Both the position numbers and the translations under genes were made by a program. Below are positions 1 to 64,000 of a stretch of 64,000 bases of DNA, piece by piece. The notes beneath the pieces were generated by a model. The model did not search any database. It was given only the letters and a program-made list of their open reading frames with translations, and was not told where the DNA came from. Every line of letters starts with the position of its first letter. Within the stretch, counting starts at the first letter, position 1. The DNA is from Halobacteriovorax sp. GB3 (GTDB lineage: Bacteria > Bdellovibrionota > Bacteriovoracia > Bacteriovoracales > Bacteriovoracaceae): assembly GCF_028649655.1 (NCBI RefSeq), contig NZ_JAQSLN010000005.1, positions 125,409-189,408 of the forward strand, in the 5' to 3' direction.

Positions 1-1384
1 ATTGAAATAAGTACTCAAGTGGCAAAACACTTAAGAGCGCTAGTGGCCACATAAGTCCAAAGGCCTTGAGGTTATCTGTTTCAAAGAAGATGGCGAGAAC
101 ACTTATGGCCATAAGTGAGATTAATAGCTCATTTAACTTATCGTCACTGAGTTTAAAATCTCTAAGACTTGTTACTTTATGGGGAAGAAACTTATAGGCC
201 GAAATCAAAAAAACGGATAGGAGAGAGAGCGTAAAAAAAGCTTTTCTCTCTAGAATCGTCCAAAAATCGTTCAAACTGAATCCGAAGTTATAAATCTCAG
301 AGAGATTTAAATGAGACATAAAGACGACCAGTGCCGAAAGAATGACGCCAAATGAGCTGTATTTAAGCATTTGTCGTCTATACCAGAAGGTCTTATTTGA
401 CGAGAGCATATAGAAGGTAGCAAAGACCTGAAATGCAGTCAGAACAATATTCATTGGATTAATTAGTATTCCATAAAAGTTCACGAGACCAACAAATAAA
501 CCTGATCGATATGTTGATGATTTCGTTGACCACATCAAAGACCAAATCCAAAGCAATGTAAAAGTTGAGTCGAGAGCTAATCCAAAATCAGCAGCTAGAA
601 TCTTTGTAACTGACCACGAAGAAATAATGGCAAATGTACCGAGTAGCGAAAGTCTTCTCGATACGAAATATCTCAACAGTGAGTAGAATGTAAAAAGAAA
701 CATTCCAAAGAAAGAGAAGTAAAAATGCATCGACCAAGCGACTTTGAATAACTCAGGATATTTTTTAAAAGGGAAGTAGTTAACTGTTAAAAAATTCCAT
801 AAAAGGGGAGAGATGGTTTCACTTGGATCAAAGAAAAGTTTCAGTGCACTTATATTATTAAGCTCTGTTAATTCTGGAATCGAAATGATGACCATAACAA
901 AAGTTAATGAAAGTAGCGTTTTTTCAAATCTATCTAAATAGCGAAACTCATTAAAGTTGGAGCTGACCGACTCTTGAATAATCTTTCCTCTAGTAGGCCA
1001 TGAATAAAATAATCCAAGCACTGCCCAGGTCACCCAGAATGTATTGTTAATCCATTTATCAGGAAGCAAGCTTATTGTATTGAAATAGAGAATGATAAAG
1101 AACATTCCAAGATAGATTCTATAGATGATCCTATCTAGACTCGAATTTACCTTAAAGAAGATCTTTAACCTGTGGTCAATCTCTTTACCTAAGAGAAACC
1201 ACTGAGAGGTCATAAACATAATATAAAAGAGCATGACCAAACATTGAGCAAGTGGGCTCAAGTCCAAACTCTTTTGTGTCCAAACTGGAAAGAGAAGAAA
1301 TATAGAATATGTAAGTGCTCGATATAAAAAGAACTTTGCTTTTTTTAACCAAATACTTGAGTTATCATCTAAAGTTTTCACCAT
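1..1384 (-). CDS. Polytopic inner-membrane protein, unknown function (3' end outside window)
   Basis: I do not recognise a family. Reading the minus strand from the ATG at 1384, the frame stays open for 461 codons to the window edge, so the C-terminus is missing. The translation begins MVKTLDDNSS and is dominated by hydrophobic segments of about 20 residues separated by short Lys/Arg-rich loops, for example a stretch ending in MTSQWFLLG and another in the region of GMFLFTFYSLLRYF. I judge at least eight to ten membrane spans. No Shine-Dalgarno is obvious before the ATG. The protein could be a membrane-embedded transferase or transporter, but no diagnostic motif was found. It is transcribed divergently from the flagellar genes and shows no link to them. 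That the ORF is real is fairly sure from its length and consistent membrane character; its function is unknown. Confidence 0.75.
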   Translation of the reverse strand, partial: MVKTLDDNSSIWLKKAKFFLYRALTYSIFLLFPVWTQKSLDLSPLAQCLVMLFYIMFMTSQWFLLGKEIDHRLKIFFKVNSSLDRIIYRIYLGMFFIILYFNTISLLPDKWINNTFWVTWAVLGLFYSWPTRGKIIQESVSSNFNEFRYLDRFEKTLLSLTFVMVIISIPELTELNNISALKLFFDPSETISPLLWNFLTVNYFPFKKYPELFKVAWSMHFYFSFFGMFLFTFYSLLRYFVSRRLSLLGTFAIISSWSVTKILAADFGLALDSTFTLLWIWSLMWSTKSSTYRSGLFVGLVNFYGILINPMNIVLTAFQVFATFYMLSSNKTFWYRRQMLKYSSFGVILSALVVFMSHLNLSEIYNFGFSLNDFWTILERKAFFTLSLLSVFLISAYKFLPHKVTSLRDFKLSDDKLNELLISLMAISVLAIFFETDNLKAFGLMWPLALLSVLPLEYLFQ

Positions 1385-1451
1385 AATACCCGACTAGATT
1401 AGTACAACAACAAAATCCCAATTGTTGCTAAAAAATTTATTTTCTCGAATC

Positions 1452-1476
1452 GGCCGGCTTCCCACCGGCCTTTTTT
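1452..1476 (+). terminator. Rho-independent terminator without an evident upstream gene
   Basis: A six-base-pair GC stem (1452-1457 with 1465-1470, seven-base loop) is followed directly by six T on the plus strand. No plus-strand gene ends upstream, because 1-1384 is coding on the other strand. It may end an antisense or small RNA. The rest of 1385-1662 shows only the candidate fliD promoter. Confidence 0.7.
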
Positions 1477-1578
1477 CATTTTAAGGAATCTTAACGAACA
1501 TTCAAAGCTTTATCTCAAAAACTGAGCACCTTACTCAACTATTACATACAGAAATTAATTCCGCCCATGCCCAACTCG

Positions 1579-1606
1579 TTGCAACATTTTATCTGTGTGC
1601 TATTCT
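1579..1606 (+). promoter_or_regulatory. Candidate sigma-70-type promoter for fliD
   Basis: TTGCAA at 1579-1584 and TATTCT at 1601-1606 are separated by 16 bases, about 57 bases before the proposed fliD start. No sigma-28 or sigma-54 consensus is visible in 1385-1662. The match is moderate only. Confidence 0.35.
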
Positions 1607-1662
1607 TTAAGTAGCGCCAAGCCTAAGGATAGGATGTCCGAGGCAACATCATGGAGGATGAA

Positions 1663-3054
1663 TTGGGTATCGCTTTTGGTTCTATTAGCACGGGTCTTCC
1701 CAAGGATATCGTTAAGCAGATTATGGCTGCTGAGAAGATACCTTTGAAAAACATGGAAGATCGAAAGGGAAAGTTTAGCGACAAGAATAAGCTTGTATCT
1801 GAACTAACTCAGCTTGTTCAAAGCGTTCGTGGAGAACTCACTAAAAATGCCAGTGCTCGCTCACTCCGTGAACTTAAGCTCGACTTCAACGATCAGGTTG
1901 TTGGAATTACGGCCGATAAAAATATCGCAGAACCAGCAAACTACCAATTTGAAGTTGTTCAACTGGCCCAAAAATCTTCTGCAATGTCCTCTGGATTTGC
2001 TGACAAGGATGAGAGTTACATTGGCGTTGGTTACATTCAGTACACGCTGCCTAATGGTGAAAATAAAGAAATTTATGTCGACTCAGACAACGCCTCTCTT
2101 ACAAAGGTTGCTAAATTAATTAATAAATCAGAAAACAGTGGTCTTCGTGCCAGTGTCATTAATGATGGAAGTGGAACAGATACACCATGGAGATTAATTT
2201 TAAGTCTCGAAGAAACTGGTGATAATAACCTTGCAGAGTTCCCATACTTCTACTTTGTGGATGGCGAGGATGACTTCTATCTTGAATTTGAAAGGGAAGC
2301 TCAGGATGCGAAAGTAAAACTCGATGGGTTTGAAATTGAAGTTCCTGAAAATAAAACAAGTGATCTTATTCCTGGCTTAACAATCAACTTAAAAAAAGCA
2401 AAACCTGGAGAAGAGTTCACAATCAAGGTAGATGAAGATACTCAAGCGATTTCAGGTAAGATTCAATCACTCGTTGATAATATCAATGGAGTTTTAACCT
2501 TTATTCACGATCAAAATAACATGGATGAAAACACTGATAGTTCTAGAACTCTTGGTGGGGACATCATGCTTCAGTCTCTTGAAGGAAGATTACGCTCTTC
2601 AATCTTTGAAAGTGTCGAAACCAAATTTGGTATGAGAAGAATTGGAGATGTTGGGATTACATTCCAAAGAGACGGGAAGCTTCAATTTGATCAACAAAAA
2701 TTTTCTGCAAAATTAGAAGAGAACTTCGAAGAAACAACCCAAATTTTAACGGGTTGGTATAAAGATGATGGAATTAAGACAAAAGGTTTCATCGACAATC
2801 TTAATGGTAAGATTGGACAAGTACTCCGTTTTCCAGATGGATTACTTCAATCAAGAAAGCGAAGTTTAGATAATAACATTGAGCAAATCGATAGACGTAT
2901 TGCTCAAAAAGAAAGAATGCTCGAACAAAAAGAGAAAAATTTAAAAGATAAATTTGCAAGACTCGAAGGAACGATTGCTAAAATTAAAGGACAAGGCGCA
3001 GGTATTGCTGGTCTAGGAGCTGCTGCTCCAAACCCAGTACAGCAACTTGGTTAG
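1663..3054 (+). CDS. fliD: Flagellar filament cap protein FliD (hook-associated protein 2)
   Basis: FliD caps the distal end of the flagellar filament and helps incoming flagellin subunits fold into place. The N-terminus GIAFGSISTGLPKDIVKQIM is the typical FliD_N segment. The C-terminal region (about residues 380-445) is a charged coiled coil, as in FliD_C, and the length of 463 residues is normal for the family. Start choice: an ATG lies at 1651, but a strong GGAGG at 1653-1657 sits inside that extension, five bases before an in-frame TTG at 1663. Starting at TTG gives MGIAFGS, the usual FliD beginning, so the TTG is preferred. The gene is followed 20 bases later by fliS, and the filament subunits themselves are encoded at 14811-16762. 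Family assignment is firm; the start is an inference. Confidence 0.93.
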   Translation: MGIAFGSISTGLPKDIVKQIMAAEKIPLKNMEDRKGKFSDKNKLVSELTQLVQSVRGELTKNASARSLRELKLDFNDQVVGITADKNIAEPANYQFEVVQLAQKSSAMSSGFADKDESYIGVGYIQYTLPNGENKEIYVDSDNASLTKVAKLINKSENSGLRASVINDGSGTDTPWRLILSLEETGDNNLAEFPYFYFVDGEDDFYLEFEREAQDAKVKLDGFEIEVPENKTSDLIPGLTINLKKAKPGEEFTIKVDEDTQAISGKIQSLVDNINGVLTFIHDQNNMDENTDSSRTLGGDIMLQSLEGRLRSSIFESVETKFGMRRIGDVGITFQRDGKLQFDQQKFSAKLEENFEETTQILTGWYKDDGIKTKGFIDNLNGKIGQVLRFPDGLLQSRKRSLDNNIEQIDRRIAQKERMLEQKEKNLKDKFARLEGTIAKIKGQGAGIAGLGAAAPNPVQQLG

Positions 3055-3074
3055 TCTAAGTCAGGAGGACTAAA

Positions 3075-3458
3075 ATGAGTTATGGATTAGGTGCTTACAA
3101 GAAAACCTCAATTCACACAGCGAGTAAGGAACAGATCCTACTAATGCTCTATCAAGCGGCCATTAAAAATTGTAAAAAAGCAATTACGGCCATTGAAGAG
3201 AAGAACATCTCTGCTAAAGGTGAATTTATTGGAAAGCTTCAGGATATCGTTATCGAGCTTAACAACAGTCTTGATTTTGAGATCGGTGGAAAAGTAGCTG
3301 AAGAACTTTCTTCACTCTATGACTTCATTCTATTCTCAAGTACACAAGCTAATATCAAAATCGATAAAGAACCACTCGAAGGTTGTTTAAATGTACTTAT
3401 CACTCTCTATGATGGGTGGAATGAAGCAATTAAGCAGATGAAAGTAGAAAAAAAATAA
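3075..3458 (+). CDS. fliS: Flagellin export chaperone FliS
   Basis: FliS is a small helical cytosolic chaperone that binds the flagellin C-terminus, prevents premature polymerisation and delivers it to the flagellar export gate. The 127-residue protein has the family hallmarks: an N-terminal GAYKKTSIHTASKEQILLMLY segment (the family's Y-x-x-x-x-x-T-A-s-pe-eLi-mLYdgai pattern) and an acidic, helical C-terminal half ending near LYDGWNEAI. A perfect AGGAGG at 3063-3068 lies six bases before the ATG. It sits between fliD and a FliT-like gene in one operon closed by the terminator at 3886-3909, which is a very common arrangement. Assignment is secure. Confidence 0.95.
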   Translation: MSYGLGAYKKTSIHTASKEQILLMLYQAAIKNCKKAITAIEEKNISAKGEFIGKLQDIVIELNNSLDFEIGGKVAEELSSLYDFILFSSTQANIKIDKEPLEGCLNVLITLYDGWNEAIKQMKVEKK

Positions 3459-3468
3459 GAGGTATCTT

Positions 3469-3876
3469 GTGAAAGAAAAACTAACTTCTCTCCTCATGAG
3501 ACATATTGATCTCATGGACGCATCTATTCGTTCAACTAATAAGCTTCTCACAGCGGCATCTAAAGGTGATATCAGCTCAATTGAAGAAGAGTCAGACAAT
3601 AGAGAAAGACTAATAAAAGTTATTGATAGGTTTCAGAAATTTATTGAAGAAGAAATTCAGCAACTTGCAGGAAGCCAAATCGATGCAACAGGTATTGATA
3701 TCCTCAAAACATGGGCCTATGAAGTTCATAAGTGGGTTGATAAAACTGAGCGTCTTGATCAAGAAATATCTGAACAACTTGAATCGCTTAGAGAAGAGAC
3801 TTCGAAGGAAATTTCGACAATTTTCAAGTCTCGCCAGCAATTTAAGGGATACAATCTTAATAACCTAAAAAAGTAG
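3469..3876 (+). CDS. FliT-like flagellar chaperone / small coiled-coil protein
   Basis: A 135-residue, almost entirely helical, charged protein that starts with GTG ten bases after fliS, with GAGG at 3459-3462 serving as the ribosome site. FliT proteins are small helical chaperones for FliD and are encoded just after fliD and fliS in many bacteria, so position and size argue for a FliT-like role. The sequence has no strongly diagnostic motif. Heptad-like spacing in the C-terminal half (the region around TERLDQEISEQLESLREE) indicates a coiled coil. It is the last gene before a strong terminator. The name rests on context; the gene itself is convincing. Confidence 0.72.
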   Translation: MKEKLTSLLMRHIDLMDASIRSTNKLLTAASKGDISSIEEESDNRERLIKVIDRFQKFIEEEIQQLAGSQIDATGIDILKTWAYEVHKWVDKTERLDQEISEQLESLREETSKEISTIFKSRQQFKGYNLNNLKK

Positions 3877-3885
3877 TCAAGTATA

Positions 3886-3909
3886 GGCCGTAATTTTTTA
3901 CGGCCTTTT
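3886..3909 (+). terminator. Rho-independent terminator of fliD-fliS-fliT-like operon
   Basis: An eight-base-pair stem (3886-3893 with 3898-3905) with a four-T loop is followed by TTTT. It lies ten bases after the stop codon of the FliT-like gene. Confidence 0.88.
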
Positions 3910-3930
3910 CCATCTTAAGCAAAATCTGAT

Positions 3931-3960
3931 TTGACAAAAATCCGTGATCATGAGGAAATA
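3931..3960 (+). promoter_or_regulatory. Possible promoter for the glycosylation locus
   Basis: A perfect TTGACA lies at 3931-3936, just after the upstream terminator. The best -10 at 17-18 bases (3954-3960) is poor, so only the -35 is persuasive. A leader of roughly 140 bases would follow. Confidence 0.3.
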
Positions 3961-4030
3961 TAGATAGCAAATTGTGCCTAATGAATAGGCTCATACCAAA
4001 TAGCTTAATACCTTAAGGAAGAGGTTGTAA

Positions 4031-4114
4031 GTGATTTCTAAAAATATAGTAACTCTATTTCGTATTCACATCTCTTCCCTAATTAAACGAGTGGAGATTA
4101 GTGATGAATCTTGA
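4031..4114 (+). CDS. Possible 27-residue leader peptide upstream of the Maf-like gene
   Basis: A GTG at 4031 is preceded by AAGGAAGAGG (GAGG at 4021-4024, six-base spacing) and opens a 27-codon frame, MISKNIVTLFRIHISSLIKR onward. It ends with TGA at 4112-4114, a few bases inside the next gene. The good ribosome site and the overlap with the next start would allow translational coupling. Nothing else supports it as a real peptide, and it could be chance. Confidence 0.25.
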   Translation: MISKNIVTLFRIHISSLIKRVEISDES

Positions 4115-4760
4115 TCAAATCGAAAGATATGAAATTAAAACTTCAAAAATGGGACTCAAACTTCCTGTTGTAAATGATGTCCACCTTCATTCGATATATA
4201 ATCCAGAAAAAGAAGCGCAAAGTATTGCTGACAAATACGAAGAGAATATTAAAAGTAAAAAAAATATTCTAATCCTAGGTCTTGGTTTTGGTTATCACGT
4301 AAACAAAGTAGTCGAAATGGCCAAGAAGTATCATGGCGAAGACTTCAACATCGTTGTCATTGAACCAAATCTAAAAGTTACAAACGATTGTCGCGAATTG
4401 AAAATTGTAGATGAAAGTATCCTTACAATTCATGCAGGGATGCCTATCCAAGAACTATATGAGATGCGCTCACTTGTTGAATTTCTAACGGATAAACCAA
4501 CAGTCATCGCTCACCCATCTTCTTTCAACTTATATAGAGATTACTTTAAAGACTTCTTATCATTCGAAGCAAAGAGTGACCTCTTTTCTTGTAGTCGAAT
4601 TATCACTAACAAGGAAATATCGGAATATCTTGGAAGCTTTGGTGATTTCGATTCAATTGAAAATCTTATCGATCATAAAATATTAAGACAAACGGAGTTA
4701 AAGGATGAGAAAGATCATGTGATGTTAGCTTACCGCCACATGCTCCTATCAGACTTTTAA
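4104..4760 (+). CDS. Short Maf-like (motility accessory factor) protein, N-terminal-domain type
   Basis: The segment NILILGLGFGYHVNKVVEM followed by FNIVVIEPN resembles the Maf/DUF115 family, whose members transfer nonulosonic acid sugars to flagellin. Full Maf proteins are about 600 residues. This one is 218 residues and appears to contain only the N-terminal, Rossmann-like part; the catalytic DUF115 region is not seen here or in the next gene. A frameshift remnant is unlikely, because the next gene has its own ribosome site and a different fold. ATG at 4104 is preferred over GTG at 4101, since GGAG (4093-4096) then has a seven-base spacing. It heads an operon with two GT9 enzymes next to fliD/fliS, so a role in modifying flagellin or another surface glycan is inferred, not shown. 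Confidence 0.6.
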   Translation: MNLDQIERYEIKTSKMGLKLPVVNDVHLHSIYNPEKEAQSIADKYEENIKSKKNILILGLGFGYHVNKVVEMAKKYHGEDFNIVVIEPNLKVTNDCRELKIVDESILTIHAGMPIQELYEMRSLVEFLTDKPTVIAHPSSFNLYRDYFKDFLSFEAKSDLFSCSRIITNKEISEYLGSFGDFDSIENLIDHKILRQTELKDEKDHVMLAYRHMLLSDF

Positions 4761-4769
4761 GAGGAAAAT

Positions 4770-6449
4770 ATGAAGAATATCCTAATTGTAAATTTAAAAA
4801 GATTTGGTGATGTTTTTACAACTGCCCACATTGTAAATTCTTATGTAACAGAGAATCCAAATAACAAAGTTTCTCTACTCGTCTTCAAAGAGTTTGAAAG
4901 AGCAGCAAAGAACATTGCAAATGTTGATCAAGTTTTTACTATCGATAGAGAGAAGTTTCTAACATTTTCAAAAAATAAAATTTTCTCTAATGCTTTTTCT
5001 TTAGAAAAACTTTTTAAAGACTTACAAGAAATCAAGTCCAAAGACTGGGACCATGTCTTTAACTATTCAAATGATCGCGTCAGTACTCATCTATGTTCAT
5101 TCTTTAAACCAAATGCAACAAATACAATAGGCCTAACATTTAGTAATACTTGTTCAATCGAATATTCAAGTGAATGGGATATTGTCTTTAATGATGTACT
5201 CACTTCTTATAAGTATTCACCGATTAACTTTGTAGATACATATCATAAGATGGCCAACTTAAATAAGGCCAAGAGAAGTACTGTTTTAAAAACAAACGAT
5301 GAACACAATAAGGCGGCCTTCACAAATCTCTCTCAAATTAGAAAAGGAGATAGTGAAACAGAGCAAGAAGCTAAAAAGATAATTGGGATCCAAATTACTG
5401 CATCTGCAAATAGAAAAGAGTTAAGTAGAAATGAACTTATCTCATTAATTGATGAAATCGCAGCTGATGAACGTTACTGCCCAGTTCTACTCATGGCCCC
5501 AACGGAAAGAGAAAGAGAAATCGTAAGATCTATCAACTCAGAGTTTAATGATAGTCTCATCTCAATCGAAGCTGACTTTTTAGCTTTAAACTCTGTGCTT
5601 ATGAACCTCGATCTCCTTATTACTCCAGACACTGCCGTAAAGCATGCTGCAGATCTTCTCAACACACCAACGATAGAACTTTCACTAGCAGAGGCTCCTC
5701 TCTTTAAACAGGGAGCAACTAATGAAGACTCGATCATCATATCCAAAAGAGTTGATCACAGATATTTTACAATAAAAGAGTGGAACGATCATAAAGAACA
5801 TCAGTATCAAGCAATCAAGCATACAGATATTTTAATGGCCGTAGAATTCTTATTGGAAGGTAAACTTCTCGATAACCAGGCCTTAAGTTCAGATATCACT
5901 GTTTATCAACCTGTTGCTGATAAACTTGGAACTCGCCTAGAAGCCATTGCAGGGTTTAAGAATCCTTCAATTGAAATCAACAGACTATTAGGAAGACAAT
6001 TCATCAATCATTTCTTCGGTCAAGGAGAGGACAACACAATTTTTTCTAGTGCTTCTCTATTTTCGAAAGAGGATACAACTATTTGGTTAAATGAATCGAA
6101 AGAACTTCTTACAGATTTCACAAAAGATCTTTTAGGTACTCTACGCTCTCTTTTACAGTCGAAAGATAATTCGAGAGAAGAGTTCGTTGGTAACCTCGCA
6201 GGACTTCTCGACTACTGTGAAGGACTCAATATCGCTTCAATTCCAGCAATTATTTTTAGAGCTCGTCTTGAAGTTTTAAATACTCAAGATCTAGATTCGA
6301 GCATAAAAGAAATAGAAGGTCTTCTCTATGAATTAAAGGGCGACCTTCAAAAACTACATAAAACAATTAAGTCTTTTGAAGATTTCATTTTTACAAAAGG
6401 CAAAGAAGACAGAATGTTTTCTCGACGCGGACCTTCTGCGACGATTTAG
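4770..6449 (+). CDS. GT9-family glycosyltransferase with C-terminal helical extension
   Basis: The N-terminus MKNILIVNLKRFGDVFTTAH matches the family-9 glycosyltransferase opening (as in the ADP-heptose:LPS heptosyltransferases WaaC/WaaF/WaaQ), where the R-x-G-D segment contacts the acceptor side. The second Rossmann half carries GIQITASANRKELS and the donor-site motif LLITPDTAVKHAADL. About residues 1-370 form the enzyme. Residues 370-559 are an extra, mostly helical domain not usual in heptosyltransferases. The gene starts nine bases after the Maf-like gene, with AGAGGAAA as ribosome site. Together with the second GT9 gene downstream it suggests stepwise sugar addition to a protein or lipid acceptor in the cytosol. 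The donor sugar cannot be read from the sequence, although an ADP-heptose-forming enzyme is encoded at 17288-17749. Confidence 0.82.
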   Translation: MKNILIVNLKRFGDVFTTAHIVNSYVTENPNNKVSLLVFKEFERAAKNIANVDQVFTIDREKFLTFSKNKIFSNAFSLEKLFKDLQEIKSKDWDHVFNYSNDRVSTHLCSFFKPNATNTIGLTFSNTCSIEYSSEWDIVFNDVLTSYKYSPINFVDTYHKMANLNKAKRSTVLKTNDEHNKAAFTNLSQIRKGDSETEQEAKKIIGIQITASANRKELSRNELISLIDEIAADERYCPVLLMAPTEREREIVRSINSEFNDSLISIEADFLALNSVLMNLDLLITPDTAVKHAADLLNTPTIELSLAEAPLFKQGATNEDSIIISKRVDHRYFTIKEWNDHKEHQYQAIKHTDILMAVEFLLEGKLLDNQALSSDITVYQPVADKLGTRLEAIAGFKNPSIEINRLLGRQFINHFFGQGEDNTIFSSASLFSKEDTTIWLNESKELLTDFTKDLLGTLRSLLQSKDNSREEFVGNLAGLLDYCEGLNIASIPAIIFRARLEVLNTQDLDSSIKEIEGLLYELKGDLQKLHKTIKSFEDFIFTKGKEDRMFSRRGPSATI

Positions 6450-6478
6450 AATACATTTAAACAAACCAAGGATGGTTT

Positions 6479-6619
6479 ATGAGCAGTAATAATTTCAGGG
6501 AAGAAATTTTTGAAGCTCTTGAAGAAGTTAAGCACTCGCTAAACGAAAAGCAAGAGATAAACGAGAAGCATCTTGAAGTTCTTTTATTAACTTCTCTTCT
6601 TGAGGAGGAATCAAAATGA
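6479..6619 (+). CDS. 46-residue acidic helical protein of unknown function
   Basis: This short gene starts at an ATG with AAGGA (6468-6472) at six-base spacing and encodes MSSNNFREEIFEALEEVKHS plus 26 more residues, rich in Glu and Lys and probably one amphipathic helix pair. Its TGA overlaps the ATG of the following GT9 gene (ATGA at 6616-6619), the tight coupling seen between the neighbouring genes of this operon. Good ribosome site, operon position and stop/start overlap support it as a real gene, perhaps a small partner of the glycosyltransferases. No family recognised. Confidence 0.6.
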   Translation: MSSNNFREEIFEALEEVKHSLNEKQEINEKHLEVLLLTSLLEEESK

Positions 6620-8304
6620 ACGCAAAAGTCGTTTCTACACCTCCTCAAGAAATAAAAAAGAGAATGACATTAATTCAACTCACTCGAGTTGGAGATCTAG
6701 TTCAAACTTTTCAAATGGCAAGACTTCTCAAAGAAGAACATCCTGAAATCGAACTAACTCTTGTTGCCAGAAAGCAGTATGCGAATCCTCTCAAATTTCT
6801 ACTAGTAAATGTATTCGATGATATCATTCTTCTAGATACTGATAAGATTTTTAGATCACATGAATCTATTACACTAGATAAATGTAAGAGTGAGCTACGT
6901 AAGTTCCTACTTAGAGTTAATCAGCACCCTGCCAGTGTTAGTATTAATCTATCTTTTTGTAAGACTTCAAGCTATCTTCATTCCCTAATACACTCTGAAT
7001 TTAAAGTAGGGCCATATTATGACCTGACGGCTCAAAAAGTGATCAAAGATAAGTGGAGCCAATATCTATACTCCACTGTTATGAGAGGAGATCTCAATCC
7101 GTATAACCTGGTTGATCTTTTCAAAAATATTGTCGGTGTTAAGTCGATCAAATCAGTTGAAGTTAAGCATCAAAAGCGTCGCCATATCGTTCTTCACCCT
7201 TTTGCTTCTCAAGAGAGAAAGCGATGGAAGAATTCGAAATGGAGTGAAGTCGTTTACAAACTTCTTAAAGATAATAGAGATCTTAAAATAACGATTGTTG
7301 GAGCAAAATCAGACTTAATTGATTGTGACGATATTCTCAACACACCTCTACTAGCAAGCTTTCTTGGTCAAATTGAAAATAAAGTTGGTAAAACAAATAT
7401 TGAGGAAGTTTACAACCTATTAGATGACAAAACTTTATTTGTTGGCCATGATTCGGCCATTAGCCATCTCGCGGCAACAAGAGGAACACAATCTCTTACT
7501 ATTGCCCTTGGAAATGCGAGAGCTCAAGAAACGGCTCCTTATGCTGACGGTAACTATGTTCTTGCTCCTAAGACAAAGTGTTATCCATGTTTTCCGGATG
7601 TAAGTTGTTCATATTATCAGTGTCATGCTGATATACCTTATCAAGTAGTTATTTGTGCAATTACAAACCTATTAGATGGAAAAGAACTAGAGGAACAAAC
7701 TCTATTAGAGGGAACATCTCACTTTCAACTAAATGGTGTTGAACTATTCAAGACTAGGACAAATGCAAATGGACATCAAAGAGTCGAAAGAGTAATCAAG
7801 CACAGCCTGAATTCGAAAGAAGCAATGAGAGATATTTATACGATTGCTTGGCAATTTTTATTCAATGAAGCAGAAGAAGATGCATCATTTCCAGAATTAT
7901 CAGCTAATGCTTATGCAGAACTCAAAAATGATATTTCTGGAGTAAAGCACTGTTATGAACTCTGTGAATTTGGAAAAAAATATTCACGATACATATTAGA
8001 AGAGATTTCTTCTAAAACCCCAGATCTTGCACAAATCAAATCTTACTCTGCAAAGATTGATGAAATAGATGGGCTATTTGAAATCGTGAAGAACACGTTC
8101 TCACGTTTACACCCTGTTCTAGACTTCCTAACAATAAGCAAGTCTAATTTGCATGGTTCAAATATTGTAGAGCTATCGGAATCTTCATTTCTTACTTACA
8201 ATGACTCTTCTATGCTTTTGAGTTTAATTTTTGATCTAATTAATAAGACGGTAACGGAATACGAGAAAACTAATATTAAAACATCGACAAAGGAATTGCG
8301 ATGA
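6616..8304 (+). CDS. Second GT9-family glycosyltransferase with C-terminal extension
   Basis: A heptosyltransferase-like enzyme of 562 residues. Its N-terminal segment TLIQLTRVGDLVQTFQMARL again shows the R-x-G-D motif, and the C-terminal Rossmann half shows VLHPFASQERKRW and the donor-binding LFVGHDSAISHLAATRG. A four-cysteine cluster (KCYPCFPDVSC and YQC, near residues 316-333) follows, of a kind found in some GT9 proteins. Residues from about 370 on form a helical extension like that of the first GT9 protein in this locus, which suggests paralogues working on the same acceptor. It overlaps both neighbours by four bases. A cytosolic role in making the glycan of flagellin or the cell surface is inferred from context; substrate unknown. 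Confidence 0.82.
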   Translation: MNAKVVSTPPQEIKKRMTLIQLTRVGDLVQTFQMARLLKEEHPEIELTLVARKQYANPLKFLLVNVFDDIILLDTDKIFRSHESITLDKCKSELRKFLLRVNQHPASVSINLSFCKTSSYLHSLIHSEFKVGPYYDLTAQKVIKDKWSQYLYSTVMRGDLNPYNLVDLFKNIVGVKSIKSVEVKHQKRRHIVLHPFASQERKRWKNSKWSEVVYKLLKDNRDLKITIVGAKSDLIDCDDILNTPLLASFLGQIENKVGKTNIEEVYNLLDDKTLFVGHDSAISHLAATRGTQSLTIALGNARAQETAPYADGNYVLAPKTKCYPCFPDVSCSYYQCHADIPYQVVICAITNLLDGKELEEQTLLEGTSHFQLNGVELFKTRTNANGHQRVERVIKHSLNSKEAMRDIYTIAWQFLFNEAEEDASFPELSANAYAELKNDISGVKHCYELCEFGKKYSRYILEEISSKTPDLAQIKSYSAKIDEIDGLFEIVKNTFSRLHPVLDFLTISKSNLHGSNIVELSESSFLTYNDSSMLLSLIFDLINKTVTEYEKTNIKTSTKELR

Positions 8305-8921
8305 CAATGATTTCTGTCAACAATCAAATCATTGACCACAAAATCAATGATAAAAAAACAGTGCACGAAATAATGGACTACATCCTAGACAATCATGCAG
8401 GATCTGAAGAAGTTGTAACTTCGATTACGATCAATGGTAAAGAGTTAACTCCTGAGGAGGAGAATACTTGTCTTGATATAGAGTTCTCATCATTCAATCA
8501 TATCAACTTCAAGTTGCAATCTTCACTAGAGATGGCCTATATGTCTTTAGACTCTTGTTCGGGATATATTGATAATGTTATTGCACAAATTCATACAACA
8601 TTGAAGTTGTACAATGAGAATAAGATCGATCAGGCAAATGTAAACTTCTCAGAAGTCATCGAGATCATGGATCTTTTTATTCAATTAATGGCGCGTATTC
8701 ATAAGAACATCAAAAGAGCTCACCCAAGCTACTTTGTTGATAACAAAACGCTTCAATCTTTAGAAATACACCTTCTTTCTATTATGAAGGCCCTTGTTCC
8801 AGCGAAGGAAAAGAACGATATTATCATGTTAAGCGACTTGCTAGAATATGAACTTATCGATAACCTAACTCAATGGAAAATAAAGGCCATACCGGAACTC
8901 AAAAAGACAAGAGAAGTTTAG
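8301..8921 (+). CDS. Hypothetical protein of the glycosylation/two-component operon
   Basis: No known family recognised. The 206-residue protein seems to have a small N-terminal mixed alpha/beta domain (about residues 1-70, with ITINGKELTPEEE) and a helical C-terminal domain (about 75-200). The latter is rich in long amphipathic helices and resembles small flagellar chaperones or four-helix bundles in general character. Start and stop overlap the upstream GT9 gene by four bases, and the histidine kinase gene begins inside its last 49 bases, so the three are almost certainly cotranscribed and probably translationally coupled. A link between the glycosyltransferases and the sensor is a reasonable guess. 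Confidence 0.7.
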   Translation: MTMISVNNQIIDHKINDKKTVHEIMDYILDNHAGSEEVVTSITINGKELTPEEENTCLDIEFSSFNHINFKLQSSLEMAYMSLDSCSGYIDNVIAQIHTTLKLYNENKIDQANVNFSEVIEIMDLFIQLMARIHKNIKRAHPSYFVDNKTLQSLEIHLLSIMKALVPAKEKNDIIMLSDLLEYELIDNLTQWKIKAIPELKKTREV

Positions 8922-10396
8922 TAATAGATGAAGAGTCGAAAGACTCTTCATCATCTTTTTTCTCATATATAGAATCAGAAATTCTTTTAGTTCAAAATAA
9001 TATTCAAGATACAAGTGTTTCAATTAAATCTTCTGATTATTCTCATTTAATTTCTTTACTTAAAAAAGGAACTTTCACATCAGAGAACTTACCTCTCAGT
9101 ATGAAAGATATGATGAGAACAATTGACCAAACAAGAAAATCTCAGTCCTTAAAGGAATTTTTTCTAACGATCTTCAATGCTCCTATTTTTAAAAATGTAA
9201 GCCAACTACAATTTGTCATTCACAGACTAGGGAATAAGTCTGCTGATAGTTACACTGTGGGAGATGGCGTTATAAAAGGTAAGAAAGTTCCAATTGAGAA
9301 GTACAACTCGCTCTTTACAAGTATATCTAAAAGTAAATCTCATTCATTTGATCAAGGGACCCTTTTGTCTGGGATCATTGACTCTTCAGGCTTTTTTCTT
9401 GCTGATGCACAAAGACTAAGAGGTTCTAGTCTCATAATCGTTCTTTCTAACAATTCTTTTCTTCCTCCTGACATAAGCGAAATCAATAAATTAAAATTTC
9501 TAACGAGTGTCATTGTCGAAAGTTTTGAAAGACATATTAATCTTGAAACGACTCAGCGTCGAAAGGAATATGCACAAGAACTGATCAAAAATCTCCCTTT
9601 AGAAATCGACCTCTCTCAAGGAGATGCTAAGGGAAAGGATAGCTTCCAACAGGAAATCGATGGTCACCTTGTTACTCTTACGTTTCCTTCAGAAACTTCG
9701 GTAACAAATATTTATCATCATGAGAGAATTTCTCTTCTTGGAGATCTACTAAACACATTGCAACACGAGCTCTCAAATCCACTTTTTGGGCTTAATCTTT
9801 CAACTTCAATGCTTCTAATGGAAGAGTTCAATGAAGATGCTAAAGAGACGATTCAAGAGATCTCAGAGTCAATTAAGCGCTGTGAACAAATTATTAAAAG
9901 TTTCTCCCATCTTTATAAAGACAAGAGTACAAATACTAAGATCTCTCTCATAGGCTTAATTAAAGAGACTCTCATACTAGCAAAAAGTGAATCGAAGCAA
10001 ATTCAAAAGAAGATTCACCACGAATTAGATGATAGCGACTTCTTAATTTCAACAAACCCTACATGGGTCTCTCAAATCCTTTTCAATCTCATTATTAATA
10101 GTTCACAAGCTTTAAATTCAACTGAAAGAAGGGACAAGCAAATCAATATTACACTGGAAAAGGACAATGATTATTTCATTGTTCAAGTTGAGGATAATGG
10201 GCCAGGTATTGCGAAACCTTTTATTGATAAAATATTTGATCCATTTTACACAACAAAGAAGACAGGAACAGGTCTTGGTCTTTCTATCTGTCAAAACCTA
10301 GCCAAAAAGCTCGGTGGTAAGTTAGAATTTATCCATAAAAGCAATGGAGCTTGTTTTAAACTAGTGATTAAAAATGAAGAAAATTCTACTTATTGA
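8873..10396 (+). CDS. Soluble histidine kinase
   Basis: A 507-residue sensor kinase without evident membrane segments. Residues 1-280 form an unidentified N-terminal sensory region. The dimerisation/phosphoacceptor helix is at about 290-350 with LQHELSNPLFGLN (phosphoacceptor His298). The ATP-binding domain shows an N-box NLIINSSQAL (405-414), G1 DNGPG (441-445), an F-box DPFYTT and G2 TGTGLGLSI (464-472). The H-E-L-S-N-P-L box is the variant found in many kinases of the NtrB/ZraS/HDOD-associated type. The start at 8873 gives a 49-base overlap with the upstream gene; no later in-frame ATG with a ribosome site was seen, so the true start may be slightly downstream. It overlaps the response regulator gene by 23 bases, so the two form a cognate pair. 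Confidence 0.88.
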   Translation: MENKGHTGTQKDKRSLVIDEESKDSSSSFFSYIESEILLVQNNIQDTSVSIKSSDYSHLISLLKKGTFTSENLPLSMKDMMRTIDQTRKSQSLKEFFLTIFNAPIFKNVSQLQFVIHRLGNKSADSYTVGDGVIKGKKVPIEKYNSLFTSISKSKSHSFDQGTLLSGIIDSSGFFLADAQRLRGSSLIIVLSNNSFLPPDISEINKLKFLTSVIVESFERHINLETTQRRKEYAQELIKNLPLEIDLSQGDAKGKDSFQQEIDGHLVTLTFPSETSVTNIYHHERISLLGDLLNTLQHELSNPLFGLNLSTSMLLMEEFNEDAKETIQEISESIKRCEQIIKSFSHLYKDKSTNTKISLIGLIKETLILAKSESKQIQKKIHHELDDSDFLISTNPTWVSQILFNLIINSSQALNSTERRDKQINITLEKDNDYFIVQVEDNGPGIAKPFIDKIFDPFYTTKKTGTGLGLSICQNLAKKLGGKLEFIHKSNGACFKLVIKNEENSTY

Positions 10397-10739
10397 AGAT
10401 GAACCTCTCATTCAAAAGTCTTTAAAAAAACTTTTGGAAAAAAAAGGTGCAGATGTCTCAATAGAGTCCTCAGGAAAAATGGCGATTGAACAAATCATAA
10501 ACAAGGATTTTGATCGAATCATCTGTGATCTTATGCTTCAAGACATAACAGGCTTCGATGTCATTGAAGAATCCAAAAAGAAATTTTCTAAAGAAGAAAT
10601 ATCCGAAAAATTTATTATCATCACGGCCTATACATCTGAACAGACTCTCAATAAAGCTGAGTACTACGGATGTCGTTTACTAGGTAAACCTTTTGAAAAT
10701 ATAAATGAAGCTCTTAAGACATTTCTTGGAGAAAATTAA
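10374..10739 (+). CDS. Single-domain response regulator
   Basis: A stand-alone receiver domain of 121 residues. The acidic pocket is EDE (8-10), the phosphoacceptor Asp52 lies in CDLMLQD, the conserved Thr is in IITAYTS (about 84) and the invariant Lys105 lies in LLGKPFE. There is no output domain, so it must act by binding a partner, as CheY does. It overlaps the kinase gene upstream by 23 bases and shares one base with nadK downstream (TAATG). With flagellar genes close by, a role in motility or surface modification control is possible but unproven. Confidence 0.9.
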   Translation: MKKILLIEDEPLIQKSLKKLLEKKGADVSIESSGKMAIEQIINKDFDRIICDLMLQDITGFDVIEESKKKFSKEEISEKFIIITAYTSEQTLNKAEYYGCRLLGKPFENINEALKTFLGEN

Positions 10740-11644
10740 TGAGTTCTAAAAAAGTTAAGCACGTTTCTATTATTTTAAAGCCAAGAGTTGTAAATGAATT
10801 CTCGACGATTTTGCCAAATCTTACAAAGTGGCTCATGCGTAGAAAAAAGACTATTTCATTTGCAACAACAGAATTAGAGCGCATAAAAAAAATATTTAAA
10901 AACGTTCCTAAGAATATTACATTTCTAAATGAAAAAGAAATCCATGAACAATCCGATCTTATTATTACTTTTGGTGGTGATGGTACATTCATTGGTCATG
11001 CTCGAAAATGTAAAAGAAATTCTCCACCAGTATTTGGTGTGAACATGGGACACTTGGGCTTTATTACTGAATTTGCTAAGCATGAATTTTATGACGGTCT
11101 CGAACATGCCATTAATGGAAAATTCGAAACGACAAAGCTTTGCCTCTACTCAGCTCAAATATTCAAGAAAGAAAAACTAATATCTAAAAGCTATTTTCTC
11201 AATGACGCCGTCATCAATAAGAATGATATTTCAAGAATGTTCACTGTTGAAGTCGAAGCCGATGATGAAAATATCTACAACTTAGCAGGTGATGGACTAA
11301 TTATCAGTTCACCGATTGGCTCTACGGCCTATTCTCTTGCTGCTGGTGGCCCAATTATTCACCCATCAGTTAATAGCATGGCACTCACTCCAATCTGCGC
11401 CCACGCTCTAACTCATCGCCCAATGGTTATTTCTGATAGATCTAAGATTGTTGTAAAACCAACTAGTTCTAGCGAAGCCGTTACTTTAACACTTGATGGG
11501 CAAGAGGCTTTTGTTATAAAGAATGGTGAGCGAGTTGTGATTACAAAAAATACAGCACGCTATGTGAAAATTGTTAAAAACCCAGAGAGAACTTACTATC
11601 ACACTCTCAAAGAAAAGTTTAAGCACGGTAGGCGAGATGGATAA
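10739..11644 (+). CDS. nadK: NAD kinase
   Basis: Phosphorylates NAD to NADP using ATP or polyphosphate in the cytosol. The diagnostic GGDGT motif is in ITFGGDGTFIGHAR (near residues 79-83), followed by GVNMGHLGFITEF. The NAD-binding region DGLIISSPIGSTAYSLAAGGPI and the C-terminal HALTHRPMVI segment are also present. The length of 301 residues is normal. The start codon shares its A with the stop of the response regulator, and the 3' end overlaps recN by eight bases. A nadK-recN pair is a very common arrangement in bacteria. Assignment is secure. Confidence 0.95.
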   Translation: MSSKKVKHVSIILKPRVVNEFSTILPNLTKWLMRRKKTISFATTELERIKKIFKNVPKNITFLNEKEIHEQSDLIITFGGDGTFIGHARKCKRNSPPVFGVNMGHLGFITEFAKHEFYDGLEHAINGKFETTKLCLYSAQIFKKEKLISKSYFLNDAVINKNDISRMFTVEVEADDENIYNLAGDGLIISSPIGSTAYSLAAGGPIIHPSVNSMALTPICAHALTHRPMVISDRSKIVVKPTSSSEAVTLTLDGQEAFVIKNGERVVITKNTARYVKIVKNPERTYYHTLKEKFKHGRRDG

Positions 11645-13241
11645 AACACTAAAATTATCTCTTGAAACAGTATCAATTAAAAACTTTGCTACTTTTGAGG
11701 ACCAAACGATTAATTTTTCAGGTGGTTTCAATTCAATAGTAGGTGAGACGGGTTCTGGTAAGAGTTTAATTTTAGATGCCATTCAGCTTCTTCTAGGTGC
11801 AAGGGCCGATAGAAAACTTGTTCGTAAAGATAGTGAATTTGCAACAATTGAAGCAACATTTATTGGGTCCTCTGAAAGTACAAATCGCTACTTCGATGAT
11901 ATTGGTTACCCAACAGAAGATGATATTACGATTAAAAGAGTCATTTATGCCAATGGTAAGTCTAAATCATTTTTGAATTATCAATCATGTCCACTTTCAG
12001 CTCTTCAAACGTTCTCGAAGAAGTTTATCGACCTTGTTGGACAATTCGAAAATCAAAAGCTTCTCTCAAATGATTATCAATTAATTCTTCTCGATTCATA
12101 CGCGAATCTAAAAAATGATGTTGATAAATACCAAATATATTTTTCAAAATACAATGATCTACTTAACAAGAGAGACGAACTTCTCGAATTAAACGCAAGT
12201 AGAATACAACGAGAAGAATTTGTAAAATTTCAGATCAATGAAATTGAAAAACTCTCACCAGAAATTGGCGAGGAAGAAAATCTTATTTCTAAGAAAGAGA
12301 GTATTCTTAATTACGAAAAAAACATTAATGCTCTTCAAGTTATGTCAGAAATCATTTCAGATGGTGATACCAATATTTTGGCTTTGATCCATCAATGTAA
12401 GAATCTTTCGAGTCAGACAAGTCATGATTTTTCATCATTACTAGAAGAAATTAAGTCTAATGTAGAACAACTCTCTTATGAAGTTTCAAAAAACATAGAC
12501 CAAGAACCACTAGATGAATCAATCGACGATATCATCGATCGTTTAGACCTATATCAAAAGCTAAAAAGAAAATTTGGTGGTTCGATTGAAGCAATTCTTG
12601 AAGAATATGAGAATTTAAGAAAAGAGTTAAATGAGCTCAATGAGAGTGAAATCAATTTACACAATATTTGTGCTCAAATAGAAGATACAAAAAATAAGGC
12701 CTATGCCTTGGCCCAAGAGATTCATGAAAAACGCTCAAAGGCGACAAGTAAGCTTTCCCAAGCTCTAACAAAAAGTGTGCGTCAACTTAAAATGGATGGT
12801 GCAACTTTTGATATTAAAATTCAAGAGTCACAAACAATGGGCCCAAGAGGAATTTCTTCTCTTATTTTTATGGCCGAAACAAATCCTGGCGAAGGTTACT
12901 TTGCCATAAAAGATATTGCTTCAGGTGGTGAGCTTTCTAGAATTCTTTTATCGTTAAGACAAATACTCTCTTCTAATGAATCTATATCTGTTTTCTTATT
13001 TGATGAAATTGATACAGGAGTCGGAGGTGAAACGGCACTAGCAATAGGTAAATCGCTTTATGAAGTTTCAAAAAATTCGCAAGTCATTGCCATTACTCAC
13101 CTTCCACAAATCGCTAGTTTTTCTGACAAACTTATTCTCGTGTCAAAAAGTTCTCACAACAAAAGAACTATTTCCAAAGTAGAAGAGATTACAGGAAAGA
13201 ACAAAAGGGAAGTTATCGAATTAATGGCGCCATTAAATTAG
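11637..13241 (+). CDS. recN: DNA repair ATPase RecN
   Basis: RecN is an SMC-like ATPase that gathers and protects DNA ends during double-strand break repair. The 534-residue protein has Walker A GETGSGKS (36-43), a central coiled coil (about 150-370), the ABC signature ASGGELSRILLSLRQIL and Walker B VFLFDEIDTGVGG followed by an H-loop AITHLPQIAS. An open frame continues 66 bases upstream, but the ATG at 11637 has GGCGAG just before it and gives the usual RecN N-terminus (a short stretch before ...SIKNFATF). This start overlaps nadK by eight bases. The 3' end overlaps the convergent lpxH-like gene by nine bases. Confidence 0.94.
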   Translation: MDKTLKLSLETVSIKNFATFEDQTINFSGGFNSIVGETGSGKSLILDAIQLLLGARADRKLVRKDSEFATIEATFIGSSESTNRYFDDIGYPTEDDITIKRVIYANGKSKSFLNYQSCPLSALQTFSKKFIDLVGQFENQKLLSNDYQLILLDSYANLKNDVDKYQIYFSKYNDLLNKRDELLELNASRIQREEFVKFQINEIEKLSPEIGEEENLISKKESILNYEKNINALQVMSEIISDGDTNILALIHQCKNLSSQTSHDFSSLLEEIKSNVEQLSYEVSKNIDQEPLDESIDDIIDRLDLYQKLKRKFGGSIEAILEEYENLRKELNELNESEINLHNICAQIEDTKNKAYALAQEIHEKRSKATSKLSQALTKSVRQLKMDGATFDIKIQESQTMGPRGISSLIFMAETNPGEGYFAIKDIASGGELSRILLSLRQILSSNESISVFLFDEIDTGVGGETALAIGKSLYEVSKNSQVIAITHLPQIASFSDKLILVSKSSHNKRTISKVEEITGKNKREVIELMAPLN

Positions 13242-13985
13242 AGAAATGAACGTCACTTCATTTGATTTAATTTTAATACATTGCTTTTCAATTCTAGCGT
13301 AACCGCCATTTAGATAACGACATTGCTTTAGGATAACATCGTCTTTTACATGACTGTGGCCACAAATGAGAAAGTCATAATGTTCATCTTCGAGAACATT
13401 TAAAACAGATCTTCTAAACTTATCTTTTACATGAGAATCATCAGTAACTTGATATCTGGATTCATTTCTTTTTCGTGATGCACTCGATGCATTTTTTCCA
13501 ATTAAATTTAATAGGGAATAAGGCATTATATAATTAGCAACACATCTCATAAGAGGATTATTAACGATCTTCTTGTATCGCTGGTAATTTGGGTTTTCTA
13601 TCTCAATATCATCACCATGTGAAATGTGATATTTCTTTCCAGCAATTTCTTTAACTAAAATACCTCTAACAACGACAAGTGATCCTTCTTCAATTGCATG
13701 CTTCTTTTTAAACTTTTCAAATAGTTTTTCTAAATGAAAATCATGATTCCCTTCAAAGAAATAAACTTTTACTCCTATTGAAATTATGTCTTTCAATGTT
13801 TTAAAAAAATTAGAATAGTCTTCGAAATACTCTTCATGTCCGCCAATCATTAAATCAAAAATATCACCTAGAAGATAGACTTCATCTCCCCTTTGAAAGT
13901 CTTGGCGCAGAAAAAGAGTAAGTAATTGATCACCGAAATCATTAGGTTGTTTTACATGGACGTCTGAAATGAAATATAAACTCAT
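13233..13985 (-). CDS. lpxH: Metallophosphoesterase, probable UDP-2,3-diacylglucosamine diphosphatase (LpxH-like)
   Basis: A calcineurin-type phosphoesterase of 250 residues with the full set of metal-binding motifs: SDVHVK (7-12), LGDIFDLMIGG, EGNHDFHLE, ISHGDDIE and ICGHSHVKDD. The FDL and NHDF signatures and the size fit LpxH, the enzyme that cleaves UDP-2,3-diacylglucosamine to lipid X in lipid A synthesis at the inner face of the inner membrane. Close relatives of unknown substrate exist, so the exact name is probable only. It overlaps the PilZ gene upstream by four bases (ATGA) and recN, convergent, by nine bases. Confidence 0.78.
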   Translation of the reverse strand: MSLYFISDVHVKQPNDFGDQLLTLFLRQDFQRGDEVYLLGDIFDLMIGGHEEYFEDYSNFFKTLKDIISIGVKVYFFEGNHDFHLEKLFEKFKKKHAIEEGSLVVVRGILVKEIAGKKYHISHGDDIEIENPNYQRYKKIVNNPLMRCVANYIMPYSLLNLIGKNASSASRKRNESRYQVTDDSHVKDKFRRSVLNVLEDEHYDFLICGHSHVKDDVILKQCRYLNGGYARIEKQCIKIKSNEVTFISLI

Positions 13986-14662
13986 GATAAATCGCTCATT
14001 AATTTTCCAATAGAGACCATCAACTTTTCGATCTCAGGCTTCATTGAAGCATATTTCTCGGAAAACATGAACGATATTCTGTAAGCTCCATACATAAAAC
14101 GATCATTTTTATAGGGAGGAATTTTTTGAACAGCAACAATTGTCGCTTCAATATCGATATTTCTTAGAGGAAATTTAATTTGGCCTTTCGATTTTTGACC
14201 TTCTTTCCATTTAAGATATGGCAGCTCCAACGTACCAAGAACAACTGAGAAACCACCTTCACTTATATCAAAGCACTCAAATTTCTTTCCACCAATAAGA
14301 AATTGAATTGAAAATAGAGGCTCAAATCTTGGAGTCTCTCTTCTTTCAAATCTTTTAATTTTTTTGGGGAATGATGTTCTTAGATTTTTTTCTTCGAGCT
14401 TAATGAGATCAACTTCAAAAGCAACTTTAAAACGAGGAATAAAGACTTTTACAAGTCCTGAGCCCTTTATAAAATTTGTAATGACAGTGCTGAATTTTTT
14501 ATCAAAATCAAAATGAAATTCTTTTCTATGAAGAGAGTGAGATCTTAATTTAACAGGTACCTTTATTAAGTTGCCGTTATTAAGATCCCACAAATAACCT
14601 TCACACTCTGCTCTAGTAATTTCATTAATGATTCCTTTATTATCCACTTTCGCTATCTCCAT
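13982..14662 (-). CDS. PilZ domain protein (c-di-GMP receptor candidate)
   Basis: A 226-residue cytosolic protein. The C-terminal half (about 105-220) is a PilZ domain with both c-di-GMP motifs: RxxxR in FERRETPRF (Arg108 and Arg112) and D-x-S-x-x-G in FDISEGGFS (132-137). Residues 1-100 form a preceding beta-rich domain resembling the YcgR-type flagellar-brake N-terminal fold in general layout, although no specific match can be claimed. It is followed by the LpxH-like gene with a four-base overlap and preceded by the terminator of the flagellin gene. c-di-GMP binding is inferred from the intact motifs; the target could be the flagellum or gliding machinery. Confidence 0.85.
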   Translation of the reverse strand: MEIAKVDNKGIINEITRAECEGYLWDLNNGNLIKVPVKLRSHSLHRKEFHFDFDKKFSTVITNFIKGSGLVKVFIPRFKVAFEVDLIKLEEKNLRTSFPKKIKRFERRETPRFEPLFSIQFLIGGKKFECFDISEGGFSVVLGTLELPYLKWKEGQKSKGQIKFPLRNIDIEATIVAVQKIPPYKNDRFMYGAYRISFMFSEKYASMKPEIEKLMVSIGKLMSDLS

Positions 14663-14675
14663 CCCAAAAGGCCTC

Positions 14676-14712
14676 TAAAAAACCTCCCTAACACGGGCAA
14701 TGTCAGGGAGGT
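14676..14712 (-). terminator. Rho-independent terminator downstream of flagellin gene 2
   Basis: On the minus strand an eight-base-pair stem (14705-14712 with 14682-14689) is followed by six T (14681-14676). It separates the flagellin transcript from the PilZ gene. Confidence 0.88.
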
Positions 14713-14772
14713 AAAATGGGCTTTCGGGAACAAGTAACATTGCCAACTACTCATTCCGAGTTTGAAAGGAGA

Positions 14773-14794
14773 AGGAAGGGTGGGCGCCCTTCCT
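14773..14794 (-). other. GC-rich hairpin in the flagellin 3' untranslated region
   Basis: A perfect eight-base-pair inverted repeat (14773-14780 with 14787-14794, six-base loop) lies 17 bases after the flagellin stop, upstream of the true terminator, and has no T tract. It would form a stable stem in the mRNA and may protect the 3' end from exonucleases. Confidence 0.55.
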
Positions 14795-14810
14795 AAACCT
14801 TATTTCTTAA

Positions 14811-15641
14811 TTATCCTACTAGTCTTAGTGCTGAGTTTGGAATCCCGTTCGCTTGCGCTAAAGTCGAGATACCAGAGTTTTTGATTACGTTGTTCGAAGC
14901 TAGTTTTGCTGATTCCTCTGCTACGTCTACGTCTTCGATTACTGATCTTGCGCTTTCCTGATTCAGTGTTTGTACTTCAAGGTTTGATACAGTTGACTCA
15001 AGTCTTGACTGAATCGCACCAAGGTTCGCTCTAAATCCTGATACTTTTTCAATTGCTTCGTCCACTTGTGCCATAGAGTCTAGGGCACTATCTTTATCTG
15101 CAATTGAAGCACTCGCTACACCAATCGAATCAGCCGTGGCATTAGTTTCTCCAGCATCGAAAGTAATTCTGTTTTGTTCACCGTCAAATGAACCTACTTG
15201 AATATCTTTCGTATCACCTTCACCGTTAAGAACGTTCGAGCCGTTGAATGTTGTTGCTTCCGCAATTCTATCAACTTCTGATGTTAACTGTTGAAATTCC
15301 TTGTCTAGGAAACCTCTTTCAGTATCACCAACTGTGTCTGAAGCGGCCTGAACAGTTAACTCTCTTAAACGAGTCAGGATGTTTGATGTTTCGTTTAAAC
15401 CCCCTTCAGCTGTTTGAACTAAAGAGACACCGTCATTCGCGTTTCTTGTCGCAGCTCTTAGACCTCTAGTTTGAGCTTCTAAGTTCTTTGCGATCGCAAG
15501 TCCCGCAGCATCGTCAGCGGCTTTCGTAATACGTTTACCGCTCGATAGTTTTTCAAGAGAGTCCTTACCTTGTGAAGATACTTCTCTTAGGTTTTTCTGT
15601 ACTGTTTGTGATGCAATGTTTGTAGCAATTCTAAGTCCCAT
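14811..15641 (-). CDS. fliC: Flagellin (copy 2)
   Basis: A filament subunit of 276 residues containing only the conserved N- and C-terminal D0/D1 helices, with a short central part. This is typical of small deltaproteobacterial and Bdellovibrio flagellins. The N-terminus MGLRIATNIASQTVQKNL and the segment SSGKRITKAADDAAGLAI are diagnostic; the C-terminus ends ANGIPNSALRLVG. An open frame extends six codons upstream from a TTG, but AAAGGAG and AAGGA lie there, so the ATG at 15641 is the start. It has a well-matched sigma-28 promoter with a 5'-terminal hairpin, and its own terminator. It is about half identical by eye to the other flagellin upstream. The gene number suffix used in related genomes cannot be assigned. 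Confidence 0.95.
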   Translation of the reverse strand: MGLRIATNIASQTVQKNLREVSSQGKDSLEKLSSGKRITKAADDAAGLAIAKNLEAQTRGLRAATRNANDGVSLVQTAEGGLNETSNILTRLRELTVQAASDTVGDTERGFLDKEFQQLTSEVDRIAEATTFNGSNVLNGEGDTKDIQVGSFDGEQNRITFDAGETNATADSIGVASASIADKDSALDSMAQVDEAIEKVSGFRANLGAIQSRLESTVSNLEVQTLNQESARSVIEDVDVAEESAKLASNNVIKNSGISTLAQANGIPNSALRLVG

Positions 15642-15684
15642 TTTCCTTACTCCTTTCAAATGTTAATAGTTTCGCCATTTTTTT

Positions 15685-15707
15685 TGTCTGAGTTATTTTG
15701 TCAGACA
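15685..15707 (-). other. 5'-terminal mRNA hairpin of flagellin copy 2
   Basis: TGTCTGA and TCAGACA (15701-15707 and 15685-15691, nine-base loop) form a seven-base-pair stem. From the -10 position, transcription should start near 15706-15707, so the stem would begin at the very first nucleotides of the mRNA, a position known to stabilise messages. Confidence 0.5.
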
Positions 15708-15713
15708 CTAACC

Positions 15714-15740
15714 CTATCGCCGCTACGGCAAAATACTTTA
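15714..15740 (-). promoter_or_regulatory. Sigma-28 (FliA) promoter of flagellin copy 2
   Basis: On the minus strand TAAAGTAT (15740-15733), an 11-base spacer and GGCGATAG (15721-15714) match the FliA consensus TAAAGTTT-N11-GCCGATAA at 13 of 16 positions with exact spacing. It is 73 bases upstream of the flagellin start codon. Confidence 0.82.
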
Positions 15741-15866
15741 GTTAATCACTCTGCTTTTTCTAAAAAAACATAGTGATCGGCTATAAATTCAATAACTTAG
15801 AACTTGATTTTTTTGGTATGGTTTTTGGATAGAAAGGACTGTGCCACTTTAGATTATAAAAAAAGG

Positions 15867-15897
15867 AAAAAAAAAGGCCCCTATAATGATAGGGGCC
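15867..15897 (-). terminator. Rho-independent terminator of flagellin copy 1
   Basis: A nine-base-pair stem (15889-15897 with 15876-15884, four-base loop) is followed on the minus strand by nine T (15875-15867). It lies 32 bases after the stop codon. Confidence 0.92.
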
Positions 15898-15928
15898 TTT
15901 GGAAGTTTGTTTGCTGATTCTTGGTTTC

Positions 15929-16762
15929 TTAACCGATCAATCTTAGTGCGCCTTGCCCAGACTGGTTAGCTTGTGCAAGCACTGAAGTTGCTGAGTTAGA
16001 AAGAATATTAGTTCTCGCTAGTTCAGCTGATTCAGAAGCAATATCAGTGTCTCTGATTCTCGAGTTCGCTGCTGATTGGTTTTCAACAGAAACTTCAAGG
16101 TTAGAGATTGTCGATTGAAGTCTGTTCTGGAGCGCACCTAGGTTTGCTCTGTTCTCAGAAATCCTAGAAATTGCTGTATCAATTGCTTCTAGGTTTTCCT
16201 GTGCTCCACCTTTCGATGCAACACTTAGGCCTTCAAGACCGATATCTGCTGTTTTAGCGCTAGAATCTTGTGGCTGGTATGAAATTCTATCATTCTCAGC
16301 ATTATTATTGATACCAATTTGAAAATCTAATGTTTCGCCTTGTCCATTTAATAGGTTTTTCCCGTTAAATTGAGTCGACTCTGCAATTCTATCAACTTCT
16401 TTTACAAGAGATTGGAATTCCATATCAGTAAACTTTCTCTCAGTATCTCCAACAGTGTCTGAAGCTGATTGAACCGATAGTTCTCTCAGTCTTGTTAGAA
16501 TGTTAGAAACCTCATTTAGACCACCTTCAGCTGTTTGAATCATAGAGATACCATCTCCGGCGTTTCTCGTTGCTTGTCTAGTCGACTTAATGTTAGCTTT
16601 TAACTTTTCACTAATCGCAAGACCTGCAGCATCGTCTCCCGCTTTATTAATTCTATTACCTGAAGCTAGTTTTTCTAGCGAACTATTTTGCGCAGTCTTA
16701 ACTTGTCCTAGACTTCTTTGCGCAGCTAATGATTGAACATTTGTGTTAATTCTTAAACCCAT
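15929..16762 (-). CDS. fliC: Flagellin (copy 1)
   Basis: A 277-residue flagellin with MGLRINTNVQSLAAQRSL at the N-terminus, the diagnostic LASGNRINKAGDDAAGLAIS segment and the C-terminal LAQANQSGQGALRLIG. Like its neighbour it lacks a large variable D2/D3 domain. ATG at 16762 is preceded by GGAGA (16772-16768) at five-base spacing. No sigma-28 promoter was found upstream; instead there is a roughly 125-base leader with a hairpin. The two flagellins may therefore be switched on by different sigma factors. FliS and FliD, which handle its product, are encoded at 1663-3458. The two genes are separated by a terminator and so are separate transcripts. Confidence 0.95.
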   Translation of the reverse strand: MGLRINTNVQSLAAQRSLGQVKTAQNSSLEKLASGNRINKAGDDAAGLAISEKLKANIKSTRQATRNAGDGISMIQTAEGGLNEVSNILTRLRELSVQSASDTVGDTERKFTDMEFQSLVKEVDRIAESTQFNGKNLLNGQGETLDFQIGINNNAENDRISYQPQDSSAKTADIGLEGLSVASKGGAQENLEAIDTAISRISENRANLGALQNRLQSTISNLEVSVENQSAANSRIRDTDIASESAELARTNILSNSATSVLAQANQSGQGALRLIG

Positions 16763-16785
16763 ACTAATCTCCTCGAATCGTCAAA

Positions 16786-16792
16786 CCTCCTT
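16786..16792 (-). promoter_or_regulatory. Second SD-like AAGGAGG in the flagellin leader
   Basis: A perfect AAGGAGG lies 24 bases upstream of the start codon, besides the true ribosome site GGAGA at 16768-16772. Two GGA motifs this close to a flagellin start resemble CsrA-binding leaders. No csrA gene is in the window; this is a hypothesis. Confidence 0.3.
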
Positions 16793-16835
16793 GTGAATTG
16801 CATCTAAGACAACCTTGTCGAAGATGTTTAAAACA

Positions 16836-16855
16836 CCTGTGTTTCCCAGCACAGG
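16836..16855 (-). other. Hairpin in the leader of flagellin copy 1
   Basis: CCTGTG (16836-16841) and CACAGG (16850-16855) form a six-base-pair stem with an eight-base loop, midway between the candidate promoter and the ribosome site. Possible mRNA regulatory or stability element. Confidence 0.4.
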
Positions 16856-16893
16856 CAATAACCTCTACGGAGACTCAGAAATATACTTGAGAA

Positions 16894-16923
16894 GTTTTAA
16901 TCGAAAAAGGCGAGTTTTTTCAA
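16894..16923 (-). promoter_or_regulatory. Candidate sigma-70-type promoter of flagellin copy 1
   Basis: On the minus strand TTGAAA (16923-16918), an 18-base spacer and TAAAAC (16899-16894). The -10 is weak. No FliA-type element was found in this leader. Confidence 0.3.
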
Positions 16924-16946
16924 TAACTTATAATTGCCTCAATTGA

Positions 16947-17291
16947 TCAGGTATTGAGTTTTTCTTTAAGAGATTGGCTAAATCGGTGAAAATTTAATGT
17001 GTTAGAATCAGCGGAAAATCCATTGAGAATTTTTCGTGTAGCAATTGATAGGAATACTTTATTATTTGTAAAAGACTGTCTCTTATTAAGCTCAAGTGAG
17101 TCTTCAAAACTATTTTCTTCACTTTCAATGAGTATGACGTCTCTTGCATTGTATAAAGAAGAACAAATATAGAAGAGAAGCTCATTATCAGAATTGCAAG
17201 GAAGTGTAACAAGGCCTTGGCCTGTAATTTTTTTTAAGCTGTAGAGATCGTAAGTTTTCTGCTTAAAGGTATAGGAAATTCTATAAATCAA
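16947..17291 (-). CDS. Hypothetical protein, 114 residues
   Basis: No family recognised. The protein starts [20 protein letters not shown] and looks like a small mixed alpha/beta cytosolic domain with no signal peptide or membrane segment. Its start overlaps the stop of the heptose adenylyltransferase gene by four bases (ATGA), so it is the last gene of the operon that begins near 21760. That overlap, and the lack of any other feature in the region, support it as real. Its job is unknown. Confidence 0.6.
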
Positions 17292-17749
17292 CTTTTACCC
17301 TGAACATTCTTTATTAGACCTGAAGTAGAGTAACCTTCTTTAAAAATTAAACTTTTTACTTCTCCGCCTTTTGCAAGAACGATATCGTGACCCACAATAG
17401 ACTCAACTGCCCAGTCGCCTCCCTTCACGAGGACATCTGGCATAACTTCTTTTATGAGTTCATATGGAGTGTCTTCTTCAAAAATAAAGACTCTGTCGAT
17501 AGCTTTTAAATTCTCTAAAACATATTTGCGATCAAGTTCGCTATTAATTGGGCGATCTTCACCTTTAAGTCTTCTAACAGAAGCATCCGAGTTTAATCCT
17601 ACAACGAGAATGTCCCCCTGAGCTTTGGCATCATTCAAATAGAGGACGTGCCCTGAGTGTAGAATATCGAAACAACCATTTGTGAAAACAACTTTCTTAT
17701 TGCTGTTTGCGGCTAAAAAAGATTTATCTTCATTACTTAGCTTAGTCAT
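17288..17749 (-). CDS. hldC: D-glycero-beta-D-manno-heptose 1-phosphate adenylyltransferase (HldC/RfaE2 type)
   Basis: A cytidylyltransferase-fold nucleotidyltransferase of 153 residues with [18 protein letters not shown] carrying the catalytic HSGH (31-34), then [20 protein letters not shown] and the C-terminal GYSTSGLI in place of the YSTT-like motif. It matches the stand-alone C-terminal half of HldE, which makes ADP-heptose for LPS core. The frame is open further upstream, but ATG at 17749 gives the normal N-terminus and overlaps the RDD gene by eight bases. Its product is a plausible donor for the GT9 enzymes at 4770-8304, although these could equally serve LPS. The adenylyl rather than glycerol-phosphate cytidylyl specificity is from family resemblance. 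Confidence 0.87.
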
Positions 17750-18515
17750 TTTCAACAACCTTCGTATCCGAAAGTTTACCACTAAAATCAATTAAAGCTG
17801 GAAGACCAATAAGTAAGATTGAAAGCAGAGAGATTATTGAACGAATCGTCGTCGACTTGAATGATAACTTCTCTTCATTTCCAATTAATCTTAAATTCAA
17901 AAGACTCTTTCCTGGACTTGAAGTTAAATCAAGAATTGAAAAATAACTTAGGTATACAAGACAAAAGAAAGCCCCAAATATTGCCATCATTTCAAATTCA
18001 ATAACTTTTAAAAACTCTAATGCATTGATCCCCACGACTTGTGTAAAACCAAAAACAAATGCACTGAACATGGCCAAGATCAATGTTATATCAATGAGCC
18101 AAGAGCTAAAAGTCAGGGCCAGAGAAGCTTCTTGATACTTCTTTTCGACTTCTACTTTCAACTTGTTTGAAGTTGCTTTTATTTCTTGTCTATTATTTTG
18201 AACATTTGCCGAGCCACCATAGAAAGCTTGGAGGTCAGATGGCATACCCATCATTTTAGAAGATGCCTCTTGAGATACTGAGATATTAGCATGTTGAGAT
18301 GAAGCTGGCTTAGTTGATGGCATTTGCGCCGATGAAACGCTCCCACCTTGTCGAACTGGCTGAACACTTTTCTTAATATGTGTTAACTTGTCCTTTTCAC
18401 CATGGTGGAATCCAAGCCCTTTATTAATCGGCTTAAAGTTAAACTCATCAAAGTCAAAGTTGATTTCTTCCATTGGCATTTTACTACTAGATGGTTTTTC
18501 TGTTGTATTTTGCAT
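17742..18515 (-). CDS. RDD-family membrane protein
   Basis: A 257-residue protein with a long hydrophilic, Ser/Gln-rich N-terminal region (1-130) and a C-terminal membrane domain with three hydrophobic segments (about 137-157, 170-193 and 225-245). Between the second and third span lies [17 protein letters not shown], the RDD-type segment with the conserved acidic residue and the G-K motif. RDD proteins are mostly uncharacterised; some are ion transporters. It sits between rsmE and the heptose adenylyltransferase gene and overlaps the latter by eight bases. The disordered N-terminal half is larger than usual. Function unknown. Confidence 0.75.
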
Positions 18516-18567
18516 ACTTCTCTCTAGGGTTAGTTCTTTAAAAGAATCTCATAAAATACACAAAGCA

Positions 18568-19272
18568 TCAAACACTTTGCATCAGGCCAAAAACATATCC
18601 AACAGCGCTACATACGGCCGTTTGCGATCTTAGAATCCAAGAATCAAAATGGACAACATTCACTTTCTTATGAGTAAGAAGAAACTCCTCTTCTTCATAA
18701 GATAATCCAGCTTCAGGTCCAATAATAATTAAAATGCTATGCTTATTTTCAAGCTTTTCACATTGCTTAATATTTGAATGTGATGAGAAGTAATAGATGA
18801 AATCATAATCTTTAAAAAGCTCATCTAGATTTTCAAAGTTACGACTTTCTTCAATTTCTAAAAGGTACGGATTATTAGATTGAATCATTGCAGATTCAAT
18901 TAGACGAAATGTCCTCTCGTTATTTTCGATCTTTAACTGAGAATACTGACTCTCAATCGGAAAAACTTTATTTATCGCCAATTCAACTGAATATTTTAAT
19001 ATGTCAGCCGTTGCATCTTTTTTAGGAGGACAAAGAGCAAGATCAATATTGTGCTTTTTCTCAAGTTTCTTTTGCGCCAAAATTTGAACCGTAACACTTT
19101 TCTTAGAAACAGACTGAACGTCACATTCAAAGTGATCCCCCAGACCATTTAAAACAAGAATCTTTTCTTCCGGTTTAATTCGTACAACTTTAACTAGATG
19201 ATGTGCACTATCGCCAGTAATCTCAGCAATGTCATCTCCACTCTTAAACTCATTAAGAAATACAGCTCTCAT
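18568..19272 (-). CDS. rsmE: 16S rRNA m3U1498 methyltransferase RsmE
   Basis: A SPOUT-class methyltransferase of 234 residues that methylates N3 of U1498 in 16S rRNA. An N-terminal PUA-like domain (1-70, with HHLVKVVRIKPEE) is followed by the knotted SAM-binding domain with CPPKKDATADILKYSVEL, the motif IGPEAGLS (184-191) and the C-terminal WILRSQTAVCSAVGY. It starts six bases after the prmA stop. The prmA-rsmE pair is widely conserved, so both identities reinforce each other. Confidence 0.93.
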   Translation of the reverse strand: MRAVFLNEFKSGDDIAEITGDSAHHLVKVVRIKPEEKILVLNGLGDHFECDVQSVSKKSVTVQILAQKKLEKKHNIDLALCPPKKDATADILKYSVELAINKVFPIESQYSQLKIENNERTFRLIESAMIQSNNPYLLEIEESRNFENLDELFKDYDFIYYFSSHSNIKQCEKLENKHSILIIIGPEAGLSYEEEEFLLTHKKVNVVHFDSWILRSQTAVCSAVGYVFGLMQSV

Positions 19273-19278
19273 AAAGAC

Positions 19279-20250
19279 CTAGTTCTTCTTCATTAATATT
19301 GCACTCCAGTCCCCTTTAGAAAGAACTGAAATATTCTCAAGACTTGAATACTCCTCTAAGATTCCATCAACTTGCTCATTTAAGATTCCAGAAAGAATCA
19401 AAAAGCTTCCTGGCTTTAATGAATCGAGAAGCACTTCTTTTTCTGTCTTAAGTACATGCTCAAGAATATTTGCAAAGACAATATCGTATTTCTTTGGAGT
19501 AAACCTATTACGAATAACAAGTCTGTGGCCATTAAGCCTAGACTCAACAAGGTTCAATTCTAAGTTCTGAACACAATTATCAAGAGCTGCCGGATCGATG
19601 TCACAAAACTCAACCAACATATTCTTCATCTTGATAGTACCGATACCCAAAATCCCTGAACCACATCCAAAATCTAAACATGTTCCTTCTTCAGGAAGTT
19701 CATCTCTAATATTATCTAAGTGCTTTAAACAAAGAAAAGTCGTTTCATGCTCACCTGTACCAAATCCCATTCCAGGGTAGATATAAACAGCATTATCATT
19801 TTCCTTATAGCCTTCTTCTTTAAACCACTCAGGAATAACTGTCATTCGGCTAGAGACCTCAATTGGACGATAGTGCTTTCTCCACTCATCGTTCCAATCA
19901 GAATATTCCTCTTGAGCCATTTCTACGCTAAGACCTTCAACTTCTTTCACGGCCTCATAGAAATCTTTTGCATTTTCTTCGCAATTATCAGTGAAAAAAT
20001 AGAACTTAACTTTGTAATCATTTGTCTGAGCATTTGCACGCTCTGATACTTCATCGATAACTGACTCAGGTACATCACCACCTGAATAGGCTCTCTCTCC
20101 TAAAATAGAATCTACTGTCGGCTCATCTAAAGAGAAGTCCTCAATACCATCACAAGAGAACTCAGTTATTGCGAGACTTTTAATCCCTTCTTCAAGTTCT
20201 ACATTTTTAGAAAAATCAATTACAACAATGTTAAAGTTTTTAATTTCCAC
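19279..20250 (-). CDS. prmA: Ribosomal protein L11 methyltransferase PrmA
   Basis: PrmA trimethylates ribosomal protein L11. The 323-residue protein has an N-terminal substrate-recognition domain (about 1-115), the linker motif GMGFGTGEHET (160-170), SAM-binding motif I LDFGCGSGILGIG (192-204), an acidic motif II in CDIDPAALDNC, and the catalytic NILEHVL (261-267), where the family has NIL-x-x-x-L. Its 5' end overlaps the solute-binding protein gene by 11 bases, and rsmE follows after six bases. Confidence 0.93.
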   Translation of the reverse strand: MEIKNFNIVVIDFSKNVELEEGIKSLAITEFSCDGIEDFSLDEPTVDSILGERAYSGGDVPESVIDEVSERANAQTNDYKVKFYFFTDNCEENAKDFYEAVKEVEGLSVEMAQEEYSDWNDEWRKHYRPIEVSSRMTVIPEWFKEEGYKENDNAVYIYPGMGFGTGEHETTFLCLKHLDNIRDELPEEGTCLDFGCGSGILGIGTIKMKNMLVEFCDIDPAALDNCVQNLELNLVESRLNGHRLVIRNRFTPKKYDIVFANILEHVLKTEKEVLLDSLKPGSFLILSGILNEQVDGILEEYSSLENISVLSKGDWSAILMKKN

Positions 20251-21760
20251 AACGACTCACTAATTTATTTAAACCGATAAAACTTCCGTTAGGATAGATC
20301 TTCAATCCATCAATACATTTTCTTGTTATCAGCATATGATTTGGGTGCCATAGATTTATATATGAATAGTCGTCGTTTGCAATGGCCAATGCTTTTTTGT
20401 AATAAAAATTTCTCTTATCTTTCTTTGTTTCAATCGATGCCTTATCAACTAACTCGTCGAATTTACTATTACTGTACTTACCTCTATTTCCACCTTTAGG
20501 AGGAAAAGACTTTGTATGAAACACGTATTCAAGCATTTCCGGCCCAGTAAAACCAACCCATTGAGCAAATACTAAGTCAAAATTGGATTTTTTAATCCCT
20601 TTCATGAATGTACCCCATTCCTGAACTGTGAGATTAATTTTCAATCCAAAACTTTCAAAGCTTTTTATCATTGTCTTTACGAGCTCAATAGTCGACTTAT
20701 TGTTATTAGAGATCCAATTTAATTCTATATATCGATTATTCTTATGCCATCCCTTTTCATCTCTTTGATATCCAATCTCTTCTAATAGCTTCTTTGCCTT
20801 TTCAGGTGAATACTCATCAATAGAAAAATTCTGATAGATCGCTGGAAAGTCTTTAGAAAAGAGAGACTTTGCCAACGTGATATTATTTTTAAATTTGAAG
20901 AGCTTAATCTTCTCTCGCTCAATAAGATGAGATAGCGCCTTTCTAACATTCAGCTCTTTTAGATGTTCGTTTTCATGATTAGGACTGAGATATTTATAAT
21001 TAGAACTAGGTCTAGAATAAAAGGCGAGATGATCAGCACGCTTTTTTAACCAATCAAATTTCCGTGCACTAATATCAGCAAAAGAAACATCAATCTCATT
21101 ATTAATTAGCTTCAAGGCGAGAGTCGTCTCATCTTTTACGACTTTAAATTCAATATCAGATAGACTCGGTTTAAGGGCCTTGAGTTTAATTGAGAGTTCT
21201 GAAATATGAGAGGGCGTATAATCTCCAGCTCCTATTATTTCAGTAACCTCAGGCCTTCCTTCTTTCCAATCTCTACTCAACTTCAGGATTTTAAAAAGAA
21301 CGAGGTTTGCAATGTTATCTAACTTGAACTCTTCGTAGACCAACTCAACAACATACTCACTCAGAACACGAACTTCTTTTATCCTTCCAAAAGCAAAGCG
21401 AAAGATTGATTTTATTTCCTTAGTATCAGTGAATAATTCATGAGCTCTTTTTATATCAATCGCCTTAATCTCTTTGGCATCCCAAAACTTAACACCTTTT
21501 TTAAGCGTGAATTTTAATATTTGTTTTCCATTATCAAATCGCTCTTCAAAAGATTCACACAAACGACATACAGGCTCCATATTCTCATCGACATCAATCA
21601 AAGACGTATGAATGAGACGATTAAGGTTCTGTGAATTTGCATCGACATTAAAGAATGGACTGAGGTTACTGGGCGATGATGATAGAGCGACAGAAATGGT
21701 TGTCGCATTTACCGAGAGTGAAAATAAAAATAGTAGAAACCAAAGTCCTTGCTTTATCAA
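20240..21760 (-). CDS. Family 5 extracellular solute-binding protein (peptide/nickel ABC type)
   Basis: A periplasmic binding protein of the OppA/DppA/NikA family, about 506 residues. A signal peptide is visible (MIKQGLWFLLFLFSLSVNAT, cleavage after NA). The mature part shows family features such as SNLSPFFNVDAN, KFTLKKGVKFWDAKEI and the C-terminal FHTKSFPPKGGNRGKYSNSKFDEL. The frame is open from a GTG at 21799, but AAGAGG six bases before an in-frame TTG at 21760 gives a proper signal peptide, so TTG is preferred. No permease or ATPase genes are adjacent, which is unusual for a transporter component. It is followed directly by prmA with an 11-base overlap. Its ligand is unknown. Confidence 0.85.
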   Translation of the reverse strand: MIKQGLWFLLFLFSLSVNATTISVALSSSPSNLSPFFNVDANSQNLNRLIHTSLIDVDENMEPVCRLCESFEERFDNGKQILKFTLKKGVKFWDAKEIKAIDIKRAHELFTDTKEIKSIFRFAFGRIKEVRVLSEYVVELVYEEFKLDNIANLVLFKILKLSRDWKEGRPEVTEIIGAGDYTPSHISELSIKLKALKPSLSDIEFKVVKDETTLALKLINNEIDVSFADISARKFDWLKKRADHLAFYSRPSSNYKYLSPNHENEHLKELNVRKALSHLIEREKIKLFKFKNNITLAKSLFSKDFPAIYQNFSIDEYSPEKAKKLLEEIGYQRDEKGWHKNNRYIELNWISNNNKSTIELVKTMIKSFESFGLKINLTVQEWGTFMKGIKKSNFDLVFAQWVGFTGPEMLEYVFHTKSFPPKGGNRGKYSNSKFDELVDKASIETKKDKRNFYYKKALAIANDDYSYINLWHPNHMLITRKCIDGLKIYPNGSFIGLNKLVSRCGN

Positions 21761-21889
21761 ACTTAACCTCTTGATTTTATATGTAACTTCTTTTGACACA
21801 CGTTATAATTATTACTTCTAGTCTTTGATCAGTAAACAACTCATGTTAATAATTTAAAAGTTTTAGCATCAAAAATCTGGAGAATAAGA

Positions 21890-22567
21890 ATGTACATTAT
21901 TGGTATCTGTGGTGGGTCTGGTTCTGGAAAGACAACGTTTGCCAAAAAACTTCAAAAGCAATGCGATTTTGAATTACCAATTTTACACATGGATTCTTAC
22001 TATCTCCCAGAGCAACCAAAAGAGTTTTTTACCTGCAAAGGTAAACCTAACTATGACCATCCTGGTGCATTTGACTGGGAATTACTTAGAACTCATTTAA
22101 GTCAGTTGAAAGAGGGAAAAGACATAGAAGCTCCAGTCTACGATTTTAAAACGTCTAGCCGTTTAAGTGAGACAGTTAAGATAAAAGCAACAGACATTAT
22201 CCTATTTGAAGGGATTTTTACTCTTTTTGATCAAGAGATTAGAAACTTGCTTGATATCAGATCTTTTCTCCACGTTGATTCAGATATTCGTTTTGCGCGA
22301 AGAATGAACAGAGACGTAAAGGAGAGAGGACGCTCTGTTGAATCGGTTATCGAGCAATATTATGAAACAGTTCGCCCTATGTACCAAAAATATCTAGATC
22401 CACAAAGACAGCATGCTGATTTTGTTGTTGGTGAAGAAACTGATATTGCGGCATCCATCCTCAGTGCGAAAGTAAGAGAACTCTGCTTTGACAGAACTAG
22501 GGATCACAAGTTAGAAAGAAGTCATCTTAATTATGAGAATTCTGAATTAAACGTTAAGGATGCTTAA
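21890..22567 (+). CDS. udk: Uridine kinase
   Basis: Phosphorylates uridine and cytidine to the monophosphates in pyrimidine salvage. The 225-residue protein has a P-loop GGSGSGKTT (8-16), the substrate-binding segment ILHMDSYYLPE, YDHPGAFDW, VYDFKTSSR and VILFEGIF-like DIILFEGIFTLF, and the lid RRMNRDVKERGR. Phosphoribulokinase is related but is excluded by length and motifs. GGAGAA precedes the ATG. It is followed after three bases by the RNase J gene, with which it forms an operon. Confidence 0.92.
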   Translation: MYIIGICGGSGSGKTTFAKKLQKQCDFELPILHMDSYYLPEQPKEFFTCKGKPNYDHPGAFDWELLRTHLSQLKEGKDIEAPVYDFKTSSRLSETVKIKATDIILFEGIFTLFDQEIRNLLDIRSFLHVDSDIRFARRMNRDVKERGRSVESVIEQYYETVRPMYQKYLDPQRQHADFVVGEETDIAASILSAKVRELCFDRTRDHKLERSHLNYENSELNVKDA

Positions 22568-22570
22568 AAC

Positions 22571-24178
22571 TTGTTAGAAATTAGACCTATTGGTGGTGTT
22601 GGTCAGATTGGATCAAACTCAACATTGATTAAAACGAAGAAAGATTGTTTTTTAATTGATTGTGGAATTCTATTTCCTTACGAGGATTTTTTTGACTTAA
22701 ACTACCTCATTCCTGACTTGAGCTTTGTAGAAGATAAACCTACAAAATTAATCATAACACATGGGCATGAAGACCATATTGGTGCTATTGTTCACTTTCT
22801 TGAATCTTATCCACAGATTGAAGTTTGGGCCCCAGAGTTTGCAAAACTATTAATCGAAAAAAAGCTCGCTCGTAAAAAACTAAGTAAGAAAGTCCATGTT
22901 TATAAAAGAGATTCGAAAATAGAGTTAGATGATACAACTATTATTCCAATCCAAGTTAATCATTCTATTCCTGATACCTACGGTATTCTTGTTAACAATG
23001 AAGACAAATCACTCTTTCTTGTTTCGGATTTTAAAATAGATGAAAAACCAATTTATGAACCTGATTTTGATTTCGAAAAGCTTCTTTCTTACTCAAAAGG
23101 TAAAACAAAAATTCTTCTTGCTGATAGTACAAATATTTTAAGTAATAATCTTAAAACGCCTAGCGAAGAAAGTTTAATCTCTGATTTTGAGTCGATCATA
23201 AAAAACTCTAATGAAAGACTATTTGTAACAACGTTTGCCTCTAATATTTTTAGAATTAAAACAATTTTAGATCTTGCGAAGAAACTAGGTCGAAGAGTTG
23301 TTCCTCATGGAAGATCAATGATCTCTTACATTGATAGTGCTATTGAAGCGGGGATAATTACCGACACTTCAGTTCTTAGAGATGTTGATTCAATTGATCC
23401 CAATGACAAAAAACTGATCGTTCTTCTTACTGGTTGCCAAGGTGACTTCAAAGGCTCTTTTCGTAGAGTTGCCATTGGAGAGGATAGCCGTTTCAAAATA
23501 AATCAAAATGATACATTTATTTTGAGCTCTAAATCAATTCCTGGGAATGAGAAGAAAATTTCACTTCTTCTTAATTCAATTTATAGCTTTAATGCAAAGG
23601 CCATCACTGTAGCAGATGCGAATATTCATGTTTCAGGGCATCCAGGAAAAAGAGATTTAGAAATACTTTATTCTAAATTTGATCCGAACATAGCAATTCC
23701 TATCCATGGAGAGACTGCATTCATACACAAGCATGTGGATTGGATCAAAGACAAATTCCCAAAAACAAAGCCAATCACCCTTAAGAACTTTGACAAAGTT
23801 ATTTTTGACAATAACAAAGTAAAAATTGAACAAGTAAAGGATTCTCCTGAACCACTTTTAATACATGGAAATTATCTTGTTATCGAAAAAACAAAAATCT
23901 CTGAGCGTAGAAAGCTTGCTTGTAATGGTGCTATTTTTATCTCCATCAATAAAGACTCATTAGCAAAGAGAAGACCACAGATAAACGTCGATTTCATGGG
24001 TCTGCCTCTATTTATTGATAATCACAAAGAGAGTTTTGAAGAATTTCTAAAGACTTCGTTAAAGGATAGAAAGATTAAACTTATAGAGAAGACTCAAGAA
24101 GAAATCCGCATCGAGACACGTCGATACTTCAATAATATTCTTGGATACAAGCCCATAACAACAGTACACTTCGTTTAA
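22571..24178 (+). CDS. rnj: Ribonuclease J (metallo-beta-lactamase/beta-CASP)
   Basis: RNase J is a 5'-to-3' exo- and endoribonuclease central to mRNA decay in bacteria lacking some E. coli-type enzymes. The 535-residue protein has the zinc-binding THGHEDH (63-69), NHSIPDTYGI, SDFKID and the beta-CASP domain with FASNIFRI, CQGD and VSGHPGKRDLE, then IPIHGE, all in family order. The C-terminal domain (from about 440) is present. It starts with TTG, AAGGA (22556-22560) lying ten bases upstream inside the end of udk. Assignment is secure; the start is the only candidate that keeps the full metallo-lactamase fold. Confidence 0.92.
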   Translation: MLEIRPIGGVGQIGSNSTLIKTKKDCFLIDCGILFPYEDFFDLNYLIPDLSFVEDKPTKLIITHGHEDHIGAIVHFLESYPQIEVWAPEFAKLLIEKKLARKKLSKKVHVYKRDSKIELDDTTIIPIQVNHSIPDTYGILVNNEDKSLFLVSDFKIDEKPIYEPDFDFEKLLSYSKGKTKILLADSTNILSNNLKTPSEESLISDFESIIKNSNERLFVTTFASNIFRIKTILDLAKKLGRRVVPHGRSMISYIDSAIEAGIITDTSVLRDVDSIDPNDKKLIVLLTGCQGDFKGSFRRVAIGEDSRFKINQNDTFILSSKSIPGNEKKISLLLNSIYSFNAKAITVADANIHVSGHPGKRDLEILYSKFDPNIAIPIHGETAFIHKHVDWIKDKFPKTKPITLKNFDKVIFDNNKVKIEQVKDSPEPLLIHGNYLVIEKTKISERRKLACNGAIFISINKDSLAKRRPQINVDFMGLPLFIDNHKESFEEFLKTSLKDRKIKLIEKTQEEIRIETRRYFNNILGYKPITTVHFV

Positions 24179-24180
24179 GC

Positions 24181-24208
24181 TTGTAAACTAATTCCACACT
24201 AGTATAAT
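24181..24208 (+). promoter_or_regulatory. Promoter placed for a leaderless transcript
   Basis: TTGTAA (24181-24186), a 16-base spacer and a perfect TATAAT (24203-24208) lie so that transcription should start at or within a base of the ATG at 24215. No Shine-Dalgarno precedes that ATG. Confidence 0.6.
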
Positions 24209-24214
24209 TTAATT

Positions 24215-24838
24215 ATGGATATCTCAAATGAAAAAGTTGTACTACTTCTTGTCGTATTAATTGTTATTACAATGCTACTCCTACTTACATTGGTAGGCTT
24301 AGTCGTCTATTACCTTTTCAAGAATAGACCTGAATGCAAAAAACATTTATCGACTACAGATTTAAACCCAGTCACTTTATCGACAACTAATGACGAACCA
24401 GAATGGAAAAAGTCAGCGCGAGAAATTAGTAATACATTTCAAACTCCAGGCCCAACTGCTAGTACTGGATTTTGTAAGAACCATACTTTGATTCAAAGTG
24501 CTGGAGTTTGTTCAATTTGCGAACATGAGTTCTGTCAAAAATGTATTAAAGAGATAGACAAGCTTCATTTATGTCCTGAACACTTTCAGTTATATATCGA
24601 TCATAAATGGGTTCCAATAACTAACCAACTCACAACAGCAGATACACCCGAGGCTGGAGTTTACATATATAATTTTAAAAAGAAATTATGGGACCAAGAA
24701 CAGACACCAAGCTACATTTTAAATGAATACAAGATAAACGTTGATAACGACTATATTGAGACATATGTTCAACTTCATGTTAAAGATAGTGACTCAAAAG
24801 ATCTCGAAGAACGATTAAAAGGTTTTAAAAGTGAATAA
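24215..24838 (+). CDS. Membrane-anchored B-box-type zinc-finger protein
   Basis: A 207-residue protein with one N-terminal transmembrane helix (8-34), a flexible linker (40-85) and a Cys/His-rich module with FCKNH, GVCSICEHEFCQKCI and LHLCPEHF. Metal ligands are likely among C87, H90, C99, C102, H104, C107, C110, H118, C120 and H123. The pattern is that of a B-box zinc finger, common in bacterial membrane proteins of unknown role. The C-terminal domain (125-207) looks like a small alpha/beta fold. The gene lacks a ribosome site and has a promoter positioned for a leaderless mRNA. Its end overlaps the next gene by eight bases. Function unknown. Confidence 0.75.
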   Translation: MDISNEKVVLLLVVLIVITMLLLLTLVGLVVYYLFKNRPECKKHLSTTDLNPVTLSTTNDEPEWKKSAREISNTFQTPGPTASTGFCKNHTLIQSAGVCSICEHEFCQKCIKEIDKLHLCPEHFQLYIDHKWVPITNQLTTADTPEAGVYIYNFKKKLWDQEQTPSYILNEYKINVDNDYIETYVQLHVKDSDSKDLEERLKGFKSE

Positions 24839-25265
24839 AGATCAACTTCAAAACATGATGAATGAAATCATGGAAAAAGAAGCGCCAAAAAAAGCAATCA
24901 AATCAAAAGCGGCAAGAGAAATTTTGAATATTGAAAGAGAGCTTCGTGACAGTGGTGTTGCGGCTGAGTTTGATGTTTTAATTTCTGAGCTTATACCAGA
25001 AAAGGCGAATGACAAATTTGGTAATGGTGGATTTCCAAGAGACAAATACTCTCTTTCTTGGAAAGTTCTAGAAAATGGTCCTTTCCGCCTTTTCCTAACT
25101 AATGTTCAGTATAATAATTCAAAATTATTAATCGAATGTCCCGAATCATTTCAAGATGACACATTCAAGTACTTAAATCGTTTTGTTACGATGATGGCCC
25201 AATCGTTCAATGATAAATTGAAAAATGTTGTTATTGAAGATACAGAAGAATTGGAAGAAGAGTAA
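24831..25265 (+). CDS. Hypothetical protein, 144 residues
   Basis: No known family recognised. The protein begins with GTG inside the last codons of the zinc-finger gene (MNKDQLQNMMNEIMEKEA) and has a helical, charged N-terminal part (1-60), a beta-rich middle with WKVLENGPFRLFLTNVQY and an acidic tail ending ELEEE. No signal peptide or membrane segment. It is coupled to the zinc-finger gene by an eight-base overlap and lies just before the terminator shared with ftsZ. The overlap and sensible composition support it as a real gene. Confidence 0.65.
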   Translation: MNKDQLQNMMNEIMEKEAPKKAIKSKAAREILNIERELRDSGVAAEFDVLISELIPEKANDKFGNGGFPRDKYSLSWKVLENGPFRLFLTNVQYNNSKLLIECPESFQDDTFKYLNRFVTMMAQSFNDKLKNVVIEDTEELEEE

Positions 25266-25304
25266 AAAAAAAGCGCCCCGTGTTGCACTAGCTCAGGGGC
25301 GCTT
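25264..25304 (-). terminator. Terminator between convergent genes, strongest for ftsZ
   Basis: A nine-base-pair stem (25271-25279 with 25296-25304) is followed on the minus strand by nine T (25272-25264, two shared with the stem). On the plus strand the T run is short. It ends the ftsZ transcript and may also act on the opposite one. Confidence 0.87.
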
Positions 25305-25333
25305 ATATTGAGTTGGGGGAACCCAATAGGAAC

Positions 25334-26923
25334 TTATTGAAGTTCGTTATTCACAGGTCTTTGAAACTCTTGCTCTTTACTTTCCTCTTTTCTAAGGTAA
25401 GTCGGAGTATCGAGTTCATCTTCATCAAAGTTTACAAATCCTAGTTTTTCAGCAATAGACTTCGCTCTATTCATTGAATTGTCAGAATGTCTTTGAGTAC
25501 TTGCTGTACCTGGATTCATTGATGTGTGCATCATTTCAGTATTTTGGTTATCTACTGTTTTAGTACTTTCATATCTTGTTGCTGCATCTTTAATTGATTG
25601 CATAAGAGGAGAAACTTGTTCTTCTCTTTGTGGCTCTACGTTTTGAAAGTTAGATTCAACTTCAGCTTCTACATTTTGTGTCCAAGTGTTTTCTTGAACT
25701 GGAGCTTGGTTAAAACTTCTTTCTTCTACATGCTGAACTGGTCTTTGCGCTTCAACAGTTTCCCCACCTGCTAGAAATTCGTCTACAGTTTGTTGAGCTT
25801 TAACTTCGTGTTGAACATGTTGCTGAGCTACTGGTCGCTCATATGATTGCATTTGTGGCTGAACTTGTGGAGCTGCTTGCATAACAGGTCTCTCCATTCT
25901 TTGCTCAGTCATCATTGGTTGCTGTTGCATTGGAGCTTCGATCTTTCTTTCTTTGCTTCCGCCAAGACCAGTAGCAACAACAGTAACTTTAATATTATCT
26001 TCTAGATTTTCATCAATTGCTTGACCAAAGATTACTTCAGCATCTTCATCAGCAGCTTCCATGATTAGCATTACAGCTTCATTAACCTCGTGCATAGTCA
26101 GAGATTCTGAACCTGTGATGTTAACGATAATTCCAGTCGCTCCATCAATTGAAATATCTTCAAGAAGTGGAGAGCTAATTGCTTCAGTTGCAGCTTTAAT
26201 TGCTCTATCCGGACCAGCACAAACACCAGTTCCCATAAGAGCTAAACCTTTATTCGCCATAACAGTACAAACGTCAGCGAAGTCAGCGTTGATATTACCA
26301 GTTGTATTGATTAGATCTGAAATACCTCTAACAGCATTTAAAAGAACTTCGTCAGCTTTTTTAAATGTATCTACTAGAGAAAGACTTTCTCCTGCAAGGT
26401 ATAATAGTCTTTGGTTAGGAATAGTAATAAGTGAATCAACATTCTCTTCAAGAGTTTCGATTCCCTTAGTTGCTTGTCTCATTCTCTTCTTTCCTTCGAA
26501 GAAGAATGGCTTTGTTACAACACCTACAGTTAATGCTCCAAGTTCCTTAGCAAGTTTTGCTATCACAGGTGCTGCACCAGTACCTGTACCACCACCCATT
26601 CCGGCAGTGATGAAAACCATATCAGAACCTTCAAGAACTTCACTTAGTTGTTCATATTCATCTAAAGCTGATTTTCTACCAACTTCAGGATTAGCACCAG
26701 CTCCAAGACCTTTTGTGATCTCAGCACCAAGTTGGATTTTAACTGGAGCAAGGTTTACATTAAGAGCTTGAGAATCTGTGTTTGCAACAATGTATTCAAC
26801 TCCAGAAAGTCCAGACTTGATCATTGTGTTAACGGCATTACAACCACCGCCACCGACACCGATTACTCTAATTTTCGCACCTTCTGGTACAATTTGATTT
26901 TCATTTTCAGAAATTTCGAACAT
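25334..26923 (-). CDS. ftsZ: Cell division GTPase FtsZ with a long C-terminal linker
   Basis: FtsZ polymerises at mid-cell and recruits the divisome. The tubulin-fold core (about 15-330) shows IGVGGGGCNAVN, the GTP-binding loop GGGTGTG (110-116) and the T7 loop NADFADV. The protein is 529 residues, longer than the usual 380-400, because of a linker of roughly 160 residues rich in Gln, Glu, Pro and Val (from about 335 to 500). A C-terminal peptide DELDTPTYLRKEE resembles the FtsA/ZipA-binding tail, and another 15 residues follow it. It is the last gene of the dcw cluster, starts 15 bases after ftsA with GGGGGAA as ribosome site, and ends at a strong terminator. Confidence 0.97.
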   Translation of the reverse strand: MFEISENENQIVPEGAKIRVIGVGGGGCNAVNTMIKSGLSGVEYIVANTDSQALNVNLAPVKIQLGAEITKGLGAGANPEVGRKSALDEYEQLSEVLEGSDMVFITAGMGGGTGTGAAPVIAKLAKELGALTVGVVTKPFFFEGKKRMRQATKGIETLEENVDSLITIPNQRLLYLAGESLSLVDTFKKADEVLLNAVRGISDLINTTGNINADFADVCTVMANKGLALMGTGVCAGPDRAIKAATEAISSPLLEDISIDGATGIIVNITGSESLTMHEVNEAVMLIMEAADEDAEVIFGQAIDENLEDNIKVTVVATGLGGSKERKIEAPMQQQPMMTEQRMERPVMQAAPQVQPQMQSYERPVAQQHVQHEVKAQQTVDEFLAGGETVEAQRPVQHVEERSFNQAPVQENTWTQNVEAEVESNFQNVEPQREEQVSPLMQSIKDAATRYESTKTVDNQNTEMMHTSMNPGTASTQRHSDNSMNRAKSIAEKLGFVNFDEDELDTPTYLRKEESKEQEFQRPVNNELQ

Positions 26924-26938
26924 GGCGTTCCCCCTTTA

Positions 26939-28177
26939 TTAAAAAATTTCCTTGAACACTGATCGTAGTGAATCACTTAAACGACCAACCAGATCCGTCT
27001 GGTTGCCAATTTCCTCTTCTTCATACACAGATCCTTCGTTTCTCTTGTTTGCTTCTAGTAGAAGTCCTAAAACAGTTGAGTACTTTGGATTCTGCATAAT
27101 ATTTGTCATTCCACCAAATGGGTGAGGATATCCAACTTTAGTGGCCCTAGATAAAAGATATTCACCAAGTTCCGGCATTCCCTTAATCAAGGCTCCTCCG
27201 CCCGTTAAGACAACACCACCAGTGATTTCTTTATCCAATCTTTTTTCAGCTATAATTTTGTTAATGATATCGAATAGCTCTTCAGCTCTTGCTCCAAGAA
27301 CTTTTGCAACAAGACTGAGTTGAACTTCTCTTGGCTTTGTACCAGGAAGACCTTGAACTGTGATATGCGCTGATTGATTTAACTGTTCAGCAAGAACTGA
27401 TCCGTGGTTAATTTTAATTCTCTCAGCTTCAGCATGAGGTATTTTAAGTGCCACAGCTAAGTCATTTGTAAAATGGTTTCCACCCACAGGTATAATTTGA
27501 GAGTGAATAAGAGATCCCTCTTTCCATACTGCTACGTCTGTCGTTCCACCACCGATATCAACGAGGATAACTCCCATTTCCATTTCTTCTGGTGTTAAAC
27601 ATGATTCAGATGAAGCGATTGGCTGAAGAGTAACATGTTCTGCACGAACACCTGTTTGCTCTACACATTTGACTAAGTTTTGAATCAAAGAAATTGATCC
27701 AGTAACAATATGAACGTGGGCCTCTAAGCGAACTCCACACATTCCAACAGGGTTCTTAATCCCTGGTGTGTTATCAACTCTATATTCTTGTGGAATTACA
27801 TGAAGAATTTCTCTATCGCTTGGAATAACAACTGCCTTAGCAGCTTCTAGAACTCGATCTACATCTTGCTCTGTTATTTCCTTTCCCTTGATAGCAACAA
27901 CACCTGAACTGTTAAAGCTATAGATGTGACTTCCAGCAACTCCAATCGTGGCGCTACTGATATCAACACCGGCCATAAGGCGAGCTTCTTCAAGTGAGTT
28001 CTGAATAGACTTAACCGTCTTGTCGATATTAACGACAGAGCCTTTTTTGAGACCGTAGCTTGGATGCGTACCAATACCGATAATCTCTAATTCAGAGTTA
28101 GTGTTTTTGATTCCTACAATAGTGCAGACTTTTGTTGTTCCAACGTCAAGTCCTACAATGACATTCTTTTCGCTCAT
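26939..28177 (-). CDS. ftsA: Cell division protein FtsA
   Basis: An actin-like ATPase that tethers FtsZ to the inner membrane. The 412-residue protein has the phosphate-1 motif VGLDVGTTKVCTIVG (8-22), the second phosphate loop ILVDIGGGTTDVAVW and the adenosine motif VVLTGGGALIKGMPEL. The C-terminus RLSDSLRSVFKEIF is an amphipathic helix, the membrane-targeting sequence. AAGGAA precedes the ATG at good spacing. It is preceded by a hairpin-bearing intergenic space after ftsQ and followed by ftsZ after 15 bases. Confidence 0.96.
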   Translation of the reverse strand: MSEKNVIVGLDVGTTKVCTIVGIKNTNSELEIIGIGTHPSYGLKKGSVVNIDKTVKSIQNSLEEARLMAGVDISSATIGVAGSHIYSFNSSGVVAIKGKEITEQDVDRVLEAAKAVVIPSDREILHVIPQEYRVDNTPGIKNPVGMCGVRLEAHVHIVTGSISLIQNLVKCVEQTGVRAEHVTLQPIASSESCLTPEEMEMGVILVDIGGGTTDVAVWKEGSLIHSQIIPVGGNHFTNDLAVALKIPHAEAERIKINHGSVLAEQLNQSAHITVQGLPGTKPREVQLSLVAKVLGARAEELFDIINKIIAEKRLDKEITGGVVLTGGGALIKGMPELGEYLLSRATKVGYPHPFGGMTNIMQNPKYSTVLGLLLEANKRNEGSVYEEEEIGNQTDLVGRLSDSLRSVFKEIF

Positions 28178-28220
28178 GAGATTCCTTTCTCACTGTTAAA
28201 GATCTAATCCATTAAATCTT

Positions 28221-28253
28221 CTATATTAGGCAGGAAATTCTTGCCGAATATAG
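28221..28253 (-). other. Imperfect hairpin between ftsQ and ftsA
   Basis: CTATATT-A-GGCA (28221-28232) and TGCC-G-AATATAG (28242-28253) form an 11-base-pair stem with one mismatch and a nine-base loop. There is no T run, so it is not a classical terminator. It could be an RNA processing or attenuation site, or an operator. Confidence 0.5.
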
Positions 28254-28277
28254 ACTATTAAGAAAATTCTAGGATGC

Positions 28278-29051
28278 CTATTTAAACTTGACAACAACTT
28301 TTTTGGGATTTGTAAGGTTTATAATTGCAGGAATCTTCTTATTGCCTTCCATATAGGAGACTATTTTCCTCAACTTTTGTACCTTATCTTCCCATTGTTC
28401 TGGTCCCATGAAGACGCTTGAAGGGTGGCCTTTGATAGAAAGAATCATCGTTAATTCTTTGTTTTCATTAACGATTACTTCAGATAGTTTTTTTCTAAAC
28501 TTGAGATCCATATCTCTTACTAGTCTTGTAATTTGCTCCTGTACTTCTTCTTCCATTTCACCAACAGGTAGTGCTAAGAAAGGTAGATCGTAGCTTAATT
28601 TTTTCTCTGATCGCAATAATACTTCATAAGTTGGATCAAATAATTGCCCATTTTCAACTAGGATAGCTTCATATGATTCAAGTCCATTGCTTTTATAAAT
28701 TTGAACTTTCATCAATGGCTCGGGACAATCAAAATTAAATTGAAGGAACTTTTTTAATGGATCGTATTTAATTTTATAGCTGGAAATAAAGTGTTTTTCC
28801 GCTAATTTCTCTTTTAAGATTTTAACTTTAAGATCTTTCATTGAACCATTTAGTTCAAAGTTTTTCATCAACTGCAAAGTCAAAGTCCCAGCCGCGCGTG
28901 AAGGGCACTTTCCAAATGAAGTTCGATATTTAACTTCATCTCTTTTATCAGCAATCTTCGCTTGTGAATAAGCTGAAAAAATAAGTGTTCCAAAAAGTGT
29001 AGAATATTGAATCGCGCTTTTTAAATTAATCAATTTTGACTTCCGTTTCAA
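28278..29051 (-). CDS. ftsQ: Divergent cell division protein FtsQ
   Basis: Assigned to FtsQ by position between murB and ftsA and by its C-terminus, LSIKGHPSSVFMG...KVQKLRKIVSYM...INLTNPKKVVVKF, which has the usual FtsQ layout (a G-x-x-x-x-L-G-like strand, a helix and an I-N/D-L-x-x-x-x-x-V-V-V strand). The protein is about 257 residues. The N-terminus has KRKSK, then a short hydrophobic stretch ending SAYSQAK, which looks as much like a cleavable signal peptide as a membrane anchor; the POTRA part is hard to recognise. Start: TTG at 29051 is preferred because GGAG (29061-29058) lies six bases before it; TTG at 29033 and ATG at 29063 are alternatives. It overlaps murB. Confidence 0.68.
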   Translation of the reverse strand: MKRKSKLINLKSAIQYSTLFGTLIFSAYSQAKIADKRDEVKYRTSFGKCPSRAAGTLTLQLMKNFELNGSMKDLKVKILKEKLAEKHFISSYKIKYDPLKKFLQFNFDCPEPLMKVQIYKSNGLESYEAILVENGQLFDPTYEVLLRSEKKLSYDLPFLALPVGEMEEEVQEQITRLVRDMDLKFRKKLSEVIVNENKELTMILSIKGHPSSVFMGPEQWEDKVQKLRKIVSYMEGNKKIPAIINLTNPKKVVVKFK

Positions 29052-29925
29052 AATCAACTCCATAATGAAGTTTTAGTTCGAATTTCACTAACTTAATTAA
29101 CTCTAGGATATCTTCGTAACTAGCAGATCCAAAGTTTTCCATAAAGTTAGCATGCTTGTTACTTACTCTTATTCCGTTATGTGTAAGTCCCTTAAGCCCC
29201 ATTATATCAATAAACATTCCGGCCCTGCAAGTTAACTCACCAACACTGTTTTTAAAGACGCAACCACATGTTTTTTCTTTTAAAGGCTGTGTTTTATTTC
29301 TTAACTCGAGGTAATTTTTAATCTTATCTTTGATGCCTTCATTTATTCCAAGATGCTTCATCTTCACCTGGTAAATGACATCTCCCTTGCACACGATGTG
29401 TGATTTTCTATATTCAAATGATTTCTCATCTGGCTTTATCGTAACATCTTCACCGTTACTTCTAATCAATGACACTTCAGTAATGAGAGGGCCAATTTCG
29501 CCTAAATTTGTCCCCGCATTCATAACGACAGCTCCACCGATAGAAGCAGGAATACCTGTGAAAGACTCCCAACCTTGAAGACCAAACTTAGCAGCATGAG
29601 CCGTTAAGGTACTTAATCTAACACTTGCAGGAAAAGTGTACTCTTCCTTAGGTGATTCTAGTTCGCTTTTATCAAATGGAAATTTAAGAACGAGGTAGGG
29701 AAGTTTACTTCCTTTTGGAAGTAATTGATTGGCACCCATTCCAACAATTCTAGAATTGAGTTTCATTGAGTTTAATATTTTTTGAACTTCAATAAGCGCT
29801 TCTTTTGATTCAACGACAATCAGGTCACCGTAAGCAACGAGTCTCATCGTAGAAAATTTTGTTAAGTCTGCTTGTTCAGTAAACTCAACACCATCAATAT
29901 TACTTAACGCTTCTTTTAAACTCAT
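29026..29925 (-). CDS. murB: UDP-N-acetylenolpyruvoylglucosamine reductase MurB
   Basis: Reduces UDP-GlcNAc-enolpyruvate to UDP-MurNAc with NADPH and FAD. The protein of about 299 residues shows FSTMRLVAYGD at the start of the FAD domain, VGMGANQLLPKG (family G-x-G-S-N, here Ala for Ser), the FAD-binding SFTGIPASIGGAVVMNAG, YRKSHIV and GCVFKNS with the catalytic Ser region (type II MurB pattern). An in-frame upstream extension of five codons exists, but ATG at 29925 overlaps the murC stop in the usual ATGA manner. The 3' end overlaps ftsQ. Confidence 0.93.
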   Translation of the reverse strand: MSLKEALSNIDGVEFTEQADLTKFSTMRLVAYGDLIVVESKEALIEVQKILNSMKLNSRIVGMGANQLLPKGSKLPYLVLKFPFDKSELESPKEEYTFPASVRLSTLTAHAAKFGLQGWESFTGIPASIGGAVVMNAGTNLGEIGPLITEVSLIRSNGEDVTIKPDEKSFEYRKSHIVCKGDVIYQVKMKHLGINEGIKDKIKNYLELRNKTQPLKEKTCGCVFKNSVGELTCRAGMFIDIMGLKGLTHNGIRVSNKHANFMENFGSASYEDILELIKLVKFELKLHYGVDFETEVKID

Positions 29926-31304
29926 TTCTTTTCGGCCCATTCCTTAGTGATACGCCCAATTGAACCCGCTCCCAAAGTAACAATGGTAACAGAGTCCTTA
30001 GAACTAATAAAATCCTCTGCTAATTTTTCAATGTCATTTGTTGAGTCTAGTTTTTGCGCAAACGATGGGTGAAGCTTGTTGATATCATCAATCAATCTAT
30101 CTGCTGTAATCCCAGGAATCTGTTTTTCACTAGCTGGATAAATAGGAGTGATATAAAGTTCATCTGCATAATTAAAGCAGTGTAAAAATGCATTCCAACA
30201 GTCTCTTGTTCTCGTATATCTATGAGGTTCGAAAACACAGACAACTTTTTTATCTTTTCTTGTATCTTTGAGAGTCTTTAAAGTTGTAGCGATTTCGGTT
30301 GGGTGGTGAGCATAGTCATCAATAACTTCTACGGATTCACCTTTATGAAGTAATTGAAAACGCCTACCGACACCATCAAACTTACAAATTGAGTTCTTAA
30401 TTTTATCAAATGAAACTCCCATATTGTAGGCCAGAGAAATTGCCCCAAGAGAGTTTAAGATATTATGTTGACCAGGTAGATTGATTTCAATGTCACAAAC
30501 TTTATTCCCTTCGAAAATAAGTTCATATTCAGATCCAAAATCTTTTTGAACAATATTCTTTGCAACAAAGTCCGCTTCAACTTCTTCTGTTCCAAAAGTG
30601 ACAGAAGGTTTTTTCATACGCTGCTTAATCTTCATTAGCTTTTCATCGTGAGCGTTGAGAGCACAAACGCCATAAAAAGGAACCTTATTTGTGAATTCCT
30701 CAAAAGCAGATAGAAGATTCTCTTCGCTTCCATAATGATCAAGGTGGTCGTTATCAATATTCGTAACAACTGACATGATTGGGTTAAGAAGAAGAAATGA
30801 TCCATCTGACTCGTCAGCTTCAGCAACAAGAAAGTTTCCCTTTCCAACTTTTGCATGACCATTTAGGTTCTTAACAATCCCACCAATTATATAGGTTGGA
30901 TCAAAGTCACTTTCCTGAAGAATTGTCGCAAGAAAACTCGTCGTAGTTGTTTTTCCGTGAGTTCCAGCAATAGCAAGACCATGCTTAAGTCGCATGAGTT
31001 CTGCTAACATCTCGGCTCTTCTCATGATTGGAATATTAAATTCCTTGGCCTTTTTGATTTCAGGGTTTGTCTCATCAATTGCCGAACTATAAACAAGAAC
31101 AGTAACATCTTTTAAATTATCTTCATGGTGACCAACATAAACTTCAGCACCAAGATTTTTCAATTTAACAACATTTGTCGATTCAGAAATATCAGAACCA
31201 GAAACCTTGTATCCTAGAGATAATAAAACCTCAGCGATACCGCTCATTCCAATACCACCAATTCCAATAAAATGGATTTTTACATTTTGACGAATCGTAA
31301 GCAT
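29922..31304 (-). CDS. murC: UDP-N-acetylmuramate-L-alanine ligase MurC
   Basis: Adds L-alanine to UDP-MurNAc. The 460-residue protein has an N-terminal Rossmann domain with HFIGIGGIGMSGIAEVL, the ATP P-loop GTHGKTTTT (114-122), EADESDGSFL, NIDNDHLDHYG and IDDYAHHPTEI in the central domain, and the C-terminal domain with VFEPHRYTRTRD. All are typical of MurC. It starts 17 bases after ftsW ends; the murG gene normally found between ftsW and murC is absent. Confidence 0.96.
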   Translation of the reverse strand: MLTIRQNVKIHFIGIGGIGMSGIAEVLLSLGYKVSGSDISESTNVVKLKNLGAEVYVGHHEDNLKDVTVLVYSSAIDETNPEIKKAKEFNIPIMRRAEMLAELMRLKHGLAIAGTHGKTTTTSFLATILQESDFDPTYIIGGIVKNLNGHAKVGKGNFLVAEADESDGSFLLLNPIMSVVTNIDNDHLDHYGSEENLLSAFEEFTNKVPFYGVCALNAHDEKLMKIKQRMKKPSVTFGTEEVEADFVAKNIVQKDFGSEYELIFEGNKVCDIEINLPGQHNILNSLGAISLAYNMGVSFDKIKNSICKFDGVGRRFQLLHKGESVEVIDDYAHHPTEIATTLKTLKDTRKDKKVVCVFEPHRYTRTRDCWNAFLHCFNYADELYITPIYPASEKQIPGITADRLIDDINKLHPSFAQKLDSTNDIEKLAEDFISSKDSVTIVTLGAGSIGRITKEWAEKK

Positions 31305-31320
31305 GAAAACACTCCAAGCT

Positions 31321-32511
31321 TTAATTAATATGAACTTCTTTTCTTACACCCTGAAAGCGCATTCTGTCACGAAATTCACTCGATGGTTTATTCATTTCAT
31401 GCCCTTGATTAGTATCGATATTAACTCTTTTTGTTGAGGATAAAATAAGACCAATCGCAAAGAAGTTGGCCATAAGTGACGAACCTCCATAACTGATAAA
31501 AGGTAAATTGAGTCCCTTTGTTGGAAGAAGACCTAGAACGACACCCATATTTAACAGCGATTGAAGTCCTACTGCGAAGACAAGGGAAGTGATAATTAAG
31601 TAAGAAATTCTCGACTGGGCTTCCATCGCCATTTTGAATCCAAAATAGATCATGGCCAAAAAGAGACATATAATAAGAAAGACGCCAATGAAACCAAGCT
31701 CTTCTCCAATCACTGAAAAGATAAAGTCATTATGAGCTTCTGGAAGATAAAAAAGTTTCTCAATAGAATTTCCAGGACCCTTTCCAAAGAATCCACCATT
31801 TGCAAAACCAATCCATGACTGGATAACTTGAAATCCACTGCCTTGAGCATTTTTCCATGGGTCTAAGAAGGCGAGAAGTCTTCTTACTCGGTAGGGTTGC
31901 GAAACGAGAATAAAGCCTCCAGAAACGAGACCTGCCCCTGCGAGACTGTAGAACCACTTTCTTGGAAATGAACTCAAAAAGCATGCAAAGGCCATAACAC
32001 CAAAGCAAATAGAGAATGTCCCAAAGTCAGGCTGTAAAACAAGTAAGGCAAGAGGAATCAGTAAACTTAGTCCGTGCTTAATTTTCTGTTTTTGATCAAT
32101 TCTTGAAAAATTCTCGAAGTAATAAAGAGAACTTAAAAGAATTGTGTATTTTACAAATTCACCAGGCTGGAGTGAAAAAGGTCCAAGCTTTATCCATCTG
32201 TTGGCACCTTTAACAACGGGACCGAGGCCAGGAATGAAGGTGAGGGCAACAAATCCACTTGCTACCATATTGAGGTAGTAGCTGTACTTGTACCAAAATC
32301 TAAACTTTGACTTAGCAATGACAAAACAAATTCCAACAGAAAAGATAAGAAAGAGAAGTTGTCTTAAAACATAGTGAAGCGAAGTTCCAAACTTCTCTTT
32401 TGCATACATATAACTAGAAGAATAAACCATAATGATTCCAACTAAGACGATGGCACTTAGAGTCATTATGAAATACTGAGATGTTTTAGAAGATGGTCTC
32501 GAATCGAGCAT
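31321..32511 (-). CDS. ftsW: Septal SEDS peptidoglycan glycosyltransferase FtsW
   Basis: A SEDS-family membrane enzyme that polymerises lipid II at the division septum with its partner PBP (FtsI at 37886-39802). The 396-residue protein has about ten membrane spans and the family signature KGLNLPFISYGGSSL near the C-terminus. Other SEDS features are GANRWIKLGPFSLQPGEFVK and FSVIGEELGFIG. It is preceded by a terminator and a candidate promoter, so it may head a separate transcript ftsW-murC-murB-ftsQ-ftsA-ftsZ. FtsW rather than RodA follows from its place in the dcw cluster. Confidence 0.95.
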   Translation of the reverse strand: MLDSRPSSKTSQYFIMTLSAIVLVGIIMVYSSSYMYAKEKFGTSLHYVLRQLLFLIFSVGICFVIAKSKFRFWYKYSYYLNMVASGFVALTFIPGLGPVVKGANRWIKLGPFSLQPGEFVKYTILLSSLYYFENFSRIDQKQKIKHGLSLLIPLALLVLQPDFGTFSICFGVMAFACFLSSFPRKWFYSLAGAGLVSGGFILVSQPYRVRRLLAFLDPWKNAQGSGFQVIQSWIGFANGGFFGKGPGNSIEKLFYLPEAHNDFIFSVIGEELGFIGVFLIICLFLAMIYFGFKMAMEAQSRISYLIITSLVFAVGLQSLLNMGVVLGLLPTKGLNLPFISYGGSSLMANFFAIGLILSSTKRVNIDTNQGHEMNKPSSEFRDRMRFQGVRKEVHIN

Positions 32512-32563
32512 AAAATACTTCCTTATATTTTAATCGGCTTTTAGCACTTACTTCCTGTCGCGC

Positions 32564-32592
32564 ATATTAAATGATAATCACTGATTCACCAA
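32564..32592 (-). promoter_or_regulatory. Candidate promoter for ftsW and the downstream division genes
   Basis: On the minus strand TTGGTG (32592-32587), a 17-base spacer and TAATAT (32569-32564), immediately after the murD terminator and 53 bases before the ftsW start. The consensus match is moderate. Confidence 0.4.
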
Positions 32593-32619
32593 AAAGCAAA
32601 GGCCGCTTTCGCGGCCTTT
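32591..32619 (-). terminator. Terminator between murD and ftsW inside the dcw cluster
   Basis: A nine-base-pair stem (32611-32619 with 32598-32606) with a GAAA tetraloop on the minus strand is followed by the T-rich TTTGCTTTTT (32600-32591, three bases shared with the stem). It lies three bases after the murD stop. Confidence 0.8.
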
Positions 32620-32621
32620 AA

Positions 32622-34004
32622 TTATAATTGGTAAACTAGTTTTTTAAAGTAATTTCCACGCTCTTCGTAATCTCTGAAGAAGTCTGTGGCCTCATTACCT
32701 GGAGACAAGAGAATCGTATCTCCCGTTCTCGACTTTTGATAAGCAAAGAGAACTGACTCTTCAAATGACCCAACGATAAATGTTTGGTTGTGTGCATCTA
32801 AAGCTCTGTTCATTCTTTCTTTACACTCACCTACTAGAACGATAACTCTCGTTCCTTCAACGATATCATGTGAATACGGTTCGTAATCAAAGTCTTCAAT
32901 GTCTTTACCACCAGCAATTAGAATTACCGGTGTCTTGAAAGCTGTTAATGTTTCACAAAGATCTTTCATCGACTCAGCTTTAGAATCGTTATAGAAAGAA
33001 ACTCCATTTTTTTCCATTAAGAACTCAAGTCTGTGAGGAATCCCTGGGAACTTCTCAACACATGTCTGAATCGATTTATCAGAAACTTCAAGGGCCTTAC
33101 ATGCTGTGATTGCAGCTAATAGGTTCTCTCTGTTGTTCTGACCAACAATTCTCATATTATTAACTTTGAATTCAGAGTGGCAGTATATATTCGAGTGAAT
33201 TCTTCTCTCGTGGAAGTGTGTTCCTTGAATTTCATTCATAACACCCATTTTCACGAAAGACTTTCTTGAATACCAGTAAGTCTGGCAATTTGCGTTCTTA
33301 AAGAACGTGTTATTTGCAAGCTTATCAAAGTTACAAACAAGAACATCATCAGGTGAGAGCGCTTTAATGATACTAAGCTTAGTTTCAATATACTCACCAA
33401 CTGACTTAAATTGCTTCTCTGGGTAATTTTCAGAAATATTTGTGAAAACAACAAGCTTTGGGTGAAAGTCAGTTAGTTTTCTCATTTGAGATGCTGAAAC
33501 TTCAATGACAACGTAATCAATTTCATCTGTATTTGCTAACATTGCATATTCAATGAATGGACTTTCAGAAGTTCCACCAATAAAAACACCTTTCCCCTCA
33601 AGTTTTAGAGTGTATCCAATCATGTGGGCAACAGTCGTTCTTCCGTAGCTTCCGCAAACAGCAACGATAGGCTTTTTACAGAGAAGGTTACCAAGTGCAA
33701 ATTCAGAGTAAACTTCTTTACCATGTTGTCTTGCTAGTTCTAGCTGAGGAAGGTCTGGATCAACTGAAGCTGAATAAATAACAACGTCTGCTTCAAGGAA
33801 GTCTTCATCCCTGTGCTCTCCAAAAGTCATCTGAGGAGCTGGTCTAACTTTCTTAAGTTTTTTAACTGCTTTGTTTAAATCAAAGATTGGCTTAATATCA
33901 GTAACTTTGATTTCGCACTCAAGCTTATTAAAAAAGTTGAGTAGCTTAAAACCCGTTTTTCCAATACCAACGATTAAAACTTTTTTTCCTGTAAATCTTT
34001 CCAT
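32622..34004 (-). CDS. murD: UDP-N-acetylmuramoyl-L-alanine-D-glutamate ligase MurD with altered P-loop
   Basis: Adds D-glutamate to UDP-MurNAc-L-Ala. The 460-residue protein has the MurD N-terminal domain (LIVGIGKTGFKLLNFF), and in the C-terminal half PGIPHRLEF, FYNDSKAES and LIAGGKDI, as expected. The ATP-binding loop is odd: the family has G-x-x-G-K-T/S, but here it is CGSYGRTT (117-124), with Arg122 in place of the phosphate-binding Lys; the codon is AGA at 33641-33639. Also the usual SSFQL reads SASQM. Either the enzyme works with Arg, or activity is reduced and another ligase is used. Position between mraY and ftsW is the normal one for murD. It ends at a terminator. Confidence 0.88.
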   Translation of the reverse strand: MERFTGKKVLIVGIGKTGFKLLNFFNKLECEIKVTDIKPIFDLNKAVKKLKKVRPAPQMTFGEHRDEDFLEADVVIYSASVDPDLPQLELARQHGKEVYSEFALGNLLCKKPIVAVCGSYGRTTVAHMIGYTLKLEGKGVFIGGTSESPFIEYAMLANTDEIDYVVIEVSASQMRKLTDFHPKLVVFTNISENYPEKQFKSVGEYIETKLSIIKALSPDDVLVCNFDKLANNTFFKNANCQTYWYSRKSFVKMGVMNEIQGTHFHERRIHSNIYCHSEFKVNNMRIVGQNNRENLLAAITACKALEVSDKSIQTCVEKFPGIPHRLEFLMEKNGVSFYNDSKAESMKDLCETLTAFKTPVILIAGGKDIEDFDYEPYSHDIVEGTRVIVLVGECKERMNRALDAHNQTFIVGSFEESVLFAYQKSRTGDTILLSPGNEATDFFRDYEERGNYFKKLVYQL

Positions 34005-34010
34005 TTATGA

Positions 34011-35087
34011 CTACCTCATTTTCAGAGTGGCTATAGATAAAATTGCTAAGAAGATACTGATGATCCAAAACCTAACGATTACTTTCGGCTCAGGCCACCC
34101 CTTGAGCTCAAAGTGATGGTGAATTGGAGCCATCTTGAATATTCTCTTCTTTCTTAATTTATATGATCCAACTTGCAGTATAACTGAGACAGCTTCTACT
34201 ACAAAAATCCCACCAATAACAACAAAGAGTAATTCATTCTTAGTCATTACGGCAAAAGTACCAAGCGCTCCACCTAAAGAAAGTGACCCAACATCACCCA
34301 TGAAGATTTGTGCTGGATAAGAGTTATACCAAAGAAAGCCAACACCTGCACCAACAATACTTGCTGCTAGAACTGTTAACTCACCGGCACTTTCAATATA
34401 TGGAATAAACAAATACTCACTAATCTCTTTGTGACCAGTAGCGTAAGCAATAATCCCAAGTGTTGCTGCACTTGTTACAATCGGTCCAATTGCTAGACCA
34501 TCAAGACCATCAGTTAAATTAACCGCATTACTCGATCCAACAATCACAAAGGCTACAAATAAAATATAGATAGTATGAAGATTGATAATTGAATCTTTCA
34601 AAAAAGGTGAGTACAGCTCAGTATCAATGACTCCATACTTTACACCAATCCACCCTGCGATAATGGCCGTTGCAAATTGCCACAGAAGCTTTCCCTTCGC
34701 AGAGACACCATCAGTGTTCTTTTTGAGGACCTTTAAATAGTCATCAAGAAAACCAAGAACAAAGTACGATAGCATTACGCCAAGAGTTATAAGTAATGGC
34801 TTCGAATTAAAATTAGCTGTGAAAAGAAGTGTTAAAATAATACTTCCAATAATAAAGACACCACCCATAGTTGGTGTTCCAGCTTTTTTGAAATGGCTCT
34901 CAGGACCATCATCTCTTACGACTTGTCCAAATTGCTTTTTCTTCATGAAGTTAATAAAGACCTGCCCCCAAACAATAGAGACGATCGTCGCAATAAGAAA
35001 AGCAGCAAAAGAGCGAAAAGTAATATAGCGAAATATATTAAATGCAGAAATTTCCTGACTTAGAGGATATAAAAAATGATATAACAT
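34011..35087 (-). CDS. mraY: Phospho-N-acetylmuramoyl-pentapeptide transferase MraY
   Basis: A polytopic inner-membrane enzyme that transfers phospho-MurNAc-pentapeptide to undecaprenyl phosphate, giving lipid I. The 358-residue protein has about ten membrane spans and the catalytic segments LDDYLKVLKKNTDG, NAVNLTDGLDGLAIGP, GDVGSLSLGG and the C-terminal APIHHHFELKGWPE. It is encoded between murF and murD. The next step, MurG, is not encoded in this cluster. Confidence 0.96.
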   Translation of the reverse strand: MLYHFLYPLSQEISAFNIFRYITFRSFAAFLIATIVSIVWGQVFINFMKKKQFGQVVRDDGPESHFKKAGTPTMGGVFIIGSIILTLLFTANFNSKPLLITLGVMLSYFVLGFLDDYLKVLKKNTDGVSAKGKLLWQFATAIIAGWIGVKYGVIDTELYSPFLKDSIINLHTIYILFVAFVIVGSSNAVNLTDGLDGLAIGPIVTSAATLGIIAYATGHKEISEYLFIPYIESAGELTVLAASIVGAGVGFLWYNSYPAQIFMGDVGSLSLGGALGTFAVMTKNELLFVVIGGIFVVEAVSVILQVGSYKLRKKRIFKMAPIHHHFELKGWPEPKVIVRFWIISIFLAILSIATLKMR

Positions 35088-35123
35088 GGCCCATCCGGTG
35101 GATTGATTTATTTTTATCCAGTC

Positions 35124-36518
35124 CTATTTTATATCTAGGATTGACTCAAGTTGTAAAGAGCGGCTGGCCTTTAGAAAAAAATACTGACATGTTTTGTATT
35201 GTTCATTCCATTGAATTTTAGCCTCAGCAACATTGTCGCAACACACAGCACCATCAAAACCAAATCCTTCAGCATAGTCTTTACAGTGTGCGCCAATGAA
35301 AAGCGCTTTTTTGAAACCAAGTTTTCTTGAAAATTGTCCAAGTTCCTTATGAAGCTCACAAGCATCGGGGCCTAGTTCTTTCATATCCCCCAACACAATC
35401 AAAGCATCTTCAAATGCTACTTGTTCTTTGCTCAATGTTTTAGAAAATGAGTCCAAAGCTTTTTCCATAGACGTTGGATTAGCATTATAAGCATCAAGAA
35501 AGATCTTCTTATTGCCATCAATGATCCACTCAGATCTATTGAGCTTAGGCATTTGAAAATTTGAGATTGCCTCTGTCAGTTCAACTCTTCTACTTGGAAA
35601 GAGTTGATCAATCAAAAGTGCAGCAGCGACGAGATTTTGAATATTGTATTCTTCTTTTAAGAACTGATTTTCAAAAATCCAATCACCTGACTCACTAGAA
35701 ACAACGATTTTACCATTAGATAAGATGTACGAATAATCACGACCTAAATCGATACAACCTTCGAATGCTTGAAGTTGCTCTAGTTTTTTATCAAGCGAAT
35801 TTAAGAGAAATTGATGTCCTTCAAATCCGTTATCTCTTACAAAATTGAAAAGCGCAGATTTCTCTATAAGAATATTATCAATACTTTCGAAGAATTCTAA
35901 GTGAGCCTTTCCAATACTTGTAATGATTCCATGATGAGGTTTCGAGAGTTCGCAAAGAGCACCAATTTCACCAGGGTGATTTGTTCCCATCTCTACAATA
36001 GCATACTCTTGGGAATCTTCTAAATCTAGTAAAGTAAATGGAACTCCTAGATGGTTATTTAAATTTCCTTTTGTCTTCAAAACTTTCTTTGGAAAAAGAT
36101 AATCTAAAAGAAAATAAATCATCTCTTTCGTCGTCGTCTTACCGTTAGAGCCGGTAATTCCGATTATGCGTCCGCCTTGCTCAACCCATTCATCTCTTCT
36201 GGCGACAGCTAGCTTTTGTAAAAAATCAATTGTGTTTTTTACGACAAGAAATTCAGTTTCTGTATATTGAGACTTTATTTTTTTAAGTTCTTCACTAGAA
36301 AGTGAGTCTTTATTTACAATAGCAAAAGGGCAACCTTTATCGAGTACAGAAAAGATAAACTTTGCACCATCAAAACTAGGCCCCTTGATTGCGATAAATG
36401 CCATTGCATTTTCAAATTTTCTTGAATCACTGCATAGCTCAAGCTCTTGGGATGGTTGCTTATTATAATGTTCTACGATTTCATTTTGTAGTTCATCTAC
36501 TAAACGGTTTCTAAACAT
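35124..36518 (-). CDS. murF: UDP-N-acetylmuramoyl-tripeptide-D-alanyl-D-alanine ligase MurF
   Basis: Adds D-Ala-D-Ala to the UDP-MurNAc tripeptide. The 464-residue protein has the ATP P-loop GSNGKTTT (123-130), VEMGTNHPGEI, the NIQNLVAAALL segment and the C-terminal DAYNANPTSMEKAL with VLGDMKELG, all MurF signatures. It overlaps murE by eight bases and is followed after 36 bases by mraY. No ddl gene supplying D-Ala-D-Ala is in the window. Confidence 0.95.
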   Translation of the reverse strand: MFRNRLVDELQNEIVEHYNKQPSQELELCSDSRKFENAMAFIAIKGPSFDGAKFIFSVLDKGCPFAIVNKDSLSSEELKKIKSQYTETEFLVVKNTIDFLQKLAVARRDEWVEQGGRIIGITGSNGKTTTKEMIYFLLDYLFPKKVLKTKGNLNNHLGVPFTLLDLEDSQEYAIVEMGTNHPGEIGALCELSKPHHGIITSIGKAHLEFFESIDNILIEKSALFNFVRDNGFEGHQFLLNSLDKKLEQLQAFEGCIDLGRDYSYILSNGKIVVSSESGDWIFENQFLKEEYNIQNLVAAALLIDQLFPSRRVELTEAISNFQMPKLNRSEWIIDGNKKIFLDAYNANPTSMEKALDSFSKTLSKEQVAFEDALIVLGDMKELGPDACELHKELGQFSRKLGFKKALFIGAHCKDYAEGFGFDGAVCCDNVAEAKIQWNEQYKTCQYFFLKASRSLQLESILDIK

Positions 36519-37893
36519 TATGTCCTCTTTTTATTTTTTCTACGACATCAAAGTCGCTAAAATCAATTTTAGTACCCATAATATCTTGGTACTCTTCATG
36601 CCCTTTGCCTGCAATGAGTACAATCGTCTCACCTTCAACAAGATCAAATGCCTTCTTGATGGCTTCCTCTCTTTTAGTCACAAGGTGATAGTTTTTATCT
36701 AATCCAGGAATAACATCTTCTATAATTTTCTCTGGGTCTTCAAAACGTGGATTATCTGTTGTTACGATTGTAACATCAGAATACTCACATGCAGCTTTTC
36801 CCATCAAGGGTCTCTTTGTTCTGTCTCGATCTCCACCACAACCAAAGACTGTAATTAGTTTTGATTTTGGAAACGCTTCTTTAATTGAAGAGCAAATATT
36901 CACTAAGGCATCTGGAGTGTGGGCATAGTCTATAACAAATAAACATTCACCTACTCTATAAGTTGAAAATCTTCCCTTTGGAAGTTTTAACTTTTCTAAA
37001 TCAAAAGACTCAAAGCCCGTTATCTTTGTTACTAATGTTTTAGCAAGTGAAAGGTTATTATAATTAAAAAGTGGTTTAAAAGACGCTGGCACACTTGAAC
37101 GATTTAGATCTTTCGCTTCAATATTTTTATATTTTACTTTCTTATTCTTTAATCTTTTCTGTAATTCCTTTTCATGGAAAGGAATATATATTGGTTCGTT
37201 CTTTTCCATTAAATCTCTTATGAGAGTTTTAGCCTCAAAATAATCATCAATATCTTTATGATAGTCCAAGTGATCTTGCGAAAAGCTAGTCCAACCCGCA
37301 GCGACAATCTTTTGATCATAAAGTCTTTTTTGAACAAGGGCGTGTGAACTTATTTCCATAAAAATGAAGTCATAACTTTCCTGAAAGTGGTGAATTATTT
37401 TTCTAAGCTCTAAATATGAAGGTGTCGTTGCATTAGGCGTAGGATAAATCTCTTTATCTTCGTCATAGACACCTAACGTTCCTATAGAGAAAGCTTTCTT
37501 GCCTGCCTGTTTAGCAAGTTGAACGGCTAGATTTACAGTTGTCGTTTTACCATTCGTTCCTGTTACACCAACAATTTTTAACTTATTGTGATTAGGGTAA
37601 AGAGCATCAGCAATAAGTCGCTGCGATTCAAGAAAGTCGCTTACAATAAGTCGATCTCGTTTTTTATAAATACGAGAATCCCTATTGGTAATGATTATTC
37701 CCGGGTTTGCAAATTCAAGTCTTTTAGCGAGAGCAGCCTCGGCCTTTTCATTTTCATGTAGAAAATAAAAGACGATATCTTTATCGCTAGCTTGTTCGAT
37801 ATTGGTTGTTGCACCAGATAACAACTTATTATCATTAAGCTGTTTGGTAACGATGTAGGAGTTTAATATATCTAATAGTTCTATTTTATTCAT
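36511..37893 (-). CDS. murE: UDP-MurNAc-L-Ala-D-Glu:meso-diaminopimelate ligase MurE
   Basis: Adds the third stem-peptide residue. The 460-residue protein has the P-loop GTNGKTTT (112-119), the ISSHAL segment, the DYAHTPDAL motif and the substrate-selecting DNPR (380-383, in TTDNPRFEDP). DNPR indicates meso-diaminopimelate rather than lysine, in agreement with a Gram-negative wall. It overlaps the ftsI gene by eight bases upstream and murF by eight bases downstream. Confidence 0.95.
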   Translation of the reverse strand: MNKIELLDILNSYIVTKQLNDNKLLSGATTNIEQASDKDIVFYFLHENEKAEAALAKRLEFANPGIIITNRDSRIYKKRDRLIVSDFLESQRLIADALYPNHNKLKIVGVTGTNGKTTTVNLAVQLAKQAGKKAFSIGTLGVYDEDKEIYPTPNATTPSYLELRKIIHHFQESYDFIFMEISSHALVQKRLYDQKIVAAGWTSFSQDHLDYHKDIDDYFEAKTLIRDLMEKNEPIYIPFHEKELQKRLKNKKVKYKNIEAKDLNRSSVPASFKPLFNYNNLSLAKTLVTKITGFESFDLEKLKLPKGRFSTYRVGECLFVIDYAHTPDALVNICSSIKEAFPKSKLITVFGCGGDRDRTKRPLMGKAACEYSDVTIVTTDNPRFEDPEKIIEDVIPGLDKNYHLVTKREEAIKKAFDLVEGETIVLIAGKGHEEYQDIMGTKIDFSDFDVVEKIKRGHNV

Positions 37894-39802
37894 AACTTGG
37901 TGGGGAATAAATTAACTTAACACTCGCATGCTCGTCAATTTGTTCTCCAACCTTAGGTAACTGATCGACTACAACACCAATCCCTCTATGATTTACATCT
38001 ATTTTGAGTTTGGTTGCGAGACGATTTGCTGATTTCTTGTCTAGTCCAATGAAGTTAGGAACTAAGCCTTGACCAACAATTCTCGTTGATGAATGTTTCA
38101 CTTTAACTGTATCAAATGCCTTACTATTTCTATAATCGTCATTTACTGCTAGGTTAGAGAACTCTTTATTCTTATAAAGAATGTATTGTGCGACTTTCTT
38201 GAAAACTGGACCGGCCACATAACTTCCGTAATAAATTTTTCCGCGCGCAGGCTTATCAACATAAACGTAAATAACAAATGGATTATTTACGCCAACAGGA
38301 TATCCTAGAAACCCTGGAATATAACCATTGTATCGACCCGAGCTATCACTTCTTTGTGCAGTACTGGTTTTACCTGCAATCGTAAAATAAGGAACCTTCG
38401 CTCTTGCTCCTGTTCCATCTTCTACAGCATTAATGAGCATCTTCGTCAGCTCTTTCGCTGTTTTTTCTGAAACTACTCGTTCTTTCTTTATAACTTCAGA
38501 AGGCTTACGTTTGAAGATTGTTGGCTTTATATACTGTCCACCATTTGCGATGGCAGAGTAAGCTGCCAGCATCTGAATTCCAGTTGTAGCAACACCTTGA
38601 CCAAAACTAATATTACTCAGACTCAGAGGTCTCACATTATCTTCATCTGTAAAGATACCTCTTGATTCTGCTGGAATTTCAATATTTGTTTTATCGCCAA
38701 ATTTAAAGTCTTTTAGAGTCTTTTTGAGCTTAGGATATTTAAGATCAAAGGCAATTTTTGTTGTACCAACATTTGAGCTGTAACGAATAATTTCATCAAC
38801 ACTTAACCATTCGAACTTCTTTTTCGATTCCGCTTCAGAGATGATATGGTCTTCAACTTTTAACTGACCTTTCTCGCAGTAATAATTTGTCTCAGGCTTT
38901 GCAATATTATTTTCAAGAGCACTAGCAACAGTGAAGATTTTAAATGTCGATCCCGGTTCAAATGGATCACTTACAAATGGAAGTTTACGCGTATTTGAAG
39001 GGTACTTTCCTGGTTCATTTGGATCAAAAGTAGGGTAGTTGGCCATGGCCAGAATCTCTCCTGTGTGAGCATTCATCACACCAATTCCACCACGAAAGGC
39101 CTCAGCTTTTTCAACTGCCTCTTTAATCGATTTCTCAGCGATTGCTTGAATATCTTTATCAATTGAAAGAACGATATCCTGAGCTCTATCTCCTATTTCG
39201 GTACTTTCGTAACGAACAGGGCGTCCCTTTCTATCGATAATATATTTCATGATCTTCGGCTCACCACGTAGTTGAGTATCGAATTCGTATTCCACACCAG
39301 AGAGTCCTACGTTATCGACACCAACAAAACCTAAGCCTTGGGCGAAAAGTTCGTGGTTAGGATAAAACCTTTTTGGAACAGCTTCTAGGTATATTCCATT
39401 AAGATCTTTTATCTTAGTTACTTGCTCTTCAGAGAGAGTTAGTTTTCTTCCAAGCCAAGTAAATCTTTTTCTATCAGACACCCTATCCAAGATTTCTTTG
39501 TAACTCATATCGGGGAGGATACGAGCTAGTTTCTTGAACTCAGCTTTTGGATTTTTAATATTTTTAGGAATTGTAAACAATGAATAAGTTTGAATGTTGA
39601 TCGCTAGAGGATTTCCATTTCTGTCATAGATATTTCCGCGCTTAGGATAAACCTTTCTTTCACGAAAGAACTGTCTTTTAGCACGAGAAATTAACTTCTC
39701 TTTATCCAGAACTTGAACTTTAAATGCTTTTCCCGCAACAACAGCAAAAGCTAGGACAAATCCTGCAAAAACAAAATGGACAATCTTCTTATCTTTATTC
39801 AT
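37886..39802 (-). CDS. ftsI: Septal penicillin-binding protein FtsI (PBP3 class B) with C-terminal PASTA domain
   Basis: A monofunctional transpeptidase of 638 residues that crosslinks septal peptidoglycan together with FtsW. One N-terminal membrane helix (9-26) is followed by the pedestal domain and the transpeptidase domain with catalytic Ser285 in STFK (285-288), SSN (342-344) and a third box reading KTS (478-480) in place of the usual KTG or KSG. Residues from about 570 (GLVPNFIGLDKKSANRLATK) form a PASTA-type domain, common in Gram-positive and some deltaproteobacterial division PBPs. It starts four bases after ftsL ends and overlaps murE by eight bases. Confidence 0.94.
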   Translation of the reverse strand: MNKDKKIVHFVFAGFVLAFAVVAGKAFKVQVLDKEKLISRAKRQFFRERKVYPKRGNIYDRNGNPLAINIQTYSLFTIPKNIKNPKAEFKKLARILPDMSYKEILDRVSDRKRFTWLGRKLTLSEEQVTKIKDLNGIYLEAVPKRFYPNHELFAQGLGFVGVDNVGLSGVEYEFDTQLRGEPKIMKYIIDRKGRPVRYESTEIGDRAQDIVLSIDKDIQAIAEKSIKEAVEKAEAFRGGIGVMNAHTGEILAMANYPTFDPNEPGKYPSNTRKLPFVSDPFEPGSTFKIFTVASALENNIAKPETNYYCEKGQLKVEDHIISEAESKKKFEWLSVDEIIRYSSNVGTTKIAFDLKYPKLKKTLKDFKFGDKTNIEIPAESRGIFTDEDNVRPLSLSNISFGQGVATTGIQMLAAYSAIANGGQYIKPTIFKRKPSEVIKKERVVSEKTAKELTKMLINAVEDGTGARAKVPYFTIAGKTSTAQRSDSSGRYNGYIPGFLGYPVGVNNPFVIYVYVDKPARGKIYYGSYVAGPVFKKVAQYILYKNKEFSNLAVNDDYRNSKAFDTVKVKHSSTRIVGQGLVPNFIGLDKKSANRLATKLKIDVNHRGIGVVVDQLPKVGEQIDEHASVKLIYSPPSYE

Positions 39803-39806
39803 AGGC

Positions 39807-40157
39807 CTACGGTATTACTATAATTTGATGTTGCTTAGGCTCGCTTAGATTATACTTTCTTGCCATTTTTGTTAGGCTTTTAATCGAAAGCAATCTTGCT
39901 TTTTGTGCCTTGAGCTCTTTGCCCTCGACAACAACTTTCTCAATATCTTTGTTTAAACTCGTAATCTTATAGTTGAGCTCAACACCTTTCATTCTAAAGA
40001 GTACAAAAAGAATTCCAATAATAGAAATCGTCAGAACAATAGGAAGTCCCTGAGAACTTAGAAAGATTTTTTTAAGCTGCTCCTTAACCTTTAATCCAAT
40101 GGTAGATTCAGCTTTTGATTTAGATTTAGACTTAGCTTTTCTCTTAGTCTGGGCCAT
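39807..40157 (-). CDS. ftsL: Cell division protein FtsL
   Basis: A small bitopic membrane protein of 116 residues: a very basic Lys/Ser-rich cytosolic N-terminus (MAQTKRKAKSKSKSKAES), one membrane helix (about 41-59), then a periplasmic leucine-zipper-like coiled coil (about 65-100) ending IIVIP. Length, topology and place between rsmH and ftsI identify it as FtsL, whose primary sequence is poorly conserved. GGAG lies five bases before the ATG at 40157; the GTG two codons upstream overlaps that ribosome site and is not favoured. Confidence 0.87.
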   Translation of the reverse strand: MAQTKRKAKSKSKSKAESTIGLKVKEQLKKIFLSSQGLPIVLTISIIGILFVLFRMKGVELNYKITSLNKDIEKVVVEGKELKAQKARLLSIKSLTKMARKYNLSEPKQHQIIVIP

Positions 40158-40183
40158 ATTCACTCCTTGAACTTGGCTTTATC

Positions 40184-41167
40184 TTAATTATCGTTTGTTA
40201 AATGCGCGTATTTATTTTTACTTTTTTTGCTTTCAACACGTTCTAGTACTCTTAGTTTAGCACTTCTTGAACGAGAATTCTCTAAAATTTCCTGATCAGA
40301 GGGAAGAACTGGTTTTTTCGTAATTATTTCGCACGGCGTTTCACCCTTTGCCATGGCCTTGAATTTAACTTTCGCGATACGGTCTTCTAAAGAATGAAAA
40401 CTAATAACAGCAACTCGCCCACCAACTTTTAAAAGAGGCAATACCTGATCTAACAACTCAGTTAATACATCAAGCTCGGCGTTAACCTCAATTCTCAAAG
40501 CTTGGAAACACTTTGTAGCAGGGTTAATACGGCCGTGTCTCATTTTCTTAGGGTAGCAATGAAAAATCAGATTTTCTAATTCTTTTGTAGTACGAATAGG
40601 AGACTGTAATCTCGTCTCAACTATTTTCTCAGCGATTCTTTGTGAAAATTTCTCTTCACCATAATCTCTAAATATTCTTACAAGATCAGTTAACGAATAC
40701 TGATTAACAATATCAGCCGCTGTTTTAATATCATCATTATCGACATCCATTCTCATATCAAGTGGAGCATCTTCTCTAAAAGAGAACCCTCGTTCACCTT
40801 TATCAAAATGATGACTTGAAACACCTAGATCCATTAAGACTCCATCAAGTCCACCCTTATCTAAGATATCTTGTCTATTCTCTCTAATGTAAGTTGGGAA
40901 ATGACGAAAGTTTGAATCAACTAATTCAATACGATCTTCAGCGTTACTATTCTTTATTCTTTCTCTACCGTTAGATAGAGCATCAGGGTCTTGATCAAAA
41001 CAAACGAGCTTATTTTTTTCATTTTGCTCGAACAATGCGAAAGTATGACCGCCACCGCCAAAAGTTAAGTCGGCATAAAAGAATTCACTTTGTTCAGAAG
41101 TTTGATTCTCTGTTAAAAAATCAATGCATTCTTTCTTTAAAACGGAGTAGTGTTCTGTGTAAGTCAT
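40184..41167 (-). CDS. rsmH: 16S rRNA m4C1402 methyltransferase RsmH (MraW)
   Basis: Methylates N4 of C1402 in the ribosomal decoding centre. The 327-residue protein begins HYSVLKKECIDFL, then the SAM motif ADLTFGGGGHT, LMDLGVSSHHFDKGERGFSF, and the C-terminal KCFQALRIEVNAELD and VISFHSLEDRI, all RsmH hallmarks. It shares one base with the mtnP stop (TAATG). In most dcw clusters mraZ lies directly upstream; here mtnP does, and no mraZ is seen. Confidence 0.95.
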   Translation of the reverse strand: MTYTEHYSVLKKECIDFLTENQTSEQSEFFYADLTFGGGGHTFALFEQNEKNKLVCFDQDPDALSNGRERIKNSNAEDRIELVDSNFRHFPTYIRENRQDILDKGGLDGVLMDLGVSSHHFDKGERGFSFREDAPLDMRMDVDNDDIKTAADIVNQYSLTDLVRIFRDYGEEKFSQRIAEKIVETRLQSPIRTTKELENLIFHCYPKKMRHGRINPATKCFQALRIEVNAELDVLTELLDQVLPLLKVGGRVAVISFHSLEDRIAKVKFKAMAKGETPCEIITKKPVLPSDQEILENSRSRSAKLRVLERVESKKSKNKYAHLTNDN

Positions 41168-42006
41168 TATCTAGTTAAAACCTCAACCCATTTTTTCTGC
41201 TCTTCAGTCATAGCTTCAACAGGTGTCATAATTGCATTCTTGTTTTCTTTAATCACTTCAATTGGTCTTGCATATAAATCAGGAAGAACTCTCTTCAATA
41301 GTTCTTGTGCTGTCGAATTATTCTTATGCATAACTTTCATGATTTCTTCTACAGTACAATGTTCTTCTTTCCAACAGTCATAGTCCGTAACCATCGCAAC
41401 AGTTGCATAAGAAATTCCTGCTTCTTTTGCTAAGTATGATTCAGGAACATTTGTCATACCAATTACATTTGCACCAAAACTTCTATAAATTGCAGATTCT
41501 GCTTTAGAAGAAAATTGAGGTCCTTCAATACAAATATAGCTACCACCTTTGTGGTATTCAACATCAATTTGTTCACAGTGTTCTGCAAGGCGAGATTGTA
41601 AATTTAAACAAATTGGTTCAGCAGTTGAAACGTGTGCAACAACTCCATTTCCAAAAAAAGATCTCTCTCTCTTTCCTTTTGTCCAATCAATGAATTGATC
41701 AGGAAGAACAAAGTGAGTTGGAGCATGTTCTTCTTTTAATGAACCTACCGCTGATACAGATACAATAACATCAACGCCCAAAGACTTAAGTGCAAATATA
41801 TTAGCTCTATAATTTACTTCATGAGGAAGTACGCTATGTGTTCTTCCATGTCTTGGAAGGAAGAAGAATGTCTTACCGTCGGCCTGCGCTTCCAAGACTT
41901 TATCGCTTGGTTTACCAAATGGCGTTTCTACTTCATGTTCTTTAACAATATTAAACCCATCTAGTTTATAAACACCACTACCACCAATAACGCCAACTAA
42001 TGACAT
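41167..42006 (-). CDS. mtnP: S-methyl-5'-thioadenosine phosphorylase
   Basis: Cleaves methylthioadenosine with phosphate in methionine salvage. The protein of about 279 residues starts MSLVGVIGGSGVYKLDG, with FFLPRHGRTHSVLPHEVNYRAN, SVSAVGSL, ICIEGPQFSSKAES and the substrate-binding GMTNVPESYLAKEAG, and TDYDCW. These fit MTA phosphorylase rather than purine nucleoside phosphorylase. An upstream open extension of 12 codons exists, but AGGGG seven bases before the ATG at 42006 favours the short form. It is the first gene of the long dcw operon, a place usually taken by mraZ. Confidence 0.9.
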   Translation of the reverse strand: MSLVGVIGGSGVYKLDGFNIVKEHEVETPFGKPSDKVLEAQADGKTFFFLPRHGRTHSVLPHEVNYRANIFALKSLGVDVIVSVSAVGSLKEEHAPTHFVLPDQFIDWTKGKRERSFFGNGVVAHVSTAEPICLNLQSRLAEHCEQIDVEYHKGGSYICIEGPQFSSKAESAIYRSFGANVIGMTNVPESYLAKEAGISYATVAMVTDYDCWKEEHCTVEEIMKVMHKNNSTAQELLKRVLPDLYARPIEVIKENKNAIMTPVEAMTEEQKKWVEVLTR

Positions 42007-42064
42007 GCCAAGACCCCTTTGTTTGACGACACATAATATCAATGCAACAATTTTACATCTACCA

Positions 42065-42082
42065 TCTCTTTTTTAAAAGAGA
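42065..42082. repeat. Perfect inverted repeat in the divergent mtnP/hydrolase promoter region
   Basis: TCTCTTTT-TT-AAAAGAGA lies between the two divergent genes, four bases upstream of TATAAA at 42086-42091. It could be an operator for either gene. The hydrolase ATG at 42103 has no Shine-Dalgarno. Confidence 0.35.
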
Positions 42083-42102
42083 GTTTATAAAATCTTTGAA
42101 CT

Positions 42103-43326
42103 ATGAATGCTCACGTAAAAGACAGATTTAGCAACAAACTTTCATCCCTTAAACTGGCCTTTGATCAACACACGGCTAGAAAGGATCGCTATAAGAAAAT
42201 TTTAGCGAAAGCTGCTCACACGTCTTCACATGAAATTCTAGAATCTGTTTTTGATTTAAAAAATGGAATCTCTCCAACAGATTTATTAAATATAGGGAAA
42301 CAGCTAACGAATGCTGGTACTTGGATAGGGCACTCTTATTTAAGATATCTCATTTCTCATGCGAACTTCAAACATGATGGAAACAAACCTTCAAGATCTG
42401 AAGAAGAAGAGGTCATTCTCGATCATCTTATAAATAATATACCCCTTAATGAGAGATACTCACACTCTGAGATATTCAAGACTATATATAATGAAAGAGA
42501 ATTCCAACATTACTACCCGAACTATAAATCTCCTCTTAGAATTCCAAAAACTAATATAACGATGGTATTAATTTCGGGAGTTTTTAACGAAATATTTTCA
42601 ACAGCGGCCTTTGAAAGAGGTGCAGCTCATATGAGTGAAAACCTTGGAGTTAAGTATTTCGCTGCTGATGTTCACGGTTCAAAAGATAGTGATCACAATA
42701 GTGAATTAATTAAAGAGCAATTGGATCAATATATTTTAGAAAATCCTAATGAGAAGCTTTGGCTTTTTTGTTTTTCTAAAGGTGGTGTAGATAGTTTAAG
42801 GTTTTTGAATCGATATTCAGATTTTGCCAATCGCCATGTAGTTGGATTCTCCGCTGTTGCGAGTCCTATTCTTGGTTCAGACCATATAAATAATAAGCTC
42901 ATCTCTACGATTAGTAAGATTCATGAACTCAAGGATTCAAAAATCTATCACCTCATTAACGAAAGAGGTGGGATTCTTGCAAAGGCCTTTCAAGACTCAC
43001 TTTCTTCAACACATCAAAGAGTGTGGTTTCGAAAGAATCATAAGACCCTGCCTAAAAATCCTTTCTACTCAGCAGTTGCCTTTGAAGCAAGCTGGTATGA
43101 AAGTCATTTATGGATGATGCTAACGAAAATAATTTTTAAGAGTGCAAAGTCTAATGATGGAATAGTTGATGCTGAAAATGCTTTATTTCCAAGCTATTTT
43201 AATGGACTAAATTTAGGAATTTTAAAAGGGCACCATTTGGTAGGAACGAGATCGAGCTTCTATTGCCAAGAAGCTCTATTGGAATCTCATATTATCATTT
43301 TTAAGTATCTAGGGCTTCTCGACTAG
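42103..43326 (+). CDS. Alpha/beta-hydrolase (lipase-like) protein
   Basis: A 407-residue protein whose C-terminal part (about 150-405) looks like an alpha/beta hydrolase. The nucleophile elbow is CFSKGG with likely Ser225 (a G-x-S-x-G variant with Phe in the first place), an acid in [10 protein letters not shown] (Asp352) and a histidine in KGHHLVGTR (His377 or His378), in proper order for a catalytic triad. NDGIVD before the final His is seen in lipase-like and triacylglycerol-lipase families. Residues 1-140 are helical and unassigned. No signal peptide. The ATG lacks a ribosome site. It is convergent with mglA, overlapping it by four bases. Substrate unknown; a lipase/esterase role is inferred. 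Confidence 0.7.
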
Positions 43327-43913
43327 TTAAGTCCACCCTTCAAATTCATAAGAACTAATTTAGAAATACTCTTAAGTGTTTCAAAGACGCCTTCACCAGT
43401 TACAGCACTTGCTTCGAACTCAGGAAAGTCCCACTTATTGATTTTAGTTCTCAAATCTTCAATTGAAGCAACGTTTGGAAGATCTCTCTTATTCCATTGT
43501 AAAACCACAGGAACTTTTTCAATTTCATAACCTTGTTCAATTAAATTTTTCTCAAGTCCTCTAAGACTTTCAAGGTTTGCTTCCATTCTTTCTACTTGAG
43601 AATCTGCAACAAACACAATTCCATCAACACCTCTAAGAATAAGCTTCCTTGAAGCTTCATAGAACACTTGCCCAGGAACTGTATAGAGATGAAATCTTGT
43701 TTTAAAACCTCTGATTTCTCCAAGATCTAAAGGTAGAAAATCAAAGAATAGAGTTCTTTCATTTTCTGTATTTAAAGTAATCATTTTACCTTTAGAATCA
43801 CCACTTGTTTTCTGATAAACATATTGAATATTAGTCGTCTTACCACCAAGACCTGGTCCGTAATAAACGATCTTACAATTCACTTCTTTTGTGTTGTAAT
43901 TTACAAAAGACAT
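43323..43913 (-). CDS. mglA: MglA-type small GTPase (polarity/gliding motility switch)
   Basis: A Ras-like GTPase of 196 residues. The P-loop is GPGLGGKTT (19-27); the switch region has [21 protein letters not shown], where the TVPGQVFY variant marks the MglA family; the base-specificity motif is QWNKRDLP. In Myxococcus MglA sets the leading pole for gliding and pilus motility, and in Bdellovibrio it is needed for prey entry. Both are knowledge of the family. It is the last gene of the dnaX-ybaB-recR-roadblock-mglA series, 11 bases after the roadblock-like gene, which may encode its GTPase-activating partner (MglB role). Confidence 0.93.
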
Positions 43914-43924
43914 CTTAGCTCCCT

Positions 43925-44425
43925 TTAGTTACCAAAAGAAAATAGGTTATCCATTTCATCATCTGTGATGTCTTCAAATAGATAATCTTCTTTTAGAGAC
44001 TCTTCCTCACCATTAAAAACTTCATCCAAGAAAAGTTCTAATTCATTGCGAATAATTCTTAGCTTAGACTTCATGGCCCCAGGATTAACCATATTCCTAT
44101 AGATAATTCCCAATTGATATTCATCTCCCTTATGCATAACAGGTAGAAGATAAATACCGCGAGAAGAAGTATCAAAACTCAGTCTAAATATATCGGATTC
44201 ATCATCGGCAGGAAGAAAGTCAACGAGACTTCTCGCCGCTTGCCACACTCCACTTACGAGTGCGCCAATAGAGTCTTTTTCGATATCATCAGAAAAAGAT
44301 GATTGAGAATAGAGAGGAACTCCATCTCTTCTTGCAAAGATTATAGCAAAGTCATCTAACCAATCTAACTGAACAACATTTTCAAAATAATCCTCAATCG
44401 AGGATAAGAACTGATCCTTGTTCAA
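43925..44425 (-). CDS. Roadblock/LC7-like protein, possible MglB-type partner of MglA
   Basis: A 166-residue protein starting with TTG (AAAGGAG seven bases upstream). Residues about 15-130 fit a roadblock/LC7 fold by pattern: a helix, then [18 protein letters not shown] (strand-turn-strand), a long helix with [19 protein letters not shown], and strands with [19 protein letters not shown]. The acidic tail (130-166) is rich in Glu and Asp. Roadblock proteins such as MglB are GAPs for MglA-type GTPases and usually sit next to them, as here (11-base gap). The fold call is from pattern reading, not a search. True MglB is shorter-tailed, so it may be a lineage variant. Confidence 0.7.
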
Positions 44426-44443
44426 AATGTGACTCCTTTCACA

Positions 44444-45037
44444 TTAGAGTTTTTTTCTGTTTTCCAAAGCTTTAGTAATGGTCATTGCATCTAAATGCTC
44501 TAATGATCCACCCATTGGAATACCGAATCCAATACGATCTACAACAACATCATCAGGAAGAACTTGTCTTAAATAAGAGCAAGTTGCATCCCCTTCAACA
44601 GATGGGTTAACTGCTAGAATGATCGTTTTAATGGACTCATCTAAAACTCTTTTTACAAATCCATCTATATCTAATTCTTCTGGTCCAATCCCTAGTAGAG
44701 GGTTTAGCACTCCACCAAGAATATGATATTTTCCATCAAATTGCCCACTTCTCTCGATTGCAAGTAGGTCACTAACGGACTCAACAACACAGACAATTTC
44801 AGATTCCATACGCCCAGAGTTTGAACAAACAGAGCAAAGCTTTTCATCTGAAAACATTCCGCATTTTTCACACTTAAGAATTTCATTCAATCCCTGTAGT
44901 GCCTTTGCAAAGTCTTCAATCTCGTTAGAGTTCCATTTCGTAAGAAAAAGCACTTGTCTCAGTGCTGTCTTCTGACCGACTCCCGGAATCTTTGAGAATT
45001 GATCAACTAAATTATTAAGTCCGCTAGGTAATTCCAA
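44444..45037 (-). CDS. recR: Recombination mediator RecR
   Basis: RecR works with RecO to load RecA at gaps. The 197-residue protein has the helix-hairpin-helix KIPGVGQKTALRQVLFL (16-32), the zinc finger CEKCGMFSDEKLCSVC and the Toprim domain with CVVESVSDLLAIE, YHILGGVLNPLLGIGPE and LAVNPSVEGDATCSYL, ending RIGFGIPMGGSLEHLDAMT. The order dnaX-ybaB-recR is one of the best-conserved bacterial neighbourhoods. Confidence 0.96.
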   Translation of the reverse strand: MELPSGLNNLVDQFSKIPGVGQKTALRQVLFLTKWNSNEIEDFAKALQGLNEILKCEKCGMFSDEKLCSVCSNSGRMESEIVCVVESVSDLLAIERSGQFDGKYHILGGVLNPLLGIGPEELDIDGFVKRVLDESIKTIILAVNPSVEGDATCSYLRQVLPDDVVVDRIGFGIPMGGSLEHLDAMTITKALENRKKL

Positions 45038-45046
45038 AATACGATC

Positions 45047-45361
45047 CTAGAAAAGACCTGGGATATTTAATCCACCAGTAACTTTCGACATTGCATTAGA
45101 AACCATATCTTGAGATTCTTTAACAGCTTGATTAACGGCTGTTTGAACGAGTTCTTCTAGAGTCTCAATATCAGTTGGATCAACACATTCCTTATCTAAT
45201 TTAAGTTCGATAATTTCTTGTTTACCATTGATTTTGATTTTAACCATTCCTCCACCAGAAGAAACATCAAGCTCTCTACTCTCAAGTTCTTTTTGAAGTG
45301 TAGAAATCTTTTGCTGCATAACTTGTGCTTGTTTCATTAGGTGATTCATATTCTTGGCCAT
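45047..45361 (-). CDS. ybaB: YbaB/EbfC nucleoid-associated protein
   Basis: A 104-residue DNA-binding protein of the YbaB/EbfC family: helical N-terminus (MAKNMNHLMKQAQVMQQKIS), central beta-strand core with VSSGGGMVKIKINGKQEIIELKL, and a C-terminal helix with AVNQAVKESQDMVSNAMSKVTGG. It forms a tweezer-like dimer in characterised members and may affect recombination or replication, as its constant place between dnaX and recR hints. Confidence 0.93.
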   Translation of the reverse strand: MAKNMNHLMKQAQVMQQKISTLQKELESRELDVSSGGGMVKIKINGKQEIIELKLDKECVDPTDIETLEELVQTAVNQAVKESQDMVSNAMSKVTGGLNIPGLF

Positions 45362-45385
45362 AATAATCTCCGCTTTTATTTATTT

Positions 45386-47194
45386 TTATTTCTTATCAAC
45401 AATTACTTTATCTACTTTAGCACTAAAAATATCTTGAGCATTTTGAATGATAGGATCATTTAAAATCTCATCTCTTTTATTATCGTGCACTTTTTGTTCT
45501 TCTTCCTCTTTAATAGCTGCTCTTGAAATGAAATTTGCCTCATCAGCTTTTTCATCATCAAGCAGTGTTATTGAAAGATGAACATCGTCGCATCCAAAAT
45601 ATTTTTTTAAGTTATCAACAAGTTTCTTTTGTGACTCATCTTCAATCATATAATCGTAGAAGACCTTGCCATCAACAGAATAAGCAAAATCAACTGATAC
45701 TTGTAGCTCTGTCACATTGATAGGTGTTACAAGGTTTCCTTGCTCAAGATTAGACGCAGCAGCAGGTGAAATTTTTGCTAAAGACTTTAAAAATCCTTCC
45801 CAAGATTTTTCACCACTTTCCAACACGACTTCTTCAACTGGAGCCACAACTGGTTGATCAACTTGAATTTCTTCTGTTGATTCTTCTTCCATCGCCTCTT
45901 GAATTTTATGACGAATATCAATACTTGGTGTTGCTTCCTGCTCAGTGACTTCCTCAACAGGAGAAGGTTCTTGCTCTTTAACTACATTATTCTCAGTAGA
46001 AGGATTCACGTCTGAGACCTCAACTTGAGGTGTACTTTCAATGGCCTCATCAGTTGATAGTGTTTCTTGCTTTTCAACAGGTGAATTATTTAGAGTTTTT
46101 TTTTGAGAGTCAGCTGTTGCTACTTGACCACTCAATGTCGCTCCTTCAGTAAAAAAAGATCTTCTCAAAGAGATCTTCTTAACAACTATCTGTAACGATT
46201 TAGGCGGTAATAAAGAATCAAGAATCCAATTTGCATCCTTAGCAAGAGATTCATACACCCATAGAGCTTCTGCTTGTGAAATTCCTTCAGGGAGTTGATG
46301 ATCTTTAATTTGATCAAAGAGCTTAGAAAGAATTGAAGATAAAATATTTTTAGTACTTATATTTTCTGAAATAAACTTTTCTACCAGATCACATGCTTGT
46401 TGGTCTTGACCAGCAAACATATTGTTTATCAAAGTAAGAACCGCGCTTGTCTTAGCGATACCAAGGGCCATCGCGACAACTTCTTCGCTAACGACCTTGT
46501 CTTCACTAAAACTTAAAACTTGATCCACTAAAGAAAGTGTATCTCTAAACGAGCCATTACCTTGGATACAAATAGTTTGAATAAGTTCATCATTTTCAAA
46601 TTGAATGCCTTCTTTTTCGGCAATCTTTTTCACATGTCCTACTAAGTCTATAAGTGTTGCATTTCTAAAATCGAAACGCTGACAACGAGACAAAACTGTT
46701 CCGAGTAATTTTTCGGGTTCAGTAGTCGCTAAGATAAAAACAGCATGCTTAGGTGGTTCTTCCAACGTTTTTAAAAGTGCATTGAACGCACTCGTTGAAA
46801 GCATGTGAACCTCATCAATGATATAAACTTTATATTCACCAACAGTAGGCAGGTATTGAACGTTACTAATTAAATCTCTAATGTCATCTACTGAGTTATT
46901 TGAAGCACCGTCAATCTCAATGACGTTCATTGAAGATTGAGAATCAAAATCTAAGCAAGAATTACAAGTTCCGCATGGATTAGAATCTTCCTGTCTCTGC
47001 TCACATCTTAAGGCCTTGGCAAAAATACGAGCAATTGTCGTCTTACCAATCCCTCTTGTTCCAGTAAGAATATATGCATGTCCAATCTGATTTCTTTTAA
47101 GAGCGTTTTGAAGTGACTTAGCAATATGAGATTGCCCTACAACTTCTTCAAATTTCTTTGGACGCCATTTTCTTGCAAGAACTTGATATGACAT
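45386..47194 (-). CDS. dnaX: DNA polymerase III subunits tau/gamma (DnaX)
   Basis: The clamp-loader ATPase. The full 602-residue frame is tau. The AAA+ core (1-350) has Walker A GTRGIGKTT (45-53), a zinc module C64...CGTCNSC (74-80), the DEVH box IIDEVHML and sensor 1 LATTEPEKL. Residues 365-450 are a Glu/Pro/Thr-rich linker and 460-602 the C-terminal tau part. Codons 364-367 (Q-K-K-T) contain a run of nine A. One extra A gives K-K-N-S-K-stop and one fewer gives K-K-L-stop, so slippage in either direction yields a 367-369 residue product consisting of just domains I-III, equivalent to gamma. It is preceded by the SRP RNA gene and followed by ybaB-recR. Confidence 0.96.
   Translation of the reverse strand: MSYQVLARKWRPKKFEEVVGQSHIAKSLQNALKRNQIGHAYILTGTRGIGKTTIARIFAKALRCEQRQEDSNPCGTCNSCLDFDSQSSMNVIEIDGASNNSVDDIRDLISNVQYLPTVGEYKVYIIDEVHMLSTSAFNALLKTLEEPPKHAVFILATTEPEKLLGTVLSRCQRFDFRNATLIDLVGHVKKIAEKEGIQFENDELIQTICIQGNGSFRDTLSLVDQVLSFSEDKVVSEEVVAMALGIAKTSAVLTLINNMFAGQDQQACDLVEKFISENISTKNILSSILSKLFDQIKDHQLPEGISQAEALWVYESLAKDANWILDSLLPPKSLQIVVKKISLRRSFFTEGATLSGQVATADSQKKTLNNSPVEKQETLSTDEAIESTPQVEVSDVNPSTENNVVKEQEPSPVEEVTEQEATPSIDIRHKIQEAMEEESTEEIQVDQPVVAPVEEVVLESGEKSWEGFLKSLAKISPAAASNLEQGNLVTPINVTELQVSVDFAYSVDGKVFYDYMIEDESQKKLVDNLKKYFGCDDVHLSITLLDDEKADEANFISRAAIKEEEEQKVHDNKRDEILNDPIIQNAQDIFSAKVDKVIVDKK
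46094..46105 (-). promoter_or_regulatory. Homopolymer slippage site in dnaX
   Basis: Nine consecutive A on the coding strand (46104-46096) directly after domain III. Stops appear in both other frames within two to four codons. Length and position resemble the transcriptional-slippage site of Thermus dnaX. Confidence 0.6.
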
Positions 47195-47283
47195 GTTATT
47201 TCCCTAAATATAATGAACTGAGATCAAATTTCTAATGATTTTAACTTATTGAATACGAGTTTGATAGGATTTTTAAAGGAATA

Positions 47284-47387
47284 AGCGGCAGCCGATCCAA
47301 CAACACAATACCTCTACGGCTACCGTTGCTTCGTTCCCGACCTGGCGGAGTTCACCAAGAAAGCACTTGTTGCGGATCGACTACCGA
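47284..47387 (-). ncRNA. ffs: Signal recognition particle RNA (4.5S type)
   Basis: The minus strand contains the SRP Alu-less core: GCCAGGTCGGGAACGAAGCA (47347 downward), where the family has GUCAGGUCCGGAAGGAAGCA, with a GGAA-like tetraloop region. The ends (47374-47386 with 47286-47298) pair over 13 base pairs allowing G-U, giving a single long hairpin of about 100 nt, as in bacteria with the short 4.5S form. A strong promoter lies exactly upstream. The RNA with Ffh directs membrane proteins to the translocon. It is encoded just before dnaX, an arrangement found in other bacteria too. The exact 3' end is uncertain. Confidence 0.95.
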
Positions 47388-47392
47388 GGCTG

Positions 47393-47421
47393 ATATTAGA
47401 GTCTCTATGACTTTGTGTCAA
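47393..47421 (-). promoter_or_regulatory. Sigma-70-type promoter of the SRP RNA
   Basis: A perfect TTGACA (47421-47416), a 17-base spacer and TAATAT (47398-47393) on the minus strand place the start near 47386, the first base of the SRP RNA terminal stem. Confidence 0.85.
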
Positions 47422-47486
47422 CACGTCATCAGTAGTACGTATATAATACTATAGAGCACTTTCTCTAATCAGATAACTATCTAAAA

Positions 47487-48737
47487 TTAATCATCTTTCT
47501 CACTCTTTGTACTTTCTCTCTCTGTAATGATCATAACTCCCTTACGGTGAAGAAGAAGAGCGAAGGCCCACTGCACAAAAACCATGAAGCGATTCCTGAA
47601 GTTAATCAAGAAGAGTACGTGGACAATTGACCAGCTAAGCCATGCAAAAAGTCCGGCCATTTTTAGTCCATGAAAATCCATCACGGCCTTAAACTTTCCG
47701 ATTGTGGCCATACTTCCTTTGTCCAAATATCTAAATGGCTCTCTCTTAAAATCAATAATATTCTTGGCCACATGGCGACCTTGTTGACTTGCAACTGGAG
47801 CGAGTGAGGGAAGTACTTGTTCATGTTTCCCAACAAAGTGAGCCGCATCACCAAGGATATAGATATTCGGATACTCTTTTAGTGAAAGATCTTTATTAAC
47901 TATTGCACGTCCCATTCGATCAATTTCAACATTAAGGCCTTCAATAAGAGGTGATACTCTATTTCCCGCTGCCCAAATAACATTATTCGAATTTATTCTA
48001 ATCTTCTCATCACCTTTACTCAAAATGACATGATCACTTTCAATATCGCTGACAAAGTGATTTGCAAGTACAATCACTCCGAGTTGCTCTAGTAGCTCTT
48101 TAGCCTGCCTCGATAGCTCCCCCTTATAGGCAGGTAGAACGTGATCTCCACCTTCAACAAGATAGATTTTTGTTTTACTTGGATCAAAGTGCCTAAAGTC
48201 TTTAAGTAGCACATCATAAGCGATTTCAGCAAAAGCTCCTGCAAGCTCCACACCCGTTGGACCTGCGCCAACAATAACGAAATTTAACTCGTCTCTTCTT
48301 TCTAATTCACATTGTTCAAATGACTTTAAAATTCTATTTCTAATTGTCAGTGCATCTTCTAGTGTTTTCAGTCCAGGAGCAAAGTTCTTCCACTTTGTTT
48401 TACCAAAGTAAGAAGGCCTTGCACCTGGTGCGAGGATTAAATGGTCGTAGCCTAAAACTTTATTCGATCGGCAAATAACTTTGTTATTCTCTTTATCGAT
48501 TGAAGTTACCTCATCAAGTATTACTCTGATATTTTTTGCATCAGAAAGAATTTCTCTTATTGGTGCAGAAATATCGGCCGGAGAGAGAGCAGCTGAAGCG
48601 ACTTGATAGAGTAGAGGTTGAAACAAGTGATGATTTTTCTTATCGATTAAGACAACTTCAAAATTTGTATTTGAAAATTGTTTTGCCGCTGCAATACCAG
48701 CAAAACCACCACCTACGATCACGACTTTGTTTACCAT
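47487..48737 (-). CDS. ndh: Type II NADH dehydrogenase (NDH-2-like)
   Basis: A membrane-associated flavoprotein of 416 residues that passes electrons from NADH to quinone without pumping protons. It has two dinucleotide-binding folds: FAD site VVIVGGGFAGIAAAKQF (4-20) and NADH site NFVIVGAGPTGVELAGAFAE (near 160-180), plus YILGDAAHF. HLFQPLLYQVASAALSP and VASQQGRHVAKNI are characteristic of the NDH-2 family, and the hydrophobic C-terminal stretch (about 345-395) fits its membrane attachment. The divergent LysR gene starts 86 bases away and could regulate it. Confidence 0.9.
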   Translation of the reverse strand: MVNKVVIVGGGFAGIAAAKQFSNTNFEVVLIDKKNHHLFQPLLYQVASAALSPADISAPIREILSDAKNIRVILDEVTSIDKENNKVICRSNKVLGYDHLILAPGARPSYFGKTKWKNFAPGLKTLEDALTIRNRILKSFEQCELERRDELNFVIVGAGPTGVELAGAFAEIAYDVLLKDFRHFDPSKTKIYLVEGGDHVLPAYKGELSRQAKELLEQLGVIVLANHFVSDIESDHVILSKGDEKIRINSNNVIWAAGNRVSPLIEGLNVEIDRMGRAIVNKDLSLKEYPNIYILGDAAHFVGKHEQVLPSLAPVASQQGRHVAKNIIDFKREPFRYLDKGSMATIGKFKAVMDFHGLKMAGLFAWLSWSIVHVLFLINFRNRFMVFVQWAFALLLHRKGVMIITERESTKSEKDD

Positions 48738-48823
48738 GATATCTCCTCTGATACATTAATCTTACTTTACGGTCATTTTGAAATTGAAACAATAAGTCAG
48801 ATTTGCAATACTTAATTACAGAT

Positions 48824-49744
48824 ATGGAAATAATAGAAAAAACATCATTTGATCGTATTTATGCCTTTCAAATCGCTCTAACAGTCTTAAAAGAGGGCTC
48901 TTTTATTTCGGCAGCTAAGAGGCTAGGAGTTTCTGCTCCGAATATTACTCGCGAAATTCAAAAGTTAGAGGATTATTTAGGAGTTAAGATCTTTAAGAGA
49001 ACAACGCGTTCTTTAAGCCTTACGGCCGAGGGAAAAGTTGCCATCGATAAGGCGAGGATCATTTTAAATGAACTCCATGATCTAGAAGATCATGTTCAAG
49101 GCTCTAAGATTGTACACCGTGGTTCACTTCGAATTACAGCTCCAACAACTCTAGGCCAAAGTATACTCTCTGATATATTCGCTGATTATCAAATTGATCA
49201 CCCCTATATCGACATTGACTTACGACTAACCGATCGCATTCTCGATCCTATTGAACAAGATATTGACCTCAGTATTCGAACAGCCTATCAACTTAACGAT
49301 TCAAGTCTCTATGTAAAAAAACTAGGAAAGCTCCCAAGAGTAATCGTTGCTTCTCCTCGCTATCTGGATAAATTCAAAGAACCTCGAAGCTTAGAGTCAC
49401 TTTCAAAGCACAACTGTCTTCACTATATGCGCGGATCATCTCCATTCATTTGGACTTTTTCTAAGAAAGGAAAAACTAGTCACATTCACGTACAAGGAAC
49501 ATATAAATCTAACAACCTTCCAAGCTTAATTAGGGCCTCGGAAATGGGAGTGGGTATTCTCAATATCCCACGTTACCTCGTTGAAAAACAAATCAAGGAA
49601 GGTAAGCTGAAGATTCTTTTTAAGTCTTGGCACCTAGAAGGACACAACATCTTTTTGCTCTCTAGCAAGAAACCGTCTACGAGCAAGAGGCTCTCTAGCT
49701 TGATTGAATTTATTGAAAAGAAGTTGGAGAATGTTGTTAAGTGA
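48824..49744 (+). CDS. LysR-family transcriptional regulator
   Basis: A 306-residue regulator: N-terminal winged HTH (about 8-65) with FQIALTVLKEGSFISAAKRLGVSAPNITREIQKLEDYLGVKIFKRTTR, and a C-terminal periplasmic-binding-like effector domain (about 90-300). The pattern is that of the single-gene regulators close to the DhcR/AaeR branch. An open frame starts at 48803 with TTG, but ATG at 48824 gives a standard N-terminus; neither has a clear ribosome site. It is divergent from ndh, the usual arrangement for LysR target pairs. The stop codon touches the first of two 65-bp repeats. Confidence 0.9.
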   Translation: MEIIEKTSFDRIYAFQIALTVLKEGSFISAAKRLGVSAPNITREIQKLEDYLGVKIFKRTTRSLSLTAEGKVAIDKARIILNELHDLEDHVQGSKIVHRGSLRITAPTTLGQSILSDIFADYQIDHPYIDIDLRLTDRILDPIEQDIDLSIRTAYQLNDSSLYVKKLGKLPRVIVASPRYLDKFKEPRSLESLSKHNCLHYMRGSSPFIWTFSKKGKTSHIHVQGTYKSNNLPSLIRASEMGVGILNIPRYLVEKQIKEGKLKILFKSWHLEGHNIFLLSSKKPSTSKRLSSLIEFIEKKLENVVK

Positions 49745-49808
49745 TGGCGGAGAATACTAAAAGCGCAAGCTTTTAGTCCCATTAGCCAAACGTCAGAGCT
49801 GGCGTATC
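49744..49808. repeat. 65-bp tRNA-tail-bearing structured repeat, unit 1
   Basis: Identical to unit 2 (49863-49927) at 62 of 65 positions. It begins with ATGGCGGAGAA, the complement of the 3' end (with CCA) of the tRNA-Ser at 49963-50050. On the plus strand it contains ACTAAAAGC-GCAA-GCTTTTAGT, a nine-base-pair stem with a GNRA loop, flanked by ATGG/CCAT pairing, then a second small stem GCCA/TGGC. It begins at the last base of the LysR stop codon. Confidence 0.85.
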
Positions 49809-49814
49809 TGATAG

Positions 49815-49856
49815 AATTTGTATTTTCTTGTTTGAAATTTGTATTTTCTTGTTTGA
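49815..49856. repeat. Tandem duplication of a 21-base unit
   Basis: AATTTGTATTTTCTTGTTTGA occurs twice back to back (49815-49835 and 49836-49856) without mismatch, between the two 65-bp repeats. Confidence 0.9.
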
Positions 49857-49862
49857 ATAAAA

Positions 49863-49927
49863 ATGGCGGAGAACACTAAAAGCGAAAGCTTTTAGTCCCA
49901 TTTGCCAAACGTCAGAGCTGGCGTATC
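49863..49927. repeat. 65-bp tRNA-tail-bearing structured repeat, unit 2
   Basis: Same as unit 1, with three substitutions at unit positions 12, 23 and 41. Position 23 changes the loop from GCAA to GAAA, both GNRA; the other two are in unpaired parts. It shares its first 13 bases with the complement of the tRNA-Ser 3' end region. Confidence 0.85.
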
Positions 49928-49962
49928 AGGTAATCTTTGTAGCATCTTTTCTGAAAATAAAA

Positions 49963-50050
49963 TGGCGGAGAACAGGAGATTCGAACTCCCGAAACCTTTC
50001 GGTTTACACGCTTTCCAAGCGTGCGCCTTCGACCACTCGGCCAATTCTCC
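49963..50050 (-). tRNA. tRNA-Ser (anticodon GGA)
   Basis: An 88-base class II tRNA with encoded CCA. On the minus strand GGAGAATTGGCCGAGTGGTC opens it; the anticodon arm CACGC-TTGGAAA-GCGTG gives anticodon GGA, then comes a long variable arm and the T-arm with TTCGAAT. The acceptor closes with TTCTCCGCCA. The 3'-end sequence is repeated twice downstream in the 65-bp units, and a ten-base copy of the 5' end (CAATTCTCCG on the plus strand) recurs at 50127-50136, upstream of the gene. Confidence 0.96.
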
Positions 50051-50096
50051 GTTAATGAATTTATACTTTTTCGATCCTCATATCATTGCTGCTGTA

Positions 50097-50113
50097 TTGT
50101 TACTCCGTAACAA
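50097..50113. repeat. Inverted repeat upstream of tRNA-Ser
   Basis: TTGTTAC-TCC-GTAACAA, a perfect seven-base inverted repeat between tadA and tRNA-Ser, 47 bases before the tRNA 5' end. It may be a regulatory site or remnant; there is no T run. Confidence 0.4.
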
Positions 50114-50176
50114 ACAAATCTCGAAACAATTCTCCGCAGATAACAGAGAAATTTTAAGCAATAGAATCTGCCTTGT

Positions 50177-50665
50177 CTACTTCTGAGAATTCTTATGCTT
50201 GTACTTATTTCTCTTTGCTTTAAAAAATGTAGAGAGGATTTCAGAACATTTAAAATGTTCAATTCCACCGACAACACTAAAGTTATGATTTAAACGCTGA
50301 TCTTTATATAGATTATAATTTAAACTGAGGGCTCCGCCTTTGGCATCATAGGCACCAAAAACAACTTTGCTAACTCGCGCTTGCACCATTGCACTTAGAC
50401 ACATTGGGCAGGGCTCTAGTGTGACAAAGAGAGTGCATCCGCTAAGTCTCCAGTCCCCTTGTTTTTGGCAAGCTTTCTTTATCGCGAGTATTTCTGCATG
50501 TCCGCATGGATCATTTACTTTTTCTTTTACATTATGTGCAACTGCGAGAACTTCTCCATCACCTGTTGTGACAACTGCCCCTATAGGGACTTCATCTTCT
50601 CGAAATGCTTTTTCAGCTTCTTCGAGGGCCGTAGTCATATGCCACTTGTATTCGGAAAAATTCAA
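50177..50665 (-). CDS. tadA: tRNA-specific adenosine deaminase TadA
   Basis: Deaminates A34 to inosine in tRNA-Arg(ACG); a tRNA-Arg with exactly that anticodon is encoded at 59049-59125. The 162-residue protein has the zinc and catalytic motif HAEILAIKKA, preceded by the NDPCG segment, and the second zinc site LEPCPMCLSAMVQARV, then VFGAYDAKGGA. These are the family's HAE and PCxxC. It overlaps the upstream PilZ membrane protein gene by four bases (ATGA). Confidence 0.94.
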   Translation of the reverse strand: MNFSEYKWHMTTALEEAEKAFREDEVPIGAVVTTGDGEVLAVAHNVKEKVNDPCGHAEILAIKKACQKQGDWRLSGCTLFVTLEPCPMCLSAMVQARVSKVVFGAYDAKGGALSLNYNLYKDQRLNHNFSVVGGIEHFKCSEILSTFFKAKRNKYKHKNSQK

Positions 50666-51399
50666 TTCAATACATCCTTAGAAAACTTCTGCTGCCTAAC
50701 CAGTCTCTTCTTACTGTGCCATTCTTTAAGGAGCTTGTCATATTCAACACTGCGTTCACTAAGATTTTCATATATTTTTAGCCCGTACATGTAAGGCCTT
50801 CCAATCGAGTAACTTCTTTTACTTACAATCTCGCAATTAAAAGAAATCTCTTCACTTGCTGTTTCGTAGACAATTTTTACTTTCTCTCCAAGTGTAAAGC
50901 TCTTAAAACTTTGAATACCTAGAGCAGAGCGCCTTAGATCGACAATACGTGATTCAAATCTCTCACCTTCAAACTCAACATCCATCTTCAAGTCTGTACG
51001 ATATCTAAAATCATATTCCCACCAGCTCACCATTGGATAATAAATAGGCGAGTATAGGACATACATTTGAACACTGATAAAAATGAGTGCAAGCAAGTGA
51101 ATATAAACTAAATTGTAATGGGAAAGAATAAAGATTGATTCATAGAGCCCATACAATAGGTATACAACCAAGAAACCGCTCATTGTCCAATAAGTATAGT
51201 AATAGCGCTTGAGGGTTTTCCAAGTGAAGTTAAAATAAAAAACTAAGATTACAATCTTAGTCATATTTAAAATGAGGTTATTGTAGATAAAGGCCTTAGT
51301 AAAAAGAGCAAGGGCAAGCAATGCAAAGACGGCCCAGAATAAGATCTTAATACGGTCATTATCTTGTCTTAAATTAATTTTCTCTAGAAATTGGATCAT
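50662..51399 (-). CDS. Multi-spanning membrane protein with C-terminal PilZ-like domain
   Basis: A 245-residue protein with an N-terminal membrane region (about residues 18-130) holding four to five hydrophobic segments, followed by a cytosolic domain (about 130-230) with FRYRTDLKMDVEFEGERFESRIVDLRRSALGI, which has the layout of a PilZ domain. The exact RxxxR and D/NxSxxG motifs are degenerate (YRTDLK and DLRRSALG), so c-di-GMP binding is doubtful. It overlaps tadA by four bases and follows the hybrid kinase gene by 17 bases. Function unknown. Confidence 0.65.
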   Translation of the reverse strand: MIQFLEKINLRQDNDRIKILFWAVFALLALALFTKAFIYNNLILNMTKIVILVFYFNFTWKTLKRYYYTYWTMSGFLVVYLLYGLYESIFILSHYNLVYIHLLALIFISVQMYVLYSPIYYPMVSWWEYDFRYRTDLKMDVEFEGERFESRIVDLRRSALGIQSFKSFTLGEKVKIVYETASEEISFNCEIVSKRSYSIGRPYMYGLKIYENLSERSVEYDKLLKEWHSKKRLVRQQKFSKDVLN

Positions 51400-51416
51400 A
51401 AGATGATTTTATCTGA

Positions 51417-53435
51417 TTAAGCTAAATCTTGGAAGTACTGAGAATCTATTCCCTGAAGACCTATAAAAAGAGCATCAAATAACTCGTGTTTCTTGACTGG
51501 CTTAGACAGATATTCATTGCAACCGGCCACAAAGCACTTTTCTTTCTCTGATGCAATTGCGTGAGCGGTGAGGGCAATTATGTGACAAGGTGTTCGAGAC
51601 TTCTCGACTTCGAGCTTTCTAATTAATCTAGTCGCATCATATCCATTCATAACAGGCATCTGAACATCCATAACAACTACATCATAAGCTTTTACGTTGA
51701 ACATATCAGCGGCCTGTTTTCCATTATAAGCATAGTCTACATTGAACTTATAAGGCTTAAAGTAGAGCTTCAATAAGTTAATATTATCCTCAGAGTCATC
51801 AACGATTAGAATATTAGCATCAGTAATGTTTTTAAGTTTTTCCAATCCATTAATTTCTTCTTCCTTTACTTCTTGTCTAATGATGATTTCATCGAGTTCA
51901 AGATCAAAATAAAACTTGGATCCAACATTTTGTTTCGACTCGACTTCTATTCGTGAGCCCATCAAAGCGAGAACTTTCTGACAAAAGCTCAAACCAAGAC
52001 CGGTTCCACCGTACTTAACTGAAATAGAGGAGTCTTGTTGTGTAAAAGGAGTGAATATTCTCGATAAATATTCTTCTTTAATACCAACTCCAGAATCTAC
52101 GACTTGGAAACGATATTTATCTTCATTTACTTTTAAAAGGCTGATTTTAACCTCACCTTCTTCTGTAAACTTAACAGCATTACTAATCAGATTAACGATA
52201 ATTTGTTTAATATGAAGATCACTACCTTCTAATAACTCTGGTACATTTTTATCGACAAAGAAATGAACACTAATTCCTTTTCTCTTGGCCTTAAGTTTAA
52301 AGAGATCAACAGCTTCATAAATCATTTCACGAGGATTGAAAATCTGTTCATGAAGTTCAAATTCTCCCGCTTCAATTTTACTAACATCAAGAACTTTATT
52401 TACGATATCGAGAAGATTATTTCCCGCGCGATTAATACTCTCAACGAGCTTCCTTTGATCACTATTAATATTGCACTCTTCAAGAATCTCTGTCGTACCA
52501 ATTATCGTATTCAAGGGCGTTCTAATTTCATGGCTCATCACTGATAAAAATTGTGACTTTTCTTTTTCAGAATCCAGTGCCTTATTTCTTTCATCGACTA
52601 AACTTTTTTCTGTCTTCTTTAAGTTCACATAGAGTTTTTCGATTGATGAAATAAGATGATCAAGACCATTTCCTTTCACTTTTTTAAAGGCCTTAATATG
52701 ATTTTTTCCTTGAGTAATCAAATCAATGGCGCCAATAGTTTTCGATAGTGGGTTAAATATATATAAGAAAGAGTAGAATAAAATTAGACCTGCACAAATT
52801 ATGTAACTTCCAAAAAGTACGATGACATACACAAAGGAACTAGAAACAACTGTTCGAAGCTCTAAAGTAGTACTGTTAAGAATCGTTTGAATTTCTGATT
52901 TAAAATATCCTATATTTCTAGCAAGAATCGTCTTACTTACTTCCACTTCTTTTAAAAGATTTAATTTCTCTTTTTGATCCCTTTCTAAAAGAACTTCATT
53001 CAATGTGAAGTTAATTTTACTTTCTAAGTCTAAAAATGATTCCTCAAGTGTTAAAAGTGAAAGCATCGCAAACTCTTTGCTTTCTTTATTGATATTAGCT
53101 TTATCAACAATATCCTTCGCCCTTAAAAAGTTTTGCTTAACAAGAAGATTATTTATTTCAATTTTTTTTACATAGGCACGTGGCAATTGGCTTTTATCAT
53201 TGAGCTGAATTTCTGTACTAAACTTTGTTAAGATTCTCTCATTGTCATTGAAAGTCGAAACAATACTATCGATCTCATTAGCGAGAGGAATTTCTTGTTC
53301 AGTAATAACTGTAATTTTAGAATTAACTTCATTAATTTCTTTGAAAACTACAAGGGAAATGCCAATAAAGACAATTCCCCCTATAGCTAGAGTGATGAAA
53401 AAGCGTAAATTGAATTTGTTCCAATTCTTAAACAT
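51417..53435 (-). CDS. Membrane-bound hybrid sensor histidine kinase
   Basis: A 672-residue kinase: membrane helix 1 (11-31), a periplasmic helical sensor (32-200), helix 2 (201-223), a HAMP-like linker, the dimerisation domain with MSHEIRTPLN (phosphoacceptor His302), the ATPase domain with N-box NLISNAVKF (415-423), G1 DSGVGI and G2 GGTGLGLS, and a C-terminal receiver domain with VVMDVQMPVMNGYD (phosphoacceptor Asp590) and the conserved LSKPVKK. No histidine phosphotransfer domain is fused, so a separate HPt protein is expected. It is followed by the PilZ-like membrane protein gene, which may act in the same pathway. Confidence 0.93.
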   Translation of the reverse strand: MFKNWNKFNLRFFITLAIGGIVFIGISLVVFKEINEVNSKITVITEQEIPLANEIDSIVSTFNDNERILTKFSTEIQLNDKSQLPRAYVKKIEINNLLVKQNFLRAKDIVDKANINKESKEFAMLSLLTLEESFLDLESKINFTLNEVLLERDQKEKLNLLKEVEVSKTILARNIGYFKSEIQTILNSTTLELRTVVSSSFVYVIVLFGSYIICAGLILFYSFLYIFNPLSKTIGAIDLITQGKNHIKAFKKVKGNGLDHLISSIEKLYVNLKKTEKSLVDERNKALDSEKEKSQFLSVMSHEIRTPLNTIIGTTEILEECNINSDQRKLVESINRAGNNLLDIVNKVLDVSKIEAGEFELHEQIFNPREMIYEAVDLFKLKAKRKGISVHFFVDKNVPELLEGSDLHIKQIIVNLISNAVKFTEEGEVKISLLKVNEDKYRFQVVDSGVGIKEEYLSRIFTPFTQQDSSISVKYGGTGLGLSFCQKVLALMGSRIEVESKQNVGSKFYFDLELDEIIIRQEVKEEEINGLEKLKNITDANILIVDDSEDNINLLKLYFKPYKFNVDYAYNGKQAADMFNVKAYDVVVMDVQMPVMNGYDATRLIRKLEVEKSRTPCHIIALTAHAIASEKEKCFVAGCNEYLSKPVKKHELFDALFIGLQGIDSQYFQDLA

Positions 53436-53528
53436 TTGCTATCCCTTAACAAAAAAATTTTAACTTGGAACAACGTTTTAAAATCTTAATTTTTACTCAA
53501 TTAAAACAACAAATATTTATAATTATTC

Positions 53529-55094
53529 TTAATCTCTTAATGTCAGTAGCTTAGCTTTGCCTTTAACTATTTCAATTTCCCCAAGATCTCGAAATCTCTT
53601 AATTTCTCCTTGAGTAATTTCTAATTTTGCCTTGTATTTGCCTGGTTTTAATTTCAAAGAAGTCATCTGTACAGAGTTTGGCAGAGTAACCCAACTTCTA
53701 AGATCAGCCTTCTCTGACATTTCAATACCTTTATTAGCAGCGGCGTAAGTTGCTGATGCCGTTAGGAGAGCAAATGCATCACCCATACCTTTTTGGGCAG
53801 TTTTATAAGTACCATAAGAAGTTAGAAGAGCTGCTAAGTGCTTACCGGCCACTCTTGTACCTGTCTTTACTCGTGTACTTACAATATCGTTTTCTAGTGC
53901 AAGCTCAGCGATCTCACTGAGAGGATCAAGTAGGACAAGATCAACTTCTTCTTTCTTTTTTCCTTCAAGCAAAAGCTTCATAGTCGTTTTTACTTGTTTC
54001 TTTTTGATTGCTGGCAACTCAAAACTAATTTTTGGTTGGCTAGCGGCTCCGAGTTGTAGCACTTTAAGTGAGAATGATAGAAAATCATTCTTATTACTAA
54101 CACCAGCAGGTAAGGTTACTAGGTTAATTGGAAATTCAAATTTCTTTGCAAACTTTTCAGCGATGAAGTTAGATTGCACAATGAGAACTAAGTTATCCTT
54201 GTGTCCCTTTTTAAGGTGCTTTTCTCTTTTGTTAATATAGTTCAATAACTCTTTACTGTATTCAGTCTCTTTTACATATTTGGATTTAACACTGTTTAAA
54301 TTCATTTGTGGGAGCTTACTGAAATCTTTTTTGAATTTTTTGTTCAATTTATTAAAAGAGGGATAGATATTGTAATTTCTAAAGAGAATTTTCTTTGCTT
54401 CACGATATAGACCTAAAGCAATTTGTCTATCTTCACCTGTTCCAAGTTGCTCATGAATAAACGCTCCAAAAAGCTTTGCAATAAGATCGTCTTTATAAAC
54501 TACTTCACCGCCACTCGTTCCTTTATATTCATCGAGAAGAGAATCCCATTCAATTAGAATAGATCGTGCAGAGATTAGATGGTTTCTCTTTTCTTTCTCT
54601 GTAAGAACTTTTTCTGGAATTAACTTTTCCTTTAATTTTTTCTGATCATCACCAACAGGCTTTACTTTATGGGCCTCGTATTTACCTACCTGATAAAGCA
54701 TATAATGATTAAGAGCTTGATAAAAACGAATCAAAGATCTTTCATGAAGATCACCATAGTAATTATCAGCGCTATCATTTCCAACACCACTTAGAATTTT
54801 TTTACTTATAGACTTTGTGAAAAGTTGTCTTGAAAGTTCTTTTGCTTCATCAAATGACTGGAGTGACTGAAAGTATTGTCCATTAAGGTTTTGCAGAGTT
54901 CCAACTTCCACCAACTTTAGTAGTTTAGAGTTATCTTCTTTGTAAAACTTATCACTTTTTGTAAGTTCGAGGGCCTTTTTGTAATCACCTACTGAGACAA
55001 GTTTCTTTAACTTCGCGACACTCTTTCTATTTTGAGCAGTACCACAGCTGGCCAAAAAAATGGCCAGCATGATGATTGAAAATATTTTTTGCAT
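53529..55094 (-). CDS. Outer-membrane-type lipoprotein (COG3014-like)
   Basis: A 521-residue lipoprotein with signal peptide and lipobox FLASC (acylated Cys17). The N-terminal half is helical with TPR-like repeats (about 25-180, e.g. KLLKLVEVGTLQNLNGQYFQSLQSFDEAKEL). The C-terminal half has GKHLAALLTSYGTYKTAQ and SWVTLPNSVQMTSLKLKPGKY, which ends in a small beta domain. The arrangement fits COG3014, often found next to LpoB-like and LPP20-like genes, exactly as here. It lies four bases after the LpoB-like gene stop. The family is uncharacterised; a role in envelope or peptidoglycan maintenance is inferred from the LpoB neighbour. Confidence 0.78.
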   Translation of the reverse strand: MQKIFSIIMLAIFLASCGTAQNRKSVAKLKKLVSVGDYKKALELTKSDKFYKEDNSKLLKLVEVGTLQNLNGQYFQSLQSFDEAKELSRQLFTKSISKKILSGVGNDSADNYYGDLHERSLIRFYQALNHYMLYQVGKYEAHKVKPVGDDQKKLKEKLIPEKVLTEKEKRNHLISARSILIEWDSLLDEYKGTSGGEVVYKDDLIAKLFGAFIHEQLGTGEDRQIALGLYREAKKILFRNYNIYPSFNKLNKKFKKDFSKLPQMNLNSVKSKYVKETEYSKELLNYINKREKHLKKGHKDNLVLIVQSNFIAEKFAKKFEFPINLVTLPAGVSNKNDFLSFSLKVLQLGAASQPKISFELPAIKKKQVKTTMKLLLEGKKKEEVDLVLLDPLSEIAELALENDIVSTRVKTGTRVAGKHLAALLTSYGTYKTAQKGMGDAFALLTASATYAAANKGIEMSEKADLRSWVTLPNSVQMTSLKLKPGKYKAKLEITQGEIKRFRDLGEIEIVKGKAKLLTLRD

Positions 55095-55097
55095 ATA

Positions 55098-55712
55098 TTA
55101 CCAACCAGAAGAACTTTGGTCAGAGAACTTATTAACCTTTACTCTTGTTCTTAGAACTTCAACACCTCTTTCGATATCAGTCATTCTAATGTTTACAGAG
55201 TATTCTTTGATTGTTTTTCCACCTCTTTGCTTCGGTGACATACGAACAGCTCCAAAGATTAGCAGATCAGCACCTGCCTGTTTTCCAATTGACTTGATTT
55301 GTGATGGATCTACCATACCGTCATTTTGGTATTGAATCTCTTTTAGAAGTCTATCTCTAGCAGCGGCATCGATAAGAACGTAATCACCAGACATAGAGAA
55401 TTCAGTTAACAGTTCATCGTTAAAGTCACCAATTGGAAAATATGGATTTGATGTAATGTTTTGAACTTCAGAAATAAAAACTTTTGGTTGTTTCCCAAGC
55501 TTTGCTAAGTAACGCTGAAAACCTTTATGCTTTTCAATTTGCTTTAAAATTTTACTAACAGAAATTTCAGTATCTCGGGCAACCCACTTATCTGTAATTT
55601 CCATTGCTAATTCATCAGACTCATCACTTGTTACACGCTTAGCTTTGAATCCACCACAAGAGGCAAGAGTTAGTGCCATAAGTAGGCTAATTACGATTGA
55701 AATTTTTTTCAT
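55098..55712 (-). CDS. LpoB-like lipoprotein (penicillin-binding protein activator family)
   Basis: A 204-residue lipoprotein with lipobox TLASC (Cys19). The body has KPKVFISEVQNITSNPYF, LLTEFSMSGDYVLIDAAARDRLLKEIQYQNDG and ADLLIFGAVRMSP, the pattern of the LpoB/COG3417 family, whose E. coli member activates PBP1B from the outer membrane. Vibrio FlgO is of similar fold, so a flagellar envelope role cannot be excluded. It lies between LPP20-like and COG3014-like genes in one operon (gaps of 11 and 3 bases). Confidence 0.78.
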   Translation of the reverse strand: MKKISIVISLLMALTLASCGGFKAKRVTSDESDELAMEITDKWVARDTEISVSKILKQIEKHKGFQRYLAKLGKQPKVFISEVQNITSNPYFPIGDFNDELLTEFSMSGDYVLIDAAARDRLLKEIQYQNDGMVDPSQIKSIGKQAGADLLIFGAVRMSPKQRGGKTIKEYSVNIRMTDIERGVEVLRTRVKVNKFSDQSSSGW

Positions 55713-55723
55713 TTTAAATCTCC

Positions 55724-56653
55724 TTATTTAAACGATAGTTTTTTCATATTTTGTTTTAAGTAATTAATAACTTCTATTTTTGCTTTTTCGTAGGCCTGGC
55801 CATAATCACGGCCGACGGCAACAAACTCCTGTGACAAACTTCCCTTAGAAACTTTATTTTTATCCATCGCATTCATTTTCAAGATGAATCCATATTTTTC
55901 AAAACCATCAACATTTAGAAATTTTTTCTCCGGATAGAATTGTCCTGAAAGAATATGTGTCGCTTGATTTGAGTTTGTAACTGTTTCATAACCTAGACTG
56001 CTAACTTCTTGTCTAATAATTGAGCCTACATCGGAAGATCCTTCCTCTTTCAGCTGAATAAGAACACGAACTCCTGAGACAAGCTTCTTTTTTCTTTTCA
56101 AAATGTCTTCAAACGAAATAGGTGATGGTTTTTCAATTCCAGACAACAAGACAATCCGACTTGTAAGTAAACCACGTTCTACATAAAGGCTCTCCAATTC
56201 AAAGATACTTTTCTGGTCTTTCTCATCTTTAAGTGCCTTCATTTTTTCATCGATCTCTGAAACTTTTTTTCTAATTACTTTTCTTGCCTTAGATTTATTC
56301 AAAACAGCTAGTGCATAATAATTAACTTTATCTTCATCTGTTTTTCGAATTTCGATTCCATCAACAACTTCTTCTGTACTTTCTTTAACTCGCTCATTTG
56401 CACTCTCTCTGATGTCATTCCCAACAACTTGAAGAGATGTCTCAAACTCTGATTCAATTTTAGTAGAAAAGAACTTTGCAATTTCAGCTCTGGCATTAAT
56501 CTTTGCAAAACTAATACTTTCACCTTCGCCGACAGCGCATATTTCTTTTTTAGCATTACATAGTTTTGTATTCTTATCGAGAGATGTCGTCCATTCAGGT
56601 GCAGCAAAAGCATTTGCTATAACCAAGAACGCACTTAAAGTAAGGTATTTCAT
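55724..56653 (-). CDS. Secreted LPP20-like envelope protein
   Basis: A 309-residue protein with a signal peptide (cleavage after AFA, about residue 17). Residues 18-130 resemble the LPP20/FlgP-type domain: PEWTTSLDKNTKLC, ICAVGEGESISFAKINARAEIAKFF and later VNYYALAVLNKSKARKVI. A helical hairpin (130-170) and a C-terminal domain resembling the LpoB-type fold follow (VRVLIQLKEEGSSDV, ATHILSGQF). The cysteine usual in LPP20 lipoproteins is absent, so it should be soluble in the periplasm. Same operon as its neighbours. Confidence 0.72.
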   Translation of the reverse strand: MKYLTLSAFLVIANAFAAPEWTTSLDKNTKLCNAKKEICAVGEGESISFAKINARAEIAKFFSTKIESEFETSLQVVGNDIRESANERVKESTEEVVDGIEIRKTDEDKVNYYALAVLNKSKARKVIRKKVSEIDEKMKALKDEKDQKSIFELESLYVERGLLTSRIVLLSGIEKPSPISFEDILKRKKKLVSGVRVLIQLKEEGSSDVGSIIRQEVSSLGYETVTNSNQATHILSGQFYPEKKFLNVDGFEKYGFILKMNAMDKNKVSKGSLSQEFVAVGRDYGQAYEKAKIEVINYLKQNMKKLSFK

Positions 56654-56691
56654 AATGGTCCTAAAAAAGGGAGTCTATGACTCCCTTTGTT

Positions 56692-57360
56692 TTATTCTTC
56701 AGATTGTACTTCTACTTTTTTATCTAACTTAACGAATGCATCCTCTGCACCTTTAAGCGCTTTCTTTGCTTTCTTCTTTACTTCTGGATCATCAATATCT
56801 CCATAAAGTTTTTGCATCGACTTCTTAAGAGCTTTTTCAAGATTTTTCTTGCTCATTTTAACGAGTGCAAAACAGTTATACTTTGTCTCATCTTCTTTAG
56901 CTCCTAAAGTCTTCTGGTATCTTCTTTTTTCCCAGTACGTCTTATGTACTCTTGCACCAACAAGAAAAGTCTGCGCTTCTTGTCCAAGACTTTCTTCCAT
57001 GTATTCTGAAACCTCATCTCCCTCATCTACTTGAGTAGATTCAGCATATGAGTTCTTCATAAACTGAGCTACTTCTTGAGCAATTCTTGCTGTAGCTCTT
57101 GCAGAAGCTGAACGTACACAGGATCTTTTAGATACACTTGCAGATTCTGAAACAAAATATCTATTTAACTTTGACTCTTTTTTCTTATCGCCAGATGTTG
57201 GCTCTTCGATCCAAGTTGGTTCTGTCTTTGATGAAGCATCAACAAGGACATAGTCTTTTTGAAATTTAGGCTCTTCTTTAACTACTTCTTTTTTCTCTTT
57301 TGATGCACATGAAACAAGGGCCAATGAGCTCATGAGCAATATCGCTTTAAACAATTTCAT
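56692..57360 (-). CDS. LPP20-like lipoprotein
   Basis: A lipoprotein of 222 residues: signal peptide MKLFKAILLMSSLALVSC with lipid-modified Cys18, then a charged linker and an LPP20-like domain with RYFVSESASVSKRSCVRSAS, RATARIAQEVAQFM and NCFALVKMSKKNLEKAL. The frame is open for 20 further codons upstream, but GGAGG four bases before the ATG at 57360 defines the start. It opens the four-gene envelope operon 57360-53529; an inverted repeat overlying the likely promoter is noted at 57381-57414. Confidence 0.8.
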   Translation of the reverse strand: MKLFKAILLMSSLALVSCASKEKKEVVKEEPKFQKDYVLVDASSKTEPTWIEEPTSGDKKKESKLNRYFVSESASVSKRSCVRSASARATARIAQEVAQFMKNSYAESTQVDEGDEVSEYMEESLGQEAQTFLVGARVHKTYWEKRRYQKTLGAKEDETKYNCFALVKMSKKNLEKALKKSMQKLYGDIDDPEVKKKAKKALKGAEDAFVKLDKKVEVQSEE

Positions 57361-57380
57361 TCTTCCTCCAAAACAAAGAA

Positions 57381-57414
57381 TTACACTTTTAAAAAATATA
57401 TCTATTAAGTGTAA
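57381..57414. promoter_or_regulatory. Inverted repeats upstream of the lipoprotein operon (operator candidate)
   Basis: TTACACTT (57381-57388) and AAGTGTAA (57407-57414) are perfect inverted copies 18 bases apart. GTGTA-AG-TACAC (57409-57420) overlaps the second arm. They lie 21-60 bases before the start codon, where promoter elements are expected. The half-site resembles the repeat at 63605-63627. Confidence 0.4.
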
Positions 57415-57488
57415 GTACACCTGCTTTAGGTTTCAATAAAATTATCATTAATATTTTTTAATTCTGAAGATTGATTTTTTTAGTCAAC

Positions 57489-58973
57489 TTAGAGGTCATT
57501 TATAATCGATTCCAAGACAACTTTACTCGAGTTTCTTTTCTGATTTTCAATAACATGAATGGGCTTTGCGGCCCTTGATTCACAGTCCATAATAGTACAT
57601 CGCTCACATGTTTGACTGACAACTTTTGAAGGTACCTTCTCATCTTTCCAAAACTTTACCTGATCCTTGAAATACTCATCGATTAAAATACCTATTGTAA
57701 TACAAGAACTTGAGCCAGGCTTAAGCTTAGACGGTCTAGCAATTGATACGCAGAAATAATCTGCATCATGACCATTCATAGTAGAACGTTGCGTTCCTAG
57801 TAGAGGTTGGTCATCATTAGAGTTTTTGATTTTATCACCAAGACCTTTCAACAAGTCTACTGTTACCCATCTTCTACAATAATGCTCTTTCAATCTTTGT
57901 CCATGAGGAGCATGCATTTGCGAGAGATGAAGTTCTGATGTGATTTTATAATCTTCAGGAGTTTCAACGAAGTTATTTGTAAACTTTAAAAAGAAGAGCT
58001 GATTAAGACCAAAGTACTCTGGGAGAATTTGCGTTAATCTATGCATAAGAACTTCAGAACTTAATCCATATTTTTGCAAGATTCCCAAAAAGAGTTCACC
58101 CTTAAATTCTTTATTCTGAAAAACGTCTTTTAAATCCCTTACGAGTAAATGTGATGGCATAAGTAAGGCGCCTGAAAAATAAGAGGCCCTAAAATGTCCG
58201 AGCTTACTTGTGAAATCTCTTTCATCCGTTCTCTTAATACCAAGATAGCAGTATCCAAGTTCACGAGCTAAAACAAAGCGCTTTTGTGCTGTCGTTAGAT
58301 TTTGATTTAATAAGAAGTAATTTTTATTCTTTTTTATTTTAAAATACGATCGTACTGACTGAGTCTCTTCATTTTCAGAAAGTTTAGTCTCGTCAATTAT
58401 GTAATCATATGAATCGATAAGAGTTTTCTTTAGGGCCTCAATAGAGAGAGTCATTTCATTAAGAGAATACTCTTCTCTAGCTCTTAAAGAGAGGTTTTCA
58501 AGATCAACGAAATAATTATTGTAGCTTTCCTGATAGCTTCTTAATGCCGAATTAAAGACATCTTCAGGAGAGATATCATAGCTTCTAGCAAGCTCTAAAA
58601 CAGCTACTAGAAACGATGCGAATTTTTCAGGGGAGTGAGACATGAGATCATATATATCTTGATCATTAATCCCAAATAATTCAGCTGGAAACTTATTGAA
58701 CAGATCACTTTCTACAAAGTGAGTAAGTGGGTGAAGAGACTTTCCTAGTTTAGTCGAAGCAAGATGATCTGAACTTACATTTAGAACATCTGCGATTGCT
58801 TGAATTTTTTCAAGTTTTGGGTACTTCTTACCTTTTTCAATTTCATTTAAATAAGAGGCAGATAATCCCGACTTCTCAGCAAGTTCTTTCAAGGAAAGAG
58901 AAGCTTTCTTACGAAGCTGTTTTAACTTAATTCCTAGAACAAACTTAATGACATGTTTTTTTGTTACTTTCAA
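57489..58973 (-). CDS. XRE-family regulator with degenerate ImmA/IrrE domain and C-terminal cysteine motif
   Basis: A 494-residue regulator of the short-chain fatty acyl-CoA regulator type. The HTH lies at about 14-73 (KLKQLRKKASLSLKELAEKS, SGLSASYLNEIEKGKKYPKL). The middle (about 205-300) resembles the ImmA/IrrE domain, but the zinc-peptidase HExxH is replaced by ARELGYC (Arg237-Glu238...Tyr241), so it should be inactive as a protease. The C-terminal part ends with CERCTIMDCESRAA (Cys456, Cys459, Cys464), a conserved cysteine motif of this family that might bind metal or a cluster. It starts with TTG. No metabolic target gene is adjacent. The identity as a family member is good; its ligand is unknown. 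Confidence 0.83.
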   Translation of the reverse strand: MKVTKKHVIKFVLGIKLKQLRKKASLSLKELAEKSGLSASYLNEIEKGKKYPKLEKIQAIADVLNVSSDHLASTKLGKSLHPLTHFVESDLFNKFPAELFGINDQDIYDLMSHSPEKFASFLVAVLELARSYDISPEDVFNSALRSYQESYNNYFVDLENLSLRAREEYSLNEMTLSIEALKKTLIDSYDYIIDETKLSENEETQSVRSYFKIKKNKNYFLLNQNLTTAQKRFVLARELGYCYLGIKRTDERDFTSKLGHFRASYFSGALLMPSHLLVRDLKDVFQNKEFKGELFLGILQKYGLSSEVLMHRLTQILPEYFGLNQLFFLKFTNNFVETPEDYKITSELHLSQMHAPHGQRLKEHYCRRWVTVDLLKGLGDKIKNSNDDQPLLGTQRSTMNGHDADYFCVSIARPSKLKPGSSSCITIGILIDEYFKDQVKFWKDEKVPSKVVSQTCERCTIMDCESRAAKPIHVIENQKRNSSKVVLESIINDL

Positions 58974-59048
58974 AAATTCCCACCCAAGTTATGAGGGACT
59001 TTTGTAACCTTTTTTTCGTGATTTGGAAACTTATCGGAGGTAATTAGA

Positions 59049-59125
<77 letters not shown>

Positions 59126-59161
59126 GCATTTAGATATACATTTTTAATGAATCTAACGCGA

Positions 59162-59210
59162 AAAATCAAGGGGATAAATTAATCGATGTATTTTATATCG
59201 CTTATCCCCT
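59162..59210 (-). terminator. Terminator of the tolC-RND operon
   Basis: A nine-base-pair stem (59202-59210 with 59069+100 to 59177, i.e. 59169-59177) encloses a second CGAT/ATCG stem. On the minus strand it is followed by TTGATTTTT (59168-59161). It lies 31 bases after the RND gene stop. Confidence 0.72.
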
Positions 59211-59240
59211 CAATTTCCGGTTTATTCTAACTAAATTTTA

Positions 59241-62200
59241 TTAAATCGACTGTCTTTCTTCATTAATTCTTCCAGGTAACAGAGTGTAAATACAAGGAAC
59301 AATATAGAGAGTTAGAACCGTCGAAAAGACGAGTCCTCCAATGACGGCTAGTGCCATAGGAATACGCGTCTCAGCACCTGGCCCAAGAGAGAGTGCAGCA
59401 GGAACTGTACCAGCAACAGTTGAAACTGATGTCATAATAATAGGTCTCAATCTTACCGGACAAGCTTCCATAAGTGCTTCTCTTATTCCTAAGCCTTTAG
59501 CTCTCATCTGATTTGTTAAATCAACCAAGATAATCGAGTTCTTCTTAACGATACCCATTAGAAGAATAAGACCAATCATACTGTACATGTTTAAAGTCTG
59601 ACCCCCTAGCTTTAAAGCAATGAAGGCACCTGTAAAACTAAATGGTAGGGCCGATAAAATTGTAATAGGACTTACAAAACTATTAAACTGTGACGCCAAG
59701 ATCATATAGGCAATAACAAGGCCTAAAACGATTACATAAATCAAGCTGTAAAAAGACTCATTATATGTTCGAGTAGATCCACTCTCAATCAATGTGTATT
59801 CCTCAGGAAGATTATTTGCAAAGTTCTCTCTTACATATTCAAGAGCATCACTTTGAGCAACCTTTGGAGCCAAGTTAGCCGTCAATGTTATCGAGCGCGT
59901 TCTATCTTCACGAATGATTGAAAGAAGACCAGTTGTTTCTTCAACTTTTGTTACCTCACTTAATGGGATCAGCTGACCTCTGTTATTTCTAACAGTAATT
60001 TTTGTAATATCTGCCATTTCATTAAGCTCATTCTCTTTGATCTTAACTTTCACATCATAACGTCTGCCACCTTTGGCAAATTTACCGGCGACGACACCAC
60101 TAACCATTGATTGAATCGTTTTACCAATAGCATCAACAGAAACACCACGAGCAAGAGCTTTTTCTCGATCTGGTACGATATGCAACTCAGGAATCTTTCC
60201 TTTGTAATTTGAATCAATTCCAACCATCAACTTAGATTCTTCCATCTTTTTCTTAAGATCTTCAGAAGTCTCAATAAGAACATCCCAATCAGGTCCTGTA
60301 ATACTGAATTCAATTGGGTAACCTTCACCTTGACCAAAACCGCCAAGAGAAGGGTCGCGAACGAAAGCAAAAATGCCCTTAACGTTTTTTCTTATGTCGG
60401 CTTTTAAAAAATCGGAAAATTCCTGTTGAGTAAGGACTCTATTTGCTTCTTTGTTCTTAGGTCGCTCTCTTTTATCTTTCAGTGTCACATATCCAAAAGC
60501 TGTGTTTGACTCAGTTCCTGTAAACCCACCAATGGCAACGAAGTATCTTCTAAGTTCATCATAAGACATTAAGATTTTTTCAATCTCAGCAACTTTTTTT
60601 TGCGTGTATTCTAATGACGAACCAGGTTTTGTCTTCATAAAAAGAATGAGTCTTGATTGATCTTGAGGTGGTACAAATTCTCTTTTAAGAGATTTGAAGA
60701 TAAAGAATGTTGAAGCAAAAAGAACAACTGCTCCACCTAGAACAAAGAATCTAAATTTCAATGCAGCATCAAGTGTTCTACTATAAAAACCTTCTAATTT
60801 TTCCATGACCCTATCAATAAAACGGTGACCTTCTTTTTTATCTTCACCAAGCATTATCGATGTTCTCATTGGCGTTAGTGTAATCGCATCAATATATGAA
60901 AAGAAAATTGCAATACAAATGGTTACAGCAAATTGATAGAAGTACTTCCCAACAATTCCCGACATAAACCCAAGAGGAAGAAATATTGCGATAATGGCCG
61001 TAGACGATGCAAGGGCCGCAAAACTAATTTCTTGAGTCCCTAAGAGTGAAGCCTTGATCTTAGAATGACCTTCTTTAAATTTCCTCGTAATATTTTCAAG
61101 AATCATGATGTTATCATCAACGACGAGACCTACTGCGAGGGTTAGACCAAGCATCGTAAAAGTGTTTAACGTAAAGCCAAAAACTTTCACTCCAATAAAC
61201 GTCGCAATAATAGCTGTTGGTATAGATAAAACAATATTAAATGCAGCACCGAGTGATCCTAAGAAGAATAGAACAACTGCTGAAGTCATAACTCCAGCAA
61301 GAACAAGAGTAAATTTTAATTCTTCAATTGAATCTTCAATAAAGACTGTTCCATCATAGTTAACACCAATGGACGTCCCCTTTGGCAATGCATTAGCGAT
61401 AATCACCATCTTATCTTTTACATTATGGGCTACATCTACTGAATTCGAGCCTCTCTTTTTTCGGAAACCTAGACCAATAGATTGCTCTCCCATAACACGC
61501 GAGATTCTTCTTACATCATCAAGGCCATCTTCAATCTCTGCGACCTTCTTAAGTGGAATAGGCGAATAGTTTGGCGCTCCACCCCTTTGATTAATTGAAA
61601 TATTCTCGAAATCATTTACTGATTTAGCTTCACCAAGAACTCGAACATTGTATTCTGTCGAAGGGTTTTCATAGATACCTGCGGGATATTCATTATGTTC
61701 ATTAGAAATAGCGTTATACACATCAAGAACGGAAAGATCATATTGCTTGAGCTTTTTATCACTAACCCAAACTCTTAAGCTTGGATCAACATATCCACCT
61801 AGAATAACCTCTGACACTCCATCAATCGTTTGAAATCTATCTTTGATTTGATCTCTTACAAATGTCATTAATTCTTTCTTACTCATCTCTGAAGAAGTAA
61901 TACTTAACCACATAATTGGTCTATCTTCTGGATTCGACTTTCTTACAACCGGAGCATCGATATCATCCGGCAAACGCCTTTGAGCTGAACTTAGAATCGA
62001 TTGAACTTCTTGAACAGCTACGTCAATATCTGTATCAATCTCAAATTCTAACGTAACATCTGCACGTCCACGTCTAGCCTGAGAAGTAATTTGCTTTATC
62101 CCCTCCACTGAGAGAAGTGAACTTTCTAAGATATCGATAATATCTAATTCAACAACTTCAGGTGCGGCACCTTCCCATCCGACAGATACACTTACCACTG

Positions 62201-62327
62201 GAAAATCGACATCTGGTTTTTCACTGACACCTAATTCCCTAAAACATAGGTAACCAAATATAATAAATGAAGCCATTACCATCCATGCAAAGACTGGCTT
62301 CTTGATTGAGATTTCTGTTAAATTCAC
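59241..62327 (-). CDS. RND-family efflux pump inner-membrane transporter (HAE-1/AcrB type)
   Basis: A 1028-residue proton-driven transporter of the AcrB/MexB superfamily. It begins with the first membrane helix (KKPVFAWMVMASFIIFGYL), then the porter domain with VSVSVGWEGAAPEVVELDI. The proton-relay Asp pair is in GLVVDDNIMILENITRKF in TM4 (near residue 400), and the conserved Lys region is in GIVKKNSIILVD in TM10. Twelve membrane helices in the usual two halves are apparent. It overlaps the tolC gene by four bases (ATGA). No periplasmic adaptor (AcrA/HlyD) is encoded next to it. Drug versus lipid or other substrate cannot be told from sequence. Confidence 0.94.
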   Translation of the reverse strand: MNLTEISIKKPVFAWMVMASFIIFGYLCFRELGVSEKPDVDFPVVSVSVGWEGAAPEVVELDIIDILESSLLSVEGIKQITSQARRGRADVTLEFEIDTDIDVAVQEVQSILSSAQRRLPDDIDAPVVRKSNPEDRPIMWLSITSSEMSKKELMTFVRDQIKDRFQTIDGVSEVILGGYVDPSLRVWVSDKKLKQYDLSVLDVYNAISNEHNEYPAGIYENPSTEYNVRVLGEAKSVNDFENISINQRGGAPNYSPIPLKKVAEIEDGLDDVRRISRVMGEQSIGLGFRKKRGSNSVDVAHNVKDKMVIIANALPKGTSIGVNYDGTVFIEDSIEELKFTLVLAGVMTSAVVLFFLGSLGAAFNIVLSIPTAIIATFIGVKVFGFTLNTFTMLGLTLAVGLVVDDNIMILENITRKFKEGHSKIKASLLGTQEISFAALASSTAIIAIFLPLGFMSGIVGKYFYQFAVTICIAIFFSYIDAITLTPMRTSIMLGEDKKEGHRFIDRVMEKLEGFYSRTLDAALKFRFFVLGGAVVLFASTFFIFKSLKREFVPPQDQSRLILFMKTKPGSSLEYTQKKVAEIEKILMSYDELRRYFVAIGGFTGTESNTAFGYVTLKDKRERPKNKEANRVLTQQEFSDFLKADIRKNVKGIFAFVRDPSLGGFGQGEGYPIEFSITGPDWDVLIETSEDLKKKMEESKLMVGIDSNYKGKIPELHIVPDREKALARGVSVDAIGKTIQSMVSGVVAGKFAKGGRRYDVKVKIKENELNEMADITKITVRNNRGQLIPLSEVTKVEETTGLLSIIREDRTRSITLTANLAPKVAQSDALEYVRENFANNLPEEYTLIESGSTRTYNESFYSLIYVIVLGLVIAYMILASQFNSFVSPITILSALPFSFTGAFIALKLGGQTLNMYSMIGLILLMGIVKKNSIILVDLTNQMRAKGLGIREALMEACPVRLRPIIMTSVSTVAGTVPAALSLGPGAETRIPMALAVIGGLVFSTVLTLYIVPCIYTLLPGRINEERQSI

Positions 62328-63529
62328 AAATTTTTCCCTGCTAATGACTTAATTTGAAAACCAGCACTTTGTACTGATAACTTTGTTGTATAGAAATTTT
62401 TCTTGGCCTCAATATATTGTGTAAGAGCTGAAAGTACTTCTAAAGAAGTAACGAGACCTAGTTTGAATTCCTTTCTATATTCTTCGTAATTCACCTTATT
62501 TGCTTTATTTGCCTTATCGAGGAGATCAATTCTTCTTTCACCTGTTTCAAACTCGTTATATAGAGTCGATAGTGTTTCACTAATAACTTTCTTACCTCTA
62601 TCAATTTCATAAATCGTTCTTCTATAGCGAAGTTCATCTGCACTCACTTGTGCTGATGTCTTCCCGCCAGAATAGAGAGGAAAACTCATAACAACTGCAG
62701 CATCCCAATCTCTTTGAGTAGAATCATTTGAGTTATGTAAATAATAATTAGACTTTAAATCAACGCTTGGTTGATGATCGGCCTTTGAGATTTCAATTTT
62801 CTTTTTTGCGATATCACGTAAAAGCTCTAAGGCCCTTACTGTAGGATAATTTTCAATATCGCTTTCATTAAAGGAAATATTATTTTTAAACTCTGGTGCT
62901 GTTAAAACCTCTTCTTTTTCAAGAGGAATTAGAGTTGTTATCAAAATACGAGCATCATCAACTTCTTTTTGTAATCTCTCTACATTAGCTTTTGTATTAA
63001 AGAGTAGCGACTCAGCTGATAAATAATCACTTCTCTTAGATTTACCAATTTTCACTCTATACGAAATATCTTTCAATCTCTCATCAGAGAGTCGAACAAG
63101 TTCTCTATTAAGTTCAAGTTCCTTTGATTTAATCAAAAAATTAAAAAATTTGATGATTAGTTCTTGCTGTAACTCACGAATTTTTGCGTTTTCTAGATAC
63201 TTTTGTGACTTAGAATAAATTTTTGCTGACTCAAAGGCCTTCCATTCTTTCAAGCCTCTATAGAGTGGTTGAACGAGTCCCACCGACATTGATGTTTGAT
63301 CTGATTCATTCAGAGTCTTTCCAGGTCCATACTTATTATATGATCCATTTAGCGATACATCTGGTAAGACCGCTGATTTCAAAACATCAACTTCAATGTT
63401 TGATATCTCTGTTTCTTTCTTTGCTATTTTCACCTGTTCATTTTCATGAAGACGCTTAAGAGCATCTTCCAACGTCAGGGCGTAACAATTGTAACTAAAT
63501 AAACAAATTATTAATGTAAGTAATTTCAT
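62324..63529 (-). CDS. TolC-family outer-membrane efflux protein
   Basis: A 401-residue outer-membrane channel subunit with signal peptide (MKLLTLIICLFSYNCYALT, cleavage after CYA) and the repeated long helical hairpins of the TolC fold (ALKRLHENEQVKIAKKETEI, then VGLVQPLYRG, RVKIGKSKRSDYLSAESLLF, SFPLYSGGKTSAQVSADELR and FKLGLVTSLEVLSALTQYIE). The gene forms an operon with the RND transporter (four-base overlap). An inverted repeat upstream at 63605-63627 is a likely regulatory site. Confidence 0.92.
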   Translation of the reverse strand: MKLLTLIICLFSYNCYALTLEDALKRLHENEQVKIAKKETEISNIEVDVLKSAVLPDVSLNGSYNKYGPGKTLNESDQTSMSVGLVQPLYRGLKEWKAFESAKIYSKSQKYLENAKIRELQQELIIKFFNFLIKSKELELNRELVRLSDERLKDISYRVKIGKSKRSDYLSAESLLFNTKANVERLQKEVDDARILITTLIPLEKEEVLTAPEFKNNISFNESDIENYPTVRALELLRDIAKKKIEISKADHQPSVDLKSNYYLHNSNDSTQRDWDAAVVMSFPLYSGGKTSAQVSADELRYRRTIYEIDRGKKVISETLSTLYNEFETGERRIDLLDKANKANKVNYEEYRKEFKLGLVTSLEVLSALTQYIEAKKNFYTTKLSVQSAGFQIKSLAGKNL

Positions 63530-63604
63530 CTCTGACCTTTTTTAAGAATACCGAGTAAATCTTAACTTTTATTCCTAGAAGAATCGAATAAAAATATTAG
63601 AATT

Positions 63605-63627
63605 AACACTTATTTGACATAAGTGTT
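63605..63627. promoter_or_regulatory. Perfect inverted repeat upstream of tolC-RND (operator candidate)
   Basis: AACACTTAT-TTGAC-ATAAGTGTT, nine-base arms with a five-base spacer, lies 76-98 bases before the tolC start. It resembles a TetR- or Rrf2-type operator; alternatively it is part of the end of the upstream oxidoreductase gene's transcript. No T run on either side. Confidence 0.5.
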
Positions 63628-63643
63628 ACAAATTGAAACAAAT

Positions 63644-64000
63644 TTAGATCAATGACACTTTCTTGATGTAACCTAGAAGATTTAAACTCGACAATGATAG
63701 AGAATAGATACTTTGACCTGGAATTGTCGTATCACTTAAACAGTAGAAATTAGATACGGACGTTTTAGTTCTTTGATGCAGGAAAAGCGGGTCACTCAAA
63801 GAATAGGGTATCCCCCCTAGAAAACCTTTTTCTCTATTTGTATATCTTTGAAAGGTTAATGGTGTACCAACCGCTGTATTTCTAATTTGTGTGATCTTAT
63901 ATTTTTCAAATACATTTCGAAGAGATCTTTCACAAAATAATTTAATACATTCCTTTGCCTTTTTATAATCTTCATCTCTTTCATTCAATTTCCACTCGGT
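63644..64000 (-). CDS. Phytoene desaturase-like FAD oxidoreductase, C-terminal part (5' end outside window)
   Basis: The minus-strand frame is open to the window edge and ends at 63644. The visible 118 residues carry AVGTPLTFQRYTNREKGFLGGIP and FYCLSDTTIPGQSIYSLSLSSLNLLGYI, the C-terminal FAD-binding segment (family G-D-x-x-x-P-G-x-G) of the CrtI/carotenoid isomerase/amine-oxidase-like family. In this class GTPLTFERYT is common near the C-terminus. The usual Gly-Asp before Thr-x-x-P-G is Ser-Asp here. Most of the protein is beyond the window, so the substrate is unknown. It is followed by the tolC promoter region. Confidence 0.72.
   Translation of the reverse strand, partial: TEWKLNERDEDYKKAKECIKLFCERSLRNVFEKYKITQIRNTAVGTPLTFQRYTNREKGFLGGIPYSLSDPLFLHQRTKTSVSNFYCLSDTTIPGQSIYSLSLSSLNLLGYIKKVSLI

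Follow-up and report, generated by a model that had tools for sequence, protein, structure and literature searches.

The dnaX gene of Halobacteriovorax sp. GB3 carries nine consecutive A's on its coding strand close to the point where the clamp-loader core of its product ends, which raises the question of whether this single gene makes both the tau and the gamma subunits of DNA polymerase III, and by what mechanism. The window analyzed here is a stretch of 64,000 nucleotides from this genome (NCBI RefSeq assembly GCF_028649655.1, contig NZ_JAQSLN010000005.1, positions 125,409 to 189,408), and the features of the locus are listed in Table 1. The coding strand around the run reads GCT GAC TCT CAA AAA AAA ACT CTA AAT AAT TCA CCT, and the two shifted frames remain open for 3 codons and 1 codon after the run before a stop is reached. 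The TAA that closes the frame with one extra A also ends the product of a -1 ribosomal shift. The nine A's at codons 364-367 and the two shortened products (369 aa through K-K-N-S-K-stop with one extra A, and 367 aa through K-K-L-stop with one A missing) had been reported in a preliminary description of this DNA, and all are present in the sequence; the range given there, 46094-46105, does include the run, but it is too wide by a base or two, since the A9 spans 46096-46104.

Table 1. Features of the dnaX locus (window coordinates).
Feature	Position	Strand	Basis or remark
dnaX, encoding DNA polymerase III subunit tau (602 aa at full length)	45386..47194	-	ORF
Domains I-III, residues 1-353, ordered clamp-loader core common to tau and gamma	46136..47194	-	AlphaFold2, superposition
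Disordered linker, residues 354-461, A9 near its start	45812..46135	-	pLDDT mostly <50
Tau-only C-terminal domain, ordered, residues 462-598	45401..45811	-	pLDDT block means 77-96
A9 tract, codons 364-367 (CAA AAA AAA ACT)	46096..46104	-	sequence
TAA for one A missing (Q K K L stop; predicted 367-aa gamma)	46090..46092	-	sequence
TAA for one A extra (Q K K N S K stop; predicted 369-aa gamma)	46086..46088	-	sequence
Small SRP RNA gene, upstream of dnaX	47287..47382	-	Rfam RF00169, 58.9 bits
ebfC/ybaB, next after dnaX	45047-45361	-	same direction as dnaX
recR, after ebfC/ybaB	44444-45037	-	same direction as dnaX

The full-length product matched NCBIfam TIGR02397 and NF004046, both over the cut-off, as well as the Pfam families DNA_pol3_delta2 and DNAX_ATPase_lid. 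In an AlphaFold2 model built from 53 DnaX sequences, block means of pLDDT were 83-98 up to residue 350, and values fell below 50 from residue 354. Residues 1-356 superposed on residues 1-371 of E. coli gamma in solved clamp-loader structures (Z up to 36 and 37-38% identity across the E. coli gamma/tau matches). The A9 lies 11 codons beyond residue 353, the last of the ordered core, just past clamp-loader domain III, as the preliminary description had it, at 60% of the length of dnaX. Because order ends at residue 353, the predicted gamma would keep domains I-III whole, together with about 15 further residues, but neither the C-terminal domain nor the greater part of the linker. This tau-only domain had no Pfam match, and the lists of Foldseek and VIA matches for DnaX were taken up by the ATPase part. 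Past recR, a 166-aa protein and a small Ras-like GTPase (MglA-like) are encoded in the direction of dnaX (43323-44425, minus strand); an NCBIfam search with the 166-aa protein gave no match, and the two are probably an mglB-mglA pair.

Judging from the sequence comparisons given below, the A9 is very probably a programmed transcriptional slippage site through which one dnaX gene makes tau and gamma. RNA polymerase would gain or lose A's on the run; mRNAs with 9 A's (or 9 plus or minus 3) would be translated into tau, and all other mRNAs would reach a stop 1 to 3 codons past the run and yield gamma. The two products would then stand in some tau:gamma ratio, and gamma would presumably enter clamp loaders.

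The run might also be no switch at all, if A-runs simply arise from the AT-richness of the genome and the many Lys residues of the linker, and slippage on them is tolerated as noise. Synonymous shuffles of the window gene reach at least nine A's in the region in 29% of cases, and the case for a selected run therefore rests on the family of relatives and not on this gene alone. On the other hand, the genome itself argues against such noise. The window contained three A9 words, compared with 16.2 expected from dinucleotide shuffles, and the other two (15867-15875 and 25264-25272) are non-coding and lie beside GC-rich, terminator-like hairpins; the one at 25264-25272 overlaps a stop codon. Genome-wide, 113 A9 words occur on both strands (3.62 Mb). 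A 0.46-Mb sample of the genome contained 400 genes by crude calling (ORFs of at least 90 aa, longest first); their sense strand held 175 A7, 40 A8, 4 A9 and no longer runs, while synonymous-codon shuffles within the same genes gave 187 A7, 77 A8, 29 A9 and 16 longer ones. Runs of at least nine A's were found in 4 of the 400 genes, against a mean of 44.5 and a minimum of 34 in the shuffles, and were avoided 11-fold in the sampled coding sequence; such a run is thus an event of about 1% for any given gene of this genome, and dnaX has its own right at the tau/gamma boundary. Baranov et al. take avoidance of such runs in coding sequence as a sign that the polymerase slips on nine A's (PMC1088944), and for the polymerase of this organism it would be an indirect sign.

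Conservation was assessed in 116 genomes with dnaX from the same family, which we infer to be Bacteriovoracaceae. Their dnaX loci were located by tblastn, 112 genes were long enough for scoring, and a run was scored when at least nine A's occurred within 55 codons past the equivalent of residue 340. The family assignment follows from a Bacteriovorax MAG (L081), which was the nearest record with a name and was placed within genus g14 of this set. Runs of A9-A12 past domain III were present in 52 of the 112 genes and 31 of the 45 genera, mostly 12-24 codons past the residue-340 equivalent, and 14 genera were wholly without one. Past domain III (18.8 kb in the 112 genes), the counts were 4 for A8, 18 for A9, 29 for A10, 3 for A11 and 2 for A12, whereas the remaining coding sequence of the same genes (165 kb) gave 78 A7, 21 A8, 4 A9 and no run of ten or more; the length spectrum past domain III is therefore bimodal, in contrast to the steady fall-off elsewhere in ninefold more sequence. 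Runs of at least nine A's at the site were counted in 49 genes. When synonymous codons were shuffled in these genes (300 trials), the number was 21, with a maximum of 32; this null is conservative, since the shuffles retain the run's Lys codons. All three codon phases are used (14, 19 and 19 runs), and the phase changes within genera g3, g16, g59, g60 and g6, where the run stays and the flanks hardly align; the run is located in the unconserved linker of these proteins.

The stops behind the run provided further evidence. In the run-bearing genes of the family, a stop followed within 5 codons in 92% of cases in the frame with one extra base and in 84% in the frame with one base missing. The corresponding values were 52 and 39% in the linkers of the same genes, and 42 and 31% at the same place in genes without a tract. 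With one gene taken per genus, 22 of 31 genera had a stop within 5 codons in both frames, compared with 14% after A6-A8 runs elsewhere (binomial p about 6e-13, with genera not fully independent). The run and both sets of stops thus show signs of selection in the family, as far as sequence comparison can tell. Many relatives manage without a run, as would be expected if no switch existed, but the bimodal lengths, the excess over synonymous shuffles, the enriched double stops and the differing phases, together with the avoidance of such runs in this genome, make tolerated noise a distinctly unlikely account.

The preliminary description had read the run as a tau/gamma slippage switch and had proposed a check of relatives for a conserved A-run with near stops. 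The persistence of the run at this place in 31 of 45 genera, its three phases and the near double stops all support the switch as the probable reading. The run is not universal: 60 of the 112 scored genes lack it. On the tree of domains I-III, the presence or absence of the run required 16 changes, at least 7 of them forced by well-supported branches, whereas shuffled labels needed a mean of 37.7; the state of the run is therefore inherited but labile. Sister genera that mostly or entirely lack the run were g24, g5, g23 and g32, along with most of g14 and g12; of these, g12 and g14 are close genera in which most members lack it. No evident substitute frameshift site was found in the tract-less relatives, in which in-frame slippery heptamers and T-runs were scattered with no common place.

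The choice between transcriptional slippage and ribosomal frameshifting had been left open in the preliminary description. Gamma could arise, as in E. coli, from -1 frameshifting of the ribosome on A_AAA_AAA, with the long run merely supplying the heptamer. This heptamer does lie in frame within the window run, and it is contained in every run of at least nine A's; the -1 frame terminates after N S K, and Lys tRNA was found as a single species with the anticodon UUU (two genes), as in E. coli, where the sole Lys tRNA has been linked to ribosomal shifting (review, PMC5009743). However, no Shine-Dalgarno sequence was found in the 19 bases before the window run, and a similar motif preceded only 1 of 52 family runs, compared with 8.5% in the control. 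Downstream structure at the window run gave z values of 0.82 (66 nt) and -0.49 (96 nt), values below -2 were obtained for 4 of 51 run-bearing genes and 5 of 52 controls, and no upstream structure beyond control was detected at the family runs. Furthermore, run lengths in the family are concentrated at 9-10, more than the 6-7 A's that a ribosomal shift would need, and enrichment is equally strong for the stop in the missing-base (+1) frame and for the -1 stop, the former being unexpected under -1 ribosomal frameshifting. One relative, L202, even requires a shift in the opposite direction. These comparisons favor transcriptional slippage, and ribosomal frameshifting appears improbable as the source of gamma.

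L202 (G087) is one of two relatives in which the template would encode gamma directly. Its dnaX has A11, one A more than the nearest congener (A10), and its zero frame ends after 365 codons from the aligned start; L162 (G080) has A9, one A fewer than most of its congeners (A10), and its frame ends after 375 codons. In both genes the tau frame is intact and open to its end in another frame, so that tau would require one additional base in L162 and one base fewer (or two more) in L202. Close congeners of both have A10 and a single dnaX ORF, and the window gene is likewise not of the two-ORF kind, as tau is one ORF of 602 codons. Sequencing errors in the homopolymer might account for the run lengths of L162 and L202. 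If the run were a contingency tract, replication slippage would turn tau off in part of the population, and the differing lengths among congeners (A9, A10 and A11) and the two genomes out of frame for tau would be consistent with such phase variation. However, tau is expected to be essential, and because its frame is still open in both genes, tau is presumably still expressed there; moreover, 9-10 A's are short for contingency loci. Phase variation therefore seems scarcely credible, and slippage during transcription remains the favored explanation. Gene finders will call two-ORF members such as L162 and L202 broken.

Transcriptional slippage in dnaX is of a known kind; what is new is its extent in this family, the drift of phase and the repeated absence of the run. 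Tentatively, and perhaps a little short of an even chance, the dnaX run could be regarded as a frame-indifferent element, in which phase and length drift and many lineages do without the run, a change of one A in some species swaps which of gamma and tau is encoded and which arises by slipping, and the two-product outcome is kept. The comparative data and the double-stop enrichment would extend gamma production by slippage to most genera of a family of Bdellovibrionota, and a small sample would extend it to most Bacteroidota looked at. What gamma is for is disputed, and its purpose can be tested by natural comparison, since some close genera have the run and others lack it.

This small sample consisted of 80 named loci, which were the best matches listed and not random, and 18 loci from other families of the phylum. 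An A9-A10 run at the end of domain III was present in 18 of the 25 dnaX genes from Bacteroidota among the matches listed (L098, L099, L139, L152, L155 and others), and at least nine A's occurred at the same place in all three genomes representing another family of this phylum, as well as in single records of Chlorobiota (L108), Planctomycetota, Clostridia and UBP6 among the matches listed. L108, L136, L143 and L148 carry the run at the end of domain III and are of the two-ORF kind, with gamma in the zero frame. In the non-subscription literature searched, no report of slippage was found for a Bdellovibrio-like dnaX.

The outcome proposed here, gamma and tau from one gene, is the same as in Escherichia coli, in which the ribosome makes a programmed -1 shift on A_AAA_AAG, a site of six A's and one G, stimulated by an upstream Shine-Dalgarno sequence and a downstream stem-loop, neither of which was found at the window run. 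Caulobacter crescentus reaches this outcome without recoding, by proteolysis of tau to gamma (PMC5009743), and the tract-less relatives could, by analogy, use a Caulobacter-like proteolysis. From 12 genera (Chlorobium and others), GeneTack predicted 17 two-ORF dnaX genes that carry A7-A10 runs and would work by transcriptional realignment (PMC3711429). These resemble the window gene in having an A-run at the gamma/tau junction, and L162 and L202 share their layout; the window template, on the other hand, encodes tau and would give gamma by slippage, which is the reverse of the two-ORF genes. The survey of Baranov et al. left out truncating cases, as these offer no new coding sequence to compare (PMC1088944), a limit that the double-stop test gets round. 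The closest likeness is to Thermus thermophilus dnaX, in which transcriptional slippage on A9 is established (PMC1088944, PMC5009743): both genes have a sense-strand A9 in a single ORF with near stops in both shifted frames, and in both the truncated product is, or is predicted to be, gamma. One dnaX gene from another family of the window's phylum, L047 (G049), has A9 and A10 close together at about codons 507-519 of 547, near its 3' end and nearer to the Thermus position. Slippage is proven in Thermus, whereas we infer it for the window gene. The Thermus run lies seven-eighths of the way through the gene (PMC1088944), whereas the window run is directly past domain III; the gamma predicted here would therefore, unlike that of Thermus, lack nearly the whole linker.
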